DNA from: Ferroplasma sp.
GTDB lineage: Archaea > Thermoplasmatota > Thermoplasmata > Thermoplasmatales > Thermoplasmataceae
NCBI RefSeq assembly: GCF_031200575.1
Contig: NZ_CP133597.1
Location: 1,302,001 to 1,366,000, forward strand
DNA length: 64,000 bases
Direction of reading: 5' to 3'
The notes under the pieces are model-generated. The model was not told where the DNA came from and searched no databases. It saw nothing but the letters and a program-made list of their open reading frames with translations. Of the stretch, positions 1 to 64,000 are shown piece by piece (position 1 is the stretch's first letter; the number at the start of each line of letters is the position of its first letter). A program made the translations under genes and the position numbers.

Positions 1-844
1 CTATCCAGGATGTATTGAGTCTTTTCTCCAGGATCATGTCAAAAAGTTCGTTCCTGTGCTTTACATTAGGCTCTACTATGAATATATCATCTGTGAAGAA
101 TATCCAGTTATAGCCTGCGTCACGTGCACGCTCCATTTCCTGCACAATTCTTTCATTGGATTTATTTCTCCATGTATTGCCCCATGTGGGTGTGACTGAG
201 CAGAAATCACAGCCATAGGGACACCCACGGGATGTTTCCAAGCACATAACCCGATCTTCCCTGCCAAAAACCTTGAACGTATACTTTGAGGGGTCAAGGA
301 GTTCCAGTGGCGGTAATGGAAGTGTATCAAGATCGGAAATCAGTTTCCTTGGCTTTGTTCTTTTTATTCCCGAATCAGATTTATAAACTATGCCATTTAT
401 CCCATCAAATCCGGTTCCATCAATAATTGAATTTGCAATATCGTATATTGTTTCATCGCCCTCCCCCAGAACAGAGATATCAAAACCAGCATTTATCAGT
501 TCTTCTGGCAGGAATGTGGCATGATGCCCCCCTGCTACGAGCACTGTATCAGGTTTGAGTTTTTTTATCCCACGTGCAATATATCCCGCATTGTTATGGG
601 CAGCAGTGGCATGGAGTGTAATGCCAACAAGATCAGGCTTGTATTCAACAGCCATCTTTATTGCATCATCAAGGGATATGCTTTCAGCCTCCATATCAAT
701 TATTTTGACCTGGCTATCTTTTATTCTCTTAATTTCACCAGCAAGAGCCAGCAGCCCTAGCGGAGCAGGCAAAAAACCCCATTTGCTCAAATAGGCAGAC
801 CCTGTACGGTTGCTGGGCCTTATAAATACAGCCCTGAATGCCAT
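1..844 (-). CDS. B12-binding radical SAM protein (C-terminus beyond window)
   Basis: Read on the minus strand, an open frame begins with ATG at 844-842 and runs off the window edge after 281 codons, so the C-terminus is missing. The N-terminal ~130 residues look like a cobalamin-binding Rossmann domain (SLDDAIKMAVEYKPDLVGIT, then AGGHHATFLPEELI and VLGEGDETI). The radical SAM domain follows, with the cluster motif SRGCPYGCDFC near residue 200 (CxxxCxxC). Members of this architecture methylate or couple unactivated carbons; in thermoacidophilic archaea the GDGT ring synthases (GrsA/B) belong to this broad class, but the visible sequence does not decide the substrate. An AT-rich TATA-like stretch (863-870) lies just upstream. 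It is divergent from the next gene. Confidence 0.85.
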   Translation of the reverse strand, partial: MAFRAVFIRPSNRTGSAYLSKWGFLPAPLGLLALAGEIKRIKDSQVKIIDMEAESISLDDAIKMAVEYKPDLVGITLHATAAHNNAGYIARGIKKLKPDTVLVAGGHHATFLPEELINAGFDISVLGEGDETIYDIANSIIDGTGFDGINGIVYKSDSGIKRTKPRKLISDLDTLPLPPLELLDPSKYTFKVFGREDRVMCLETSRGCPYGCDFCSVTPTWGNTWRNKSNERIVQEMERARDAGYNWIFFTDDIFIVEPNVKHRNELFDMILEKRLNTSWI

Positions 845-932
845 ATAATATTATTTAATAATATTATAAATTCTTTGTTATCCAAATTCTCTAACAAAAG
901 TTATTTCTTTTTATTATGACAATACCAAAAGC

Positions 933-940
933 ATTATAAC
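933..940 (+). promoter_or_regulatory. TATA-like box for the ornithine cyclodeaminase-family gene
   Basis: ATTATAAC lies exactly 21 nt before the ATG at 962. This is the same spacing as at several other genes in this window and fits a leaderless transcript. Confidence 0.5.
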
Positions 941-961
941 GTTTAGAACAATGGTTTTATC

Positions 962-1849
962 ATGATAACATATGTTAGTGAGCATGATGTAAAATCCAGT
1001 TTAAATATGAAAGAATGCATCGAGGAACTAAGAAAGGCATTCATGTCATATGGCGAAGGCCTTTCCGATACACATCCCAGGGATCGCATAATTGTAGATA
1101 AAAATATTTTGAATACCATGCCAGGTTATTACGCTGAAAGGCACCTTGCAGGGCTGAAAACATATTATTCAGGGCCTAAGGGAATTCATTTTACAGTATT
1201 AATATTCAATACAGAAAGGCCTCAAGACCTTTACCTAATTGAGGCGAATGCTCTGGGACAGATACGAACAGGAGCACTTACAGCTATGGCCACATCAGAA
1301 ATTGTAAGGAAAAAATCTATTAATTTTACCCTCATTGGATCTGGATTCCAGGCAGAGTCACAGTTCCTTGGGATGAAAGAGATGTTTAATCTGGACAATG
1401 CATTTGTGTATTCCAGGAATCCGGAACATTCAAAGAAGTTTGCCGATATATTCGGAATTCAGCAGGCAGAAAACCTTGAAGTTCTAAAAGAGTCCGATGT
1501 CATTACAACCATAACAAACAGCAATACACCAATATTCAACTATTCCCAGCTGCCAGATGAGTACCACATAAATCTGGCTGGGTCCAACTTTCCCATAAGA
1601 AGGGAGGCTGCGCCGGATGTGCTTGATAAATCAGACGTTGTGATAGTGGAAAACCATGATCAGGCATTGAAGGAATCCTCTGAGATTATGGGAATAGAGA
1701 ATAAAAGTAAGATTGTTGAACTCAAGGATTATATAATAAATAAGGAGAAATATTCAGGTAAAAAAACAATTTTTAAATCCATGGGAATCGGGCTGGAGGA
1801 TGTTGCTGCTGGATATGTTATCCTGAAAAATATGGGATTTCTAAATTAA
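962..1849 (+). CDS. Ornithine cyclodeaminase / mu-crystallin family dehydrogenase
   Basis: The 295-residue protein has the family's features: a substrate domain with LAGLKTYY, then GQIRTGALTAMATSEI, and an NAD-binding Rossmann motif TLIGSGFQAESQ near residue 120-130. Archaeal members act as NAD-dependent alanine dehydrogenases, ornithine cyclodeaminases or imine reductases. Those activities cannot be told apart here, although the neighbourhood (amino-acid permease, cysteine synthase, racemase) suggests amino-acid metabolism. It is slightly shorter than the usual 310-330 residues. It converges on the downstream permease with only 8 nt between the stop codons. Confidence 0.85.
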   Translation: MITYVSEHDVKSSLNMKECIEELRKAFMSYGEGLSDTHPRDRIIVDKNILNTMPGYYAERHLAGLKTYYSGPKGIHFTVLIFNTERPQDLYLIEANALGQIRTGALTAMATSEIVRKKSINFTLIGSGFQAESQFLGMKEMFNLDNAFVYSRNPEHSKKFADIFGIQQAENLEVLKESDVITTITNSNTPIFNYSQLPDEYHINLAGSNFPIRREAAPDVLDKSDVVIVENHDQALKESSEIMGIENKSKIVELKDYIINKEKYSGKKTIFKSMGIGLEDVAAGYVILKNMGFLN

Positions 1850-1857
1850 TTTTATTT

Positions 1858-3243
1858 TTATGTAGCTGTTGCAGTTTTTATTACTTTTCTCCTGGTAACT
1901 ATAAAAATTGCCATTATGGCCAGCAATATTACCATGGTTACAGTGGCCTGGATGTATGGAAATGAAGGTGGGTATATGCTATAGTATATACCAAAAACAA
2001 GTATAATAAGGGAGATTGAGGGAAGTATTAGATGCCATGTATATTTGAATTCATGCATTGCCCTGAAAAAGAATGGAAGGGCAAAGTCACTCATTATATG
2101 ACCGAAAAACAGTGCAAGACTTGCTATGGTAATCAGGAATATATATCCATAAAAGGGACCAAGTATTACTCCGGCTACAACACTGGCTATAATACTGGTG
2201 AAACCCATGAAAAGAATTGTATTGGATGGAGTTTTGTATTTCGGGTGTATCTTTGAAAACCATTTTGCAAATACATGATCTTCTGAAAATGAGTAGCCCA
2301 TTCTTCCCAGAACGTTAAGCGGCGATACCATGGAAACAAAGATACTGTTGAAGAGTAGTGCTACCATAATAAGGAGTACGGGAAAACCCAGATATTCATT
2401 GGCCAGTATAAGCCCGGGAACGAGTTTGGATGCGAAGTCACCCATCCTGGAAGGTCCCCATCCAATTGTAAATGCATAGGATATCATGAGAAAAAGTGCT
2501 CCAGTGATAACGAAACTTAAAATCATCGCTTTTTTGATATTTTTTCTGGGCATTTTTGTTTCCTCACCAAGATACACTGCACCTGAGGCACCTGTCATTA
2601 GAAATGTCCCCAGTACAATCCCTTCGAAAAGAGGCGCAATGCCACCAGAGATATTGGGCAGAAACACTGCGGTAGTATTCCGTGGGCCAGATATAACAAT
2701 GATGGAAATCCCGAGAACGAGGATGAAGGTTATTTCCAGAAGCGCTCCAAAAAGTGAATACTTGACTGAAGGCTTCACTCCAAGATATGGCAGCATGGTG
2801 AATATGGTTACAAATACAATTAATATGGGAATCCAGAAATATGTGGGCAAGGCAATTCCAAAGTATGTAGAAAATATGCTGGGAATCAAAACACCTGCAA
2901 AAAACAGTGTTGTATTGGCCAATATTGTATATTCAAATAATAGATAGATCAAGCCATCAAACATCCCATATTTTCTCCCAATAGCCCGGCTGGTAAATGC
3001 ATAAAAGCCACCCGCACTGGCCATTTTTGAGGAATACTGGTACGGAGTGTTAACCCATATAATCCCACTTATTACAGATATCAAAATAGCCAGGGGCAAT
3101 GCTCCCTTTGCATAGAATGCCGCCCCAGTTAAAGATGTTACTATAGATGCTAGGGGGGCAGTGAAAGCTATAGTTTGACCTACAATGGCCCAGAACCCAA
3201 GAGCGTTTTTCATCAACCTAGGTTTGCTATGTACGTTATTCAT
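1858..3243 (-). CDS. APC-family amino acid permease
   Basis: A 461-residue, roughly 12-helix membrane protein with APC-superfamily features: GFWAIVGQTIAFTAPLAS in helix 1, NTPYQYSSKMASAGGFYAF before helix 3, and GEETKMPRKNIKKA in the middle loop. It probably imports amino acids by proton symport. The open frame extends 24 codons further upstream (to 3315). I place the start at ATG 3243 because the extension is Asn/Tyr/Lys-rich and unlike the family, and because a TATA box sits 20 nt before this ATG. It is clearly paralogous to the permease at 24835-26268, and more distantly to those at 35198 and 53380. Confidence 0.88.
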   Translation of the reverse strand: MNNVHSKPRLMKNALGFWAIVGQTIAFTAPLASIVTSLTGAAFYAKGALPLAILISVISGIIWVNTPYQYSSKMASAGGFYAFTSRAIGRKYGMFDGLIYLLFEYTILANTTLFFAGVLIPSIFSTYFGIALPTYFWIPILIVFVTIFTMLPYLGVKPSVKYSLFGALLEITFILVLGISIIVISGPRNTTAVFLPNISGGIAPLFEGIVLGTFLMTGASGAVYLGEETKMPRKNIKKAMILSFVITGALFLMISYAFTIGWGPSRMGDFASKLVPGLILANEYLGFPVLLIMVALLFNSIFVSMVSPLNVLGRMGYSFSEDHVFAKWFSKIHPKYKTPSNTILFMGFTSIIASVVAGVILGPFYGYIFLITIASLALFFGHIMSDFALPFFFRAMHEFKYTWHLILPSISLIILVFGIYYSIYPPSFPYIQATVTMVILLAIMAIFIVTRRKVIKTATAT

Positions 3244-3263
3244 ATAAAAACATCTATTAATCA

Positions 3264-3271
3264 TATATAAA
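3264..3271 (-). promoter_or_regulatory. TATA box of APC permease
   Basis: TTTATATA on the minus strand lies 20 nt before ATG 3243. It supports the shorter start over the ATG at 3315 and implies a leaderless or nearly leaderless mRNA. Confidence 0.6.
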
Positions 3272-3428
3272 TATTTGTTAATTTTAAATGGTAAGTTTAA
3301 ATATTTATTATGCACAAAAGGGATAAGAATTTATATATGTATAAATAATAGAGTAATATATAGAAAAAATATATCATCTAGAATAGATATAAATAATAAA
3401 TTTAATCCGGTAAGATAATGTAATAAAG

Positions 3429-3662
3429 TTGTACCTTTTAATTAACAGTAAGGTAACGTTGACAGAGATGATGTGTATCAATACTTTAACAATTTTTGCT
3501 AAAAAATATTTTAAAGATACTTTAGCAATTGATAAAAAAACAATGCGAATTTGTCAAAAATTTCAATATTTATTAGAAAAAGGATTTGATTATGATGAGA
3601 TCAATACTCCTTATAAAACACCACAAAAGTTGGGGCAACATTTAAAGTTTCAAAATCTTTAA
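3429..3662 (+). CDS. Small unrecognised ORF in an AT-rich island
   Basis: A 77-codon frame opening with TTG (an internal start, ATG 3471, gives 63 residues). The product is Lys/Tyr/Phe-rich (for example RICQKFQYLLEKGFDYDEI) and no family is recognised. Codon use is dominated by TTA, AAA and TTT, unlike neighbouring genes that favour AGG, ATA, CTG and GGA. The surrounding 500 bp (3316-3811) is strongly AT-rich and holds no other supportable gene, although it carries the promoter of the permease at its left end and of cysteine synthase at its right. It could be a remnant of a mobile or viral gene, or non-coding. Confidence 0.3.
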   Translation: MYLLINSKVTLTEMMCINTLTIFAKKYFKDTLAIDKKTMRICQKFQYLLEKGFDYDEINTPYKTPQKLGQHLKFQNL

Positions 3663-3820
3663 TATCCTACTCTTATATTTATAATATGGGTTTATACGGC
3701 AATAAAAGCTATGAGTGACCAGAATTTCAATTTATTTCTTTATTTGTGTTAGCAATATATATGCGGAAAAATTTCAAGGTAGTTATTAAATACTAAATCT
3801 GCATAGAAATATTGATTTAC

Positions 3821-4774
3821 ATGTATGATGTGAAGGCAAGCATCCTGAGTGCCATTGGTAATACACCCATGGTGAAATTGAACAGGACGGGCTGCAAAAA
3901 CATAGAAATTTATGTGAAACTGGAGTATTACAATCCCAGTTTCAGTATCAAGGATAGAATAGCAATAGGAATGATAGAGGATGCAGAGCGGAAGGGTATA
4001 ATAAAGAAAGGAGATTATGTAATAGCCAAGACCTCCGGGAATACAGGTACCGGTCTGGCCATAGCATGTGCCGTAAAAGGTTACAGATTTATGGCAGTGA
4101 TGTCTGCCGGTAACACGGTTGAGAAATCACAGATGTTAAAGGCATTGGGAGCTGAGGTTGTGATAGTGCCGCAACAGCCTGGCGAGGAGCCGAATACTGT
4201 GTCCAGGAAGGACAATGAAGCAGTTGAAAAGAAAACTGAGGAGCTCACTGAAAAGCTGCATGCATACAGGCCCAATCAGTATATCAATCCGGTAAATTAT
4301 CTTGTCCATGAGTATACCACCGGGAATGAAGTTATCAGCCAGACAGACGGAAACATAGATGCTTTTGTGGCATATGTTGGCACAGGGGGAACTTTTGTTG
4401 GAATATCCAGTGCATTAAAAAAATTCAGGAGCGATATTAAATGCTATCCTGTTGAGCCAGAATCTGCACAGTTCCTGGCAGGGAAGCCAGTTATAACAAC
4501 CAGGCACAAAATACAGGGAGGTGGGCATGCCATAAAACCACCGTACTGGGATGAATCACTTGTTGATGGCTATCTCAGCGTCTCAGATGAGGAGGCCATA
4601 TTTGCCGCAAGGCACATGGCTGCTACAGAGGGCATATTTACCGGATATTCCGGAGGAGCGAATGTAGCCGCAGCAATGAAACTGGATGATACAATGAGAA
4701 GGGGATCCATTGTGGTAACAGTGCTGCCGGATTCCGGATTAAAATATCTCTCATCTGATCTTTATAAATATTAA
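3821..4774 (+). CDS. cysK: Cysteine synthase-type PLP enzyme
   Basis: The 317-residue product belongs to the fold type II PLP cysteine synthase/cystathionine beta-synthase family, which makes cysteine (or cystathionine) by beta-replacement on O-acetyl- or O-phosphoserine. Visible motifs are AIGNTPMVKLNR near residue 11, the PLP lysine K44 in NPSFSIKDR, the substrate loop TSGNTGTGLA and the phosphate-binding GTGGTF. NPSFSIKDR differs from the common NPGGSVKDR. A TTG at 3812 (three codons upstream) is an alternative start, because TTATTAAA at 3783-3790 sits 21 nt before it. The stop overlaps the convergent decarboxylase by 4 nt. Confidence 0.88.
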   Translation: MYDVKASILSAIGNTPMVKLNRTGCKNIEIYVKLEYYNPSFSIKDRIAIGMIEDAERKGIIKKGDYVIAKTSGNTGTGLAIACAVKGYRFMAVMSAGNTVEKSQMLKALGAEVVIVPQQPGEEPNTVSRKDNEAVEKKTEELTEKLHAYRPNQYINPVNYLVHEYTTGNEVISQTDGNIDAFVAYVGTGGTFVGISSALKKFRSDIKCYPVEPESAQFLAGKPVITTRHKIQGGGHAIKPPYWDESLVDGYLSVSDEEAIFAARHMAATEGIFTGYSGGANVAAAMKLDDTMRRGSIVVTVLPDSGLKYLSSDLYKY

Positions 4775-6171
4775 TTATGGGAGGCATGGAAATCCATGTC
4801 CGTAATTTCCCTGAATATTTGCTCACCTTTCTCAGGGCTTAACTGGTAAAGCATATGGAAAAACAGGGTTTTTTTATCTGGATTGCTGCGGACCATACTG
4901 ACCAGATAATCGGCCGTCTTCTCCTTAGAGTTGATGGCCATGTCCCTGGCCTCTTCGTCTGAACCAACCTTATTGTGAATTTGCTTGAGATCTTCAAGAA
5001 ATTCCCCTGCAACATCCACATGGACCGGGCATATATTAAGGTGTATTGTTGAGGGAAGCCCGAGATTTTTGTTTGACGGCTGCACCTGCGGGTACCACCC
5101 ATGCTCTATCATCTTTACCCCTGTCTGGAATATGCTGTTGTTATCATCCTGGAAGGCGAATATTGTTGCATCTGGCTTTCCTGTTATCCTGTACCCGATT
5201 TTCTCTATTCCGGCCCTTATGGTTTCGTATGCGTCTAGGGTTTTTTTTGCCAGCCTAGTATATCCGTCAAATCCTAAATAATTGAGTATTGCCCATGTTC
5301 CAGCCAGTGGCCCTGCCGATTTTGTGGCCTGCATGCCTGCGTTGGACATTGGGTATCCGGGCCACCGTGCATTAACATATATCTGGTGGCGCCGGTATGA
5401 TTCGTTTCTGTACATTACCACTGATGATCCCTTGGGGGTGAATCCATATTTATGGAGGTCAACTGACATGGAAATTACGCCTGGCAGCCTAAAATCGTAA
5501 TCTGGAATACTCTTTCCATTCTCCTTCAGGAATGGAAGTATCATGCCACCGACACATGCATCAACATGAAGCCATAAATTATGCTGGAGTGCCAGATCAG
5601 AAAGTTTTTTTATTGGATCTATTGTCCCGTATGGAAATGATGGTGCAGATCCAACTATCATGGCGGTATTATCATTTATCTTTCTTTCCATGGCATAAAC
5701 ATCTGCCAGGTAATTCTGATCCACATTTACCCGTATTTCCTTCAGGCCGAGATATTCTGCAGCCTTGCTGAATGATGGATGGGCAGTTACCGGAAGTATC
5801 ACCTCAGGAATGCCCTTATGCTTTTCCAGAAACGTATCCCTTGCTGCCTTCATTGCCAGTATGATGCTCTCTGTTCCACCTGTTGTAAAGGTACCAGAAA
5901 CATTATCCTCTCCATGTAGCAGTGAACCCATCATTGCCACAACATCATTTTCCAGTTTCAAAGTACTTGGAAAAGCATGGTAATCCATTCCATTTCTGTT
6001 AGAAAATTTTAGGAAGATGTCCTGAAAGTTTTCCAATTCTTTGATGCCGGGATCATAAAAGTATGTAAACAGCCTTCCCCTGCTATTTTTAATGTCACCC
6101 TCTCCATAGGAGTCGAGAATATCGTGTATTTTTTCTGAATCAATCCCTTTCTTTGGAAATTCTTTCAACAT
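4771..6171 (-). CDS. Group II PLP decarboxylase / sphingosine-1-phosphate lyase-like
   Basis: A 466-residue fold type I PLP enzyme. GTFTTGGTESIILAMKAARD near residue 95 forms the cofactor phosphate site, HVDACVGGMILPF holds the PLP-contacting Asp, and SVDLHKYGFTPKGSS carries the Schiff-base lysine. The sequence resembles sphingosine-1-phosphate lyases and archaeal group II amino-acid decarboxylases. As archaea are not known to make sphingolipids, amino-acid decarboxylation is the more plausible role, but the substrate is not visible. It lies between cysteine synthase and an Asp/Glu racemase. Confidence 0.82.
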   Translation of the reverse strand: MLKEFPKKGIDSEKIHDILDSYGEGDIKNSRGRLFTYFYDPGIKELENFQDIFLKFSNRNGMDYHAFPSTLKLENDVVAMMGSLLHGEDNVSGTFTTGGTESIILAMKAARDTFLEKHKGIPEVILPVTAHPSFSKAAEYLGLKEIRVNVDQNYLADVYAMERKINDNTAMIVGSAPSFPYGTIDPIKKLSDLALQHNLWLHVDACVGGMILPFLKENGKSIPDYDFRLPGVISMSVDLHKYGFTPKGSSVVMYRNESYRRHQIYVNARWPGYPMSNAGMQATKSAGPLAGTWAILNYLGFDGYTRLAKKTLDAYETIRAGIEKIGYRITGKPDATIFAFQDDNNSIFQTGVKMIEHGWYPQVQPSNKNLGLPSTIHLNICPVHVDVAGEFLEDLKQIHNKVGSDEEARDMAINSKEKTADYLVSMVRSNPDKKTLFFHMLYQLSPEKGEQIFREITDMDFHASHN

Positions 6172-6210
6172 AATTTAATATTTTCTTATGGTTAAAAAAA
6201 CTTTGCCGGA

Positions 6211-6900
6211 TTAATACCTATTTTTAACCTTTTTACCGGCTGCTATAATTAATCTCTCTGCCAGAAGCCTGTCCGAGTCAATAAGTGGAAGACCCGTATC
6301 ATTACTGCCAAGTATGACAGGTATCTCGGTGCAGGCCAGAATAAGGGAATCAACGCCCCTGTTTTCAAGTTCCTTTATAACTGGCAAAAGAACTGCTTTT
6401 CCCTCGGAAATACTTCCAAGCTTCACGTGCTGAACAGCCCTCATGACAGAATCCTCGTCCTCCGGGATAATGGTGTTTATTCCTGCCTTTTTTAGATCCC
6501 TGATATATAGCCCGGATTCTATAGTGGCAGTTGTTGCCAGTATTCCTGGCCTCTTATAGCCTGATTCCAGAACGGCACTAACTGTCAGGTCGATCATGTT
6601 CAGAACGTTTATTCCTCTGTGGAACTGGTCAAACCAGATATGGACAGTATTGCATGGTATTCCAACTGTCTGTATACCATTTTTTTCCATGAAATCAATG
6701 CCACGATTAATTGAGTTCACCGGGCTTTCACCATTATTAAAGTATGCATCAATCCTGTTTGGAATTTCAGGGTCATTATAAAGGATGTACCTGACGTGTT
6801 CCTGATCATTATCAGCATCAGTTAGTTCTGTCAGCCTGTCCAGAAACTGATTTGTTGCTTTTGGGCCCATACCGCCGATTATTCCAATCTTTATATCCAT
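6211..6900 (-). CDS. Aspartate/glutamate racemase family protein
   Basis: The 229-residue product begins MDIKIGIIGGMGPKATNQF, the hallmark N-terminus of cofactor-independent Asp/Glu racemases. Both catalytic cysteines are present, in GIPCNTVHIW (about residue 83) and LILACTEIPVIL (about residue 195). It probably interconverts L- and D-aspartate or glutamate. The frame extends to a TTG at 6924, but ATG 6900 begins the family-conserved sequence and has an AT-rich TATA-like element about 25-30 nt upstream. Confidence 0.87.
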   Translation of the reverse strand: MDIKIGIIGGMGPKATNQFLDRLTELTDADNDQEHVRYILYNDPEIPNRIDAYFNNGESPVNSINRGIDFMEKNGIQTVGIPCNTVHIWFDQFHRGINVLNMIDLTVSAVLESGYKRPGILATTATIESGLYIRDLKKAGINTIIPEDEDSVMRAVQHVKLGSISEGKAVLLPVIKELENRGVDSLILACTEIPVILGSNDTGLPLIDSDRLLAERLIIAAGKKVKNRY

Positions 6901-6999
6901 ATCATCAGTATACAATAAATACAATATAATATTTCCCCGGATTGATTTCTGGGCACATGAAATCCTAAAATGCCCGGAAAGGCATAATTAGAGTTATGC

Positions 7000-8298
7000 C
7001 TACCAGTCTGCGTTTTCAACCGTAATTCCAAGTCCCGTTTCCTTTCCAAGTATGTACCACGTTATTGCCCCTGCTGATCCTATGACCCAGACGAAAATGT
7101 TGAAAAGCATGTACTGGTCCAGGCTGTATGTATATGTAATATATATTGTTGGAATATAGAGCCCAATACCCAGAAAACGCACCAGCGCTGTAAGGGTGCC
7201 CCTTGATTTTGTAGCCCATACCTCTGATTTCAGGGTATCTTCTGCTAAATATCCCAGCTGGACAAAGGCATTCAATGCAATAACCAGCATCCAGAACATA
7301 ATAATATATTTAGACCAGGTACCTATGGTTTCATATGTGATAAGTGTGAGGACAAGTGCCCCAACGTTTCCATAGAGAAGCATCTTCTTCCTGCTTACCC
7401 TTTCCCCGAAAAGCCCAATAAATCCAACCACAAAGGCTGCCACGCTGGATACAAGCAGTATAAGGTCGGTTAGATTAGGAAATATAATGGGCCCGAGCTC
7501 ATAGGCTATAAGCCCGAAACCTGTTGTCCCTGCAAATGCAGTGGTAAGGGTTGCAAAGAACTTCAGCCAGAAATGTTTCGTTCTATCAAGCTCATCTTTT
7601 TCTGATTTCTTTGAAATGTTCCCAATGCTCTGTGAAAATCGATCCTCCCCGTAATATTTGATTGCGTCAGCCTTTGCCTGTTTCTCATGCCCCATACTTG
7701 CAAGCCACAGGAAACTTTCCGGCAAATAACGCCTCGATGCTAACAGTACTATGAGGACTATGACAATAGTTCCGGCAATCATGATCCTCTGGAAAAATAC
7801 TGACCCATATGCTGTAGAAAAGGCAACGCCTGCCAGCACCAGGCCGCCAAGAGGTATGAAGTTCAGTTCCAGGAGCATGGTAGAGCTTCTATGCTGCCTG
7901 GGCATAATTTCCTGGGAGAGTGCCATGATTGTATTCATCTCTCCTCCGGAAGCAAAAAGAAGTATTGCAAGGAATATCAATATTAGGTAGAAAGAATAGC
8001 TTAGCGTTATGCCAATTGCACCTACACCGTACATTGCCATGGTGATATAGAACACATCCTTTCTTCCGATACGGTCCGATACAGGCCCGGCAACAGCGAT
8101 TCCTATTATGAGCCACAGAGGCGACCATGAAAGCAGTATTGCAGTGAAATCTGGTGGAATTGTTACCCATGTTGTTGCCACTGAAGCCATTCCGAATATA
8201 TAGGATTCAAGAAACATACCCATGGAAAAGGAAATAAACGCCCACGTATCAGTTCTTGTCCATCTTGAAGCAGTTGATATGCTTTTATCTAAATTCAT
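7000..8298 (-). CDS. MFS transporter (metabolite:H+ symporter type)
   Basis: A 432-residue, 12-helix MFS protein. The loop 2-3 signature is GPVSDRIGRKDVFYITM and a second GERVSRKKMLLYG lies in the second half. It resembles the riboswitch-controlled MFS protein at 41861-43099 in overall plan: similar D(R)(I/L)GRK loop, LPES after helix 6, and a short polar tail. Substrate unknown. A TTTATATT element about 22 nt before the ATG supports the start. Confidence 0.85.
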   Translation of the reverse strand: MNLDKSISTASRWTRTDTWAFISFSMGMFLESYIFGMASVATTWVTIPPDFTAILLSWSPLWLIIGIAVAGPVSDRIGRKDVFYITMAMYGVGAIGITLSYSFYLILIFLAILLFASGGEMNTIMALSQEIMPRQHRSSTMLLELNFIPLGGLVLAGVAFSTAYGSVFFQRIMIAGTIVIVLIVLLASRRYLPESFLWLASMGHEKQAKADAIKYYGEDRFSQSIGNISKKSEKDELDRTKHFWLKFFATLTTAFAGTTGFGLIAYELGPIIFPNLTDLILLVSSVAAFVVGFIGLFGERVSRKKMLLYGNVGALVLTLITYETIGTWSKYIIMFWMLVIALNAFVQLGYLAEDTLKSEVWATKSRGTLTALVRFLGIGLYIPTIYITYTYSLDQYMLFNIFVWVIGSAGAITWYILGKETGLGITVENADW

Positions 8299-8358
8299 TT
8301 AAAAAGGTTAATATGTAGAATAATATAAAATTAATCTATCGTGCTCTTTTACAGGTAT

Positions 8359-9321
8359 TTAATTTTTGGTATATTCACGATCCAGAAGCAAGTTCCTAGG
8401 CTCCTTATTTACAGCATCTCCGTAATATTCAAGAGTTACCCAGTCCAGGTGCTTTAAATCCATTTCCGTATCAACTATAAGATTGAAATATTCCTTTGCC
8501 CTGAAGTCCGGAAGTATAAAATTCATATACAGTTTATCATCATCTGCATACATAAAAAGAAAATTCCATGAGATATTCTTTTTCATTGCCTTGTTTGCCA
8601 GGAAAAGCAGAATGTCTTCATCAGTTCTTGTTAAGTATATGTGATCATCACCGGACAATTCCTCCATGCCATCAAATTCCTTCATATCTTTATTTGCAAA
8701 AATAAGAAGGCGGAATTGCCCATTATTGGGATAATTATCAATAAACTGGCCAATGGCACCGGTGTTTTTAAGTGCCTTCACCACCCGGTAATTCCCGAAT
8801 ACAGAAATTGGAAGGCTGATAACAATGGATTTCAGATTAACGCACCAGTCTTCCATGTAATCAAGAAAACCGCTGGTTGGACGTAATGTTACCTTGGCTA
8901 CCACGCCCTTTATAGGAAGATATTCTGAAAGAAGGTCAGAAAATGCCATTGTAGAGCTTTCATGCATGAATCCGATTAATACAAGATATTTCCCTTCAAC
9001 TTTGGTATATGGGATTTCCAGTCCGGTTATGCTGTCCAATTTTCGGATAAGATCGGCTATACTTTCATTTACTATCTTTTTTCTAGATGTATAATAAAGC
9101 TGGCGTTCATCAACACCTAAAAGTGGAAAGAATGGGACGAGTTTTTCATAACCGGTAATTTTAGGAATGCAAATTGTCATAAAAAGTTCATCCTCGTCCC
9201 GGGTTATCGAACATGGAGCTTCTAAATCTAATCCGCCACTGATTGCCAGGGGCAACGCATTAAGTTCAATTTTCAGCTCAAAATATTTTGTGAGCTCCCG
9301 GTTTATCTCAGCAAATTCCAT
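8359..9321 (-). CDS. Unknown protein, paralogue A of the glycosyltransferase cassette
   Basis: A 320-residue soluble protein with no recognised family, no clear membrane segment and no signal peptide. It is homologous to the 315-residue protein at 12131-13078. Collinear matches are LYYTSRKKIVNESIADLIRK with YYLISTPIINKRILDLIKE, and FRLLIFANKDMKEF with FRVLIFSQHELEER, followed in both by a Tyr-Arg-Thr/Leu-Thr-Arg-Thr stretch (YLTRTDEDILLFLANKAMKK versus YRTESTNELLNLIKDRANKR). A TATA-like TTTATAT (9341-9347) sits about 19 nt before its ATG, so it may be expressed separately from the glycosyltransferase upstream (33 nt gap). I infer an accessory or regulatory role in polysaccharide synthesis. 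Confidence 0.75.
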   Translation of the reverse strand: MEFAEINRELTKYFELKIELNALPLAISGGLDLEAPCSITRDEDELFMTICIPKITGYEKLVPFFPLLGVDERQLYYTSRKKIVNESIADLIRKLDSITGLEIPYTKVEGKYLVLIGFMHESSTMAFSDLLSEYLPIKGVVAKVTLRPTSGFLDYMEDWCVNLKSIVISLPISVFGNYRVVKALKNTGAIGQFIDNYPNNGQFRLLIFANKDMKEFDGMEELSGDDHIYLTRTDEDILLFLANKAMKKNISWNFLFMYADDDKLYMNFILPDFRAKEYFNLIVDTEMDLKHLDWVTLEYYGDAVNKEPRNLLLDREYTKN

Positions 9322-9354
9322 TATGTATCATATAACAAATATATAAAAATATTG

Positions 9355-10899
9355 TTATGGATTTTCATAGCTTTTGAAGGCGGGGGCATCCATTGATGAT
9401 TCTTTCGGGGGCCTGTTAAGCCAGAATATTGGTAGAAGCAACATAAGCTGGAAGAAACCCCAGAATGCGGATATGTATGCATATACGCTATGCTGCAATA
9501 CAAGATAGATAGATGCGATTGTAAGTAGCAGCATTATAGTAAACTGGGGCCAGAAATGATCCCATGGTAGTTTTACACCTGTCCTCGCCGTGGTGAAAGG
9601 CCTTTTCTTTTTCATCAACACGCTTATGGATGCATAGATGCTCAGCGGGAATATGAGAACATTTGCTGCCATATTGTAAAAGACAAACCGCAGGGGAGCT
9701 CCCTTTTCTGTATGAGAAAGTATAAAGGTGGTCATTACCAAAATGGTGTATGGAAGCCAGGCAAAGAAATACAGAATGTTGTTTATGGTAAGCACCCTGA
9801 TCCCCAGCATGTCTAGAATAGGAGAAATCAGGAATATGAGATAGAACCACCCAAATGTATACCATGTGGTAGTGGCAAACCAGTCAAGTTTCCGGCGCCA
9901 CGGAAATTTTTTGCTCATGATGATTTTTTTCAGTATTTTCGGCATAAGTTCCAGGGAACCGGACATCCATCTCCACTGCTGGTTTACGTATCCCTGCATT
10001 GTTACAGGAGCACGGCCATATACCAGTTTTTTGTTGAAATACATTCCCAGCCATCCATTTATTGCCATATTCACAGTTGTGGCAATATCCTCAACTATGC
10101 TACTTTCATCAAAAAAGTTGACAGATCTTAATGCTTCCATACGGTAAACCACATTAGTTCCACATGAAACCAATGTTCCCGTAACGCTCTTCCCCTCAGT
10201 GAGTATCTCATAGAAAATAAACTGCTGTGCCTGGGCAATCTCGGCCAGAACACTGGAATCGGCATTTGAATAAATTTGTGGCACCTGTACGAAACCGATT
10301 TTCGGGTTTCTATCAAGAAGGGCAGTAGTTTCTCTCAAAAAATCTGGAGCCGGCATCTGGTCTATATCCAGAACACAGGCATACTCCTCTTTTAAATTCT
10401 TAAGAACATCATTAAGGGCACCTGCCTTATATCCCCTACGATTATCTCTATGCACATATTTCATCCCAAGCCTCTGGCAGAGTTCGGCTATGTATTCCGT
10501 ATCTCCTGTGTTAGAGTCATCCAGAACATAGACATCTGCATTTTCTCCCACATTTGAGGAGATGGCTATTAAATTGGTTTTCACCATTTCAGGATTTTCG
10601 TTAAAAATAGGCACAAGCACCGCTACCCTGCCCCCCAGGCCTTTAATATATCCATATTCAATAGTTGACTTATAAACATCTTCGCTCTTCCTGAATGATA
10701 AAAAGTATGTTATACTCTGAATACCAAAAAATACACTGGCTATCCAGAACCAGATGGTAAATAAATACTCCAGGAATGTACCGTGCTTAAGTATCAGGGC
10801 AGCATAAAGTGATGCTATTATGCCTATAAAAATGAAGATAATGGATACAATTGTCATTATATCCACAAACATTACTGTGTATCTGCTCAGGTTAATCAC
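9355..10899 (-). CDS. Processive GT2 glycosyltransferase, cellulose-synthase-like
   Basis: A 514-residue membrane glycosyltransferase. Two or three N-terminal helices (residues ~8-70) precede a GT-A domain that starts at VLVPIFNENPEM. Motifs are DDSNTGD (UDP-binding Asp), DIDQMPAPDF (DxD-type metal site), SSIVEDIATT (the ED catalytic base motif) and QQWRWMSG (QxxRW, the hallmark of processive synthases). At least four C-terminal helices follow. It should polymerise a sugar from an NDP-sugar while exporting the chain. The start is a GTG (10899-10897) overlapping the TGA of the upstream ATPase gene by 4 nt, implying translational coupling. No PilZ domain is visible, so c-di-GMP control is unlikely. 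Confidence 0.9.
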   Translation of the reverse strand: MINLSRYTVMFVDIMTIVSIIFIFIGIIASLYAALILKHGTFLEYLFTIWFWIASVFFGIQSITYFLSFRKSEDVYKSTIEYGYIKGLGGRVAVLVPIFNENPEMVKTNLIAISSNVGENADVYVLDDSNTGDTEYIAELCQRLGMKYVHRDNRRGYKAGALNDVLKNLKEEYACVLDIDQMPAPDFLRETTALLDRNPKIGFVQVPQIYSNADSSVLAEIAQAQQFIFYEILTEGKSVTGTLVSCGTNVVYRMEALRSVNFFDESSIVEDIATTVNMAINGWLGMYFNKKLVYGRAPVTMQGYVNQQWRWMSGSLELMPKILKKIIMSKKFPWRRKLDWFATTTWYTFGWFYLIFLISPILDMLGIRVLTINNILYFFAWLPYTILVMTTFILSHTEKGAPLRFVFYNMAANVLIFPLSIYASISVLMKKKRPFTTARTGVKLPWDHFWPQFTIMLLLTIASIYLVLQHSVYAYISAFWGFFQLMLLLPIFWLNRPPKESSMDAPAFKSYENP

Positions 10900-11993
10900 C
10901 TGATGTTCCTGAATATATCATCATCCGAACTGTTCCTTTTCACTGTGTTTACATGCTGTACAGGTTTTATGCCGTCGGCGGTAATCTGGAAATAGAATGG
11001 ATTGGAATCAAATACAGTACCACGCATTTTTACTATATTCATATATCTGGTTATTCCATCATTCCCGGATGTGTAATTCAGCTTTATTATTCCGGTAACA
11101 TAATATTCTTCAATTCCAAACATGCTCAATTCACTGTTTCTTAATCCTGAGGTGATAATTACTGTAACGCCCTTGAGGGCAAGACTGTTCAGCATTAAAT
11201 TTACATAATCATCATCAGGAATCAGGAGAAGGGTGATGGGATCTATAACTACCCTTTTTATATTATTTGAAATAATAATCTTTTTCAACTCCGTGACAAC
11301 CTTTGTAATAAACTTCCTGAAATCTTCCTTTCCTGAAGATATATCAGATTTCATTGACCTTATTGAATCAGATATTTCCATTACCTCGATCATTTTCTTA
11401 TTGTAATAATCAATAAAGCCTATATCCATTGTCCTGATGTTATCCAGAAACTGATCAGGAAAGGTATCGGTTAGAATCATAAGCCCCTTCTCGCCGATGC
11501 TCGCGCCATATGATAGGAATGTGCTTGCGACGGTGGTTTTCCCTGCGCCGGTAACGCCGGAAATCATATAAACGTATCCAGGCCTGAGACCACCAGAAAG
11601 TTTGGCATCCAGTGTAATTATTCCGAATTTTGCCCTTTGAACAGGTTTATTGCCTTCCTGTTTAATATCTATTATATCTATTCCATATACATTGCACATT
11701 TTTTTTAGATAGTCACCGATTTCGGTGGATGAAATGAGCACTTTTTTTGTTATTCCTGCATCCATAGCCTGTGAATTGAATATCATTATACTGTCTGTTG
11801 TTGTATTCTGATCATAGAGCTTGGCTGCAATCAATATGCCATTAGCCTCAATAATTAAGTAAAATGTATATTCAAGGCCCGATTGGGCCAAAATCTTTCT
11901 GTTTTGGAAAATTGATATTGATTTTATATCCACAGAATATTTAGAAGATAATATTCTCGAAAGTACATCAAAATCCACATTTGTTTGACCCAA
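10896..11993 (-). CDS. KaiC/RecA-like ATPase with N-terminal nuclease-fold-like domain
   Basis: A 365-residue protein in two parts. Residues ~1-125 end in AMDAGITKKVLISSTEIGDY followed by YGIDIID. This pattern resembles the C-terminal half of Mrr-type restriction-endonuclease-like domains, but without a convincing catalytic triad. From about residue 130 there is a RecA/KaiC ATPase core: GLRPGYVYMISGVTGAGKTT (Walker A), a hydrophobic strand ending in VVIDPITLLL (Walker B), and IITSGLRNSEL. The start is TTG 11993, supported by a TATA box 21 nt upstream. The stop overlaps the glycosyltransferase start by 4 nt. An ATP-driven regulator of the synthase is inferred, not shown. Confidence 0.8.
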   Translation of the reverse strand: MGQTNVDFDVLSRILSSKYSVDIKSISIFQNRKILAQSGLEYTFYLIIEANGILIAAKLYDQNTTTDSIMIFNSQAMDAGITKKVLISSTEIGDYLKKMCNVYGIDIIDIKQEGNKPVQRAKFGIITLDAKLSGGLRPGYVYMISGVTGAGKTTVASTFLSYGASIGEKGLMILTDTFPDQFLDNIRTMDIGFIDYYNKKMIEVMEISDSIRSMKSDISSGKEDFRKFITKVVTELKKIIISNNIKRVVIDPITLLLIPDDDYVNLMLNSLALKGVTVIITSGLRNSELSMFGIEEYYVTGIIKLNYTSGNDGITRYMNIVKMRGTVFDSNPFYFQITADGIKPVQHVNTVKRNSSDDDIFRNIR

Positions 11994-12014
11994 CGCCCTC
12001 TAATTAAAGTGTTG

Positions 12015-12022
12015 CATATAAA
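12015..12022 (-). promoter_or_regulatory. TATA box of the ATPase-glycosyltransferase operon
   Basis: TTTATATG on the minus strand ends 21 nt before the TTG start at 11993. It defines the promoter of the two-gene ATPase-GT2 unit and supports the unusual TTG start. Confidence 0.6.
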
Positions 12023-12130
12023 CTTTTTTAAAAGCATGAATAATTAGCATTTATACATGTAATAATTGGATGTGCCCTCTGACTTGATGTTTTTATATTA
12101 ATTCAATTTAAAATAATAAAAATCCTAACA

Positions 12131-13078
12131 TTACAGGTTACCATACATATCAGCATCAAAGTCAGCACAAACACTCAGGTCGATAATATTCTTTCCGTAT
12201 ATCTCCCTGCTGCAGGAAAACATAATCTGTAGATACTCATTGAGCCTGTATGTTGATATTGCGGATGAGGAGTAAAGCTTTCCATTTTCATATTTGATGA
12301 TAATGTTAGCTCTGTAAATTCCGCGTTTATTTGCCCTATCCTTGATCAAGTTAAGAAGTTCATTTGTGCTTTCTGTCCGGTATATCATATCCTTCTTAGA
12401 AAGGCACTTTAAATTATTTCTTTCCTCCAGTTCATGTTGGGAGAATATTAATACACGGAAATTACTTTTATCATATGGATTTTCAACAACTTCAGCAAGC
12501 GCATCGCCCTGCATAAGAATTTCAGTAGGATAATCAATTTTATGTGCACCGATTGGCAGAGAATACTGTATTATTGACAGCGGAGACCTTTTATTTTTTT
12601 TATCCATAAGAAAGATAACATCCTCACTCTTTGTGAGTGCTATATCGTCTATAAAGTATGGAATTTGAAGATATCTGTTTAGGACAAGGGATGTATCTTT
12701 CTTATAAAGGCTATTGAATCTGATCCTGAGAATCATTTTCCCATCTTCTATGGTTATTTCACTGAACTGCAAACTTGGAACATCCCATAATTCCTTAATC
12801 AAATCCAATATTCTTTTATTTATTATCGGTGTGGATATTAAATAATAGGTATCGGTCTCAACAGGGCTGTACGATTCTATTAATTCAATCGCGTGCTTGT
12901 TCAGCAGAGCTTTTGTAATGAATGCTTCAAAATAGTATTTTCCATTGTCACTGTCTTTTTTGATGAAAAGACTGATTACAATTTTATGAAGTCTTGACCA
13001 CCTAAAAATATCAGATGTATCATTTATCAACATTTTCAACTTCATATCAAATCTGCATCCGATATCTTTGATTCGCAT
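12131..13078 (-). CDS. Unknown protein, paralogue B of the glycosyltransferase cassette
   Basis: A 315-residue soluble protein of unknown family, collinear with the protein at 8359-9321 over most of its length (YYLISTPIINKRILDLIKE, an LQIPYF segment aligning with LPIKGV, and FRVLIFSQHELEER). It is richer in Lys, Ile and Asn than its paralogue. It has its own promoter and lies 137 bp upstream of the ATPase. The presence of one copy on each side of a synthase and ATPase suggests a duplicated regulatory or structural partner. Confidence 0.75.
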   Translation of the reverse strand: MRIKDIGCRFDMKLKMLINDTSDIFRWSRLHKIVISLFIKKDSDNGKYYFEAFITKALLNKHAIELIESYSPVETDTYYLISTPIINKRILDLIKELWDVPSLQFSEITIEDGKMILRIRFNSLYKKDTSLVLNRYLQIPYFIDDIALTKSEDVIFLMDKKNKRSPLSIIQYSLPIGAHKIDYPTEILMQGDALAEVVENPYDKSNFRVLIFSQHELEERNNLKCLSKKDMIYRTESTNELLNLIKDRANKRGIYRANIIIKYENGKLYSSSAISTYRLNEYLQIMFSCSREIYGKNIIDLSVCADFDADMYGNL

Positions 13079-13099
13079 TGAAATATAATTATAATTACC

Positions 13100-13107
13100 T
13101 ATATATA
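13100..13107 (-). promoter_or_regulatory. TATA box of cassette paralogue B
   Basis: TATATATA lies 21 nt before ATG 13078 on the minus strand. Confidence 0.55.
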
Positions 13108-13221
13108 ATTATTCTATAACTAAGAATATTTTTTATGTTTGTATTTATTATAATTATATTTTGAGCAACCGTGTGACGATATTAAGAAAAATATTATTAT
13201 GATCTTTTTGATTTTACGTGT

Positions 13222-13749
13222 GTGAAATTCATAATTATTTCAGATGACCTCAGCGGGGCAGCGGGTATGGCATCCATGCTGGGCATAAATATACCGGTAG
13301 TACCATTCCATAAAATAGAAGTTATACATGGATTTACTAATAGAATCCTGTCGGTTGATCTGGAAACCAGGAATTCACAGGATCCTATGAACAGGTTGGT
13401 ATTCATGAATAAAAATTTTCCAGAGTATAGAATCCTAACTAGAATAGACACAATGCTCCGTGGGAGTACATCCCAGTTTATCCAATTCATGTCCCACTAT
13501 TCTAATCTTGCCATTACAGACACAATCCCGGAATATGGCAGGTATACCTTAACTGGGTTTACCTGTTATCGATGTGAAAGAAAAGATATAAATCAGGCAA
13601 TTCCTGAATTAGCAAAAAATAAAGTGGCCATACTGGATTCTGCAACCTATGATGACCTGAATAGAATATCCAGAAAATGCATATATGAAAATATGACCCC
13701 TGTGGATCCCGGCCCACTGATTTCAATTTATTTGAGGATGATATCATGA
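13222..13749 (+). CDS. Four-carbon acid sugar kinase, N-terminal domain as a separate gene
   Basis: A 175-residue product matching the N-terminal domain of the DUF1537 (DtnK/OtnK) kinases that phosphorylate D-threonate or D-erythronate. Matches are FIIISDDLSGAAGMAS (family: ADD.TGA), ILTRIDTMLRGSTSQF (family: K.DS.LRG) and IPEYGRYTLTGF (family: P..GR...G). It starts at GTG 13222, preceded by an AT-rich TATA-like region. It ends exactly where full-length relatives pass into their C-terminal domain. Its TGA overlaps the ATG of the next gene (ATGA), so both parts are probably co-translated. Together they total 310 residues against roughly 420 for typical members. Confidence 0.75.
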   Translation: MKFIIISDDLSGAAGMASMLGINIPVVPFHKIEVIHGFTNRILSVDLETRNSQDPMNRLVFMNKNFPEYRILTRIDTMLRGSTSQFIQFMSHYSNLAITDTIPEYGRYTLTGFTCYRCERKDINQAIPELAKNKVAILDSATYDDLNRISRKCIYENMTPVDPGPLISIYLRMIS

Positions 13750-14153
13750 TTTCCATAGTGGTTGGCAGCATGACAGAAATAACTGAGAAACAGATAGCGC
13801 ATCTACATAAAACACTTCAAAATGATGGAAAAGCTTCAAGTAATAATGTGGCTCTATATTATCTCAGGGATGAACACTTCAGCAGAATAAGGGATAAAGA
13901 ATTCTTAAGGGAACTCTCAATTTCAAATACCTTAATAATGAGCGGAGGCGAAACAGCATATTCCCTGCTGGATGCATCCGGATTCGATTATCTCATAAGC
14001 GGGGGTCAGATAATGCCACTGATTTCAACAGGCAAGGTAAGTGGTGGATTATTTAATGGATTGCATTATATTATCAAGGGTGGCAGCATCGGAGAAATTA
14101 ACATTTATGAAAAAATGATTGAATTCGCCATGGAAAATTTTGGGACTGGATAA
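13746..14153 (+). CDS. Four-carbon acid sugar kinase, C-terminal (nucleotide-binding) domain
   Basis: A 135-residue product corresponding to the C-terminal domain of DUF1537 kinases. ISIVVGSMTEITEKQIAHL matches the domain's opening VVGS-S..T..Q, MSGGETAYSLLDASG matches the ATP-site (S/T)GG.TA, and LISGGQIMPLISTGK and IIKGGSIGE match the final glycine-rich loops. It overlaps the preceding gene by 4 nt in a different frame. Both frames are clean and the break falls at the domain boundary, which argues for a two-subunit enzyme rather than decay. A frameshift within an originally single gene cannot be excluded. Confidence 0.75.
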   Translation: MISIVVGSMTEITEKQIAHLHKTLQNDGKASSNNVALYYLRDEHFSRIRDKEFLRELSISNTLIMSGGETAYSLLDASGFDYLISGGQIMPLISTGKVSGGLFNGLHYIIKGGSIGEINIYEKMIEFAMENFGTG

Positions 14154-14162
14154 AACTCCTAA

Positions 14163-14170
14163 TTATTTAT
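14163..14170 (+). promoter_or_regulatory. TATA-like box of the PdxA-family gene
   Basis: TTATTTAT lies 21 nt before ATG 14192 in the 38-bp gap after the split kinase, so the dehydrogenase may also be transcribed on its own. Confidence 0.45.
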
Positions 14171-14191
14171 ACCAGATAAAAATTACAGAAC

Positions 14192-15157
14192 ATGCTCAAC
14201 ATAGGGATTACTCTGGGTGACCCTGCAGGCATAGGGCCGGAGATTGTTGCAAAGTCAGTTAATTCAATTAAAAACAGGAATTTCAAGATAACATTATTCG
14301 GGGACCGGGAAAATTTCCAGGAAATCCTGAAGCAGTGCATGCTTACTATGGATGGCATCAAGAACATTGACTTTATAAATACAGGGACTGGCGATAGGAT
14401 AGAACAGGGAAGGGTAACAGCACAAGCTGGAAAGATAGCATATAACAGCATAAGAAGCGCAGTAGAATTCGCCATGGCAGGAAGAATAGATGCATTGGCA
14501 ACAGCACCGATTAACAAGGAGGCAATCATAAAGGCAGGATCAGAATACATAGACCATACATCCATGCTTAAGGGACTCACAAATTCCAGATTCATTACTA
14601 CCCTGTTCGAGGTAAAAAGGCTCAGGATTACATTTCTGTCAAAGCATGTATCCCTGCTGGATGCAGTTAAATTTGTAAAAAGGTATAATGTTTACAGCGC
14701 AATAGCTGACACATATAAGAGCATGAGACTGCTGGGGTTCCCTGATCCGGAGATTGCAGTTGCGGCACTGAATCCCCATGCGGGGGAGTCGGGAATGTTC
14801 GGACGTGAGGAGATTGATGAAATAATCCCTGCAGTGGAAAAAGCTAAGGAAACCATGAAGGTATATGGACCGGTACCGGCTGATTCGGTATTTTACCAGG
14901 CGTCCTCCGGCAAATACGATGTGGTTCTGTCACTTTACCATGACCAGGGACATATAGCTGCAAAAACCTATGATTTTAAAAACACAGTTAGCATGAACAT
15001 AGGGCTTCCATTCCTGAGAACCTCTGTGGACCATGGAACAGCCTTTGACATAGCAGGGCAGAATAAGGCTGATTATGTTAGTATGAAGGCCGCAATCATG
15101 ACAGCAGCCAGATATGCCCCTGGCTACAGAAAGAGATTCAAAACATTGAAATTTTAG
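14192..15157 (+). CDS. pdxA: PdxA-family 4-phosphohydroxy-acid dehydrogenase
   Basis: A 321-residue PdxA family protein: ITLGDPAGIGPEIVAKS at the N-terminus, the first metal histidine in YIDHTSMLKGL, the second in ALNPHAGE and the third in LYHDQGHIAAK. Next to a DUF1537 kinase this is the PdxA2 arrangement, in which the kinase makes 4-phospho-D-threonate or -erythronate and PdxA2 oxidatively decarboxylates it to dihydroxyacetone phosphate. That catabolic role is more likely than pyridoxine synthesis, because no other vitamin B6 gene is visible. All three histidines are retained. Confidence 0.88.
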   Translation: MLNIGITLGDPAGIGPEIVAKSVNSIKNRNFKITLFGDRENFQEILKQCMLTMDGIKNIDFINTGTGDRIEQGRVTAQAGKIAYNSIRSAVEFAMAGRIDALATAPINKEAIIKAGSEYIDHTSMLKGLTNSRFITTLFEVKRLRITFLSKHVSLLDAVKFVKRYNVYSAIADTYKSMRLLGFPDPEIAVAALNPHAGESGMFGREEIDEIIPAVEKAKETMKVYGPVPADSVFYQASSGKYDVVLSLYHDQGHIAAKTYDFKNTVSMNIGLPFLRTSVDHGTAFDIAGQNKADYVSMKAAIMTAARYAPGYRKRFKTLKF

Positions 15158-15304
15158 GACTTTTATTAATTTCCCTGCTATATTCAACATATAATATACT
15201 TTACGAGTAAATTGTTATCTATGATAACTATTAAATACTCAACTATAATTATGATATGAAAATTGCGAATCATGTATTATAGCAATTGAATAAAGGGTAA
15301 TAAA

Positions 15305-16777
15305 ATGGAAGAACAGCAGGTAGATAAAAAATATGCCAGATTCGTTCTGGCTCTGTTTGCAATGATTATAGTTGCAGTTATGTACGTTGAGGGCATGCTA
15401 ACACCATCCCTTCCCTCAATTGCAGAGGGTTTCCATATAACGGTAGACCAGGTAAGCCTGGTGCTTTCTACCTATCTTCTCACAGGGGTTGCCTTAAGCC
15501 CTGTGGTTGGAAAACTGGCAGATTTATATGGAAAGAAGAAAATGATGTCAATAGTGATGCTGTTATATGCGGGCGCAGTTTCAGTAACCGGATTTTCTCC
15601 GAATTTCACATTCATGGTTGTATCCAGGGCAGTCCAGGGCATAGGGCTCACAATAATGCCCCTTGGCATGGCCATGGTCAGGGAGGAATTCCCCAGAAAT
15701 ATGGTACCTAAGGCACAGGCTCTTATAAGCGGAATGTTCGGTGTGGGATTTGCAGTAAGCCTGCCACTGGGATCATTCATATCTGATTACTATGGCTGGA
15801 GAATGACATATCATACTGCCATACCATTTATAGTGGCCCTGGCAATTCTTACAATATGGAAGGTTAGGGAATCAAAATACAGGAGGCCGGATGTAAAGGT
15901 AGATTATGTAGGTGCAGCGGCACTGGGAATCCCCCTTGCCCTGATCGTGCTGGCAATGTCAGAGGGGTCCTCATGGGGCTGGCACTCCGTACTGTTTCTG
16001 TCAGTGCTGGTGGTTGGCATAATACTCCTAATCCCCATGTTCATTTATGAAAGGCATTACTACCAGAAAGGTGGAGAGGCAATATTTGATATGAAGCTCC
16101 TTTCAAAAAGGAATGTATTGATTGCAAATATAGCATTAACTGTTTCCGGACTGGGTATGTACCTCTCCATGCAGGCCCTCTCATATAAATTTGAAACTCC
16201 GACACCATATGGTTTTGGCTTCAGCATACTGGAAACAGGGATATCCATGGTTGCCTTTGCGGCTGGAATGATTATATTTTCCATAGTAACGGGGAAGCTG
16301 ATTTCCAGGACGGGAATCAAGCCACTTGCCATAGCCGGATCCTTCGTAACAGCGATTGGATTTTTCCTGCTATCAACCTCCCCGGGCCTTGCCATGACCC
16401 TTATTGATGAGGTTATCATAGGCAGCGGGATGGCAATAATGAATGCATCCATAATTAACCTGCTGGTACTCTCGGTAGAGGCACGTGATATGGGGCTTGC
16501 CACATCCATGAACAGCACATTCAGGTACATAGGAAGCAGCATAGGCGCACCCATAGCAGGAACTGTCCTGTCACTTTACACGGTTGTGGATATAGTTCAC
16601 ACTGCAGCTGGAAACGTGATTTTCTCATTCCCGGATTATACCGCATTCAGGTATGCCTTTATTATAGGTGGGTTGACATTCATTATAGCCGCATTTATCG
16701 TGATCCTGTCAAATGAGGTACTCGGAAGGAGAACAGTAGAGATACCGGCGAAAAAAACCACGGCAGCAGAAAATTAA
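15305..16777 (+). CDS. DHA2-type MFS exporter (14 TM)
   Basis: A 490-residue MFS protein of the EmrB/QacA (DHA2) kind with about 14 helices. It has GKLADLYGKKKMMSIVM (motif A), the AVQGIGLTIMPLGMAMVR region and motif C-like SGMFGVGFAVSLPLGSF. It probably exports organic compounds in exchange for protons. It is paralogous to the proteins at 36658-38091 and 60360-61721. Its position after the kinase/PdxA genes may be incidental. Confidence 0.87.
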   Translation: MEEQQVDKKYARFVLALFAMIIVAVMYVEGMLTPSLPSIAEGFHITVDQVSLVLSTYLLTGVALSPVVGKLADLYGKKKMMSIVMLLYAGAVSVTGFSPNFTFMVVSRAVQGIGLTIMPLGMAMVREEFPRNMVPKAQALISGMFGVGFAVSLPLGSFISDYYGWRMTYHTAIPFIVALAILTIWKVRESKYRRPDVKVDYVGAAALGIPLALIVLAMSEGSSWGWHSVLFLSVLVVGIILLIPMFIYERHYYQKGGEAIFDMKLLSKRNVLIANIALTVSGLGMYLSMQALSYKFETPTPYGFGFSILETGISMVAFAAGMIIFSIVTGKLISRTGIKPLAIAGSFVTAIGFFLLSTSPGLAMTLIDEVIIGSGMAIMNASIINLLVLSVEARDMGLATSMNSTFRYIGSSIGAPIAGTVLSLYTVVDIVHTAAGNVIFSFPDYTAFRYAFIIGGLTFIIAAFIVILSNEVLGRRTVEIPAKKTTAAEN

Positions 16778-16843
16778 ATTATTTATTTTTTAGGTTCTAA
16801 ACATTATTTATCATAAAATTAATTATAATGATGTTACTTTTAA

Positions 16844-17464
16844 ATGATGAAATCTACTGCAAAGGGGATAATTTTTGATCTTGATGGAACAATATGGGAT
16901 TCAATGCCATACCGGATAAAGGCCTGGGAGATGGCATTCAGGGACTATGGAATTGACAGCGATCCAGAGGTGATCAGGCTCATGATAGGATACCCGGGAT
17001 CAATGCTTATAAAGAAGATGAATGCCCGTGATCCCAGTATTGAAATGGCAGAAGAGAGGTATTTTTCAGGGATGTTTTCTGATGTAAAATTTTTCCCGGA
17101 TGTGGCAGACACTTTCAAGGAACTGAGAAATTTAGGTTTTAAAATCGCCATAGTTACCTCATCCAGAAGGGCAATGGCCGAAAGGCTGGATATACAGGTT
17201 GATGCCCTGGTTACAATGGATGATGTGGCAAATGGCAAACCGGACCCTGAGGGATACAGAAAGGCCATGGCTGTAATGGGAACATCGCCTGGAAGCACTG
17301 TTGTGGTTGGAGATATAGACAATGACCTGATTCCGGCAAAGGCACTGGGATCGGTTGCAGTGCTTGTAACACATGGCATAAAAAAAGAATCAAAGAATAT
17401 GGATTATGAAATACAGAATATTGGTGATTTAATAGGCCTTCTGAAAAAAATTAAGATGGCCTGA
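16844..17464 (+). CDS. HAD-family phosphatase
   Basis: A 206-residue HAD hydrolase of the phosphoglycolate phosphatase/beta-phosphoglucomutase subfamily. Motif I is IFDLDGTIWDS (nucleophile and acid/base Asp), motif II VTSSRRA, motif III Lys in NGKPDPEGY and motif IV VVVGDIDNDL. An alpha-helical cap lies between residues ~20 and 85. The substrate is a small phosphorylated metabolite, not identifiable. Its stop abuts the convergent M13 peptidase gene with no gap. Confidence 0.87.
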   Translation: MMKSTAKGIIFDLDGTIWDSMPYRIKAWEMAFRDYGIDSDPEVIRLMIGYPGSMLIKKMNARDPSIEMAEERYFSGMFSDVKFFPDVADTFKELRNLGFKIAIVTSSRRAMAERLDIQVDALVTMDDVANGKPDPEGYRKAMAVMGTSPGSTVVVGDIDNDLIPAKALGSVAVLVTHGIKKESKNMDYEIQNIGDLIGLLKKIKMA

Positions 17465-19420
17465 TTACCACATTATAATTTTTTCCCTGCCTGTTTTTTC
17501 GCGGTTAAATGTTTTGCAAAATTCAGGGTGATTCCATGGTGGAATCTGGGACCTGACAGAACCTGGAGAATGTGGATCTATGGTAGCCAGCCTTCTTGCC
17601 TCATTGTCCCTTATCTGCGTTCTCCAGACCTGCCCCCATGATATGAAGAACCTCTGCTGCGGGGAAAGCCCGTCTATGTCCTTATTTTTCTCCGGTTCGG
17701 CCTTCAGCCTCTTCTGGAGGGCATCATACGCTATGAGCACAGCACCAAGGTCTGCAATATTTTCACCCAGTGTTAACTTTCCATTTACATTAAGCCCTGG
17801 CAGAATTTCCTGGGAGCTGTAGAGGTCCACAACCTTCTGTGCCAGGTCATCAAACCTTTTCCTGTCCTCCTCGCTCCACCAGTTTACCATATTGCCATTT
17901 TCATCGAAGTGGCTTCCCTGGTCATCATATCCATGTGTTATTTCATGGGCTATGACCCCACCGATTCCACCATAATTCACGGCATCATCCATCTCAGGGT
18001 CAAAAAATGGCGGCTGCATGATTCCGGCCGGAAATACTATTTCGTTCCCCGTGGGATTGAAATATGCATTTACAGTTGGAGGGGTCATAAACCACTCTGT
18101 CTTATCCACAGGCTTGCCTATTCTCTGCATCTGCCTGTTGGTTTCATAGTACCCTGACCTCAGAACATTTCCAAGATAATCATCCGGCTTTATCTCAACA
18201 GAAGAGTAATCCTTGAAGTGCTCAGGATATCCGATTTTGGCATTGAACTTTGAGAATTTCAGCAGTGCCCGCTTTCTGGTTTCCTCACCCATCCATGGTA
18301 CTTTTTCAAGCCTTTCCCGGAATGTTGCCTTTATATCGTTTACCAGCACAGTAATCTTTTCAACTGCCTCCCTTCCGAAATATTTCTCCACGTAAACCTT
18401 GCCAAGGTAGTCACCGATTGAGGAATCAATTACGCTTACCACTGTTTTCCATCTTGGTGTTATCTTCTCCTGGCCCAGCAGGGTTTTCCTGAAGAAATTA
18501 AAGTTCTCCTTTACCACATCATCATGGAGGAAGGGTGCCGATCCGGTCAGGATCTTCCATTTTAAATATTCAACTATGTTTTCCAGGCTTTCTGACTTTA
18601 ATAGATGATTTGTTTTTTCAAAAAATTCAGGTGCATCAATTATTGCATATTCAGGTGCACTGAATCCGGTTTTGCCGAAAAATGCGCTGAACCCCATTTC
18701 AGGGTATTTGCTGTAAAGTTCTTCCATTTTAAAAGGATTATATGCCTTTTCAACATCCCTTAAATCAGTCTTGCTCCTGCTGAATTTTGCCATCTCTGTC
18801 TCAAGCCTTACAACAGTTTTGGCAGATTCCCGGGCCCTCTCTTTACTGTAACCGTACAGTGTAAACATGGTTTCTATATGTTTGGCATAGGCCTCCAGGA
18901 TAGGCTTCATGGAATCATTGAGGTAATAGTCCCTATCCGGCAGGGTTAGGCCTCCCTGTGAGATATACAGCGAGTAAATATCTGCATTTTTTGCATCCTC
19001 CGCACTGCCAATATCAAAGGGAACCTGCACACCGTTTATGGAAAGATCCGATATCAGGGCTGGCAGATCATCCCTTGACCGGATTTCCAGTTTCTTCATA
19101 AAACCCTCTATGGGCTGGAATTTTAATTCTTCGATCCTGCCTGTGTCCATTGCAGACCTGTAAAAGTCCCCAAGCATCTTTTCCTCCGGGCTTCCAGGTT
19201 CTTTTTCAGAATCTTCCAGTATTTTCCGGAGTATGTACATATTCTTCTCATAAAGCATGTCAAAAGCCCCATATCTTGACCTGTCCTCTGGTATTGGTGT
19301 TTTTTCCAGCCATTTGCCGTTGCAGTAACGGTAAAAATCTGATGTAGGGTCCCTGGTATCATCCATGTAATCCTTTGAAAAACCTATATACCTGTTTAAA
19401 ATTTCTTCCGGGCTATCCAT
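17465..19420 (-). CDS. M13-family zinc metallopeptidase (neprilysin/PepO-like)
   Basis: A 651-residue M13 peptidase. The N-terminal M13_N region (DPTSDFYRYCNGKWLEKTPI) is followed by the catalytic domain with substrate-binding NAYFNPTGNEIVFPAGI, zinc motif GVIAHEITHGYDD (HExxH) and the third zinc ligand Glu in LGENIADLGAV. No signal peptide or N-terminal membrane anchor is visible, unlike animal neprilysins, so a cytoplasmic oligopeptidase role in peptide scavenging is likely. Confidence 0.92.
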   Translation of the reverse strand: MDSPEEILNRYIGFSKDYMDDTRDPTSDFYRYCNGKWLEKTPIPEDRSRYGAFDMLYEKNMYILRKILEDSEKEPGSPEEKMLGDFYRSAMDTGRIEELKFQPIEGFMKKLEIRSRDDLPALISDLSINGVQVPFDIGSAEDAKNADIYSLYISQGGLTLPDRDYYLNDSMKPILEAYAKHIETMFTLYGYSKERARESAKTVVRLETEMAKFSRSKTDLRDVEKAYNPFKMEELYSKYPEMGFSAFFGKTGFSAPEYAIIDAPEFFEKTNHLLKSESLENIVEYLKWKILTGSAPFLHDDVVKENFNFFRKTLLGQEKITPRWKTVVSVIDSSIGDYLGKVYVEKYFGREAVEKITVLVNDIKATFRERLEKVPWMGEETRKRALLKFSKFNAKIGYPEHFKDYSSVEIKPDDYLGNVLRSGYYETNRQMQRIGKPVDKTEWFMTPPTVNAYFNPTGNEIVFPAGIMQPPFFDPEMDDAVNYGGIGGVIAHEITHGYDDQGSHFDENGNMVNWWSEEDRKRFDDLAQKVVDLYSSQEILPGLNVNGKLTLGENIADLGAVLIAYDALQKRLKAEPEKNKDIDGLSPQQRFFISWGQVWRTQIRDNEARRLATIDPHSPGSVRSQIPPWNHPEFCKTFNREKTGREKIIMW

Positions 19421-19439
19421 CTTTGCCTATGCCCGAATT

Positions 19440-20933
19440 TTATATAATATTTTGCTGTTTCTGATTAGAATCCACCCATTTAAGTGATCGTGTTACGGCC
19501 TCCCTCCATAGCGGGTACCTCTCCAGTGCATTGTTTTTTCCATCCTCGGGGATGTATTCCTTCTCAATTCTTGCCATTACCTGTATATCATCTATTTCCC
19601 AGATTCCTGCTGCAATCCCTGCTATATATGCAGCCCCAGCTGCAGTAATTTCAGGTGAGCCTGTTTTCATTATTTTTATGCCGGAAAGGTCTGCCTGGAG
19701 CTGCATAAGAAAATTGCTTATGGACAGCCCGCCATCTACCCTTGCCGCCCTTATCTGGGATGCTTTTTCCATCTCCCTTAAAACGTCCTCGGTCTGGAAC
19801 GCAACGGATTCGTATGCCATTCTGGCGAAATCCCTTCTTCCTGAAGATCCACTGAGACCTATTATAAGTCCCCTGGCATCAGGGTCCCAGTAAGGAGAAC
19901 CCATTCCAGAAAATGCAGGAACCATAAAGGAATTCTGTGGCCTGGCTGTTTCCGCCATTTCCTCAAATCTTGCAAATGACCTTACATGCAGGAGATTCTT
20001 TACCCAGTCAATGGCAAACCCTGCACTGAATACGCTTCCCTCCAGCGCATAATTTACCTTCCTGCCATGGAGTCCGAACGCGACTGTGTTGATCAGGGCC
20101 CCTGATTTCGGGATATCAGTGCCTGTGTTGAGCATTGCAAAGGATCCTGTTCCGTAGGTTATTTTAGCCATTCCACTGGATGTTGAGGAATGCCCAAAGA
20201 GCGCAGATTGCTGGTCTCCTATAATTGAATATACAGGTATTTCTTTATTCCTGCCTATGGAAATGCTGCCGAATTCATTCAAGGATGGAAATACATCCGG
20301 AAGCAAAACATCAGGGATTCCGAATATGGACAGCAGGCCCGAATCCCATTCCAGTTTCCTTATATCGAAAAGCATGGTACGTGATGCATTTGTGTAATCA
20401 GTATAGCATGGATGTGAACCATCAAGATTAAAAAGTATCCAGGAATCAACAGTACCAAAAACAAGGTCTCCATTCATAGCCCTTTCTCTTGCACCCTCCA
20501 CATTGTCCAGTATCCATTTGATTTTTCCGGCACTGAAATAGGGGTCGAGCCTGAGCCCTGTTTTTTTGCTGATATCCGGGCTATAATCTGAAAGCGCCTT
20601 CATAATGGCTTCAGTTCTCCTGTCCTGCCATACAATTGCATTGTATACAGGTATGCCTGTCTTTCTGTCCCATATAATGGTAGTCTCACGCTGGTTGGTT
20701 ATTCCGGCACACTGTATCTCCCATGGGGGCATTCCTGCACTTTTCAGCGCCTTTGATATGGATGTCTTTACAGCAGAAAGTATATAATATGGATCCTGCT
20801 CAACCCATCCCTCCCGTGGATATTTGGATTGCATTCTCACTGTATATTTTGAGACAACATTGCCCTCTGTGTCGAATATAACTGCCTTGGAATTTGTGGT
20901 TCCTGCGTCTATTGAAAGTATGTATTTATTTAC
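19440..20933 (-). CDS. glpK: Glycerol kinase lacking a canonical start codon
   Basis: An uninterrupted 497-codon frame encodes a FGGY-family glycerol kinase (glycerol + ATP to glycerol-3-phosphate). The N-terminus NKYILSIDAGTTNSKAVIF forms the first phosphate-binding motif, GITNQRETTIIWD contacts substrate, and DGGLSISNFLMQ lies in the C-terminal domain. Where the family has its start Met the sequence reads GTA (20933-20931). There is no ATG, GTG or TTG between it and an upstream in-frame TGA. The first usable starts (GTG at 20840 and ATG at 20834) would remove the phosphate-binding loop. A TATA-like TTATAAAT lies about 31 nt before the GTA. Possibilities are a non-canonical start, a start-codon mutation making a pseudogene, or a base error. 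Confidence 0.8.
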   Translation of the reverse strand, partial: VNKYILSIDAGTTNSKAVIFDTEGNVVSKYTVRMQSKYPREGWVEQDPYYILSAVKTSISKALKSAGMPPWEIQCAGITNQRETTIIWDRKTGIPVYNAIVWQDRRTEAIMKALSDYSPDISKKTGLRLDPYFSAGKIKWILDNVEGARERAMNGDLVFGTVDSWILFNLDGSHPCYTDYTNASRTMLFDIRKLEWDSGLLSIFGIPDVLLPDVFPSLNEFGSISIGRNKEIPVYSIIGDQQSALFGHSSTSSGMAKITYGTGSFAMLNTGTDIPKSGALINTVAFGLHGRKVNYALEGSVFSAGFAIDWVKNLLHVRSFARFEEMAETARPQNSFMVPAFSGMGSPYWDPDARGLIIGLSGSSGRRDFARMAYESVAFQTEDVLREMEKASQIRAARVDGGLSISNFLMQLQADLSGIKIMKTGSPEITAAGAAYIAGIAAGIWEIDDIQVMARIEKEYIPEDGKNNALERYPLWREAVTRSLKWVDSNQKQQNII

Positions 20934-20984
20934 CGTATATAACCACCGGAGTATTCAAACCCATATTTATAACAATCTTAAATA

Positions 20985-21362
20985 TCAGTCACGGTAAACA
21001 GGCGTAATGTCCATATTAGCGGTATAATTTATAACGCATATGAATTCAAGGTCTTTCTTTCCAGGATTCCTGAGCTCATGCTCGAATTTTGTATCGATGA
21101 ATATAAAATCACCGGCCTGGAGCTGCATGCTTTCACCATTAACCGTGGCGTCACATTTTCCCTTCATTATGTACAGGCTTTCAAAATAATCATGATAATG
21201 CAGCTGTATGAATCCTCCGGACTTTATGACAAATCTTCTCATGGCGTATGATTTTTCCTGTTTATCTGTTATAAGCCACTGTATATATGTGTCCTTTGAA
21301 TTACCGACCTTCACCTCCTGTGCAGGAACATCCTCTATATTCCCCTTATAATAACCGTTCAT
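20985..21362 (-). CDS. Cupin-domain protein
   Basis: A 125-residue single-domain cupin. HYHDYFESLYIMKGK supplies the metal ligands HxHx4E of motif 1, and the later GDFIFIDTKFEHEL supplies the histidine of motif 2. It may be a small-molecule or metal-binding enzyme or sensor. It lies just upstream of glycerol kinase on the same strand, with a gap of about 50 bp holding a possible kinase promoter. Function is not known. Confidence 0.75.
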   Translation of the reverse strand: MNGYYKGNIEDVPAQEVKVGNSKDTYIQWLITDKQEKSYAMRRFVIKSGGFIQLHYHDYFESLYIMKGKCDATVNGESMQLQAGDFIFIDTKFEHELRNPGKKDLEFICVINYTANMDITPVYRD

Positions 21363-21461
21363 GGATTTGTATTAACCGGTTGTTAATAAATTATTCTTTA
21401 GTATCTTTATCATAATCGGAGATGGGAAAAATTTATCATGGTCCTCTGACTATTTTATACA

Positions 21462-21959
21462 GTGAATATTATGCCAGTAGTTATGATAGGTCATTCAAAA
21501 ACTGTGAGGCTCCCAAAGGGCTACAGGCCCATACGGCAATCTGATGTCAACCTGGAATTTGAGTCAGGTGACAGAAAGATGAGGGATTACCATTTATCAT
21601 ACTTTTACGACTGGAGCCGGGGAGACAATAACATAGTTATTGTGAGGGAATCGGTCAGGGGCACTATTGACGGTGTGGTTATGTTCAGGCTTGTTCCAAA
21701 TATCGAGCATCCGAAAACTATAGTTGTGGAAATGCTTGCTAGAAATTTTGCAGCAGGAGGCAGTTCGGGGGCTGGATACGATCTCCTTGCAGTCATAGAG
21801 CATTACATAGCGTACCAGCTTGGAATAGAAAGAATAGACATAGAGGCTATCGGGGACCTTGAGGGTTATTATGAATCCCTGGGCTATTCTCCAACAGGTG
21901 AAAAATATTACGATTCATCCTGGAAGGAAATCGTGAATATGACCAAGAAATTAAAATAA
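21462..21959 (+). CDS. GNAT-like acetyltransferase-fold protein
   Basis: A 165-residue protein that looks like a divergent GNAT fold: VIVRESVRGTIDGVVMFRLV (central strands), LARNFAAGGSSGAGYDLLAV in place of the acetyl-CoA loop, and LEGYYESLGYSPTGEKYY, the typical C-terminal FYeklGF-type motif. The acceptor is unknown. I take GTG 21462 as the start, because AATTTATC upstream has the ~21-nt spacing used elsewhere in the window. ATG 21471 is the alternative. Confidence 0.55.
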   Translation: MNIMPVVMIGHSKTVRLPKGYRPIRQSDVNLEFESGDRKMRDYHLSYFYDWSRGDNNIVIVRESVRGTIDGVVMFRLVPNIEHPKTIVVEMLARNFAAGGSSGAGYDLLAVIEHYIAYQLGIERIDIEAIGDLEGYYESLGYSPTGEKYYDSSWKEIVNMTKKLK

Positions 21960-21963
21960 AATT

Positions 21964-23319
21964 TCAGAAGAGCTTTCTTGCTGCAGAATCAAGTCCTTCA
22001 AAGGTCATGGGATGCTGGTGTGCCATCTCTGCAAAATCCCTTGCATTCAAGCCTTTATGTATTCCCAGTGCTATTTCATTTATAATGTCCCCGGCATCGT
22101 TTCCTATCACATATCCACCTATTATCTTTAAATTCCCGTCAAACAGCATGGTTATCTCCCCGCATGTTTCATTGCGGATCTCGGCCATGCTATCTCCAGC
22201 CATATGGTATGTAACCTTACTGTACTCAATTTTCCTTTCCCTTGCAATTTCAGGGGTTATGCCTACAAAGGACATGTTTGGAATTGAAAACAGTGTAAAT
22301 GGCACAGAATCACTGTCAAAACGTTCAACCTGGGTGTCTCCTGCCATAATGTTTGCAGCCGCAACCAGGGACTGCCTTTTAGCAGCATGAAAAAGGGGTG
22401 TTAATCCATTGACATCACCTGTAGCGTATATATGCGGTATATTTGTCTGCATTGATGAATTTACCTTTATGCCCTTCCTTTCTACCTCAATCCCGCACTC
22501 CTCAGTACCCTGGGGAATCAAGGGCTCCCTTCCGGTTGCCATCATTACTGCATCAGAAACAATATAGTTTTTCTCCCCATTTTCATTGATTATTGTAGTT
22601 TTCAGTTTATCCCCGGACTTTTCTATGGATTTAACCTCGTTGTTAAGATGTATTACCATTTCAGGCAGCATTCCTGTTAGTTTTTCCACAATGCCTGCAT
22701 CCATATCTGTTAAAAGGCGATCAGATCTTTCTATCATGGTGACCTTTGAACCAAGAATCGACATGAAGGATGCAGTTTCAACCCCTATATATCCACCACC
22801 TATAATGGCTATGGATTCTGGCACCGCCTTTACAGCCGGATCGATTTTGAATAGATCTGCGCTTGTAATACAGTATTCCGCACCCGGGATTTTGAGCACG
22901 TAGGTATAGGCGCCGGAACCTATAATAAGGTGCCTGAACTTCAACTTTAATTTTTCTGCTGCCGTGTCAACCTCAAGTGTGTGCCTGTCCAGTATCCTTG
23001 CAGTTCCCTTTATGATTTTTAATCCAGCATGTTCCAGTTCCTCTGCATGGATCCTGTATCGCATTTTCTGTACCTCATCCTTCCTTTTGATTATGTCCTT
23101 ATAGTCCAGCTTAAAATGTGAAAATTCCTTCATTATCTTATAATTGTGTACAGTGTCAATAATGGCCTTTGATGGGACACACCCCTCGGAAAGGCAGTTT
23201 CCGGACATTATGCCTTTTTCATCAATCATAACCACACTGTATCCTGATTGCTTCAATCTGAACGCAGCCGGGTAGGCAGCCCCGCCGGCACCTATTGTGA
23301 CAACATCGTATTCTTCCAT
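21964..23319 (-). CDS. Dihydrolipoamide dehydrogenase-like flavoprotein disulfide reductase
   Basis: A 451-residue class I pyridine-nucleotide disulfide oxidoreductase. The FAD motif is TIGAGGAAYPAA, the redox disulfide is in GNCLSEGCVPSK, the NAD(P) motif is IGGGYIGVETAS, a second FAD contact is YATGDV, and the C-terminal dimer motif HQHPMTFEGLD holds the catalytic His. No oxo-acid dehydrogenase subunits lie nearby, so the partner substrate (lipoyl protein, mycothiol-like or other disulfide) is open. It converges with the GNAT-like gene with a 4-nt gap. Confidence 0.87.
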   Translation of the reverse strand: MEEYDVVTIGAGGAAYPAAFRLKQSGYSVVMIDEKGIMSGNCLSEGCVPSKAIIDTVHNYKIMKEFSHFKLDYKDIIKRKDEVQKMRYRIHAEELEHAGLKIIKGTARILDRHTLEVDTAAEKLKLKFRHLIIGSGAYTYVLKIPGAEYCITSADLFKIDPAVKAVPESIAIIGGGYIGVETASFMSILGSKVTMIERSDRLLTDMDAGIVEKLTGMLPEMVIHLNNEVKSIEKSGDKLKTTIINENGEKNYIVSDAVMMATGREPLIPQGTEECGIEVERKGIKVNSSMQTNIPHIYATGDVNGLTPLFHAAKRQSLVAAANIMAGDTQVERFDSDSVPFTLFSIPNMSFVGITPEIARERKIEYSKVTYHMAGDSMAEIRNETCGEITMLFDGNLKIIGGYVIGNDAGDIINEIALGIHKGLNARDFAEMAHQHPMTFEGLDSAARKLF

Positions 23320-23448
23320 TATTTTGAATACTTATATTTTATAAAAATATGTGTAATAACATTCATTAAGTCATGATAAACGGAAATCCTATGGGGAATT
23401 ATATAAATATGGTCTGTACATGGTTAAATTTATTCTGATATCACATAT

Positions 23449-23456
23449 ATTTATAA
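23449..23456 (+). promoter_or_regulatory. TATA box of transposase-derived gene
   Basis: ATTTATAA lies 21 nt before ATG 23478, the same arrangement as at host genes. Confidence 0.55.
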
Positions 23457-23477
23457 CCGGAATACCAATATTCTTCC

Positions 23478-24827
23478 ATGGCCAGGGAACGTGTAGAGAT
23501 TAAAAAGATAAAGGGGAAAAATTATGCCTATACAACCGTTAATCTCTGGGATAAGGTTAATAAAAAGGAAATAAAGGTTAGCAGATACCTTGGCAGGGTA
23601 AATGAAAACAATGAAATTGAAAAGAAGGTAAAGCTTCCAGAGAAATCCTATGAATACGGTGATGTTGCACTTCTGGCATCCATGAACATTGACCTGATAA
23701 ATAAAATATCGGCTAATTATGGAAAGTACTGGCGTGAAATCGTAACCGCTGCAATAATAACCATTGTGGGCAGGATACCCATGGAGTATGTAAAACGCTA
23801 TTACAGGAAGACCATACTGTACCATTACTGGCCTAAACTCAAACTGGAGCCTAAAAACCTTACTTCAATGCTGAGGTACATAGCCTTCAATAAAATTGCA
23901 TTCGAAAAGCTTGAGGAATTCGATCAGACAACACTGATACTGCATGTTGAATTAATCATACCGGTATATGCACTTAACAGGAAAAACAGATACGACAGAG
24001 ACTTTGTCACTCTGGACATAGTATTCGACCCTGTGGAGATGCGGATACTGAATTCAGAGCATTTTATAGGTTCAGAATACATGTTTTCGAGGTTCCTGAA
24101 CAGGACTGAGGATGCAACCGGCTACGATGGTGTTCTTGTCCTGGAATCGACACATTATACACAGGGCAACATATCTGCATTGATGAGACAGGGAAAACTA
24201 TTCATTATGGAGGTGCCCCAGAAGGAGGCAATGAAAATCATAGACAGATATGGTTTATCAGGAAGGCTCTCCCTCCAGAGGGGTTTTAATTCGCTTTTGA
24301 ACAGGTACATATACAGTGCAACCGAGGATGATGGCAAACTCCATTATTATATAATGGATGATGCAGATCACGGAGAACTTGAATATATAAAGCCAGAAAG
24401 TGAGACACTTATTGTGGCAGTTTCCAATATGAACCTGCATCAGAATCTTATATACCAGGCAGTAAACATAAGGCGTTTCATGTATTCATCCATTTCCAGT
24501 TCAAAATACAGGCTGGATTCTGACCGGAATTTACTTCCTGGAAGGCTTGAGCTGGATGGGTATATTTTATTCAACATGATTACAATGAAACTTTACCTCT
24601 CGCTATTCAGGAATACAAGCATACCGGGGCCGGGGCGGCACAGGCTTGTGGATTCACTGATGATAGAACTTTCAACAATAAATATGTACCTCCTTAAGGG
24701 TGAACTGTACATGCCAAAAATAAGCAAATCAATAATGGATCATTTAAAAATAGTAGGTGGTGGGCTGGAAACCCAGATTCTGTCAAAGGATCTGTTTAAA
24801 AATCTAGGGAATAATTTAAAAAAATAA
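23478..24827 (+). CDS. Transposase-derived (IS1634/IS4-like) protein, probably inactive
   Basis: A 449-residue protein with the layout of an IS1634-type DDE transposase: N-terminal GKNYAYTTVNLWDKVNKKEI and YLGRV, first catalytic-strand FDQTTLIL (Asp kept), then YDRDFVTLDIVFDP and SEHFIGSEYMF. The second catalytic strand reads GVLVLESTHYTQGN, where active relatives have an Asp (DRG). The third catalytic Glu is not evident around KYRLDSDRNLLPGRLELDGY. The frame is intact, codon use matches the neighbours, a host-style promoter is present, and only 7 bp separate its stop from the next gene, leaving no room for a right inverted repeat. It looks like a domesticated protein. Its present role is unknown. 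Confidence 0.65.
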   Translation: MARERVEIKKIKGKNYAYTTVNLWDKVNKKEIKVSRYLGRVNENNEIEKKVKLPEKSYEYGDVALLASMNIDLINKISANYGKYWREIVTAAIITIVGRIPMEYVKRYYRKTILYHYWPKLKLEPKNLTSMLRYIAFNKIAFEKLEEFDQTTLILHVELIIPVYALNRKNRYDRDFVTLDIVFDPVEMRILNSEHFIGSEYMFSRFLNRTEDATGYDGVLVLESTHYTQGNISALMRQGKLFIMEVPQKEAMKIIDRYGLSGRLSLQRGFNSLLNRYIYSATEDDGKLHYYIMDDADHGELEYIKPESETLIVAVSNMNLHQNLIYQAVNIRRFMYSSISSSKYRLDSDRNLLPGRLELDGYILFNMITMKLYLSLFRNTSIPGPGRHRLVDSLMIELSTINMYLLKGELYMPKISKSIMDHLKIVGGGLETQILSKDLFKNLGNNLKK

Positions 24828-24834
24828 TATTATT

Positions 24835-26268
24835 TTATTCCTTGCTGTATATTTCCTCCTGCACAAGCATATCTGTTGATCCTGCCTTTTTGATTTCTTC
24901 CGGGTGTTTTTTGCCATAAATGAAAATTGCAATGGCGGATATGATGATAAAAACAATTGCAGTGATGATAGCGTAATCAACTGGATATGCAGGAGGGTAA
25001 AAACTGTAGAACATTGCAACAGCAAGTATTATTGTTGCAGCCGCCGGTATGATGGCATGTGTCACAACTTTAAATTCTTTCAGCTTCTTAAATGTGGCAC
25101 CAAGCCCGAAGTTGCTCAGTATATGGCCTATGAACAGAGCTGCCGATGATGCAGTGACAAGGTATAGGAATCCATCCTCTGGCCCTATGAGAATGCCGGC
25201 TATAAGTGAAACAGTATATGCAACTGCAGCCATGGTAATGATGGCTATATAGGGTGTTTTATGAACAGGATGGACCTTTGAAAACATTGATGGCCCGAGT
25301 CCATCCCTGCTCATGGAAAATATCATCCTGGAGCTTGTATTCAATGGAGCCAGAGAACCTGCGAAAAGACTGTTGATAATGAAAATAAAGAGTATTATGG
25401 TAAATGGAAGGCCTATATACTTATCTGTAACAATCAATCCCGGCACACTGGAGCTGAAAAATGTTGACATCTTTGAAACTCCCCATCCCACTGTTAGTGC
25501 ATATGATGTGAGCACAAATACAACTCCGGTTATGAGAAAGCTTATCAGAAGTGCCTTCTTTATGTTTTTTCTTGGCTGTTTTGCCTCCTCTCCCAGGGTG
25601 ACAACCGCAGACGATCCTGACATGGAAAATATTGCGAGCACCATCCCCACGGCAACCCCCGCAAATCCATCGGCCGGCGTAGGCGTAAATGGAGCCAGCG
25701 TATTCTTTGAACCCAGTGCAACAATTATGACAATGGATGTGATAATCAAGAGTGCTATTTCAATGGCAGATGCTGTGAAACTGTATGCCAGCGATGGCTT
25801 TATTCCAAGATAGGCTATTACTGTGAGTATGATAATAAAGGCTGTCATAATGGGTATCCATGTGTATGTTCCTATATTCACATGAAGGAAATATGAAATA
25901 GTTCCGGGTATGAATACGCCTGAGGTAAACAGTATGGCATTGGTTATAACCATAAAATATGAGAACCACATCATATATCCTATTGTAAGACCGTATCTTG
26001 GCCCTGCCCCACGGGAATTGAAGGTATAAAATCCTCCACTCCCGTTAATTTTTCTGGAAAACTGGTAGGGCGTGTTTATCCATATTAGTACGCCAAAGAT
26101 GGATATAATATATGCCAGTGGCAGCGAACCCTTGGCGAATTCTGCTGCTCCTGTCATTGTTGCTGCCACAGCTCCCAGCGGTGAGATCATTGCAATTGAT
26201 TGGCCAAGAAGAGAATAAAATCCTGCAGCCCCTTTCTTTAAGGTTCGAGATTCTGAAACTTTTTCCAT
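24835..26268 (-). CDS. APC-family amino acid permease
   Basis: A 477-residue, ~12-helix permease closely similar in plan to the protein at 1858-3243 (GFYSLLGQSIAMISPLGA, NTPYQFSRKINGSGGFYTF, GEEAKQPRKNIKKA, TSYALTVGWG). Probably an amino-acid:proton symporter. ATG 26268 is preferred over 26277 because the TATA-like TATTTAAA (rc of 26293-26300) then lies about 24 nt upstream. The following 255 bp to 26532 are very AT-rich and hold only promoter-like sequence for the ABC operon. Confidence 0.88.
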   Translation of the reverse strand: MEKVSESRTLKKGAAGFYSLLGQSIAMISPLGAVAATMTGAAEFAKGSLPLAYIISIFGVLIWINTPYQFSRKINGSGGFYTFNSRGAGPRYGLTIGYMMWFSYFMVITNAILFTSGVFIPGTISYFLHVNIGTYTWIPIMTAFIIILTVIAYLGIKPSLAYSFTASAIEIALLIITSIVIIVALGSKNTLAPFTPTPADGFAGVAVGMVLAIFSMSGSSAVVTLGEEAKQPRKNIKKALLISFLITGVVFVLTSYALTVGWGVSKMSTFFSSSVPGLIVTDKYIGLPFTIILFIFIINSLFAGSLAPLNTSSRMIFSMSRDGLGPSMFSKVHPVHKTPYIAIITMAAVAYTVSLIAGILIGPEDGFLYLVTASSAALFIGHILSNFGLGATFKKLKEFKVVTHAIIPAAATIILAVAMFYSFYPPAYPVDYAIITAIVFIIISAIAIFIYGKKHPEEIKKAGSTDMLVQEEIYSKE

Positions 26269-26532
26269 AATTTTCATGTAATCTCATATGGGTTTAAATA
26301 TTGCTTAAATAAAACAGTAAATATTAAAGAATTTAAATTTTATACATAAATTTATACCTAATTCTGCCAGCAATATCTGATGATGTTAAATATTTTGATT
26401 ATAAATTTTAAAGCCATATACCTTTCAATATATATTTTATATATTGATAAGTATAACTATATATTTAATTTTAAAATTAGAAAGGTATATAGTAAATTTA
26501 ATAAGTACAATTATTTTATCTCACTGAGAAAG

Positions 26533-28011
26533 ATGCAAAGTGCTCCTGATTATATACCCCCTGAAAGGAGGGGAAAGAAGATACTGGCCATTGTGATTGC
26601 CGTCGTTATTGTTGCGGCGGGTGTTGGTATTGGTGTTTATTTATATCTGCACCCCAGTGAAAAGGTTTCAACCCTTGTGGTTTTGGTTGATAGTGGAAGT
26701 GATACAGAAAAATACCTGTCAACTGTTGCTGGAAATTACGAGAAGGCAAACCCAAATGTGAAAATTAGCATAGACAGCGTAAGCTACAGCGATCTTGTTT
26801 CATCTTCTTTATCTGCATTAAAGGATAAAGATGGTTCTCCAGGACTTATCATGTATTATACCTCCGGCGAGCCAACACTGGCACCCTATTTAATGAATCT
26901 TAGTTCCCAGGGATTTAATACATCAAACTATCTGCCTGGAGAGCTCTATTCAGGTTCTTACGTGCTAAGCAATTCAGGACAGGTAGAAAAAACTGTTGGA
27001 ATACCTATTCATAATGTTCTGGGTTATGTACTTGTTTATCAGAAATCCATATTCAATAATAAAACCCTGCAAACAGGATTTGAAAATGAATATCATTTTT
27101 CCATCATGCCGGATACATATAAAAACTGGACAGCAGTATATGATGCAGCCCATTATATAAATTCAACAATGTCATCACTTAAGTCACTATCCAGCGGTAA
27201 TGCCCTGAAATACTCCCTTATGTTTCCAGATTCCTCCCATCATGCAATGATAGATGCGTATATGGGGCTTTTATATGCATATGGAAACAACCACACTTCA
27301 GTAACCGGAATACCTGCCAACTCAGGAACAGGCTACTGGTCATATATGGGAGACATAGGTGGTAAATACCAGCCAACGTTCAATAATACCTACGGTGTGC
27401 AGGCATTGCAGATGTATAAAAACCTGACAGAATTCGGGCCTTCTGTATCCACAACACCAATAGGTTACAGTGAGCAGGAAACATTATTCACCTCCGGAGA
27501 ATTTGCAATGGGACTTGCCTGGACAAGTTTCTTTTCACAGTATTCTAATTCCAGCGTATCGAAGGTTGCTGGAAATTATAATGTAACTGTACTACCCTCA
27601 GGAAGCACTGGATACTCACCAACATATATGGGAGTAAACCCATACACAAATACATCCCTTGCAATAAAATTCCTGAAATATGCCACATCAGATGCAGAAT
27701 ACAAAATCGGAATAGACAAATATCAGTATTTACCCGCAACTGAATCGGGTCTAAAAATAGCTGAAACCAACAAAAACTTCACATGGGTTCCAGAGATGCT
27801 TAAAACGGCCTCATCAATACAGATAAATGATACCAGTGTTGCAATATACAACAAACTGCAGCCATTATTCACAACACTGACTCCATACCTGAATCAGGAG
27901 ATATACCAGTATTTCACAGGCTCCCCTTCAACCATATCGGCATCCACTGCACTGAGTACAGCAGCAACAGAATGGTCAAATTATATTAATGATCAGGGAA
28001 TTACCCTATGA
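26533..28011 (+). CDS. ABC transporter substrate-binding protein, membrane-anchored
   Basis: A 492-residue type I extracellular solute-binding protein (sugar class). A cytoplasmic tail (residues 1-16) is followed by one hydrophobic helix, KILAIVIAVVIVAAGVGIGV. The large external domain begins at TLVVLVDSGSDTEKYLSTVA. It is rich in Asn, Ser and Thr, with several N-x-S/T sites, suggesting surface glycosylation. The frame extends 51 codons upstream, but that sequence is Ile/Tyr/Lys/Asn-rich and non-protein-like; ATG 26533 gives the sensible N-terminus. It overlaps the permease gene by 4 nt (ATGA). It is the first gene of an SBP-permease-ATPase operon. Confidence 0.88.
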   Translation: MQSAPDYIPPERRGKKILAIVIAVVIVAAGVGIGVYLYLHPSEKVSTLVVLVDSGSDTEKYLSTVAGNYEKANPNVKISIDSVSYSDLVSSSLSALKDKDGSPGLIMYYTSGEPTLAPYLMNLSSQGFNTSNYLPGELYSGSYVLSNSGQVEKTVGIPIHNVLGYVLVYQKSIFNNKTLQTGFENEYHFSIMPDTYKNWTAVYDAAHYINSTMSSLKSLSSGNALKYSLMFPDSSHHAMIDAYMGLLYAYGNNHTSVTGIPANSGTGYWSYMGDIGGKYQPTFNNTYGVQALQMYKNLTEFGPSVSTTPIGYSEQETLFTSGEFAMGLAWTSFFSQYSNSSVSKVAGNYNVTVLPSGSTGYSPTYMGVNPYTNTSLAIKFLKYATSDAEYKIGIDKYQYLPATESGLKIAETNKNFTWVPEMLKTASSIQINDTSVAIYNKLQPLFTTLTPYLNQEIYQYFTGSPSTISASTALSTAATEWSNYINDQGITL

Positions 28012-29717
28012 AAGTGAAAACAATAAGTTACTCTTTGAAAAAAAGGGCAATCTTTTTTATTTTGCCGGCCCTTATATATTTTTTGATTTTTGCAATATAC
28101 CCCATGTTTGAGAATATTGTTCTAACATTTGAACATCAAACTATTTCAGGCAATTACATTTTTATTGGATTAAAAAATTATAAGGAATTGTTTTACACCC
28201 CGCACCTTGGGCAGATCATAGATAACAGCCTCATATACACATTTATTGTTCCATTCATCGATATTGCCCTGGCAATCCCTCTTGCAAATTTTCTTAAGAG
28301 ATTGAAAAGAAACTTTTTGCTGCCTATAATTCTCCTGCCGGCATTCATACCCCTGGTCACTGGTGCAACTATGTGGATTCTGATGTTGAATCCCCTTTAT
28401 GGAATAACATACTTTGTTTACCATAAAGATTTATTTACAACTATATGGAGCATAGTTATAATAGATATTTGGTCCAGCCTTCCCCTTGCAACCCTTATTA
28501 TCTATTCAGGTTTGAAAGGAATACCCACAAACATAGAGGAAGCATCCAGCATGGATAACCTCAAGGGACTAAAGAAACTCATGACCATAGACATACCATT
28601 CATTAAATACCAGATACTGGCAGCCTTCATACTGATGTTAATATATGGGTCATTTACATTTGATCCCATATATGCATCCCTTGGTGTTTCACCCCCATTT
28701 GCAAATCTTGATTTGTCCTATTATTCATACCAGTTATTTTTCGGTGGCCAGATTGGCTTCTCAGCAGTTTTAATGACAATAATGACCATAGTTTCAACAA
28801 TAGTTGCTCTCCTCTTTGTAAGGTTAACCTTATCAACCAGGCAGAAGCCTTCCAGATTACATTCAATTCACTGGCCTAACAGGGAAATGCCCATTTATCT
28901 TGTGGTGTTTTTCACGGCAATTTATCTTTTATTCTTTATGGTCCCGCTGGCATGGCTTGTTTTAGAATCATTCAAAACATACGGGGAACTTTTTACCCTT
29001 CCCCCAGAAATTATACCTATTAAGGCAACTATTGCAAATTATACGTACTCACTGACACATGGTGAGCCGTATTATATAACAAGCATAGTCGTTTCCATAA
29101 TAGGGTCATTTCTTGCCCTGGTTATCGGTATACCTGCAGCCTATGCCTCATCAAGGTACAAAATAGGCGGAATTAAGTTTATTGGCCTTGTACTTTTCAT
29201 TTACTCAATTCCACTGGTAATACTTATGATACCAGATTATTCCCTCCTGAATTATATTCATTCAATCAATTCCTGGCTGGGTTTGATTATTATATATCCT
29301 GTAATGGTAATGCCCATTATTATCTGGATGCTTTACAACTTTTATTCAACATTCCCTAAATACTATGATGAGGCAGCACAGATGGATGGAATGACAACAC
29401 TTAGGTCTTTCAGGAAGGTCATACTGCCGTTAAGCTATGATGGCATTTTTGTGGCCTTTTTATATGCATTTATTTTCGCATGGGGTGCCCTGATATTCCC
29501 GCTTGCATTCACATACTCTGCATACAATATGAGTATACTATATCCAGCAGGGGCACAGACATTGACAATATTTATAGGGGGGTCGCTGGGGCATGAAGCT
29601 GCCCAGTACGGTATTCTGGCTGCATCAAGTGTGCTTAGCCTTATACCTGCTGTGATTATTGCGATATTCCTGCGCTCTAAAATAGATAAGGTATGGCGTG
29701 GCGGTGGTTTAAAATGA
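28008..29717 (+). CDS. Fused ABC sugar permease (MalF-like + MalG-like in one chain)
   Basis: A 569-residue membrane protein made of two complete binding-protein-dependent permease domains. The N-half has the EAA loop EEASSMDNLKGLKKLMTIDI near residue 180. The C-half starts with a new helix after the linker SRLHSIHWPNREMPI (about residue 285) and has its own EAA loop DEAAQMDGMTTLRSFRKVIL near residue 465. Related sugar importers usually encode these as two ~290-residue proteins. Single-base overlaps of the ATGA type on both sides couple it to the binding protein and ATPase, so one transporter with a fused permease dimer is expected. Confidence 0.9.
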   Translation: MKVKTISYSLKKRAIFFILPALIYFLIFAIYPMFENIVLTFEHQTISGNYIFIGLKNYKELFYTPHLGQIIDNSLIYTFIVPFIDIALAIPLANFLKRLKRNFLLPIILLPAFIPLVTGATMWILMLNPLYGITYFVYHKDLFTTIWSIVIIDIWSSLPLATLIIYSGLKGIPTNIEEASSMDNLKGLKKLMTIDIPFIKYQILAAFILMLIYGSFTFDPIYASLGVSPPFANLDLSYYSYQLFFGGQIGFSAVLMTIMTIVSTIVALLFVRLTLSTRQKPSRLHSIHWPNREMPIYLVVFFTAIYLLFFMVPLAWLVLESFKTYGELFTLPPEIIPIKATIANYTYSLTHGEPYYITSIVVSIIGSFLALVIGIPAAYASSRYKIGGIKFIGLVLFIYSIPLVILMIPDYSLLNYIHSINSWLGLIIIYPVMVMPIIIWMLYNFYSTFPKYYDEAAQMDGMTTLRSFRKVILPLSYDGIFVAFLYAFIFAWGALIFPLAFTYSAYNMSILYPAGAQTLTIFIGGSLGHEAAQYGILAASSVLSLIPAVIIAIFLRSKIDKVWRGGGLK

Positions 29718-30727
29718 TATTATCAATGAATAATATAAAGAAAAAATTCGGAAATTTTACTGCTCTGGAGGTTGAGAATCTTGAATTCGAGGAGGGAAAA
29801 TATTATGTGGTACTTGGCCCCAGCGGATCAGGAAAGACAACGTTGCTCAGGATTGTCTCTGGACTGGAATTTTCAGATTCCGGCCAGATTTCAATACTCG
29901 GGAAGGACATGACAAATGCACCTGCGTGGAAGAGGGATATCGGGCTTGTATTTCAGAACTATGCTCTGTATCCACATCTTACTGTTTACGAAAATATTGC
30001 ATCACCATTATCTGTTATGAAAATATCGAGAAATGAAACAGTCAGAAGAGTCAATGAATTGCTCCGGGTCATGGAACTCTCGGACCAGGCACCGAAATAT
30101 CCCGGGCAGCTCAGTGGAGGGCAGCAGCAGAGGGTTGCACTTGCCAGGGCCATAATCAAAATGCCAAAGATTCTTTTGCTGGATGAGCCATTGAGTAACC
30201 TGGATACCAGGGTCAGAATTGATCTGAGGGATTATCTCAAAAAAATACAGAGGGAATTCAAACTTACAGCAATACACGTTACGCACGACCCGATTGAAGC
30301 CATGGCACTGGGAGATGAGGTTATAGTGCTGCACCACGGCAAACTTGTCCAGAAATCAACTCCCAAGGAGCTTTACAACAGGCCGAATGACATATTCTGT
30401 GCCAGGCTGCTTGGTGCCGTGAATCTGATACCAAGGGAAACACTGAACCTTAATGAAGATCTGGATTATGAAATTTCGGAAATAAGGCCCGAAGATGTTA
30501 AAATAGATGATACAGGAGCCACGGAGGGAAAAATAACATCCATACAGTTTCTTGGATCTGAAATCATGTATTATGTGGATATCGGTAATTACAGCGTTAA
30601 GGTTAAGGGAGGCAAATATGAAGATACCTATAAGGAGGGCGATTCTGTAAAACTTGTATTCGATCTGAATAACATGAATTTCTATAAGGGTGGAAAAAGA
30701 GTTGTGCCTGTATCTGTAACAGAGTAA
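29714..30727 (+). CDS. ABC transporter ATPase (MalK/UgpC type)
   Basis: A 337-residue ATPase with Walker A GPSGSGKTTLL, Q-loop FQNYALYPHLTVYENI, signature LSGGQQQRVALARA, Walker B ILLLDEPLSNLD and switch His VTHDPIEAMAL. A C-terminal TOBE-like regulatory region from residue ~235 includes ISEIRPEDVKI. ATG 29714 overlaps the permease stop (ATGA); the frame remains open seven codons further up inside the permease gene, which is less likely used. It energises the sugar importer encoded by the two preceding genes. Confidence 0.92.
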   Translation: MILSMNNIKKKFGNFTALEVENLEFEEGKYYVVLGPSGSGKTTLLRIVSGLEFSDSGQISILGKDMTNAPAWKRDIGLVFQNYALYPHLTVYENIASPLSVMKISRNETVRRVNELLRVMELSDQAPKYPGQLSGGQQQRVALARAIIKMPKILLLDEPLSNLDTRVRIDLRDYLKKIQREFKLTAIHVTHDPIEAMALGDEVIVLHHGKLVQKSTPKELYNRPNDIFCARLLGAVNLIPRETLNLNEDLDYEISEIRPEDVKIDDTGATEGKITSIQFLGSEIMYYVDIGNYSVKVKGGKYEDTYKEGDSVKLVFDLNNMNFYKGGKRVVPVSVTE

Positions 30728-30815
30728 TATATTTTTCATTTAAATAACAATTATTGTAAAAATTTAGCCTAATGATTTCGGGGTACCTGAATCGAATGGA
30801 AAGATAGTGGGGATT

Positions 30816-32546
30816 TTATTCATCAATTCCACCTTCATTTATGTACTGTTCTCCTGATTTGATTATATCTGTTATTTCTGATGTCCTGAAACCGGATTTA
30901 ACAGAAATAAAATAAAAGAAAAGGGATACCACTATTACTACCAAGAAATCATAGGGGAATGGAAAAACATTAAGCCCCCCGAAATTTTTCTCCCCAAGAT
31001 ATGACATTATGTCCAGTGCAATTATGAGAAGAGGGACCCAGTAACCACCCTTTATGTTCTCCCCTGAAAGGATGCTGTCTACCCGGTGGAAGGAGAGAAG
31101 CACCAGATATACTATAAACCCGGAAAAGATTATGATAGATGTGTATCCCACTGTGGGCCATCCTGTCCAGTATACTATTAATGCTGCAGCAACGAAGGAA
31201 ACAGGTGACAGTATTTTTGCATATGGAAGTTTGAATGGCCTTTTCATTTCTGAGGCCTCCCTCCTGAGAACCATGAGAGTTGAACCACCCAGAATGTATG
31301 TAAATGCAGCTATCCCGGAAACAAGGCCCACAACAACATACCAGCTGGGCAAGGGGGCAAGGAATGCAAGTCCCAGTATGAGGCTTATTATGAGGGAAAA
31401 CACGGGAACTCCGGTTTTGCGGCTTACAGTTCCCACTGCAGGAGGGAAATACCCGATTTCAGCCATTCCGTAAAGGGATCGTGTTGAGGTTCCTGCGGCT
31501 ATATTAAGCGTTCCTGATGGCGATATGTATGCATCGGCGTATAGCAAATATGTAAGAACTACCATGATAGACAGGTCAGATGATCTTGCAAGGAAGGCAA
31601 ATGGCGCGGTATCAATGCTCTTTGCGTAGCTGCCTGCCGAGGCAGATGAAAGCCCCAGCCATCCACCGGAGGTTTTCAGAAGCACCGGGTCTACAGATGA
31701 AATAAAGATGACCTGGAGCAGTATATAGACTGCTATTGAAGTTAACATGGCAAATATAAGTGCACGTGGTATATCTCTCTGTGGGTTCTTCGCCTCCCCT
31801 GCAAAGTCCAGAGTATGCCTGAATCCCAGGTATGAGAAAACTATACCATCTGTTGATATAGCCTCGAAAACAAGTGAAATATTGTTATGCGGAAGAAAGC
31901 CACCCAGGGAGGGATTATCAAAATTACCGGCATGGAACAGGAAAAATGCCATTAGCAGTATGGTTAAAGATGGGATTATCAGCTTCCACCATGTAACCGC
32001 CTGATTGGTTTTTCCCATTAATTTTACCCCGAAATAATTGAGAAAATAAAAACCTGTAATAAGAATCCCAGCTATGAGAATGCCGTATCCAGTCAGCAGG
32101 GTTACACTGGAGGATGGGTCCAGAGGATTTTTCGCATAGTAAATCAGCGCCGGATGGGTTATATATGATCCGGCATAGGTCATTACTGCCTCGGCTTCAA
32201 GTGCCGGTGCGGCAGCCCTGGCGGCAAAATATGCCCATCCGAAGAATAACCCGGCAATGCCCCCGTGTGAGTAATGCCCATAGCGCGTTATGAATCCACT
32301 GCGTGGTATCATTGCGCCAATCTCGGCATAAACAAGAGTTATAATCAGCACAAGGATTCCACCTATAACCCATGATATAATTGCAGCGGGACCTGCAGTG
32401 CCAGCAGAGGCGGACTCTGCGAAAAGCCACCCTGAACCGATAATAGAACCCAGGCTCAGAAAATAAAGGTCCCATGATGTCAAAACTTTCTTTAACTTTA
32501 TGTCCTGATTCCGGCGCTCTCTGTAGGGGTACGGGATATTATCCAT
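30816..32546 (-). CDS. APC-family permease, long form
   Basis: A 576-residue APC transporter with ~13-14 helices. Helix 1 contains LSLGSIIGSGWLFAESASAG, a typical G-S/A-G unwound substrate-site motif (IGSGW). The middle loop reads GEAKNPQRDIPRAL. It is longer than, and of a different subfamily from, the other four APC proteins in the window. Substrate unknown. TATTAAAT lies 21 nt before the ATG. Confidence 0.86.
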   Translation of the reverse strand: MDNIPYPYRERRNQDIKLKKVLTSWDLYFLSLGSIIGSGWLFAESASAGTAGPAAIISWVIGGILVLIITLVYAEIGAMIPRSGFITRYGHYSHGGIAGLFFGWAYFAARAAAPALEAEAVMTYAGSYITHPALIYYAKNPLDPSSSVTLLTGYGILIAGILITGFYFLNYFGVKLMGKTNQAVTWWKLIIPSLTILLMAFFLFHAGNFDNPSLGGFLPHNNISLVFEAISTDGIVFSYLGFRHTLDFAGEAKNPQRDIPRALIFAMLTSIAVYILLQVIFISSVDPVLLKTSGGWLGLSSASAGSYAKSIDTAPFAFLARSSDLSIMVVLTYLLYADAYISPSGTLNIAAGTSTRSLYGMAEIGYFPPAVGTVSRKTGVPVFSLIISLILGLAFLAPLPSWYVVVGLVSGIAAFTYILGGSTLMVLRREASEMKRPFKLPYAKILSPVSFVAAALIVYWTGWPTVGYTSIIIFSGFIVYLVLLSFHRVDSILSGENIKGGYWVPLLIIALDIMSYLGEKNFGGLNVFPFPYDFLVVIVVSLFFYFISVKSGFRTSEITDIIKSGEQYINEGGIDE

Positions 32547-32567
32547 TATGTTTTATTAACATATAGA

Positions 32568-32575
32568 ATTTAATA
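32568..32575 (-). promoter_or_regulatory. TATA-like box of long APC permease
   Basis: TATTAAAT on the minus strand lies 21 nt before ATG 32546. Confidence 0.45.
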
Positions 32576-32724
32576 TTTACTGTAGTTTTTGTAACGTTAT
32601 GATTGATGTAGCATATTATTCCCTGATTATAAAAATGCATAGAAATTATTCATAATGCATATATTTTTTGTATAAAATTACTTCATTAAAATAATATTAT
32701 TATAATATCCTGCAATACAACGTA

Positions 32725-33939
32725 ATGGCGTCCTTTTCATCAGATATACGTAACAGGCAGGTTGTAATAGTAAGTCTGTCATCCATGATGCGATCACTGG
32801 GCATGGGAGCCTCATGGCCATTCATGGCAATATTCCTCAGTTTATACCTTCATCTTGCCGTATATATTGTAGGAGTTATATTTACACTGCTATCCCTCAT
32901 GTCCATGGCATTCAGCATACTGGGTGGTTATCTGGCTGATCTGAAAGGGAGAAAATTCACGCTGATGCTGGGAAGCGTTTCAGGCATATTCATTTACCTT
33001 TCAATAGCTCTGTCATTTCTATACAATATATACACGCTTACGATTATACTTTTTATAATGTCATCCTTCTCAGGGTCCCTTGTATATCCTTCTGCCAGTG
33101 CCCTTATTTCTGATGTTACGGAATCCCAGGACAGGGAAGGCGGCTATTCAATTTACAGGATACTATCAAACATTGGATGGGCAATAGGTCCCCTGATGGG
33201 GTCCTTTATATATTCATCAGGAATTATATACATATTTTATGCACTGGTAATAGCAAGTGTCCTGCAGGCCATTATAATACTGTTTGTCAGGAAACAGAAT
33301 GTGATGAAGACAGGTACCGGAACCAGAAATCCATTCCTTGTTTTTGATAAATATCTTTTCGTTTTCAGCATAGCAACGTTTTTTATCATACTGCTGTCAT
33401 CACAGTTTTCCGTATCCCTGCCACTTTACAGTGAAATTGCCATAAAAATTAATGTTGCTGACCTGGGTTATATCTATGCAATCAACGGCATAGTAGTAGT
33501 TCTTGGGCAGTATCCATTGATAAGAATGTTTGCAAGGTTCGGAGACTTGGGAACGTTTATAGCCGGTGCCCTGTTTTATGCCCTGGGATACTTTATTATT
33601 GCATTCTCCACAAACCTGTATGATTTGATGTTTGACATGGTCATAATTACAGTAGGGGAGAACCTTACAACTCCAACAATAAATACAGTTATTTCCAAGA
33701 TGGCCCCGGCGGGCAGAACTGGAAGATATATGGGATTTAACTCCATGTTCAATTCAATCGGCCGGGCTTTCGGCCCATCTGTAGGAACCTATATAATGTA
33801 TACATTCCATTATAACGGGCTGGCCACCTGGTCTCTCATATGCATATTTGGAATATTTTCCGCTGCCGTAATTGTTGTATTCTCTGTCATGTACAGAAAC
33901 TCAGGCAATACTTATATTGCAGGAGCGCACCGGACATGA
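32725..33939 (+). CDS. MFS transporter
   Basis: A 404-residue, 12-helix MFS protein. GGYLADLKGRKFTLMLGS is motif A and SNIGWAIGPLMGSFIY is the motif C region. It belongs to the drug/metabolite-efflux-like MFS proteins, and its substrate cannot be inferred. A second MFS gene follows in the same direction after a 72-bp gap. Confidence 0.85.
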   Translation: MASFSSDIRNRQVVIVSLSSMMRSLGMGASWPFMAIFLSLYLHLAVYIVGVIFTLLSLMSMAFSILGGYLADLKGRKFTLMLGSVSGIFIYLSIALSFLYNIYTLTIILFIMSSFSGSLVYPSASALISDVTESQDREGGYSIYRILSNIGWAIGPLMGSFIYSSGIIYIFYALVIASVLQAIIILFVRKQNVMKTGTGTRNPFLVFDKYLFVFSIATFFIILLSSQFSVSLPLYSEIAIKINVADLGYIYAINGIVVVLGQYPLIRMFARFGDLGTFIAGALFYALGYFIIAFSTNLYDLMFDMVIITVGENLTTPTINTVISKMAPAGRTGRYMGFNSMFNSIGRAFGPSVGTYIMYTFHYNGLATWSLICIFGIFSAAVIVVFSVMYRNSGNTYIAGAHRT

Positions 33940-34011
33940 CTGGGCCCTTTGATTAATTATTTATGAAAGTATTTATTTTCAATTGATATATTGAGGATAC
34001 CGTGGCATAAA

Positions 34012-35196
34012 ATGGATAGATTAAAAATTATCAGGAATACATACCTCACATATTCCGTGCTCATTATAATATTCATAACATTCATGGTGAGGGCATCGAA
34101 TAACATGATGATGACCACCATATCACTGTTTTCCAAATATGACCTTCACTTCGGGCAGCTGGAGGTCGGGCTCACAGAATCACTCATGGCACTGGCTACC
34201 TTTATAACCACAGGGCTGATCAATTCAAGGCTGGGTACAGTAAAGCGCCGCTATCTGTTTATCGGGTCGAATATAGGCTTCACAATTATTCTGGCAGTCA
34301 TGCAGTTTTCCAATTTTATAACAGTATGGATTTTCATAGCTGTTGCAGGGCTTGCCTTCGGTGCTATCATGCCAAATATAATTACATCTGCGGGCATGAT
34401 AGATGATAAGAAGGCTAGGGAAAAGGTCCTTGGGATATATACCCTTGCACTCAGTGTGAGCCTGATTGCCGGCCCGGCACTGGAGTCATACATACTTAAA
34501 TTCGAACCTTTAAGGTATATATTCCTGTTCTTTGTGCCACTGGGCGTTGTGGCTTCTGTTCTTTCACCATTTCTGAGATTTCCTGACAGCAAATCAGAAA
34601 TTAAAAAGAAGAATGTAAGGGTATTCGGGGAGCCGGGGTTCAGGGTTGCAGTCTATGCAATTCTTGCGTACAATATTATTTTTGCATTGCTCATAACCTT
34701 CGGTGGGATATATGCTAAAAGTGTTCTGAAATTGAGCCTTTCCGATGTTTCCCTGCTGTTTACCGGATTTTTTATCGTTTCATTTTCGTCCAGGCTCTTC
34801 ATTTCATGGCGGGCACCGGAAAATCTCTGGCACTATCTTGGAACTGCGATTATTATTACATTGACAGGGATAATTTTTCTGTTCTTCGGTGTGAATGATA
34901 TAATATACATTATTGCCTATCTTCTTCTGGGAATACCACATGGAGTGACATATCCACTATCCATAGTATCCATCAGCAGAACATTCGACATGTCCTACAG
35001 GAATATGGCAAATAGCTATTTCTTCTCTATAATGATGGCTATTGGGATCATAACACCAACTGCCGGCGGCCTGATTGAAAATGCCATAGGCTTTAGATAT
35101 ATGTTTCTCGCACTGTTTCCGGTCATACTGTTCCTTCTATTTGCTTCCAACTCCAATATGAAAAAGATGAAATTTAAAGCAACTGAGGTGACGTGA
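34012..35196 (+). CDS. MFS transporter (paralogue of the one at 61910)
   Basis: A 394-residue, 12-helix MFS protein. FMVRASNNMMMTTISLFSKY near residue 24 and the loop INSRLGTVKRRYLF match FSVRASNNLILTTIPLISKY and INSRLCPGRRRKLF in the protein at 61910-63085, at the same distance from the N-terminus. That agreement supports ATG 34012 over the in-frame TTG at 33991. The canonical MFS motif A is weak in both. Substrate unknown. Confidence 0.82.
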   Translation: MDRLKIIRNTYLTYSVLIIIFITFMVRASNNMMMTTISLFSKYDLHFGQLEVGLTESLMALATFITTGLINSRLGTVKRRYLFIGSNIGFTIILAVMQFSNFITVWIFIAVAGLAFGAIMPNIITSAGMIDDKKAREKVLGIYTLALSVSLIAGPALESYILKFEPLRYIFLFFVPLGVVASVLSPFLRFPDSKSEIKKKNVRVFGEPGFRVAVYAILAYNIIFALLITFGGIYAKSVLKLSLSDVSLLFTGFFIVSFSSRLFISWRAPENLWHYLGTAIIITLTGIIFLFFGVNDIIYIIAYLLLGIPHGVTYPLSIVSISRTFDMSYRNMANSYFFSIMMAIGIITPTAGGLIENAIGFRYMFLALFPVILFLLFASNSNMKKMKFKATEVT

Positions 35197-35197
35197 A

Positions 35198-36613
35198 TTA
35201 TTTAGGCTCCAGAGCCTCCTCCTCAATGGACATCTTTGCCGCCCTCCTGACCCTCTCGGGATGAACAATATATTCTACCATTGTCATTATTCCCGCAATG
35301 GGAATCCACGCAATGCCTATGTATACTGCTATATTCTCCGGGTATTTTTCCGGGGATATCAGTGTGCCTGCCATTATAATTACCAGAATCAATATTCCTA
35401 TTACAGGAATAATAATATGCTCAATAACCCTGAGCTTTCCGATACGTTTCATCATGAATGGCAGGGATATGGATGCAACAATGTGCTCTGTATATGCAGC
35501 GTATGCGTTGATCAGGAGCATGATAAGCCCACCCTGAACCGGTCCGAATAGCACACCGAAAACAACAGCGATGATGAAGGACATGATGAATATTGTCAGT
35601 GCGGCATTGGATGGCGTTTTGTATTTTTTGTGTATTTTTGCTATGCTTTCTGGAAGGAATAATATGCCATCCCTTGCAAAACTATAAAATATTCTTGAAT
35701 CGGCATTGCTCACGGAAATATTGTATCCCATGAAACTGTTTACTGTTACAAGAATTAAAAGTATATAGATGACAGGGTTGAGTTTGCTGAAGAGTATAAC
35801 CCCGGGATCATTGCTACTTTCAAATGAAGCCATGGCAGAGGGCCCCCAGCCGATTGTAAATGCATATGAAACAATTATTAAAGTTATGCCTGAAAGTATA
35901 ACCGTTCCTATGAGGGCTTTTTTGATTGTTTTCTGTGGTGTTATTGCCTCCTCTCCCATGGCCGTTATGGACACAGTGGTGCCGAAATAGAGTATCATTG
36001 AATAGATCATTGCGAAGAGCAACTGCGAAATTCCTGAGACGTATTTTGTGCTGAATACCGCAAGGGTATTGAGTTTTCCCGCATTAATAATGATTAATGC
36101 TGAACCTATGAGCAGCACTGCAACCTCTATTACACCACCGGCTATCTGGTAATCTGTGGAAATTTTCATGCCCCTGTGTGTGAATATGAAGGATATCAAT
36201 GCGGCAAAGAATGCCACAGGAAGCCAGAAGATTATTCCCTTATATGTGGGATCAAGCAGTGTTATGAATGCGGCCAGCCCCAGGAATCCGAAGCTGCCGT
36301 ATCCTATGAGGCCATAAAACGCCATGTTCCATGCCTGGAATGTTCCGGCTATGCCGCCTAATCCCTTGCCGGCAAATGTATAGTATGAACCGGCAGAATT
36401 AACATGCTTGGAAAACTGGTATCCAGTATTCATAATAAATAGATATGCGAATACACCGAGAACCAGTGCAAGCGGGGTTGCACCCAGTGCGTATTCTACC
36501 ACTCCAGTTAATAAATAAGCTGCATCTGCTGCAACTGAAAGTGTTCCCATGGCCTGCCATACGAGCCTGAATCCACCAAGGGAATTGCGCTTCAGCCTTC
36601 CTGTTTCTATCAT
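35198..36613 (-). CDS. APC-family amino acid permease
   Basis: A 471-residue, 12-helix permease with GFRLVWQAMGTLSVAADAAY in helix 1, TGYQFSKHVNSAGSYYTF before helix 3 and GEEAITPQKTIKKA in the middle loop. It is a paralogue of the permeases at 1858, 24835 and 53380, and probably imports an amino acid or amine. Its stop nearly touches that of the convergent MFS gene. Confidence 0.87.
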   Translation of the reverse strand: MIETGRLKRNSLGGFRLVWQAMGTLSVAADAAYLLTGVVEYALGATPLALVLGVFAYLFIMNTGYQFSKHVNSAGSYYTFAGKGLGGIAGTFQAWNMAFYGLIGYGSFGFLGLAAFITLLDPTYKGIIFWLPVAFFAALISFIFTHRGMKISTDYQIAGGVIEVAVLLIGSALIIINAGKLNTLAVFSTKYVSGISQLLFAMIYSMILYFGTTVSITAMGEEAITPQKTIKKALIGTVILSGITLIIVSYAFTIGWGPSAMASFESSNDPGVILFSKLNPVIYILLILVTVNSFMGYNISVSNADSRIFYSFARDGILFLPESIAKIHKKYKTPSNAALTIFIMSFIIAVVFGVLFGPVQGGLIMLLINAYAAYTEHIVASISLPFMMKRIGKLRVIEHIIIPVIGILILVIIMAGTLISPEKYPENIAVYIGIAWIPIAGIMTMVEYIVHPERVRRAAKMSIEEEALEPK

Positions 36614-36657
36614 GGAAAGCCAATATTTATTTATATTTAAAGTTTGATAACATTAAA

Positions 36658-38091
36658 TTAACTCTTTGTCCCTGTCTTTTTAATTAATACAGTAAATATG
36701 AAGCCCAGAATCACAAATATAACCCCTATCAGGTATATATAATTATAGGCAGTCTTATCGGGAAAAGCTTCCATGATTTTGTATGGAATGCCATTTACCA
36801 TTTTTACACCTATGGTAACCTTTACAGTATACATGGTTTCGAGAGCGCCACCAAATGCAGGGGCTATGGACATTCCTATATCCCTGAATACCGTATTCAT
36901 TCCGGTGGCCTCTCCAGCATTTTCCCTTGGTGTAGAGGTAAGAAGAACGTTGATTATTCCAACGAGCATCATTGATATGCCGGCTCCCACAAATATTGTA
37001 TCAAGCAGTATTTCCGGTATTGTTGCCCGGTAGAGGTATAACAAACCGAACCCTATTAGGTCCACGGTAAGGCCCATAAGTATGGAGAGTCTGGGTCCCC
37101 TCTTACGTATTATCCTTGCAGCCACCGGCGCGAAAACCATATTCATCACAGTGGCAGGAAATAGTATAAGCCCCGAATCAAATACTGTTTTGCCGAACCC
37201 GCTGGGTGCCGGGTCCTGCAGCAGTGTTGGAACAGTAAAGAACAGAAAATACATTGCTGCCATGGCAAATAGCCCCACTATATTGGAAAGGAAAATATTC
37301 CTCTTCTTCAGGAGCTTCATATTTATGAACGCGTATTTATAATGGCTCTCAAAATATGCAAACACTGTGAATAGAACAAGGGCTGCAATGAATAATCCTA
37401 TGATAAGATGGGAATACCATCCATAATGCTGGCCCTCTGAGAGTGCAAAAATAAGTGCAACCAGCCCGCCGCCCAGCATTGCAACACCTGCAAAGTCGAT
37501 TTTCTGCTTTCCTGTAACCGTGTTCTCCCTTATGAATATAAATACCAGGATAAGCAGGATAACTGCAACCGGTATTGCCGTATGGAAATCCCACTGCCAT
37601 CCAAGGGTTTCTGTGATATATGAGCCCAGAACAAGCCCTATGCCTGACCCTATGGCAAATGTGGCGCTCATTATGCCCTGTGCCAGTGCCAGCTTTTCCC
37701 TGGGCACAACATCATTTATTATTGCAAAGGCGATAGGTATCATTCCGAAGCCAAGCCCCTGGACTGCACGAACTGCTATAAGCTCATCCAGTGTTCTGGT
37801 AAATCCCCCGAATGATATGGCAATGGTATATATTATTCCCAGGATAATGAATATCTTTTTCTTTCCAACTATATCAGCAACCTTCCCGAATATGGCTGCA
37901 GAAACTGTGCCGCTTATAATGTAAGCAGTTAAAATCCATGATACATTGCTGTACGTTGAATGAAAGAATGTTATAAATATTGGTATAGCCGGCACTATCA
38001 TGGTTTCCACGTAGATAATAAGCAACCCCGAAAATGCCATTAATGCTATGGTTATGCTAATTGATTTCTTTGACATGGGAAGTTCAGACAT
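36658..38091 (-). CDS. DHA2-type MFS exporter (14 TM)
   Basis: A 477-residue EmrB/QacA-like MFS protein: FGKVADIVGKKKIFIIL (motif A), RAVQGLGFGMIPIAFAI, and SATFAIGSGIGLVLGSYI (motif C-like). Three family members are encoded in this window (15305, here, 60360). Probable proton-coupled exporter of organic compounds. Confidence 0.87.
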   Translation of the reverse strand: MSELPMSKKSISITIALMAFSGLLIIYVETMIVPAIPIFITFFHSTYSNVSWILTAYIISGTVSAAIFGKVADIVGKKKIFIILGIIYTIAISFGGFTRTLDELIAVRAVQGLGFGMIPIAFAIINDVVPREKLALAQGIMSATFAIGSGIGLVLGSYITETLGWQWDFHTAIPVAVILLILVFIFIRENTVTGKQKIDFAGVAMLGGGLVALIFALSEGQHYGWYSHLIIGLFIAALVLFTVFAYFESHYKYAFINMKLLKKRNIFLSNIVGLFAMAAMYFLFFTVPTLLQDPAPSGFGKTVFDSGLILFPATVMNMVFAPVAARIIRKRGPRLSILMGLTVDLIGFGLLYLYRATIPEILLDTIFVGAGISMMLVGIINVLLTSTPRENAGEATGMNTVFRDIGMSIAPAFGGALETMYTVKVTIGVKMVNGIPYKIMEAFPDKTAYNYIYLIGVIFVILGFIFTVLIKKTGTKS

Positions 38092-38190
38092 GGTATCCGG
38101 ATTAAATGTTTATTAATAAATATTTCTTAAACAGAATTATAACAAAGATTGAAATTTTATTTCATTATCCGCTAAAAATAGTTCCGGATA

Positions 38191-39297
38191 TTAATTTTGA
38201 AAAACTAAAACCGGAATTTCCATTTCGTCCTTGAGAAGCCCGCTGTGCGCACCCTTCATTGCATATTTCCTCTGGTTTAGTGGAAAATGATATATGTCGT
38301 TGTTCCTGGATATCCCTATAAGCCCCGGAAGTTTCTGCATTACATTGCCGTCTATCTTTCCCATGAGGGCTGAATACATGCTGTCCCCTTTTGCAACCAG
38401 TTCAAGATTGCTGTAATGCCCCTCAAGGTACTCCTTTATCTCTGATGTATTTTCCATGAAGAGGGCCCTGGAATCGCCATAGGGAGGAAGTATGGATATG
38501 TCCATAAGGCCAGAATCGTTCCCAAGGTTAATGGTATTCCCGACCTCCACATGGCCATGGTCGGCAGTTATAACAAAATCATAGTCACTGTATTTTTCCA
38601 TTATTGAGATCAGGCTCTGGAGAATATATCTCGCCGATTCCACTGTGTAAGGATCATATGGACCGAGCTTATGTGCGGTCTGATCCACCTCAGGAAGGTA
38701 GAAGCTCACGAAATCTTTTCCCTGTTTTAGATTGTCCTCCAGCACGTAAAAGCTATGGAACACATTGGAGTATGTGTCTGTATTATTATTGCCATAGAGC
38801 AATGTGGAGAATGATGTTTTATTTATGAAAGCCGGTATGATGTTCACCGTTGAATATCCTGCCCTGTTCAGTGCCGTTACCTTTGACTCATAATTGAAAA
38901 TCGTGGCCATGGGGTAAGCACGTTCCATGGAATCCCTTATATATGCAGCCGAGGATGTGTAACCCAGTATATTTACTATAGAGCCCAGCTGCCTTATGTA
39001 TAGCTGATAGCCAATTATGCCATGCTGCCCTGGATAACGGTTCAAAAAGAATGATGACAGTGCATTTGATGTGGTTGAAGGAAATACAGATGTGCATTTC
39101 ATCTCATTCCGGAATTTGATTCCCGTTTTCTCGTAGATATTCCATCCCAGCCCATCCAGCAATATGAAGCACAGTTTTTTATGCTTGTAGTTCAATCCAA
39201 TGCCATCTGTTTCTGTCCTGAGGCCAAAATGGGAAAATATGTCACTCGATAGGTTTACCAGGGATTTATTGCCCGGAATTATAAAGTTTTCCTGCAT
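38191..39297 (-). CDS. Alkaline-phosphatase-superfamily phosphodiesterase/phosphatase
   Basis: A 368-residue type I phosphodiesterase/nucleotide-pyrophosphatase-like protein. Metal and nucleophile residues are visible in CFILLDGLGWNIY (Asp), FPSTTSNALSSF (Thr nucleophile), LPEVDQTAHKLG (Asp and His), ITADHGHVEVG (Asp-His-x-His) and AMKGAHSG (His). No signal peptide is seen. It lies 24 bp downstream of cbiA on the same strand, which raises the possibility of a role in the late corrinoid pathway, but it also has a TATA-like CATAATAT just upstream. Confidence 0.83.
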   Translation of the reverse strand: MQENFIIPGNKSLVNLSSDIFSHFGLRTETDGIGLNYKHKKLCFILLDGLGWNIYEKTGIKFRNEMKCTSVFPSTTSNALSSFFLNRYPGQHGIIGYQLYIRQLGSIVNILGYTSSAAYIRDSMERAYPMATIFNYESKVTALNRAGYSTVNIIPAFINKTSFSTLLYGNNNTDTYSNVFHSFYVLEDNLKQGKDFVSFYLPEVDQTAHKLGPYDPYTVESARYILQSLISIMEKYSDYDFVITADHGHVEVGNTINLGNDSGLMDISILPPYGDSRALFMENTSEIKEYLEGHYSNLELVAKGDSMYSALMGKIDGNVMQKLPGLIGISRNNDIYHFPLNQRKYAMKGAHSGLLKDEMEIPVLVFQN

Positions 39298-39321
39298 GGA
39301 TGTATATGCATTATTGATATA

Positions 39322-40686
39322 TTATGATTCAGGATTTTGTTTACGGTAATCCCTGCACCGCAAAACGAATCTCCTGGCTGCATTCTGGTTTGACGGAAAA
39401 TACACATGCAGATATCCTGCAGTGAGTCCCATGTAATTGTATCCTTCCAGCTCACCATTTTTGAATTCATAGGCTGGCTTCTGGTCCCCCTTGAATTCTA
39501 TTCTTGAATAGTGGAACTCATGCCCCCTTATTCTTTTACCCTTTTCCAGTATGGCGCAATCTGATGCAGCAGCAGCCTCCCTGTAACCCAGCGAGAGCCC
39601 TTTCATATACACCGTTGCCGGTATTGCACCCACCATGGGAAAATTCCCCTTATCAACAGTTATTGATTCTGAAAGGTACATGTATCCGCCACATTCAGCG
39701 AAAACCGGCATTCCATTGCTGATTTTATTCCTGATTTCCCACATGATCGTTTTATTCTCTGAAAGTTCCCGGGCATGGAGTTCCGGATATCCTCCGCCCA
39801 GGTACAGCCCGTCAATATCAGGCAGGGTTTTATCCCTTATGGGATCAAAATATACTGGAATGCCGCCAAATTTTTCCAGAATTTCAATATTCTCCGCATA
39901 ATAGAAGGAAAATGCCTCATTATATGCTATGCCGATCCTTGCCCTCTCCTTCATTTTTAAATTGTAAATCCTTTTGCTTCCCTTCCAGATGGTTCTATAC
40001 TTACTGGAAATCCTTATTATGGAATCCAGGTCAACACTTTTTGCAATTTGCTGTGATAGATTCTGAAAATAGGTTTCTCCTGTTGCTTTTTCCGCAGTTG
40101 TCACAAGGCCAAGATAACGTGATTTTATTTTTAAATCCTCGCCGCGCTTTATGCATCCTATAACCTTTATTCCCGTAAAATGCTCTATTGCGTCCCCTAC
40201 CATGCTGCAGTGGTAATCTGATCCTGCGCGGTTCATTATAACACCCGCTATGTTCACCCTCTTATCCATGTCCCTGAATCCCATCACTGTGGCAGCGGCG
40301 CTCTGCCCTGAAGATGAAATGTCCACAATAAGTATTACAGGCAATCCAAGAATCCTTGCCACATCAAACGAGCTGCCACGGAACTTATTTCCTGGCGCCC
40401 CGTCATAAAGGCCCATTACCCCCTCAACTATTGAAATATCACCGCCTTCGGAATTGTGATAATATATCTCCCTGACAGTTGCGTCACTTCCCATAACCGG
40501 GTCAAGATTGTGTGGTATATTCCCTGATGCAATTCTGTGGAATCCCGGATCAATATAATCAGGGCCAACCTTGAATGGCTGCACCCTCATTCCTTTATCT
40601 GAAAGTGCCCTCATGATCCCGGCTGATACCGTTGTTTTCCCGGATCCACTGGATGTGCCCGCTATCATTATTCCCTTAATGGCCAT
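39322..40686 (-). CDS. cbiA: Cobyrinate a,c-diamide synthase
   Basis: A 454-residue CobB/CbiA amidotransferase that amidates carboxylates a and c of cobyrinate using glutamine and ATP. The P-loop is MIAGTSSGSGKTTVSAG, the synthetase domain has FKVGPDYIDPGFH and EGVMGLYDGAPG, and the C-terminal class I glutaminase-like domain has GLYLGGGYPELHA and the Cys of VFAECGGYMYL. The frame opens at 40710, but ATG 40686 places the P-loop at the usual distance. This start overlaps cbiG by 11 nt. Confidence 0.93.
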   Translation of the reverse strand: MAIKGIMIAGTSSGSGKTTVSAGIMRALSDKGMRVQPFKVGPDYIDPGFHRIASGNIPHNLDPVMGSDATVREIYYHNSEGGDISIVEGVMGLYDGAPGNKFRGSSFDVARILGLPVILIVDISSSGQSAAATVMGFRDMDKRVNIAGVIMNRAGSDYHCSMVGDAIEHFTGIKVIGCIKRGEDLKIKSRYLGLVTTAEKATGETYFQNLSQQIAKSVDLDSIIRISSKYRTIWKGSKRIYNLKMKERARIGIAYNEAFSFYYAENIEILEKFGGIPVYFDPIRDKTLPDIDGLYLGGGYPELHARELSENKTIMWEIRNKISNGMPVFAECGGYMYLSESITVDKGNFPMVGAIPATVYMKGLSLGYREAAAASDCAILEKGKRIRGHEFHYSRIEFKGDQKPAYEFKNGELEGYNYMGLTAGYLHVYFPSNQNAARRFVLRCRDYRKQNPES

Positions 40687-41671
40687 GCAGAAACACCGAT
40701 ACGGTAACATTATTAATAATTTCCTTAGATACTATCTGCATGCCATTTCCAGAGGAAATTCTTGCGGCGGCATTGGATACAGAATAGGCGCCGGTTGCCC
40801 TATAAACAGCATCGGATTTGTCAGATGCATGCCTGTTAAGCTCCTCAGCAGGATAAAAATGAAGTGGGCATTTCAGGCTTTCTGCCAGTTTTTTTATATC
40901 AGGGTTCCCGGATTTTATATCTATGGTTGAAATCGATCCTATGGCCTCCATTAATAAGTGAAATTTTTTGAATGTTGATTCTATGGCCTTTAACATGTCT
41001 TTTAATGTGGCATCGCTGGAAAAACCGATGCCGAGGTCCAGCACCTGTGGCACCAGGATCAGGGCAGAATCATCCTGCTCATCCATGTAGGTTATAATGA
41101 TTTTTCTTCCGCTGGAGGAGCCCTGAAGCTCCGGGACTGAAATTCCAGTCCTGTTGATTACCTGTACCGGATCACCTGCAAGCATATCTCCTGAAACAGG
41201 GGCGAGGTTCTCCCTGTTTTTGATGACCATGCCGTATTTCACTGCAACTGAATCTACAGCAGCAATTCCATGGAGGTCTGATGCGGTTGTGATTACTGCC
41301 ACTGCACCCAGAATGTCCGCTATTTTTCCGGCCATATCATTGGCACCGTGGTGGCCTCCTGTTACAGGTATAACAAACCTGGCAGAATCATCTATTGCCA
41401 GAACCGGTATATCATGAAACTTATCATGCAGGCAAGGTGCTATGATCCTTACGACTGCCCCGAGAGACATAATGAAAATGGCAGCAACATAATTCTCAAA
41501 AATTAATGATGTAATATCCTCTGCGTGATGGAATACTTTATAATTACCGGTTCCTGCGAATCTGCTGCTTACAAAAATATCTGCTTTGAACTCAAGAGAA
41601 AGCCTTTCAGAAATTGCCATGCCGTTGGCGGTTACAGATACCAGTGCTATCCTCTTTCCATCCATATCCAT
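40676..41671 (-). CDS. cbiG: Cobalt-precorrin-5A hydrolase
   Basis: A 331-residue CbiG, which opens the lactone ring of cobalt-precorrin-5A and releases acetaldehyde in anaerobic cobalamin synthesis. Central motif IFIMSLGAVVRIIAPCL, then VLAIDDSARFVIPVTGGHHG and ITTASDLHGIAAVD. The C-terminal domain has LDLGIGFSSDATLKDML and ends with YSVSNAAARISS. A TATA-like ATAAATAT about 19 nt before ATG 41671 sits in the region divergent from the TPP riboswitch gene. Other cbi genes are not in the window. Confidence 0.93.
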   Translation of the reverse strand: MDMDGKRIALVSVTANGMAISERLSLEFKADIFVSSRFAGTGNYKVFHHAEDITSLIFENYVAAIFIMSLGAVVRIIAPCLHDKFHDIPVLAIDDSARFVIPVTGGHHGANDMAGKIADILGAVAVITTASDLHGIAAVDSVAVKYGMVIKNRENLAPVSGDMLAGDPVQVINRTGISVPELQGSSSGRKIIITYMDEQDDSALILVPQVLDLGIGFSSDATLKDMLKAIESTFKKFHLLMEAIGSISTIDIKSGNPDIKKLAESLKCPLHFYPAEELNRHASDKSDAVYRATGAYSVSNAAARISSGNGMQIVSKEIINNVTVSVFLHGH

Positions 41672-41730
41672 AAATTGATTCTGACATATTATATTTATCA
41701 GGAATAAAAAAATCTGTACAGGTCGATAAA

Positions 41731-41738
41731 TATTTATA
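41731..41738 (+). promoter_or_regulatory. TATA box for riboswitch transcript
   Basis: TATTTATA lies about 25 nt before the 5' edge of the TPP aptamer, which places the transcription start at or just before its first conserved base. Confidence 0.5.
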
Positions 41739-41756
41739 TGTTTTATAAATATATAA

Positions 41757-41835
41757 TTACCGGGGAGCGAAAAGCTGAGAGGATAGGGATCGACCCGTGT
41801 AACCTGATCCGGACAATACCGGCGGAGGGAGATGG
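41757..41835 (+). promoter_or_regulatory. TPP riboswitch (THI element)
   Basis: All conserved parts of the thiamine pyrophosphate aptamer are present in order: CGGGGAGC, then GCTGAGAGG (the pyrimidine-binding GCUGAGA bulge), GATCGACCC, AACCTGATCC and GGACAATACC, then CGGAGGGAG. The 3' strand of the aptamer contains GGAGGG (41824-41829), which can act as a Shine-Dalgarno sequence. It lies 25 nt before the start of the MFS gene. Ligand binding should bury this purine tract and lower expression. Confidence 0.95.
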
Positions 41836-41879
41836 ATACGAAATATGAATTTATAGAATTATGGTGGCTATTACGTTAA
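41832..41879 (+). CDS. Possible 15-codon leader ORF overlapping the MFS start
   Basis: ATG 41832, in the last bases of the aptamer, opens a short frame (MDTKYEFIELWWLLR) ending at TAA 41877-41879. It overlaps the start of the MFS gene in another frame. The GGAGGG tract lies only 2 nt before this ATG, which is closer than a normal ribosome-binding spacing. There is no coding evidence beyond its position, and it may be fortuitous. Confidence 0.2.
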   Translation: MDTKYEFIELWWLLR

Positions 41880-43099
41880 CCACGAAGCAGCGTTTTATGA
41901 TTGTATCAAGCGCTTCAGGGCTAACGTTCTGGGGAATGGTTGGTACACTGGGCCCGCTTGCTGCAGCAGGGTCGATAATAGGGGTGCTTCCACATTATCT
42001 GAAGGTTCTCGTTCTGCTGATTGGGCCTTTATTTGTCCCATTCGGGAATTTTTTCATGGGGTTGCTTACGGATCGGCTGGGAAGAAAAAAGATTTTTCTT
42101 ATGACCATGATCATTTATGGTGTGGGAATAGTTGTGATATCATTGAGCTATACCTTCATTCCACTGATAATAGGCCTTATGCTGGCGGAATTCGGGGTCG
42201 GTGGAGAGGAAATACCCTCACTATCACTTGTATCTGAGGATTCTCCAGTATCCCAGAGGGCAATGTGGCTTACAATCATATCTGATTTTGACAACATAGG
42301 CAGTGCCCTTATAGCAGGATTATTTGTTATAATTGTAAATTCATTTATGGATAGGATAATTCTTCTTTCTGCTGCCTCAGTGCTAATTATAATTATGGTA
42401 CTATCCAGGATTTCCCTGCCGGAGTCATACAAATGGCAGGAATCAAGGGGGCAGAAGGAAAAGTCAGAGATTACAAAGAAATCGCTTTACATAGACACTA
42501 ACGGCGTAAATATCAAAAGGCCTGCTTACAGGCTCTCTCTCTTTGTGCTCATGACCATGGCAATATCCCAGTATACCACATTCGGCCTCATGGCATATGT
42601 AATCGGCCCCTACGAATTCCCAGGAGCCCGTACAGATGACATGATAATATTTGTTGCCCTTGTTGGCGCTTCAGTGGCTGGCTTCATTGCTGCACCGCTC
42701 ATATCCCGTGGAAGGAAAAAATACACCATGTATTCCTTCGGAACCGGATTTTTATCCACGGTTCTGATTTTTATTCTTATACCCTTCCTTCACGACACAC
42801 TGATATTTTATCCACTGCTGTTTCTGAATATGATGATGAGTGAATTTGCCTGGGCTTCAAGGACAACACTGGAGCCCGAACTGGCACCAACAAGAATAAG
42901 GGGAACTTTCATCGGTACCGTCAGGCTGGCCCCTATGATAGTCTATCCACTTCTTGTAATAGCCACCAGCACCATGCCACTAACAGACTTTATTGCCCTG
43001 AACATGGGATTGTGGCTTCTTGGGTTTGTAGGTGCCATGGTATGGCATCATTACGGGATTGAAACAAGAAACGTCAACATAGACTATTCAGAAAATTGA
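41861..43099 (+). CDS. MFS transporter under TPP control, probable thiamine-related uptake
   Basis: A 412-residue, 12-helix MFS protein with loop MGLLTDRLGRKKIFLMTM (motif A) and a polar tail. It is directly behind a TPP riboswitch. In Thermoplasma species, MFS genes behind THI elements have been predicted to be thiamine or thiamine-precursor transporters, and the same role is inferred here. There is no purine-rich site just before ATG 41861, and an in-frame TGA at 41846 rules out a longer start. Similar in plan to the MFS protein at 7000-8298. Confidence 0.87.
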   Translation: MVAITLTTKQRFMIVSSASGLTFWGMVGTLGPLAAAGSIIGVLPHYLKVLVLLIGPLFVPFGNFFMGLLTDRLGRKKIFLMTMIIYGVGIVVISLSYTFIPLIIGLMLAEFGVGGEEIPSLSLVSEDSPVSQRAMWLTIISDFDNIGSALIAGLFVIIVNSFMDRIILLSAASVLIIIMVLSRISLPESYKWQESRGQKEKSEITKKSLYIDTNGVNIKRPAYRLSLFVLMTMAISQYTTFGLMAYVIGPYEFPGARTDDMIIFVALVGASVAGFIAAPLISRGRKKYTMYSFGTGFLSTVLIFILIPFLHDTLIFYPLLFLNMMMSEFAWASRTTLEPELAPTRIRGTFIGTVRLAPMIVYPLLVIATSTMPLTDFIALNMGLWLLGFVGAMVWHHYGIETRNVNIDYSEN

Positions 43100-43165
43100 A
43101 AATTCCTGCAATGCCATTTATAATAAAATTAATATATTCTTTTCATTATTAACTCAAGACATTCA

Positions 43166-46100
43166 ATGGATATAAACATAGATGAAAGTATAACAAAATG
43201 GGAAAAAGATGTTATAGATACTTCAAAAAATAACCGCCTCCTATATTTCAATTCCGAGTCATTCCTGAAGATAACCACTCCATCCATGCTATTCCTCTTT
43301 GACGACCTTGTTAACAAGGATAAAAAAATGGGGGTGCACCTGACCGGAGATGAGGAAAACCGCAGGAAGGATGAAATAATATTTTCTAGAAAGGATGGAC
43401 TGGGAAAGGCGCTGTCATCTATGTACTACCAGGCCAACAGTGCCCTGAAGGAGCACGGATCAAACGTTTTGTTCATTTCCTTTGGACTGCTGAAATGGAA
43501 GGATGAAAATGCGAAAACAGTGGAAACACAGCTTTTCTTTGTCCCTGTAACCCTGTCCAGGAAGATGTACGATGATTTTACCCTGGAATCAACGGAGGGA
43601 GATATATTTTTCAATCCTGTGCTGAGGGAAAAGCTGGAACAGTTCGGAATTAAATTTGACTTTGCCTTTGATGACAACCTGAATCTATCCGAGGCAATGA
43701 GGAATTTCAAGCTAACCGTAAAGGATACCAGGTGGAGTGTCAGCAGAAATTCCTATCTAGGTGTGGTTTCCTTTACAAACAACAATATATACAATGATAT
43801 AAAGAAAAACCATGACGCCATAAAGAAAAATGACCTGACCAGGGCGCTGGCCGGAGATTTCGAGGTCATTAAAAAATTGAACGAGAAAATGCCTAAGACA
43901 GTTAACTATTCAATAGATACAGTCATGGATGCAGACTCCAGCCAGATAAGCGCGGTTTATGCTGCAAGGTCAGGTGCAAGCTTTATACTCAACGGTCCTC
44001 CAGGAACAGGGAAAAGCCAGACAATCTCTAACATTATAGCTGATTCAATGAAGAATAACAGGAGCGTTCTTTTCGTCAGTGAAAAAAATGCTGCAATAGA
44101 GGTTGTCAAAAAGCGCCTCCAGGAGTCCGGGCTGGGAGATTTTATCCTGAGCTTTCATGGAAATGCGTCAAAGAGCGAGATCATTAAATCACTGTACAAA
44201 TCGGTAGAGAACAACCAGCATGTTCCCAGGACCCTTGTGCCCACGGACAGGTATTCAGGAACACTGAACGATTATGTACATGCTGTCCATGAAAAACGTG
44301 GAAACCTTGGAAGGAGCGTGTACGATGCATGCATGATTGAACTTGAAAACAGCTGCCAGTTTTCTCTTAAAATTGGTGCAGGCATGATTGATATTACCCC
44401 GGAAGTACTGGAAAACATAGAGTTTCAGATTTCAGAGTTCAACGATTACCTCGATATCATTGAAAATTTCGATAAAATGCCGGTTGATTTGCAGCTGCCC
44501 AGGTACAGGGAAAATCCCGAAAAATACTACCGCGGCATAGATTCCATAGAAAACGGAATAGATGGCATTGAGGAAATAAGGGAGCAGATAAAAAATTGTA
44601 CCGGCGTGGACGTCACCTCAATGAAGGATGCGGAGAAGGTATACCAGCTGGCATCGGTGCTCAACCCGGATGTAACCCTTGAGAAAGAGTTCCTGGATGC
44701 AGAGTTTATCCAGGATGCCTATGAACTGCTGGAATCCCGGGAAAAACTTATTCAGGAATACAAATACATGTCTGATATCTTCACTAAAAAGAGGAAAAAA
44801 GAGTTTATGAATCTGGATCTTGATTCCCTGAAAAAGAATCTTGTTGAAAATTACAGCTCTGGCCTCAAAAGGCTATCATCGGATTATAAAAAGATAGTAA
44901 GGGATATAATGGAACTCACAGAGGACTCTTCCAGGAAGCATTATAACGAAATTATTGAAGACATTGATTACGCCATGAAGATAAGGGAGAAGGAAGCAGC
45001 CCTTGAAGCAGTGGAGGAATCCATGAAATCAAAGAACATAGACTCGGAGGATGTATATGACAGGATCAGGTATGCCAAAAAAATAATTTCAAATATGCCC
45101 GGAGAAACTGCAGTGGAGGCAGTAACCGGAATGGTATCAGGAAATGGGGATATGGATAGTGTAATGGAATTCAAATCACTCTTTGAATCTGTAAGCAATG
45201 GAATAAATTCCCTCTCTGAGATTCTTCCATCAGCCAGCAGCATGACTGATAAAAACCTGGAGGAAATCAGAGAACAGATAGGAGGGCTATCTTCCCTGGA
45301 TGTTGAACGATATGCCAAATTCATGGAGCTCTACGATTCCCTTAAATCTTCTGGTATAGACATATCACCGGCCTTCAATAAGGAACTGCATAACGATTCT
45401 ATACTTCACTCTTTCAGGCATAGTTTCAACCACGAATTTGTTTCATATTATGTAAGGAACGATGATAATCTAAAGAACTTCAGGGCCTCATCCCATGAAA
45501 GGCTGGCAGGGATGTTCATGGATTATGACAGGAAAAGGATAGAAATAAACAGGATCAACCTGGTAAGCGAATTAACAGACAGACGCAGGGAGATTCTGGC
45601 AAAGTATCCAGGTGCGTCAATGATAATAAAAACAGAAAATGCAAAGAAAAGATTTCAGAAGCCATTAAAAACTCTCTTCGGTGAGCTCAGGGATGTGCTT
45701 CCAGCACTGAAGCCATGCATAATGATGAGCCCGAATAATGTGAGTGCTTTCCTGGACAGTGATTTTTCCTTTGACCTCATTATATTTGATGAGGCCTCAC
45801 AGCTGACTCCGCCCGATGCAGTTGGATCCCTTATAAGGTCAAAGCAGGCAATTATATCAGGGGATACGCAGCAGCTTCCTCCAACCAGCTTCTTTGAAAA
45901 TGTAAATATATCAAAGTATGAGGATGATTATGTCGTACTGGATAACATACTTGATCAGTTTGACGCCATTGGGCTCGCTAAGATACCCCTGAAATGGCAT
46001 TACAGGAGTGTTGATGACAGGCTGATTGCATTTTCCAACAGGTATTTCTATGAAAATTCTCTGGAAACATTCCCATCAGCATATGTAAATTCTCCAGATA

Positions 46101-46984
46101 CGGGCCTGGAATTTTTCAAAATCGATGGCACCTACAGCAGGGGGAAGAGCAGAACCAACAGGGCAGAGGCAAATGAGGTTGTGAGGATAATAAAGGAAGA
46201 GCTGCTCCAGACAAATTCCATAGGTGTGGTAACCCTGAGCGAGGCACAGAGGTCTGCCATAGAGGAAACCCTTAGCTCCTATTCCAGGCATGATAGCGTT
46301 CTTGCGGAATTGATAAACAGTGATGGCATATTTGTAAAAAACCTTGAAAACGTGCAGGGGGATGAAAAAGACGTAATAATTTTGAGCACTGGATACGGAA
46401 AGGATGATAATGGCAGGCTGACAATGAATTTCGGGCCCATAAACAGTACCGGTGGTGAAAAAAGGCTGAATGTGGCAATAACCAGGGCAAGGAAAAAATT
46501 CATAGTTGTTTCATCAATGGACCCAGAGGACATAAGAGTTCCGGAAACTGCAGGCAGGGGGCCTGAGCTTCTAAAGCAGTATTTGATTTATGCCAAAAAT
46601 CATGGATCAGGATCTATCATACAGAAATTCAGGAACGATGATGCAATGATAAATGATATCGCTGCCAAGCTTGAGGCTGAAGGTTTTGCCACAGTAAAAA
46701 ATGTAGGGTATTCAATGAACAATATAGCCCTGGCTGTGATTGATCCGGAGGATGATAACCACTATATCCTTGGAATAGAAACAGATGGCAGGATCTATAA
46801 TAGCATGAAAACTGCATCTGAACGTGAGAGGATAAGAAAAACTATCCTCTCTGCCAGGGGATGGAATCTTTACAGAATCTGGTCCGTGGACTACATGAAA
46901 AATCCGGAAAAAGTCCTTCATGAAATTATCAGCAATATCAACAGGTATAAAACAGAGGTAAAAAGCGCTGGGAGGGAGATTTGA
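43166..46984 (+). CDS. DUF4011-type SF1 helicase with C-terminal nuclease domain
   Basis: A 1272-residue protein. The N-terminal region (ITKWEKDVIDTSKNNRLLYF) fits the DUF4011 domain. The SF1 (UPF1-like) helicase core is split: Walker A GPPGTGKSQTISNII near residue 275, then about 500 residues of mostly helical, coiled-coil-like insert, then Walker B LIIFDEASQLTPPDA and ISGDTQQLPPTSFF, motif V NVQGDEKDVIILS and motif VI LNVAITRARKKFIVV. The last ~110 residues (GYSMNNIALAVIDP, ILGIETDGRIY, GWNLYRIWSVDY) match the MTES_1575-type restriction-endonuclease-like domain. This architecture is frequent in genome-defence contexts. No partner gene is visible. The 3' end overlaps tRNA-Ser(GGA) on the other strand by 19 nt. 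Confidence 0.88.
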   Translation: MDINIDESITKWEKDVIDTSKNNRLLYFNSESFLKITTPSMLFLFDDLVNKDKKMGVHLTGDEENRRKDEIIFSRKDGLGKALSSMYYQANSALKEHGSNVLFISFGLLKWKDENAKTVETQLFFVPVTLSRKMYDDFTLESTEGDIFFNPVLREKLEQFGIKFDFAFDDNLNLSEAMRNFKLTVKDTRWSVSRNSYLGVVSFTNNNIYNDIKKNHDAIKKNDLTRALAGDFEVIKKLNEKMPKTVNYSIDTVMDADSSQISAVYAARSGASFILNGPPGTGKSQTISNIIADSMKNNRSVLFVSEKNAAIEVVKKRLQESGLGDFILSFHGNASKSEIIKSLYKSVENNQHVPRTLVPTDRYSGTLNDYVHAVHEKRGNLGRSVYDACMIELENSCQFSLKIGAGMIDITPEVLENIEFQISEFNDYLDIIENFDKMPVDLQLPRYRENPEKYYRGIDSIENGIDGIEEIREQIKNCTGVDVTSMKDAEKVYQLASVLNPDVTLEKEFLDAEFIQDAYELLESREKLIQEYKYMSDIFTKKRKKEFMNLDLDSLKKNLVENYSSGLKRLSSDYKKIVRDIMELTEDSSRKHYNEIIEDIDYAMKIREKEAALEAVEESMKSKNIDSEDVYDRIRYAKKIISNMPGETAVEAVTGMVSGNGDMDSVMEFKSLFESVSNGINSLSEILPSASSMTDKNLEEIREQIGGLSSLDVERYAKFMELYDSLKSSGIDISPAFNKELHNDSILHSFRHSFNHEFVSYYVRNDDNLKNFRASSHERLAGMFMDYDRKRIEINRINLVSELTDRRREILAKYPGASMIIKTENAKKRFQKPLKTLFGELRDVLPALKPCIMMSPNNVSAFLDSDFSFDLIIFDEASQLTPPDAVGSLIRSKQAIISGDTQQLPPTSFFENVNISKYEDDYVVLDNILDQFDAIGLAKIPLKWHYRSVDDRLIAFSNRYFYENSLETFPSAYVNSPDTGLEFFKIDGTYSRGKSRTNRAEANEVVRIIKEELLQTNSIGVVTLSEAQRSAIEETLSSYSRHDSVLAELINSDGIFVKNLENVQGDEKDVIILSTGYGKDDNGRLTMNFGPINSTGGEKRLNVAITRARKKFIVVSSMDPEDIRVPETAGRGPELLKQYLIYAKNHGSGSIIQKFRNDDAMINDIAAKLEAEGFATVKNVGYSMNNIALAVIDPEDDNHYILGIETDGRIYNSMKTASERERIRKTILSARGWNLYRIWSVDYMKNPEKVLHEIISNINRYKTEVKSAGREI

Positions 46985-47049
46985 ACTCCCGGGCACTTAC
47001 GTGCACAGGTTTTCCAGACCTGCGTCTTACCAGGCTAGGCTATCCCAGC
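46966..47049 (-). tRNA. tRNA-Ser (GGA)
   Basis: An 84-nt class II tRNA. The acceptor pairs GCTGGGA with TCCCAGC; the anticodon stem CAGGT/ACCTG encloses CTGGAAA (anticodon GGA); the long variable arm contains GTGCACGTAAGTGCC; the T arm is CGGGAGTTCAAATCTCCC-like; the discriminator is G, as in archaeal serine tRNAs. CCA is not encoded. Its 3' end lies inside the final codons of the helicase gene on the opposite strand. Confidence 0.95.
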
Positions 47050-47071
47050 TTCAACACATAATATATTTTTG

Positions 47072-47515
47072 TTATAATATCCTTTCGAATAATGGGATTG
47101 TAACGCTTTTTTCAATTCCGTCCATTGTCCTGAGTTTTTCAAGCACAAAGGTAGAAAGATCCTTCATGGATTTCTGGGCAGTTAACAGAATAATATCCCA
47201 GTCACCGGTAATTATGGATGCCGAGATCACATTATCCATCCTTGAAAGGTTGACGCATAATGACCTCTGGTCTATGGAAGATTTTGGATTGTACTGTATC
47301 ATGATATATGCAAGGACAGAGTAGCCCAGCTTCTCATAGTTCAGGTCCACAGTATATTTTTTTATAAACCCGTCCTTCCTGAGCCTCTCCATTCTTTCGA
47401 ATATTGTTGCCCTGGGAATCTCCAGAGAATTGGAAATGTCTGATATTTTATCCCTTCCGTGCTCCTTCAGGTACTCTATTATTTTCATATCCTTTTTATC
47501 AATATTATCAAGCAT
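47072..47515 (-). CDS. Lrp/AsnC-family transcriptional regulator
   Basis: A 147-residue protein with an N-terminal winged helix-turn-helix (DKISDISNSLEIPRATIFER, residues ~20-42) and a C-terminal RAM effector domain (SVLAYIMIQY, ASIITGDWDIILLTA). ATG 47515 has a TATA box exactly 21 nt upstream, so the longer frame to 47548 is rejected. It is divergent from the asparagine synthetase-like gene, the classical position of AsnC next to its target, so amino-acid-responsive control of that gene and itself is inferred. Confidence 0.9.
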   Translation of the reverse strand: MLDNIDKKDMKIIEYLKEHGRDKISDISNSLEIPRATIFERMERLRKDGFIKKYTVDLNYEKLGYSVLAYIMIQYNPKSSIDQRSLCVNLSRMDNVISASIITGDWDIILLTAQKSMKDLSTFVLEKLRTMDGIEKSVTIPLFERIL

Positions 47516-47536
47516 AAAAGCAAAATGACATTGATA

Positions 47537-47544
47537 TATATAAA
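47537..47544 (-). promoter_or_regulatory. TATA box of the Lrp/AsnC regulator
   Basis: TTTATATA on the minus strand lies 21 nt before ATG 47515. Confidence 0.6.
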
Positions 47545-47579
47545 ACATTTGTTTTTAACACGGAAAATCAGATAAAATG

Positions 47580-47587
47580 TTTATAAA
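47580..47587 (+). promoter_or_regulatory. TATA box of asparagine synthetase-like gene
   Basis: TTTATAAA lies 21 nt before ATG 47609. The 93-bp region to 47515 carries both divergent promoters, with about 35 bp between the two TATA boxes as room for a regulator site. Confidence 0.6.
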
Positions 47588-47608
47588 TTGTGATTTAATA
47601 AATACATT

Positions 47609-48568
47609 ATGGAAACATTGAATCAGAATGATGATTATGTGAAAAGTGAGATAGAAAGATCAATGAGGCACCTTGCCGACCCGAAAGTCCAGCATGCAAT
47701 AAAGGTACAGAGCTATATACGGTCATATGTGACAGATTTCCTGCGGGAGGCAGGCTACACAGAGATTGCACCCATTATAATTTCACCGCTTACGGATCCG
47801 CTGAACCATCCGGTTTATGATCCGAAGATTCATGCCTACGGGGGCGACATGTGGATAACACAGAGCATGATTTTCCACAAGCAGATAGCCGTGCAGGAAC
47901 TCAAGAAAATATTTATAATGTCCCCAAACGTAAGACTTGAAACCGAGGAAAAGGCCGGAACCGGGAGGCATCTTTATGAATTTACCCAGATTGACATAGA
48001 GGCACTAGAGAAATCCAGAGAAGAGATGATGTCCCTTGCAGAGGATATGATTATATACACAATATCAAGAATAAAGAAGGAACATTCAGAAGAGCTAAAG
48101 TATTTCCACAGGACGCTGCCTGATTACCAGAAGCCATTTCCCGTAATTACATTCAGGGAGGCTGAGGAAAAATATGGGAAAGGATTCGAAACAAAGCTAT
48201 CAAAGGATTCCACATCCCCTGTATGGGTAATAGACATACCATTGAAGGAGAGAGAATTTTATGACAGGGAATACCCTGACAGGCCCGGCATTCTCAGGGA
48301 TATGGATCTTATATGGCCTGAGGGGTTCGAGGAAGCGTCATCCGGGGGAGAAAGGGAATATGAACTTTCACAGATCCTTGACAGGATCCATAAGAAAGGC
48401 CAGACAGAGGAGCAGTTCAAATGGTTCATTGAACTGGCCCGGGAAGGAATTAAGCTCACAACAGGATTCGGGATAGGCATAGAGAGGTTTACCAGGTTTG
48501 TATGCGGTGTAGCAAAAATAGAGGATGTTACAACATTTCCGAAGGTACCCGGAAGGATATCTCTTTAA
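47609..48568 (+). CDS. Archaeal AsnRS-like asparagine synthetase (AS-AR)
   Basis: A 319-residue class II aminoacyl-tRNA synthetase core without an anticodon-binding domain. Motif 2 region is FIMSPNVRLETEEKAGTGRH followed by LYEFTQIDIE, and motif 3 is GFGIGIERFTRFV. This matches the archaeal AsnRS paralogue shown in Pyrococcus abyssi to make asparagine from aspartate, ATP and ammonia. Length is close to that family (~300) and far below true AsnRS (~430). A leaderless promoter lies upstream. The divergent AsnC-like regulator supports an asparagine-synthesis role. Confidence 0.85.
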   Translation: METLNQNDDYVKSEIERSMRHLADPKVQHAIKVQSYIRSYVTDFLREAGYTEIAPIIISPLTDPLNHPVYDPKIHAYGGDMWITQSMIFHKQIAVQELKKIFIMSPNVRLETEEKAGTGRHLYEFTQIDIEALEKSREEMMSLAEDMIIYTISRIKKEHSEELKYFHRTLPDYQKPFPVITFREAEEKYGKGFETKLSKDSTSPVWVIDIPLKEREFYDREYPDRPGILRDMDLIWPEGFEEASSGGEREYELSQILDRIHKKGQTEEQFKWFIELAREGIKLTTGFGIGIERFTRFVCGVAKIEDVTTFPKVPGRISL

Positions 48569-48617
48569 AAATTAGTAATTTTAAATTGGAATTTTTAGTA
48601 TTTTATTCAATGAATTT

Positions 48618-49325
48618 CTATTTTATGCCACTCCCTATATTCATATTATGCCCGCCTGCAACATTTATAATCTGGCCTGTTATCAACTCAGAAAGCAACA
48701 GGAATTCCACAGCCCTGTTAACACCTGACGGAGGATATCTGCCTGGGGTTCCCAGCTTCTGGGGCACTCCCTGGTCTATAAAATCTTTCTCTATGAATCC
48801 CGGTGCTATTCCATTCACGGTAATGTTATAGGGTATGAGCTCCCGGGAAAGTTCCCTTATCATTGAATACACTGCACCCTTGCCTGCTGCGTATCCTGGA
48901 TTGGAATTAAGCAGCACATTGTCAGCGGCCGCAAATCCGATAATTGCGCCAAATCCCTGCTTTTTCATGACTGGCACAGATGCCCTTGCCATATTATAAA
49001 ATGTTCTTGCGTTGTTAAGCAGGGCCTCCTGAAATGTATCCTCCGGATATTTCTCTATTTCCGTGGTGGAGAAATAATTCCCGGCAACGTTTACCACCCC
49101 ATCCAGGCTTCCCATGGCCTCTGTGGCAACCTCCACAGCTTTCTCACATTCCTTATAATTATTAAGGTCAGCCTTCCACGAATGGCATCCGATCTTTTCG
49201 GCAACGGATTCCACTGTATCACCACGGGATGCAAGGAAAAGATGGAACCCCTGTTTATTCAGGTAATAGGCAAGGGAACTGCCTATTCCATGGCCTACCC
49301 CTGTAATCAAAATATTTGTCTGCAT
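48618..49325 (-). CDS. Short-chain dehydrogenase/reductase
   Basis: A 235-residue SDR: cofactor motif ITGVGHGIGSSLAYYL (TGxxxGIG), NVAGNYFSTTE (NAG-like), and catalytic YAAGKGAVYSMIREL (YxxxK). The usual catalytic Ser position reads GFAAADNVLLNSNPGY. The last segment ends GGHNMNIGSGIK. It uses NAD(P)H on an unknown carbonyl substrate. It converges with the asparagine synthetase gene. Confidence 0.87.
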   Translation of the reverse strand: MQTNILITGVGHGIGSSLAYYLNKQGFHLFLASRGDTVESVAEKIGCHSWKADLNNYKECEKAVEVATEAMGSLDGVVNVAGNYFSTTEIEKYPEDTFQEALLNNARTFYNMARASVPVMKKQGFGAIIGFAAADNVLLNSNPGYAAGKGAVYSMIRELSRELIPYNITVNGIAPGFIEKDFIDQGVPQKLGTPGRYPPSGVNRAVEFLLLSELITGQIINVAGGHNMNIGSGIK

Positions 49326-49439
49326 ACCTGATTATGGATATTTTCTATAAAATATTTGAGTGACGTGCATCTGTACAAAACCTGTAAGAGATTAACGGCA
49401 TAAATATCCAGAAAACCTTTCATGTAATTTGATATAAGG

Positions 49440-49523
49440 CGCTGGGAGGGAGATTTGAACTCCCGAGCTATTTCTAGCAGTAGATTTCGAATCTACCGTC
49501 TTACCGGGCTAGGCTACCCCAGC
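49440..49523 (-). tRNA. tRNA-Ser (CGA)
   Basis: An 84-nt class II tRNA almost identical to tRNA-Ser(GGA) in acceptor, D and T arms. The anticodon stem GTAGA/TCTAC encloses TTCGAAA (anticodon CGA). The long variable arm reads TGCTAGAAATAGCTC; the discriminator is G. The seventh acceptor pair is G-T. CCA is not encoded. Confidence 0.95.
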
Positions 49524-49537
49524 TTGGTACTGTATCT

Positions 49538-49930
49538 CTATTTTTTATTTAATTTTTCATATTCCTTTTTCATGCATTTATCCATTACAACTTCCATTCC
49601 CATGTCATTTGCCAGTTTTGCTGCATCTTCGTTGACTATCCCCTCCTGCATCCATATTACCTTTGCCTTTCCCTTTGAATCCATGACTATATTCCCAATG
49701 AATTCTGGCCTTCTGAATATGTCAACAACGTCAACATTCCCATCTATTGAATGAATATCCCTGTAAGCCTTTTTTCCCATCCACTGATCCAGCATGGGAT
49801 TGACTGGAATTATATTGTAACCCCTGTCCATCAGAAATTTTGCCACCTGATAGCTATACCTGTCGGGTTTGTCTGAAATGCCAACGACTGCTATATCCCT
49901 GTATTTTTTCAGAATTTCTTCTACTGTCAT
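49538..49930 (-). CDS. CoA-binding domain protein
   Basis: A 130-residue single-domain protein of the CoA_binding (succinyl-CoA synthetase alpha-like Rossmann) family: DIAVVGISDKPDRYSYQVAK, YNIIPVNPMLDQWMGKKAY and VIWMQEGIVNEDAAKLA. Small proteins of this type bind CoA or nucleotides, and their physiological role is not settled. It begins 14 bp after the tRNA-Ser(CGA) 5' end on the same strand and could share its transcription region. Confidence 0.85.
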   Translation of the reverse strand: MTVEEILKKYRDIAVVGISDKPDRYSYQVAKFLMDRGYNIIPVNPMLDQWMGKKAYRDIHSIDGNVDVVDIFRRPEFIGNIVMDSKGKAKVIWMQEGIVNEDAAKLANDMGMEVVMDKCMKKEYEKLNKK

Positions 49931-50035
49931 GTGTAATTAATATGCAGATTATTAATAAAATTATCTACCGATAGCTGTAATAGAGGCATGCAGATAATCT
50001 CGCAAGTGTTAAATATTCTTCTGAAATAATGTATT

Positions 50036-50341
50036 ATGTTTTGCCCAAAATGTGGGGCTTTGATGACTCCAAACAAAGATAAATATGTATGCAATAGCTG
50101 TGGTTTCGAAGTGTTGAAGGCGGGCACAGCTGACCAGAAAATCATTTCAAAAAGTTCTGATAAGGAAATTATAATGGTGGCAAAGGAAGTAAATGCCGAG
50201 CCACTGGACAGTGACGCAGTGTGCCCTGTATGCCATCATGTTGGCGCATATTATTTACTGAAGCAGACCAGATCCGCAGATGAGCCAGAGACGAAATTTT
50301 ACACCTGCGAATCCTGCGGGCACAGGTGGAGGGAATACTGA
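50036..50341 (+). CDS. tfs: Transcription factor S (RNA polymerase transcript-cleavage factor)
   Basis: A 101-residue archaeal TFS (TFIIS/RPB9-like). The N-terminal zinc ribbon is FCPKCGALM...VCNSCGFEV. The C-terminal TFIIS-type ribbon is CPVCHHVGAYY and CESCGHRWREY, with the catalytic acidic pair in TRSADEPETKFYTC that stimulates RNA cleavage in backtracked polymerase. It sits upstream of SRP54 in a housekeeping cluster. Confidence 0.95.
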   Translation: MFCPKCGALMTPNKDKYVCNSCGFEVLKAGTADQKIISKSSDKEIIMVAKEVNAEPLDSDAVCPVCHHVGAYYLLKQTRSADEPETKFYTCESCGHRWREY

Positions 50342-50429
50342 TTTTTATATTCCATAATTATTGGTAGGCTTGCAGTATTATAATTCTGCATTATTTTTCT
50401 AACAAATCTTATATAACACATTTTGATAA

Positions 50430-51806
50430 ATGATTATGGTTCTCGATAACTTATCAGATTCATTAAAAAATATTATGCGTAAAATTTCAGGGTCAAGTTA
50501 CATAGACAAGGATACAGTTAAGGAGGTAACAAAGGAGATTCAGAGGGCACTTCTAAAGGCAGATGTAAATGTTAAACTTGTCCTAAAGCTTTCAAATACT
50601 GTTCAGGAGAGGGCACTTAATGAGAAGCCGCCGGCTGGAATGACATCACAGGATTACATTATAAGGATAATATATGAAGAGCTACTTAAAATACTGGGCA
50701 CAGATGCCGATTTTGAACTGAAACCGCAGACCATAATGCTCGTGGGTTTATACGGAAACGGTAAAACAACCACTGCAGGGAAGCTTGCGAGGCTGTTCCA
50801 GAAAAAAGGGCTTTCCACAGGATTGATAGCGGCTGATGTCCACAGGCCAGGTGCGTATGAGCAGCTGAGCCAGATAGCAAAGGATGTTAATGCCGGCTTC
50901 TACGGCGAAAAGGATGAGAAAAATGCCCTGAAGATAGTCAGGAATGGAATAAAGAATTTAGATGATTACAGGATAAAAATAATAGATACCAGCGGCCGTG
51001 ATTCCCTGGACCAGGATTTAATAGATGAGGTCAGGGAGATCAAGGAGAAGGTAAATCCCGATACCGTATTATTTGTCATTGATGCAACACTGGGACAGCA
51101 GGCAGGCCCACAGGCACAGAAACTCCACGATGCAGTAAATATCAACGGTGTCATAATAACAAAAATGGATGGTACGGGAAAAGCAGGTGGCGCACTAAGT
51201 GCCGTGGCTGATATAAAATCCCCTGTTTATTTCATAGGTACCGGGGAGCACATGGATGACATACAGATATTTAACCCGAAAAAATTCCTTTCAAGGCTTC
51301 TAGGAATGGGAGATATAGATTCATTAATGGAGGTTGTTGAGGAAACAAACCTGACCGAGGAGGAAGCGGAGGCATCACTGGATAAGCTAATGTCCGGGAA
51401 ATTTGACCTAAAGGATATGTACGATGTATGGGAAAAATTTGCAAAGCCCGGATTGCTGAAAAAATTCTTCGGCGCCCTTCCACTGGCAAAAATGCCCGGC
51501 GCCGGGAAACTGGATGATTCCCAGCTTGAACAGGCTGATGAGAAATTGCGTTTATACCGTGTAATACTTGATTCCATGACATATTATGAGCTGGAAAATC
51601 CCGATGAGCTTAATGCAAAGCGCATAAAGAGGATAGCAGCAGGTTCAGGGCAGGGAGAAAAGAATGTAAGGCAGTTATTAAAAGAATACAATGCCATGAA
51701 AAAGAATATGAAGGCAATAAAAAAGAACAGGAATTTCAAAAAAATGCTTAAAACCCAGTTCAAGGGAGGAAATTTCAGCCTCGATGATCTGGAATCACAG
51801 CTTTAA
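50430..51806 (+). CDS. srp54: Signal recognition particle 54 kDa protein
   Basis: A 458-residue SRP GTPase. The N-domain helical bundle includes VTKEIQRALLKADVNVKLVL. The G domain has G1 MLVGLYGNGKTTTAGKLA, IIDTSGRDSLD (G3), and TKMDGTGKAGGALS (G4). The methionine-containing M domain begins around residue 310 and includes RIKRIAAGSGQGEKNVRQLL, the signal- and 7S RNA-binding segment. ATG 50436, two codons in, is an equally possible start given TTATATAA just upstream. Confidence 0.97.
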   Translation: MIMVLDNLSDSLKNIMRKISGSSYIDKDTVKEVTKEIQRALLKADVNVKLVLKLSNTVQERALNEKPPAGMTSQDYIIRIIYEELLKILGTDADFELKPQTIMLVGLYGNGKTTTAGKLARLFQKKGLSTGLIAADVHRPGAYEQLSQIAKDVNAGFYGEKDEKNALKIVRNGIKNLDDYRIKIIDTSGRDSLDQDLIDEVREIKEKVNPDTVLFVIDATLGQQAGPQAQKLHDAVNINGVIITKMDGTGKAGGALSAVADIKSPVYFIGTGEHMDDIQIFNPKKFLSRLLGMGDIDSLMEVVEETNLTEEEAEASLDKLMSGKFDLKDMYDVWEKFAKPGLLKKFFGALPLAKMPGAGKLDDSQLEQADEKLRLYRVILDSMTYYELENPDELNAKRIKRIAAGSGQGEKNVRQLLKEYNAMKKNMKAIKKNRNFKKMLKTQFKGGNFSLDDLESQL

Positions 51807-52993
51807 ATTAAATCTTCAAGCTGTGAGACAAGTTCCGGATATTTCATCTGGACTGCCTTTAATATTTCTTCAACTGAGATGTTTGTCATTTTTACGTCGG
51901 ATATAACATCAACAAGCTTGTCCAGTGTTTCATCTGACAGCGTTCCCAGTTTCTCCTTAGCAAACCAGTTTCTCAGATGCTTTCTCTCGAATTTGTCCTT
52001 TACCATAAGGTCGTAGTTTTTCATCATCTGTTCTGAATAGTCGTTCTCCTCTATGGCCTTTTTAGAAACCTGGGCTGCGAATTTACCGGAAATCATTCCG
52101 TTGGCTATTCCTCCGCCAGTTATAGGATCAATGAGCCTTGCTGCATCCCCTATGGCCAGGAGGCCAGGAAGGCTCATCTTATCCTTTACCCTGTTCACAG
52201 AAACTCCGCCGCTTATCTGCTGGATGATGCGCCCCTTGCTGTATCCTGGATGTGATTTTATCCATGAATCAAGATAGTTTTTAACGTCAAGGCGATCCTT
52301 CATCCTTGTTATGGTTACACCTATTCCCACATTAGCCTCATGTGGCCCCTTTGGAAATACCCAGAGATAACCTGCCGGGGCTATTGACCCGAGATAGAAA
52401 TCTGTAAAATCTTCGTTTGAGTCTACATTTTCCATCCTGTATTCCAGTGCAGATATGATATCGTTTTTCTTCAGTATGGGAGATTTCAGGCCGGCCCATC
52501 TGGAAAATTCGCTTTCAAAGCCATCAGCAGCTATTACCATCTTTGCCCTTACCTCTACTTCCTCTCCATTATGCCTTATCTTAGCACCTACAACACGGTT
52601 CCCTTCCTTTATAACTGAGGTGGCGGGTGATTTTATCCATATATCAGCACCCTCTGTGGCGGCAAGTGTTGCAATATGCTTATCAAATTTATCACGCTCA
52701 ACGACAAAGCCCACCTCGTTGCCTGCGCTTTCTGCTCCCAGTATAATTGGCTTTTTCTCTGAAGGACCATAGATTCTTGCACCCTTTACCTCATCAGATA
52801 TCCAGTGCTGTTCAGGTTTTAAGTCTACCTCAGGCATCCATGCCTTTGATACACCCTCCCCGCATCTTACCGGAGAACCTATATCGGGACGCTTTTCTAC
52901 CATCAGGGTCTTCAGACCGTATCTTGCAGAATACCTTGCTGCAGAACTTCCTGCAGGGCCTGCACCTATTACAAGAACATCATAATTTAGCAT
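51803..52993 (-). CDS. Digeranylgeranylglycerophospholipid reductase (GGR)
   Basis: A 396-residue FAD-dependent geranylgeranyl reductase that saturates the isoprenoid chains of archaeal membrane lipids. The FAD motif is VIGAGPAGSSAARYSARYG, the conserved redox-region cysteine lies in SPVRCGEGVS, and the lipid-channel motif YLWVFPKGPHEANVGIG matches the (Y/F)xWxFPx8GxG signature of the family. The FAD-pyrophosphate motif is LLAIGDAARLIDPITGGG. Its start overlaps the ferredoxin gene by 14 nt. It converges with SRP54. Confidence 0.95.
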   Translation of the reverse strand: MLNYDVLVIGAGPAGSSAARYSARYGLKTLMVEKRPDIGSPVRCGEGVSKAWMPEVDLKPEQHWISDEVKGARIYGPSEKKPIILGAESAGNEVGFVVERDKFDKHIATLAATEGADIWIKSPATSVIKEGNRVVGAKIRHNGEEVEVRAKMVIAADGFESEFSRWAGLKSPILKKNDIISALEYRMENVDSNEDFTDFYLGSIAPAGYLWVFPKGPHEANVGIGVTITRMKDRLDVKNYLDSWIKSHPGYSKGRIIQQISGGVSVNRVKDKMSLPGLLAIGDAARLIDPITGGGIANGMISGKFAAQVSKKAIEENDYSEQMMKNYDLMVKDKFERKHLRNWFAKEKLGTLSDETLDKLVDVISDVKMTNISVEEILKAVQMKYPELVSQLEDLI

Positions 52994-53189
52994 GGAACCA
53001 CTCCGCTGAGATTGCTCCTGTGGGGCAACCTATAACACAAAATTCGCACTTAATGCACTTATCCTCATTTATGGCAATAACTGTTTCATCCAAATTAATC
53101 GCATCAGTTGGACACATGCCAACACAGGCTCCACAGTAATCGCAAAGTCCTCTGTCTATGTCCATCTCGCTCTTAACCTTCACTTCCAT
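52980..53189 (-). CDS. 2[4Fe-4S] ferredoxin, probable GGR electron donor
   Basis: A 69-residue bacterial-type ferredoxin with two complete cluster motifs, CDYCGACVGMCPTDAI and CIKCEFCVIGCPTGAI. The frame is open to 53204, but ATG 53189 gives a normal short N-terminus. It overlaps the GGR gene by 14 nt, so the two proteins are co-translated and the ferredoxin very likely feeds electrons to GGR. Confidence 0.92.
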   Translation of the reverse strand: MEVKVKSEMDIDRGLCDYCGACVGMCPTDAINLDETVIAINEDKCIKCEFCVIGCPTGAISAEWFHAKL

Positions 53190-53379
53190 AAGCGTAAAAG
53201 CCACATACCTATATCTATTTTTTGTTTTATCCCTAATGTATATGGATATTTTTGAAGTTTTCTGGAACGGCTATGATCTTGTATTGAATTTTTTCCTATA
53301 TAAATATATACATGAAAATCTGTAACACAATTTATAAATTTTATAGAAAATATTTTATATAATTATTGGTTTCATTTCA

Positions 53380-54810
53380 ATGGATGAAAATGAACCGGTG
53401 CTGGAAAGGAAGTATGAACTGAAGCAGGGAGCAGTTGGAAAATGGCATGCCGTATTTCAGGCATATACCCATGTGGCGCCCTCAGGAGATATAGGTATAC
53501 TGCTCACAGGTGTGGCGCTGTTTGCGCTTGGTGCATCTCCCCTGGCAGTACTGCTATCGTGGGTTGTCTATCTCTTAATGGTAAATACAAATTACAGGTT
53601 CAGCAGAAGGGTTGCCCACGCAGGAGGCTATTATGCCATAGGCGGCCATGGAATGGGTGGTTTTTATGGTTTCATGAACGGCTGGGTTTACCTGCTTGAT
53701 GAGATGATAATATATCCGAGCTTCGGCCTTCTAGGATTTGCATCTGTAATTTACCTGCTGAGCCCCAGCATCTCATCAATACCATTCATCTGGATTCCCC
53801 TGATACTCATACCATTTGCCACTGGGCTGTTGTTCAACTATTTCGGCATCAAGCCATCCCTTGTTTATCTCCTTATTACTGCCTCAGTTGAGGTTGTATT
53901 TCTGCTATCTACAAGCTGGTACATTATTATATCCATGGGGCACGCAAATACCCTAAGTGTTTTTTCCCTTCAGGGAGTCAATGCCATACCATTTCTGTTT
54001 GCACTGCTTTATGGAATCGAGGCCTATGGCGGCCTTGGAACCGTGATAGGCATAAGTGAGGAAACAGAAAAATCAAAGTTCAATGTGCCCCGGGCCATAA
54101 TAATTGCTGCAATACTTGCCGGTGCAACGCTCATATCAGCAATGTATGCCCTGACCATTGCATGGGGCCCGTCTGTTATGAGTGGCTATGCAGCGTCCCC
54201 GGATCCGGGATTGATTATATGGCACAGGTTTTTCGGGCTTCCGGGGGAAATAATACTTCTATTCTTCATTCTGAATGGCTATATTGCATACACTGTTGCG
54301 AATCCAATTGTCCAGTCCAGGGTGATATATGCCATGGCCAGAGATGGTGTTTTCCCCAGGTATTTTGCAGTTACTCATAAAAAATACAGAACGCCATACA
54401 GGGCGGTTATGCTTGTATCTATAATAGCACTGGTGGTTGCCCTTGGCCTGTCATTTCCCTTCGGCCCATTTGATGCTGCGATAATAACGGGAGCCATGGC
54501 CGGAATTGGGCTGGTCACCGCACATGCAATGTCCAGCCTTGCCTATGTAAGATTTGCCAGGAGGGATAAAAAGGTGGAATACAGCACGCTGAAGGACATG
54601 GTAATACCTCTTGTCTCATTTGTGGTGCTGATCCCGATTATAGTATTCGCATTTGATGAACTGACATGGCCATATATTTTATCGCCCATACTTGCTGCCC
54701 TGTGGGTTCTTGGTTCATTTATATTTGGAATGTACCTGTATAAAAATAAAAAAGAGAGCTTAATGAAGGCGGGAGGTGAGGACTTCTCTGAGGTGATTAC
54801 GGAAGACTGA
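53380..54810 (+). CDS. APC-family amino acid permease
   Basis: A 476-residue, 12-helix permease with AVFQAYTHVAPSGDIGILLT in helix 1, TNYRFSRRVAHAGGYYAI before helix 3 and GISEETEKSKFNVPRAI in the middle loop. It is a more divergent paralogue of the permeases at 1858, 24835 and 35198. Upstream (53205-53379) is AT-rich promoter-like sequence. Confidence 0.87.
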   Translation: MDENEPVLERKYELKQGAVGKWHAVFQAYTHVAPSGDIGILLTGVALFALGASPLAVLLSWVVYLLMVNTNYRFSRRVAHAGGYYAIGGHGMGGFYGFMNGWVYLLDEMIIYPSFGLLGFASVIYLLSPSISSIPFIWIPLILIPFATGLLFNYFGIKPSLVYLLITASVEVVFLLSTSWYIIISMGHANTLSVFSLQGVNAIPFLFALLYGIEAYGGLGTVIGISEETEKSKFNVPRAIIIAAILAGATLISAMYALTIAWGPSVMSGYAASPDPGLIIWHRFFGLPGEIILLFFILNGYIAYTVANPIVQSRVIYAMARDGVFPRYFAVTHKKYRTPYRAVMLVSIIALVVALGLSFPFGPFDAAIITGAMAGIGLVTAHAMSSLAYVRFARRDKKVEYSTLKDMVIPLVSFVVLIPIIVFAFDELTWPYILSPILAALWVLGSFIFGMYLYKNKKESLMKAGGEDFSEVITED

Positions 54811-54820
54811 TAAATTTTAA

Positions 54821-56314
54821 TTATTCCTTAAAAATCTGGTCATACCAGTCCTTTCTCACCTTTCCCGTTATATCGAAGTATACATGCTTTATATATGTGA
54901 ACTCCTCCAGCGAGTAGGGCGAAAGTGATGCGCCGTGACCGCTCTGCTTGTATCCGGCCCATGGCATCTCAGATGGAACAACCACATGCTCATTGACCCA
55001 TACAGTGCCGAATCTCAGGTCCCTAGTTGCCCTCATTGCGGTTGTGATGTTAGAGGTCCATACTGAGGATCCTAGGCCATATGTGACATCGTTGCTTCTC
55101 CTGATTACGTCATCGTAGTCACTGAATTTTAATATGGTAAATACAGGACCAAATATTTCCTCTTTTACAATAGCAGAGGACTCGTTTTCCGTATATATCA
55201 GGGCAGGATCAATGTAGTATCCGTGATCATGGCCACTGATTTCCGGCCTATCGCCGCCGGAGATCAGCCTGCCGCCCTCCTCGATTCCCTTCTTAATGTA
55301 TCCCTCAACCCTTGTTCTCTGTGCCTCGGAAATGAGCGGCCCCATATCAGTATCGGGATTTTCTGGATCACCTATTTTTATCTGCTTAATCCTTTCTTTC
55401 AACCTCTGTACAAATCTATCAAAGACTTTTTCATGGATATAATATCTGGTTGAATTTGCACAGTCCTGGCCGTTGTTTACCATACCGCCAACAATGGCGC
55501 TCTCCACGGCAGCATCTATATTTGCGTCCTCGAATACTATGAACGGTGCCTTGCCTCCTAGTTCAAGGGAAACCTTTTTCAGGGTGGAGGAACCGAGCTC
55601 AGAGAGCCTTTTTCCAACCTCAGTGCTGCCTGTGAATGCTATCATGTCCAGTTTGTTGCTCCTTGCCATCTGTTCACCCACGGAACTCCCCGGACCTGTA
55701 ATTACATTGAAAACCCCTGAAGGAACTCCGGCCTTTTCAACCAGTTCCGCCAGTTTCAGGGTTGTCAGTGGAGTGTAGCTTGCCGGCTTTACCACAACAG
55801 AATTTCCTGTGGCAATGGCAGGAAAGGCACGCCATATAACCATCATGAGTGGATAATTCCAAGGAGTTATCACCCCCACAGCACCAATGGGCTCCCTTCT
55901 TATTGCACTTGTGCCGTCTGCAACGTATTCTGCCATGGCCTTTCCCTCCAGTGTTCTGCATGCGCCCGCTATAAATCTTATATTATCTATGGTGTATGGT
56001 ATATCATAACCGGATACCTGTTTAACACTTTTTCCGGAATTTTCTGTCTCGAGTTTTATGAATTCCTGCTGGTTTTTTTCGAGAAGGTCCGCAATTTTCA
56101 GCAAAATATTTGACCTGTCTCCAGGGGGAAGCCTGCTCCAAACACCTGAGTCAAAGGAATTCCTTGCAGCATCCACTGCCATTTTTACGTCAGATTCTGA
56201 TGCTGACTGCACTTTTGCAATGACTTCATCAGTTGATGGATTTTTAACATCCAGGAGTTTTCCTGTGGATGAGTTTACCCATTCTCCATTTATATAAAGT
56301 TTGTAAGTTTCCAT
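54821..56314 (-). CDS. NAD(P)-dependent aldehyde dehydrogenase
   Basis: A 497-residue ALDH superfamily protein. Asn of the oxyanion hole lies in GVITPWNYPLMM, the cofactor loop is TGSTEVGKRLSE, the catalytic Glu is in VSLELGGKAPF, and the nucleophilic Cys is in NNGQDCANSTRYY. It resembles betaine/aminobutyraldehyde dehydrogenases. It lies 14 bp after the Fe-ADH gene, so the pair would turn an alcohol into a carboxylic acid, or run in reverse. Confidence 0.93.
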   Translation of the reverse strand: METYKLYINGEWVNSSTGKLLDVKNPSTDEVIAKVQSASESDVKMAVDAARNSFDSGVWSRLPPGDRSNILLKIADLLEKNQQEFIKLETENSGKSVKQVSGYDIPYTIDNIRFIAGACRTLEGKAMAEYVADGTSAIRREPIGAVGVITPWNYPLMMVIWRAFPAIATGNSVVVKPASYTPLTTLKLAELVEKAGVPSGVFNVITGPGSSVGEQMARSNKLDMIAFTGSTEVGKRLSELGSSTLKKVSLELGGKAPFIVFEDANIDAAVESAIVGGMVNNGQDCANSTRYYIHEKVFDRFVQRLKERIKQIKIGDPENPDTDMGPLISEAQRTRVEGYIKKGIEEGGRLISGGDRPEISGHDHGYYIDPALIYTENESSAIVKEEIFGPVFTILKFSDYDDVIRRSNDVTYGLGSSVWTSNITTAMRATRDLRFGTVWVNEHVVVPSEMPWAGYKQSGHGASLSPYSLEEFTYIKHVYFDITGKVRKDWYDQIFKE

Positions 56315-56328
56315 TTATTCACCATTTT

Positions 56329-57564
56329 TTAATTTTCTAAAGTCCCATTATACATATTTGTTATAAGCCTCAGGGAATTTTCCATTGTCAGCCTTCTTGG
56401 ATTGAATCTCGGTAGGTCGTAGAGCTTCTGCCTTGAAGAATAAATGTATTCTGCAAATTTTTCTATATCAGATTTCGGGAAGTTTATTTCCTTTAAAGTT
56501 GTGGGCATCTCAAGGTCCTTCAGCATCTGTATGATTGCCGGTGGGATTTTTGATGCTACCTCCCTGGCAGATTCTCCCCTGTGGGGTATGTTGAATATCC
56601 TTGCCAGTGATCCGATTTTATTATATGCAGCAGATATGTTAAAATCCAGTATGTATGGCAATGCCATTCCCACGGCAACACCGTGGATTGCACCGTATTT
56701 GGGGCCGAATGCTTCCCCCAGGCAGTGGCCGAGAATGGATGGCCCTGCAACCCAGGGAAATGTTATCACCATGCCACCCAGCATTGCACCCATGGACATT
56801 CCTGACCTTGCCCTTATGTTGCCCGGATCATTATATGCCGTCCTCAGATTTCTGAAAATAAGGGATGCAGCCTTGGTGGCAATTCCATCCGATATTGGAT
56901 TTGCCTCCTTGCTGATCAGTCCCTCCACGTTATGTGCAAGTGCGTCCATGCCGCTGGCTGCGGTGGTTCTTGGAGGTGCACTGGCATTCAGTACAGGATC
57001 CACTATTGCAGTATCCGCCAGAAGGTTACTGCTTGCAGCCCATGTTTTGTACATGGATTCCTTATCTATGACCACGGACATATTCGAAACCTCACTTCCC
57101 GTGCCTCCTGTTGTTGGTATCAGGATTTTTGGAAGCCCGGGATTTTTGAATTTATCCTCCACCGGTGTGAGATAATCTGCGGGGTCACCGGGGTTTGTAA
57201 CCATAGAGGCTACCATCTTGCTTGTATCCAGAACACTCCCCCCGCCCACTGCAAGAACAGAATCAAATTTTCCATTAGACCTGGCAAAATCCACGGCATT
57301 TGTGATATTTTCCATGTTGGGTTCATTTGAAATTTTATCATATATTTCGTATTTTATATTGTTTTTTGAAAGAGATTCCAGTATATTCTCCAGAAGCCCG
57401 AATTTGTAAACGTTTGGATCTGTGACAATTAAGGTATTTTTCCTGCCCATAATACCTAACTGTTCCCCTGCAAGCCTGGCCTGCCCTGCGCCAAAGAGTA
57501 TCCTCTTAACCTGGTCAAAATTCAATGCGTGGTTGTATTCATATAGAGTGTCTATATCATTCAT
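56329..57564 (-). CDS. Iron-containing alcohol dehydrogenase
   Basis: A 411-residue group III (Fe-type) alcohol dehydrogenase. The NAD site is SVLAVGGGSVLDTSKMVAS, TTGGTGSEVSN follows, and metal ligands are in SGMDALAHNVE and in LGHCLGEAFG and YGAIHGVAVGMALP (Asp plus three His). It is the first gene of a two-gene operon with an aldehyde dehydrogenase. The substrate alcohol is unknown. Confidence 0.92.
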   Translation of the reverse strand: MNDIDTLYEYNHALNFDQVKRILFGAGQARLAGEQLGIMGRKNTLIVTDPNVYKFGLLENILESLSKNNIKYEIYDKISNEPNMENITNAVDFARSNGKFDSVLAVGGGSVLDTSKMVASMVTNPGDPADYLTPVEDKFKNPGLPKILIPTTGGTGSEVSNMSVVIDKESMYKTWAASSNLLADTAIVDPVLNASAPPRTTAASGMDALAHNVEGLISKEANPISDGIATKAASLIFRNLRTAYNDPGNIRARSGMSMGAMLGGMVITFPWVAGPSILGHCLGEAFGPKYGAIHGVAVGMALPYILDFNISAAYNKIGSLARIFNIPHRGESAREVASKIPPAIIQMLKDLEMPTTLKEINFPKSDIEKFAEYIYSSRQKLYDLPRFNPRRLTMENSLRLITNMYNGTLEN

Positions 57565-57585
57565 TGAAAATATATAAATAATTTA

Positions 57586-57593
57586 TATTTAAT
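57586..57593 (-). promoter_or_regulatory. TATA-like box of the ADH-ALDH operon
   Basis: ATTAAATA on the minus strand lies 21 nt before ATG 57564. Confidence 0.45.
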
Positions 57594-57682
57594 GCTTGTT
57601 ACAAACTTTCACGGTAAATGGCATAAGGATACCATGGGACTTTTAATGAAAAATCTTTTTAACGTATAAGCCATATTGCTTT

Positions 57683-58189
57683 ATGAAATTTAACGTGCAG
57701 ACAGAGGACTTTCCTGAAACGTTTTATGCTTTCATTGAAATCCCACAGGGTGCAAATACGAAGCTGGAGTACAAGCCGGAAGTTGATAATATAGTTCTTG
57801 ACAGGATACTGTTCACATCCATGGTGTATCCCACAAGCTACGGCTTTATAATGAATACAAAGGGTAAGGATGGGGATCCACTTGATGTTCTTGTGATTGC
57901 CTCGGTGCCAATCCCATCAGGTACAGTTGTAAAATGCAGGGCCGTGGGAATAGCACAGATGAGCGATGAGGAGGGTTCTGATAATAAGGTTATAGCTGTA
58001 CCGGTTGATAAGGTTGACCCCACATCTGCGGCAATAAAGGATGTAAATAGCCTGGGAGACCCACTAAAGGAGAAAATAAAACATTTCTTCCAGCATTATA
58101 AGGAACTTGAAAAGGGCAAATTCATGACCTTCCATGGATACGCTGGCAGGGAAGAGGCCATTAAAGAAATTAAAGAATCCCTTTTATAA
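57683..58189 (+). CDS. ppa: Inorganic pyrophosphatase (family I)
   Basis: A 168-residue soluble pyrophosphatase that hydrolyses PPi to phosphate. Family residues are seen in AFIEIPQGANTKLEYK, YGFIMNTKGKDGDPLDVLVI (metal Asps) and VDKVDPTS, with KHFFQHYKELEKGKF near the C-terminus. Length is normal for the bacterial/archaeal type. Confidence 0.96.
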   Translation: MKFNVQTEDFPETFYAFIEIPQGANTKLEYKPEVDNIVLDRILFTSMVYPTSYGFIMNTKGKDGDPLDVLVIASVPIPSGTVVKCRAVGIAQMSDEEGSDNKVIAVPVDKVDPTSAAIKDVNSLGDPLKEKIKHFFQHYKELEKGKFMTFHGYAGREEAIKEIKESLL

Positions 58190-58245
58190 ACCATAACTTT
58201 CGTTCGAATCAATAATATTTTTTACCATTTTATGTTTATACTTAC

Positions 58246-58815
58246 GTGCGTTACAGGAAATATCTCATCGGCTTTCTCGGACCATTGATCACAATAATAT
58301 TAATATTCCTGGATATAGGCATTTCTCCATATTTTTCATGGTATGTTAATTCATTGAGCAGTTTGGGAGTACACAAATATTATTTTATTTTTGATTCTGC
58401 TGTAATAATAGGTGGAATTTCCATTTTTGTATTTGCACTTATGCTGTATAAAAACCTTGCAGTGAAATTTCTCTCCATAGGCTTTATCCTCGCCGGGGCG
58501 ATTTCACTTTTCCTCATAGGGATTTTCAATGAAAATTATGGAAATTTGCATCTTGCAATTGCCGTTATATATTTTATATCCACACCTGTGGGAATCATAA
58601 TATTTAGTTTTTACAGGATACGGAGATTTATAAGCTACTACGGCTTTATTTCAGGAATTCTTTCCCTGGGAACAATAATTTTCGGAATACTTGTACTGTT
58701 CCGCTATATCAAAATCGGGATAGGGCTCTCGGTTACAGAGATGACCGAGGCATTGCTGCTATCTTCCTGGTCCTCCATAACCGGGCTTTATCTCTGCTAT
58801 CATCCTGCTAAATAA
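58246..58815 (+). CDS. DUF998-type integral membrane protein
   Basis: A 189-residue protein with six predicted membrane helices. The segment DIGISPYFSWYVNSLSSLG after helix 1 is the typical DUF998 motif (isp..sw..N.lS.LG). Function of the family is not established. The start is GTG 58246, giving MRYRKYLIGFLG, with an AT-rich stretch about 21 nt upstream. Confidence 0.75.
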   Translation: MRYRKYLIGFLGPLITIILIFLDIGISPYFSWYVNSLSSLGVHKYYFIFDSAVIIGGISIFVFALMLYKNLAVKFLSIGFILAGAISLFLIGIFNENYGNLHLAIAVIYFISTPVGIIIFSFYRIRRFISYYGFISGILSLGTIIFGILVLFRYIKIGIGLSVTEMTEALLLSSWSSITGLYLCYHPAK

Positions 58816-58822
58816 ACGGGCA

Positions 58823-59824
58823 TTAAATATCAGAGTCTATAAAGTTATTAATTATTCTGGTTCCCATGCCGTCGAATTTCAGGCGGATCACAAACTCTGA
58901 CATCTCACGCATCCTGTTCTGAAGCCTGTTAACATTCTCAGGGTCTGTGAGTACCAGTATGAATCCCTCTGATCCTCCTCCCAGAAGTTTGGCTGACCTT
59001 GCACCATTGTCGAAGGCATAACTGATCATTTTCTCTATTCTTTCATTGGAGACGTTGCTGCCCAGCGTCTTTTTGATTTTCCATCCATCATTAATTAGTG
59101 AGCAGATTTCCTCACGGTTTTCTGACATCACTGCCCTGCTCATCTGCAACGCCATATCCCTTATAGACTTCAATTTTGACATTGTTTCCTCATCTCCCTG
59201 CGCGGACTTCTGTGCCTGTTCCTGTAGTGACTTTGAACTTTCCCGGGTATTTCCGGTGTATACCAGAATCATTGATCTTTCCAGGTTATGAATGAACTCT
59301 GTGTTGATATTGAATTTCTGAGTTGTTTCACCGGACCTTTTAAATTCCATATACTTCAGGCCGCCAACTGCTATAGCGAATGGATCCTGTTTCCCCAGTA
59401 TTATATTGAATTTTTCCTTTTCTGTGGCGTAGGACTCCCTGGCAAGCTCAAGTGGCCCTATTTCAGTTCCCTTTATTGCATAGATTATTTTGATTATGCC
59501 GTTGAGCAGGGCAGAGCTGGAACCCAATCCCGACCCAGGTGGCACATCGCTGTTCATTATAAGCCTTCCAGTGGTTATTCCACTATCCATAAACAGCCCT
59601 ATAATTCGATTTTCCATGGAGGTATTATTTGATGAGATAAGTGATGTTTTCAGGAAATCCCTGGAAGAAATTTCAAGGGTACCCCTATCATCCACATACC
59701 TTATCATTATTCCCCGATCTATGGTTGTGTTGAACACCGCGCCCCCATAATTCTCCAGAAATGGGCTGATATCCGATCCACCACCGGCGAAGCTTATCCG
59801 CACTGGACTGTAAACAGTAATCAT
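58823..59824 (-). CDS. GHMP kinase, candidate mevalonate-3-phosphate 5-kinase
   Basis: A 333-residue GHMP kinase: motif 1 PVRISFAGGGSDISPF, ATP loop DVPPGSGLGSSSALLNG, and motif 3 SAKLLGGGSEGFILVL. It belongs to the 'galactokinase/mevalonate kinase-related' (HddA-like, COG2605) group. In Thermoplasma acidophilum a kinase that I recall as from this group performs the 5-phosphorylation of mevalonate 3-phosphate in the archaeal isoprenoid pathway, and the same role is likely here. A heptose-phosphate kinase function is the alternative. A TATA-like TTTTAATA lies about 21 nt upstream. Confidence 0.8.
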   Translation of the reverse strand: MITVYSPVRISFAGGGSDISPFLENYGGAVFNTTIDRGIMIRYVDDRGTLEISSRDFLKTSLISSNNTSMENRIIGLFMDSGITTGRLIMNSDVPPGSGLGSSSALLNGIIKIIYAIKGTEIGPLELARESYATEKEKFNIILGKQDPFAIAVGGLKYMEFKRSGETTQKFNINTEFIHNLERSMILVYTGNTRESSKSLQEQAQKSAQGDEETMSKLKSIRDMALQMSRAVMSENREEICSLINDGWKIKKTLGSNVSNERIEKMISYAFDNGARSAKLLGGGSEGFILVLTDPENVNRLQNRMREMSEFVIRLKFDGMGTRIINNFIDSDI

Positions 59825-60012
59825 ATAAATATATCAGAAATACCTATTAAAATGTTAAGCTCTTTTTTTTACTGGAAATCGCCGGGATTTTTTGGAATAA
59901 CTGAAATAAATATTTTGTATCAACGCCAGAATGCAGGATTCTGCCATGGCTCAATAACTATTTATGTATTAATATAATATGGTATGCAAATCAAAAGCAG
60001 CTGGTCTTGATA

Positions 60013-60321
60013 ATGATAGTATTCAATGTAAATTCAGGTGTGATACAGATACAGGATTCTGTTGGCAAATTATTGATGAACAGAATTCTAATAATGAGAG
60101 CGTATACTGAAACGGTTTCCTGTGATTCCGGCATGTGCGAGGTTGTGCACGGGATTACGTTGAAAGTAAAAAGGCGCTGCAATGATCCTGAAATGCTTTA
60201 TTTTATGAACGGAAATATAGAGATTGCAATGGATTCCACCGTGTACGATCTACTGGAGAGGGAAAACCTTTCGGTTGAAAAGGGAAGTGATATTTCTGTG
60301 GAAAGAAAGCGCCGCAGATAA
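60013..60321 (+). CDS. Small protein of unknown function
   Basis: A 102-residue protein (MIVFNVNSGVIQIQDSVGKL...) not assigned to a family. It holds a Cys pair (CDSGMC) near residue 35 and a basic C-terminus (ERKRRR). Predicted mixed alpha/beta, no membrane segment. Codon use resembles its neighbours, so it is probably real. A TTG two codons upstream (60007) is closer to the TATA-like ATATAATA at 59972-59979. It precedes a DHA2 exporter by 38 bp and may be co-transcribed. The 59825-60006 gap holds the promoters of this gene and the GHMP kinase. Confidence 0.55.
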   Translation: MIVFNVNSGVIQIQDSVGKLLMNRILIMRAYTETVSCDSGMCEVVHGITLKVKRRCNDPEMLYFMNGNIEIAMDSTVYDLLERENLSVEKGSDISVERKRRR

Positions 60322-60359
60322 CCTAAAAATCAATTTATAGTATCTAAACATGCAGGATA

Positions 60360-61721
60360 ATGGATCACAGGTACGGAGTTCTGGCAGTCACAACATTAAG
60401 CACACTCATGGCGGCCATAGATTCCACCATTGTTTATCTGGCGCTTCCAGCCATGGGCGAAACCTTTCATTCCGGTATTTCATACCTCACAGTTGTTGTA
60501 ACTGCATATCTGATTTCTACAACCGTGATGCTTGTACCTGCAATTGAAATAACAAAAAGAATAGGAAACAGGAATTTTTACATAATAGGATTTTCCCTAT
60601 TTACCATTTCCTCACTGATAATAGCCTTATCGTTCAACATAGCCTCAGTTATAGTTTTCAGGTTTACAGAGGGAATAGGCGCCGGAATAATGACCTCATC
60701 TGATATTCCAATCATTCTCGGAGCCTTCAGGAGGGGTGAAAGGGGAAAGGCAATAGGGCTGAACTCCATAGCATGGTCCATAGGAACCGTGACTGGACCT
60801 GTTCTGGGAGGATTTCTCGTGGCCATAAACTGGCGTTATATTTTTTTAATCAATGTTCCCATAGGCATGATCGCCATATACGCCGGTTTCAGAATAATAA
60901 AGAATGACAGGCCTGTTAAACTCCCGCTAAAATACAGGTCTGCAATCTCCATGGCAGTATTCATAATACCCCTCGTCCTGGGAATAGCACTGATAAATGT
61001 ATATTATATCATCATTGCAGCTGTTATATTCCCATTTTTTATGTATACACAGGTTAAAAATCCAGTAATTGAGAGAAGACTGCTGAAAAATATAAAATTC
61101 TCCCTGATCACAGTGGCATCCTTCCTGGAATCCTTTGTTTTCTTTTCAGTACTGTTTGCCCTGAGCCTGTATTTTGAAAGCGATCTGGGTATAGGCAGTG
61201 TTGAAACGGGGCTGCTCATAATGGCATATCCTCTGGCTTCCATAATATCCAGCCCCATAGGCGGCATGCTTTATGACCGGTATCCCAACAGCGAGGCCAT
61301 AATGGCTGCAGGCACCCTCATGGAGTGCGTTCCGGTAATATTTATCGCTATCTACCTGAGGTTTATCCCGGAGCTGCTGCTAATAGCTGGATTTGGAGGT
61401 TCCATGTTCTGGGCGCCCTCCACAACAATGATTACAGATGCCATGGGAGAGCGTTACCGTGTCCAGGCCAATAATTCCATGTTCATCATGCGTGATGTGG
61501 GCATAATCACATCAATTTCCATACTCCCACTGTTTATAATGTACTTTTCTAAAGTTAATGTGAGCCTTGGAGACATTTTCGTGGACAGGTCAATGGTGGA
61601 TATTACTGCAGGAATCAGTGCCTATCTGCTGGTTACATCAATGATTTCATTATCATCACTTATATTTATATATGCGTACCACAGAAGGGTCAGGAAATCC
61701 ACTAGTAATGGATTCCCGTAA
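60360..61721 (+). CDS. DHA2-type MFS exporter
   Basis: A 453-residue MFS protein of the DHA2 family: helix 1 STLMAAIDSTIVYLALPAMG with the characteristic D(S/A)T(I/V)V element, RFTEGIGAGIMTSSDIPIIL, and motif C-like SIAWSIGTVTGPVLGGFLV. It is a third family member in this window. AATTTATA about 20 nt upstream supports ATG 60360; another ATG at 60350 is out of frame. Confidence 0.87.
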   Translation: MDHRYGVLAVTTLSTLMAAIDSTIVYLALPAMGETFHSGISYLTVVVTAYLISTTVMLVPAIEITKRIGNRNFYIIGFSLFTISSLIIALSFNIASVIVFRFTEGIGAGIMTSSDIPIILGAFRRGERGKAIGLNSIAWSIGTVTGPVLGGFLVAINWRYIFLINVPIGMIAIYAGFRIIKNDRPVKLPLKYRSAISMAVFIIPLVLGIALINVYYIIIAAVIFPFFMYTQVKNPVIERRLLKNIKFSLITVASFLESFVFFSVLFALSLYFESDLGIGSVETGLLIMAYPLASIISSPIGGMLYDRYPNSEAIMAAGTLMECVPVIFIAIYLRFIPELLLIAGFGGSMFWAPSTTMITDAMGERYRVQANNSMFIMRDVGIITSISILPLFIMYFSKVNVSLGDIFVDRSMVDITAGISAYLLVTSMISLSSLIFIYAYHRRVRKSTSNGFP

Positions 61722-61772
61722 GGCCCTGCAGCAGTATCAAATAGTTAAATAACAAATTAAACATATACATCC

Positions 61773-61846
61773 GGATCCGTGGGGTAGTTAGGATATCCTG
61801 CTGGCCTTCGAAGCCGATGACCCGGGTTCAAATCCCGGCGGGTCCG
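61773..61846 (+). tRNA. tRNA-Arg (TCG)
   Basis: A 74-nt tRNA. The acceptor GGATCCG/CGGGTCC has one T-G pair, the D arm GGGT...ATCC, and the T arm CCGGG TTCAAAT CCCGG. Anticodon loop CTTCGAA gives anticodon TCG. The anticodon stem CTGGC/GCCGA has three Watson-Crick pairs next to the loop, then a T-G pair and a C-A mismatch at the outer end. Discriminator G. A T-rich stretch follows as a likely termination site. Confidence 0.85.
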
Positions 61847-61880
61847 CCTTTTACATGCCTTTTTATGGTATCTGAAAAAT

Positions 61881-61888
61881 TTTATTTA
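61881..61888 (+). promoter_or_regulatory. TATA-like box of the last MFS gene
   Basis: TTTATTTA lies 21 nt before ATG 61910 and supports that start over upstream in-frame ATGs. Confidence 0.5.
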
Positions 61889-61909
61889 TTATCCGGCAAT
61901 TATGCTGTA

Positions 61910-63085
61910 ATGCCTAAATTTTTAAACAGTAAAAATAGTGGTATAGTTATATATATAATATTGTTAATGTTGCTGACATTTTCTGTGCGGGCCAGCAACA
62001 ACCTGATACTTACCACAATTCCGCTAATATCAAAATATGATCTGAACTTTAACAGTGTTGAAATAGGTATACTTGCCGCAGTTGCAGTTGGAAGCACAGG
62101 CATAATGAGTGCAATGATAAATTCAAGGCTCTGCCCCGGGAGGAGAAGGAAATTATTCATTTCTTCCATTATAATATACACGATTCTTGAGCCGTTATTC
62201 TATTTCTCCAATACTTTCAGCATATGGTTGCTGGTTATACTGTCTGGATTCTTCTTCGGATCTGTGATGCCCAATATAATAAGCTCTGCAGGAACAATAA
62301 AGGATAAAAAAACAAGGGAAAGGACGTTAACACTGTACACGCTATCATTAAGTGCAAGCCTTGTAATCGGGCCCTTAATTGAATCATTTATACTGTTATA
62401 TTTTAACCTGTACCAGCTATTTTTATTTTTTATCCCTTTCGGGATTGTAGCAATAGTGTTGTCCTTTAAAATAAGATTCCCTGAGGAAGTTAGAGATAAA
62501 ACAAAAAAGAATCTAAATGTTTTTAAAAATCCAGGCTTCAGGTTATCTGTTTTCAACAATATATCCTATGATACCCCATTTGCATTAATATTAACGTTCG
62601 GCGGGATATTTGCAAGAACAGAATTCAATGCGCCATATTCCTTCGTTGAACTATTGCTGGCCGGTTTTTTTGGATTATCATTTTTGTCCAGGTTTTTTCT
62701 TTCATACAGGCCAGCGAAAAAATTGTATGTTACAACCACTGTGTCAATAATTATAACAGTCATGGGTTTGATACTGGTATATTTTTCGACAAGTTTAATC
62801 CTATATTTTGTTATTATATGCCTGCTTGGAATACCTCACGGTTTGACATTTCCTACATCGCTCACTGCATTATCAAGATCATTCAATGAGAGCGAAATAT
62901 CAGTTGCAAATACATATTTTTATGCACTGATGATGTTTCTTGCTGTCATTGTCCCATCTGTGGCGGGTTTGATGGTTTATTCAGTAGGTTTGAGGTTCAC
63001 CTTTCTTCTATTTGCCATCCCTGTAATTATACTGTTCGGATTGATTCTGCGTGAATACAAACATATGCCTGAAATAAATAACTAA
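61910..63085 (+). CDS. MFS transporter (paralogue of the one at 34012)
   Basis: A 391-residue, 12-helix MFS protein. VRASNNLILTTIPLISKYDL aligns with VRASNNMMMTTISLFSKYDL of the paralogue at the same residue number, which fixes the start at ATG 61910. Other shared segments are IGPLIESFIL with AGPALESYIL, and LLGIPHGLTFPTSLTALSRSF with LLGIPHGVTYPLSIVSISRTF. The frame is open back into the tRNA-Arg gene, but that extension is not credible. Substrate unknown. Confidence 0.85.
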   Translation: MPKFLNSKNSGIVIYIILLMLLTFSVRASNNLILTTIPLISKYDLNFNSVEIGILAAVAVGSTGIMSAMINSRLCPGRRRKLFISSIIIYTILEPLFYFSNTFSIWLLVILSGFFFGSVMPNIISSAGTIKDKKTRERTLTLYTLSLSASLVIGPLIESFILLYFNLYQLFLFFIPFGIVAIVLSFKIRFPEEVRDKTKKNLNVFKNPGFRLSVFNNISYDTPFALILTFGGIFARTEFNAPYSFVELLLAGFFGLSFLSRFFLSYRPAKKLYVTTTVSIIITVMGLILVYFSTSLILYFVIICLLGIPHGLTFPTSLTALSRSFNESEISVANTYFYALMMFLAVIVPSVAGLMVYSVGLRFTFLLFAIPVIILFGLILREYKHMPEINN

Positions 63086-63390
63086 ATTAATATTGATTCC
63101 CTGAACAAATGCTTAAATCAGGATATTGTGCTGCCTGGTTTTTACCAGCAATGTGCTCCTGGCAATTCAAGAGAATAATGAAAATAAGCATGCAGTAATA
63201 ACCTATTTATATATTTTTATATTATCAGGCTCTCCGCATATGTTAATCGCTGATGATGTAATACGACACTTTAACATGAAAACATCATGTTATTCCATCC
63301 ATTTGATGTATGAATTGCCATGACTGTAGTGCTATGAGTAACATATAAATGGATAGATATTTTAACCGGTTCAGGAGGAGAAACATGTTT

Positions 63391-63410
63391 TAGCTTCATG
63401 GCTGAAGCTA
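63391..63410. repeat. Perfect 8-bp inverted repeat (hairpin)
   Basis: TAGCTTCA and TGAAGCTA are separated by TGGC. It lies in the 443-bp region 63086-63528 between the MFS gene and the IS3-like element, which otherwise holds no supportable gene. It could be a terminator, an IS end hairpin or a relic of an IS200/IS605-type element. Confidence 0.6.
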
Positions 63411-63528
63411 TCAATGCACATCGAATGCCAGTAATTCATTTGGTTATGGCTCGTTTAAACTTATACACATCTAAAGAGATATATATATAACGAATAATCT
63501 ATATAAATATATAAGGGAGGCAATCTAA

Positions 63529-63792
63529 ATGCCTGGAAGAATATGGACCGGTGAGGAGTAGTACAGTATTATGATGGAATCATTCCAGAATCTTGATATT
63601 ACAATAGCAGAGATACGCAAGAACCATGGAATATCAGTACCAATGTTCTATAAATGGAAGGATCAGTTATTAGAGGGAAAGGATCCTGACAAAGCACTAA
63701 TGAAAGAGAATTAGGAACTAAAGGCAATAATAGGTGAAATGACCATAGCAAATGAGATTTTAAAAAAAAATTACATGAGGAGGAAAAGGTGA
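63529..63792 (+). pseudogene. IS3-family orfA with two in-frame amber stops
   Basis: The frame from ATG 63529 to TGA 63790-63792 (88 codons) reads as an IS3 orfA helix-turn-helix protein: ITIAEIRKNHGISVPMFYKW and EMTIANEILKK are typical. TAG interrupts it at 63559-63561 (after WTGEE, where relatives usually have Lys) and at 63712-63714 (after LMKEN, before ELKAIIGE). Both can be one-base changes of AAG or CAG. GGGAGG (63515-63520) is a good ribosome-binding site 8 nt before the ATG. The protein is not made full length unless the stops are read through. Confidence 0.8.
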
Positions 63793-64000
63793 GTTCTGTG
63801 GATGAAATGAATAATAAAGAAATTGAAGTAAAAAAAGCATGCTATTATTCCGGAATCAATAGAATAACATACTATTACAGGATAAAGCATGAAAGCATTG
63901 AGGACAGGATGTATATAACAAGGATTGACAGCAGCATTATTAGTAAAATAATAGATCTATGCAAAGAAAGAGTAACCTATAGCTATAACAGGATATGGGC
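63789..64000 (+). CDS. IS3-family transposase orfB (partial at window edge)
   Basis: From GTG 63789 a clean frame of 70 codons continues past the window end. It overlaps the orfA stop, as expected for IS3 elements. CYYSGINRITYYYRIKHES and the final VTYSYNRIWA correspond to the pre-integrase HTH_21 region (usual V.YGYRRI). The DDE catalytic domain lies outside the window. Confidence 0.8.
   Translation, partial: MSSVDEMNNKEIEVKKACYYSGINRITYYYRIKHESIEDRMYITRIDSSIISKIIDLCKERVTYSYNRIW

Follow-up and report, generated by a model that had tools for sequence, protein, structure and literature searches.

A locus of the Ferroplasma group suggests that surface polysaccharide may be controlled in these archaea by a system unlike the well-studied bacterial one. 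It lies in the window, the 64,000-nucleotide stretch of Ferroplasma sp. DNA analyzed here, where, as the preliminary description of this DNA had it, there are four adjacent genes on the minus strand (8359-13078); they encode a Ta1207-family protein (A), a KaiC-family ATPase, a BcsA-like processive glycosyltransferase (GT2), and a second Ta1207-family protein (B). From their gene anatomy, family membership, conservation, and motif changes we infer, at about even confidence, that a KaiC-type nucleotide-dependent regulator and its Ta1207 partners gate a PilZ-free BcsA-like synthase. The features are collected in the table, in which A is the upstream and B the downstream Ta1207 gene, the reverse of the letters used previously.

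Features of the ATPase-GT2 locus (positions in the window)
Feature	Coordinates	Strand	Evidence and remarks
Ta1207-family protein A	12131..13078	-	315 aa; upstream of ATPase gene; PF19020 160.3 bits, cut-off 26.3
KaiC-family ATPase with extra N-terminal domain	10896..11993	-	365 aa, TTG start; PF06745 139 bits, cut-off 26.6
ATPase N-terminal domain, about residues 1-115	11649..11993	-	structure model; profile A4 matches elsewhere
KaiC ATPase domain, residues 122-343	10965..11630	-	PF06745
GTGA overlap of the ATPase stop with the GT2 start	10896..10899	-	sequence read
BcsA-like processive GT2	9355..10899	-	514 aa, GTG start; about 7 hydrophobic segments
Ta1207-family protein B	8359..9321	-	320 aa; downstream of GT2; PF19020 110.9 bits
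MFS transporter, downstream of B	7000..8298	-	PF00083/PF07690
TATA-like stretch before A	13101..13110	-	by eye, no chance control; counterparts in L102 and ahead of the A-type gene of L114
TATA-like stretch TTTATATG before ATPase gene	12015..12022	-	by eye, no chance control; similar in L102, L104, L105
TATA-like stretch TTTTTATATATTT before B	9337..9349	-	by eye, no chance control; similar in L102, L104, L105 and before L114 B-type gene

The overlap between the ATPase stop codon and the GT2 start codon is present as first described (minus strand 'aggaacatcagGTGAttaac'). By eye, TATA-like stretches sit about 20-30 nt ahead of the A, ATPase, and B genes, and none is evident ahead of the GT2 start; only the ATPase-GT2 pair is a clear single unit. 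The cluster of the MFS transporter has just two recurrences, L102 and the A/B site in L114, and the transporter is probably outside the system.

Coupling of the two central genes is kept across the family containing Ferroplasma (f1), in which 14 of the 15 ATPase loci read have GT2 as the next gene downstream, with a 4-bp overlap in four. The exception (L103, a contig of a metagenome-assembled genome, MAG) contains a GT2 remnant that is 49% identical over 47 aa. Three further loci (L117-L119) carry a diverged KaiC-GT2 pair in the same gene order, two of them with the 4-bp overlap; Walker A is lost in both of its KaiC proteins that were read, and GT2 of the diverged type occurs without a KaiC gene at L120 (close to the contig end) and L121. 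The possibility that the KaiC of this pair carries the N-terminal domain of the cassette ATPase found no support (hhalign probability 0.5%, E 0.11; HMM E at least 0.23 for each of the three KaiC proteins). At 17 short loci (L078-L094) with more distant GT2 from the order, there was no KaiC match up to E 10. A beta-helix protein adjoins GT2 in five of 17 distinct GT2 loci read; it has only sub-threshold Pfam matches, in two of the five copies, and a search run without a positive control did not find it in the genome of the window. Those parts of PMC6393860 and PMC10354927 that were consulted contain nothing on the pairing seen here.

The GT2 scores above the cut-offs of PF13632 and PF13641, and its processive motifs (D, DxD, ED, QxxRW) read VLDDS, VLDID, IVED, and QQWRW; the four patterns match all 20 GT2 scanned, save DxD in one (L112). 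By sequence, its top hit in the PDB is BcsA (5ej1, E 2.3e-27), and it reaches 150.1 bits against the BcsA equivalog TIGR03030, below the cut-off of 699.1. Enzymes of the BcsA-like GT2 type extrude their own chain. The export system proposed at the outset is not supported: no separate component for export showed up among the neighbouring genes. The accompanying contrast with bacterial control stands as far as PilZ is concerned, with no Pfam match up to E 1 across the four proteins; nor did GGDEF or a GGDEF-like module give one in any of the four, the ATPase included. The contrast was nevertheless drawn too sharply, because the E. coli cellulose regulator BcsE also has a RecA-like domain, a degenerate and self-associating N-domain that its authors overlaid on KaiC (PMC7439463, in the part available). 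The cassette is like E. coli BcsA with BcsQ and BcsE in its GT2 core and motifs and in BcsE's RecA-like N-domain, but it lacks a PilZ or GGDEF-like match, and its ATPase keeps Walker A and bears another N-domain. Methanobacteriaceae MTH_548, in which a receiver (REC) domain is fused to a BcsA-like glycosyltransferase (PMC5847659, in extract), likewise ties an archaeal enzyme of this kind to a signalling domain, by fusion there and by a separate KaiC-type ATPase here. The degenerate domain of BcsE and the receiver-fused archaeal enzymes, as far as these extracts describe them, are precedents.

The ATPase has a Walker A motif (GVTGAGKT) whose pattern, G..G.GKT, is matched in 34 of 34 ATPases. 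The EE of KaiC, its catalytic glutamate pair, aligns with DT in the cassette protein and is found at that position in none of the 34. There is one KaiC stretch, in contrast to the two KaiC domains of circadian KaiC, and the score against the ArlH model NF052589 (NCBIfam) is 33.8 bits, under the cut-off of 215. The KaiC part is poorly modelled (mean pLDDT 61.7), and it is on this low-confidence part that the match to KaiC 8dba falls (VIA, Z 14.7, 144 aligned, 2.7 A, with an alignment list spanning residues 123-299). It is accepted that proteins of the KaiC family act as regulators in archaea (PMC8978795, PMC13286277, both in part). Like ArlH and other archaeal KaiC-like ATPases, as treated in the part of PMC8978795 consulted, the cassette ATPase is a KaiC-like ATP binder and a putative regulator of a membrane machine; it differs from ArlH in that its partner is a glycan synthase.

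The N-terminal domain bears on a different reading of the ATPase. Residues 1-110 were modelled with 10-residue pLDDT means of 61-90, in the order H8-19 E27-35 E41-50 E53-59 H66-78 E83-88, and are barely covered by the fold comparison; the PD-(D/E)XK-like reference core is helix-strand-strand-strand-helix-strand. Profile A4 shows the domain also on winged-helix proteins of other genomes, where it is fused to HTH_45 in all six short proteins scanned, of 13 read. Within f1, ATPase-type and short-type matches (12 and 11 of the 33 listed) never occur in one genome, and winged-helix-like N-termini seem, by eye, to be present in a relative from another family (L211) and in the KaiC of the diverged pair. 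Such observations would fit an ATPase that is mainly a gene regulator, with a DNA-associated N-domain as in winged-helix factors and with targets at this locus and others. We think this rather improbable: the cassette ATPase has no helix-turn-helix match in Pfam up to E 1, and an overlap with the gene of a membrane enzyme speaks for coupling at the level of protein.

The flanking proteins had been thought to fit no known family, but both are far above the PF19020 (Ta1207) cut-off. Their homology to one another, claimed from the start, is borne out (24% identity, 63 of 263 aligned positions, E 3e-16). Structure prediction, suggested for both proteins and for their complexes with GT2, was run for A alone, and its model (pLDDT 90.2) has the fold of 5M86 (Foldseek E 1.5e-14, TM 0.69; VIA Z 23.2, 292 aligned, 3.8 A), the Ta1207 protein of Thermoplasma acidophilum, which we take to be a homopentamer of unknown function. 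Identity over the structural alignment is 12%, and PDB sequence searches with A alone or with a 12-row profile missed 5M86, which was recovered by the fold search only. To our knowledge the Ta1207 family has a solved structure and no known function; the name was not found in the literature searched.

Ta1207 genes are often present in several copies and are expanded in genomes without this ATPase. A third copy in the genome, about 127 kb from the cassette, adjoins genes named by eye as acyl-CoA-synthetase-like, GPR1/YaaH-like, and oligopeptide-ABC-like, with no GT2 in the surrounding 16 kb read. At 40 expansion loci beyond the ATPase loci no common partner was found, and shared neighbours recur mainly between related genomes; otsA/otsB is the sole partner lead. 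Separately, one of the more distant GT2 (L090, in G243) has a Ta1207 gene about 1.2 kb away, and Ta1207 is also next to a weak GT2 of G103 (L152).

A constant neighbourhood of Ta1207, ATPase, and GT2 was put forward for testing in the preliminary description and is not supported. A family found mostly away from GT2 and ATPase genes, named there as the contrary outcome, is what is seen family-wide and not in the branches concerned. The Ta1207 tree contains 103 of 108 sequences found, five having been dropped by length, three of them fragments at ATPase loci. All 35 rows within 4 kb of the ATPase fall inside two clades, 26 in one of 32 rows (SH-aLRT 99) and nine in one of 12 (98), and none of the remaining 59 rows has the ATPase within that distance. 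The genomes of the six unlinked rows in the larger clade have the ATPase elsewhere. In a smaller, more careful tree, the branch joining most linked rows (29 rows) has support of 94/93, under that tool's mark.

Genome distribution is nearly the same for the A type, the B type, the f1-type ATPase, and GT2. Among 101 genomes of the order, with cut-offs set by us, ATPase and GT2 occur together in 12 and one alone in two; the counts are identical for A and ATPase and are 11 and three for B and ATPase. Twelve of the 15 f1 ATPase loci have Ta1207 within 4 kb, against a rough chance of about 2% per gene. Both this proximity and the match of clade and genome distribution to the ATPase tell against regarding the four genes as loose neighbours, with ATPase-GT2 as the only working unit and Ta1207 a bystander. 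That reading could appeal to the separate TATA-like stretches and to the number and side of Ta1207 genes, which vary between ATPase loci, but we find it quite unlikely. The genes can also be parted: at the site syntenic to the window, Fer1 (G052) and G034 have adjacent A and B relatives with no ATPase-GT2 between them, and in L114 ATPase-GT2 is present with the nearest Ta1207 more than 6 kb away.

The constancy of the neighbourhood is broken in two ways, by the many genomes that have Ta1207 without this ATPase and by a second archaeal family (f4) that has Ta1207 and the ATPase without GT2. At nine of 19 f4 ATPase loci a Ta1207 gene lies upstream on the same strand and a second on the opposite strand; in eight of these nine the gene of the ATPase faces genes that encode large proteins, the two scanned having weak, sub-threshold Ig/PKD-like matches. 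GT2 is in none of the 19 stretches fetched, some of them short, and the nearest relatives of both f4-locus Ta1207 proteins are near the ATPase-GT2 of an f1 genome (G122). Because this module exists without GT2 in a second family, Ta1207 tracks the ATPase and not the synthase, and for the same reason the module's older job may not be polysaccharide. Ta1207-ATPase could then be a general signalling module, with GT2 as one of several outputs and Ta1207 itself unrelated to polysaccharide, a reading also favoured by the parted genes of Fer1 and G034 and by the absence of ATPase linkage outside the two clades. We hold it to be a serious but minority possibility, given the near co-distribution of A, B, ATPase, and GT2.

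Our own reading takes as its core the two-gene unit of KaiC-family ATPase and membrane GT2. The GT2 would make and extrude a beta-linked polysaccharide, and the ATPase may be its dedicated cytosolic regulatory subunit, taking the control role held in bacteria by PilZ/c-di-GMP, BcsQ, and BcsE. A nucleotide-bound ring is its probable form, and, because the catalytic glutamate pair of KaiC is gone, it would switch through ATP binding and slow turnover rather than fast hydrolysis. Its N-domain likely serves for input or for binding a partner; A and B would be soluble scaffold or sensor partners of the ATPase, possibly derived from the Ta1207-ATPase module that occurs without GT2 as well. A bolder form, which we offer tentatively and with low confidence, is that a KaiC-type nucleotide ring, and not c-di-GMP/PilZ, controls the synthase post-translationally, with a presumably ring-forming Ta1207 pair as sensors or adaptors. 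If so, wall-less acidophilic archaea would couple their polysaccharide output to energy charge or to a ligand, and the Ta1207 family would gain its first function.

The locus suggests a possible archaeal regulation of a BcsA-like synthase without PilZ and gives Ta1207 a concrete, testable partner and process. It would also connect signalling of the KaiC type with the surface polysaccharide of organisms found in acid mine biofilms.

Four consecutive minus-strand genes occupy 8359-13078 of the window, as the preliminary description had stated, in the order Ta1207-A, KaiC-family ATPase, BcsA-like glycosyltransferase (GT2), and Ta1207-B. The GTGA overlap reported between the ATPase and GT2 genes was read in the window sequence, and the flanking proteins are indeed homologous (24% identity over 263 aligned residues). 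This four-gene arrangement is real and conserved. The genome, a single contig of 1.86 Mb, belongs to a genus (g1) that also includes G052, presumably Ferroplasma acidarmanus Fer1. TATA-like stretches, read by eye with no control, lie approximately 20-30 nt before A, the ATPase, and B, and similar ones occur in some related loci; on the same reading, no such stretch is evident before GT2 in the window. This suggests three transcription units, with the ATPase and GT2 alone sharing one message. The order of the kinase-like and PdxA-like gene cluster upstream is also found in loci L102 and L114.

Location of the four genes and of other features in the window
Feature	Position	Strand	Remarks
Ta1207-A	12131-13078	-	first in transcription order
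KaiC-family ATPase	10896-11993	-	second in transcription order
GT2	9355-10899	-	third in transcription order
Ta1207-B	8359-9321	-	fourth in transcription order
Four-carbon acid sugar kinase-like	13222-14153	+	divergent, upstream; split into two overlapping frames (by eye)
PdxA-like dehydrogenase	14192-15157	+	after kinase-like frames (by eye)
TPP riboswitch	41751-41847	+	above Rfam gathering score

The flanking proteins, for which no known family had been recognised, do have one: both exceed the cut-off of Pfam PF19020 (Ta1207). The predicted model of A (pLDDT 90.2), composed of repeated ferredoxin-like units, matches the crystal structure of T. acidophilum Ta1207 (5M86) with a Z of 23.2 over 292 residues, the next row reaching only 8.3; ACT-type regulatory domains among its weaker matches (Z 7-8, rmsd near 10 Å) indicate no function. 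Ta1207 is present in 52 of 300 genomes of the class (51 above the cut-off), all from the Ferroplasma-containing family (f1) or a second archaeal family (f4), in 26 of 243 genomes of the phylum, all f1, and in none of 14 control genomes; some genomes scored at least eight or at least nine copies. Open frames of approximately 650-680 amino acids with a Ta1207 match (L163 3910, 654 amino acids; also G294 and G214) are possibly double-length fused Ta1207 proteins. Genes for trehalose-phosphate synthase and phosphatase (otsA/otsB) lie near Ta1207 genes in L142, L162, and L164 (genomes G082, G075, and G128), identified by Pfam for L142 only and from neighbour clusters for the other two.

Ta1207 does not always neighbour the ATPase and GT2, a check proposed in the preliminary description: it fails to do so for the family as a whole, since genus g3 (G082, G075; presumably Thermoplasma), G067, G103, and others have Ta1207 genes and no ATPase match at E 1e-5, and does so for particular branches. 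In two genomes that lack the ATPase, a distant GT2 gene adjoins a Ta1207 gene (L090, L152). We read 34 ATPase loci, each above 300 bits with the ATPase profile (15 in f1, 19 in f4), with intergenic gaps that are approximate, being taken from longest open frames; the ATPase gene of L122 is broken into two frames. GT2 lies directly downstream of the ATPase in 14 of the 15 f1 loci, the exception (L103) having a GT2 remnant, and 12 have a Ta1207 gene no more than 4 kb from the ATPase, the others being L109 and L115, truncated by contig ends, and L114, where the nearest is more than 6 kb away. In f4, nine of 19 loci have a same-strand upstream Ta1207 gene and a second on the opposite strand, ten have none, and the fetched stretches of all 19 contain no GT2. 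Large-protein genes (up to approximately 1500 amino acids, some cut by the stretch) face f4 Ta1207-ATPase loci L122-L128 and L130, and the two proteins scanned gave weak, sub-threshold Ig/PKD-like matches. At L131 a DUF790 gene adjoins a second f4 ATPase copy, and genes of the Ada-like and DUF72 types are close by.

Distribution was surveyed in 101 genomes of the order, with cut-offs chosen after the lists were seen (ATPase E ≤ 1.1e-81, GT2 ≤ 1e-180, A ≤ 1.1e-38, B ≤ 1e-24) that place f4 ATPases (1e-70 and weaker) outside the counts. Strong matches to the ATPase, GT2, and A each occur in 13 genomes and to B in 12; ATPase and GT2 co-occur in 12, A and ATPase in 12, and B and ATPase in 11, with Fisher values that ignore shared descent and are not taken as probabilities. 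G336 has the ATPase, A, and B with a GT2 remnant only; in G325 (80% complete), A, B, and GT2 are present and no ATPase was found; at these cut-offs G122 lacks A and B, and G024 lacks B.

A Ta1207 tree (short search, SH-aLRT support only) was built from 108 matches in fetched loci, not every genome copy, reduced to 103 rows when five were removed by length, of which three were fragments from ATPase loci of f4. Its 35 ATPase-linked rows are confined to two clades (26 of 32 and 9 of 12 rows; 0 of 59 elsewhere). The six unlinked rows of the larger clade come from G000, G052, G034, and G148, all with the ATPase elsewhere, and the three of the smaller from G162 and G267, with no ATPase match listed. 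A careful 66-row tree recovers the same groups, with support of 94/93 for the branch that joins 29 rows, most of them linked. In the f1 genome G122, the closest relatives of the two f4 Ta1207 proteins (100/100, 100/99) are encoded near the ATPase-GT2 genes; the association therefore predates the f1-f4 split or was transferred between the families.

The Walker A pattern is matched by all 34 ATPase relatives and the KaiC Glu pair by none, the window protein having DT at that position. In genomes that lack the ATPase form, the N-domain profile also matches proteins of 229-263 amino acids, one of them truncated at the edge of its contig. Thirteen of these proteins were read, and an HTH_45 winged helix forms the C-terminus of all six that were scanned. 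Among the 33 f1 genomes listed, 12 have the ATPase form, 11 the short form, and none both. The N-domain thus appears to serve a regulatory role, and the order of its predicted structural elements may point to a nuclease-like fold. The short protein of L203 exceeds the DUF1829 cut-off at residues 43-91 (25.2 bits vs 22.2), and one f4 ATPase N-domain matches DUF1829 below cut-off (E 0.069).

GT2 contains the motifs VLDDS, VLDID, IVED, and QQWRW and approximately seven hydrophobic segments; BcsA is its best PDB sequence match, and its score is far under the BcsA equivalog cut-off. Pfam gave no PilZ match, in agreement with the absence of this domain noted earlier. Adjoining GT2 in L096, L109, L110, L112, and L116 is a beta-helix-like protein, two of whose five copies have Pfam matches of the pectate-lyase type below threshold; a search of the window genome did not find it. 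The motifs, the BcsA match, and this neighbour point to a putative processive beta-polysaccharide synthase.

A diverged KaiC-GT2 pair is found in L117, L118, and L119, with a 4-bp overlap in two of the three, and Walker A is absent from both of its KaiC proteins read. By eye, the diverged KaiC-like protein has Cys pairs and an apparent winged-helix N-terminus; the GT2 match in L119 (Fer1) contains an internal stop. No KaiC gene lies beside two more diverged-type GT2 genes (L120, near a contig end, and L121), which counts against strict pairing. That the ATP site is altered differently in the two pairs, with the KaiC-type protein tied to its GT2 in each, is the strongest indication that this protein would be a regulatory subunit and not a motor.

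Published work describes several related systems. In Escherichia coli, BcsE has a self-associating RecA-like N-domain whose Walker A has diverged, and it assists in recruiting BcsRQ to the membrane (PMC7439463); ArlH, a putative regulator of the archaellum, is KaiC-like and binds ATP (PMC8978795); in Haloferax, the KaiC homologue CirA influences both motility and the shape of the cells (PMC13286277); and Methanobacteriaceae have a BcsA-like glycosyltransferase fused to REC domains (PMC5847659). The accessible part of a 2025 Ferroplasma paper (PMC12350378) refers to catalytic subunits of cellulose synthase and to gene clusters for exopolysaccharide, not to the KaiC-GT2 pairing, and our search, with most subscription literature and the 2017 KaiC survey outside it, found no publication pairing a KaiC-type ATPase with such a GT2. 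The arrangement is a new combination of known parts, and its putative regulatory logic is plausible.
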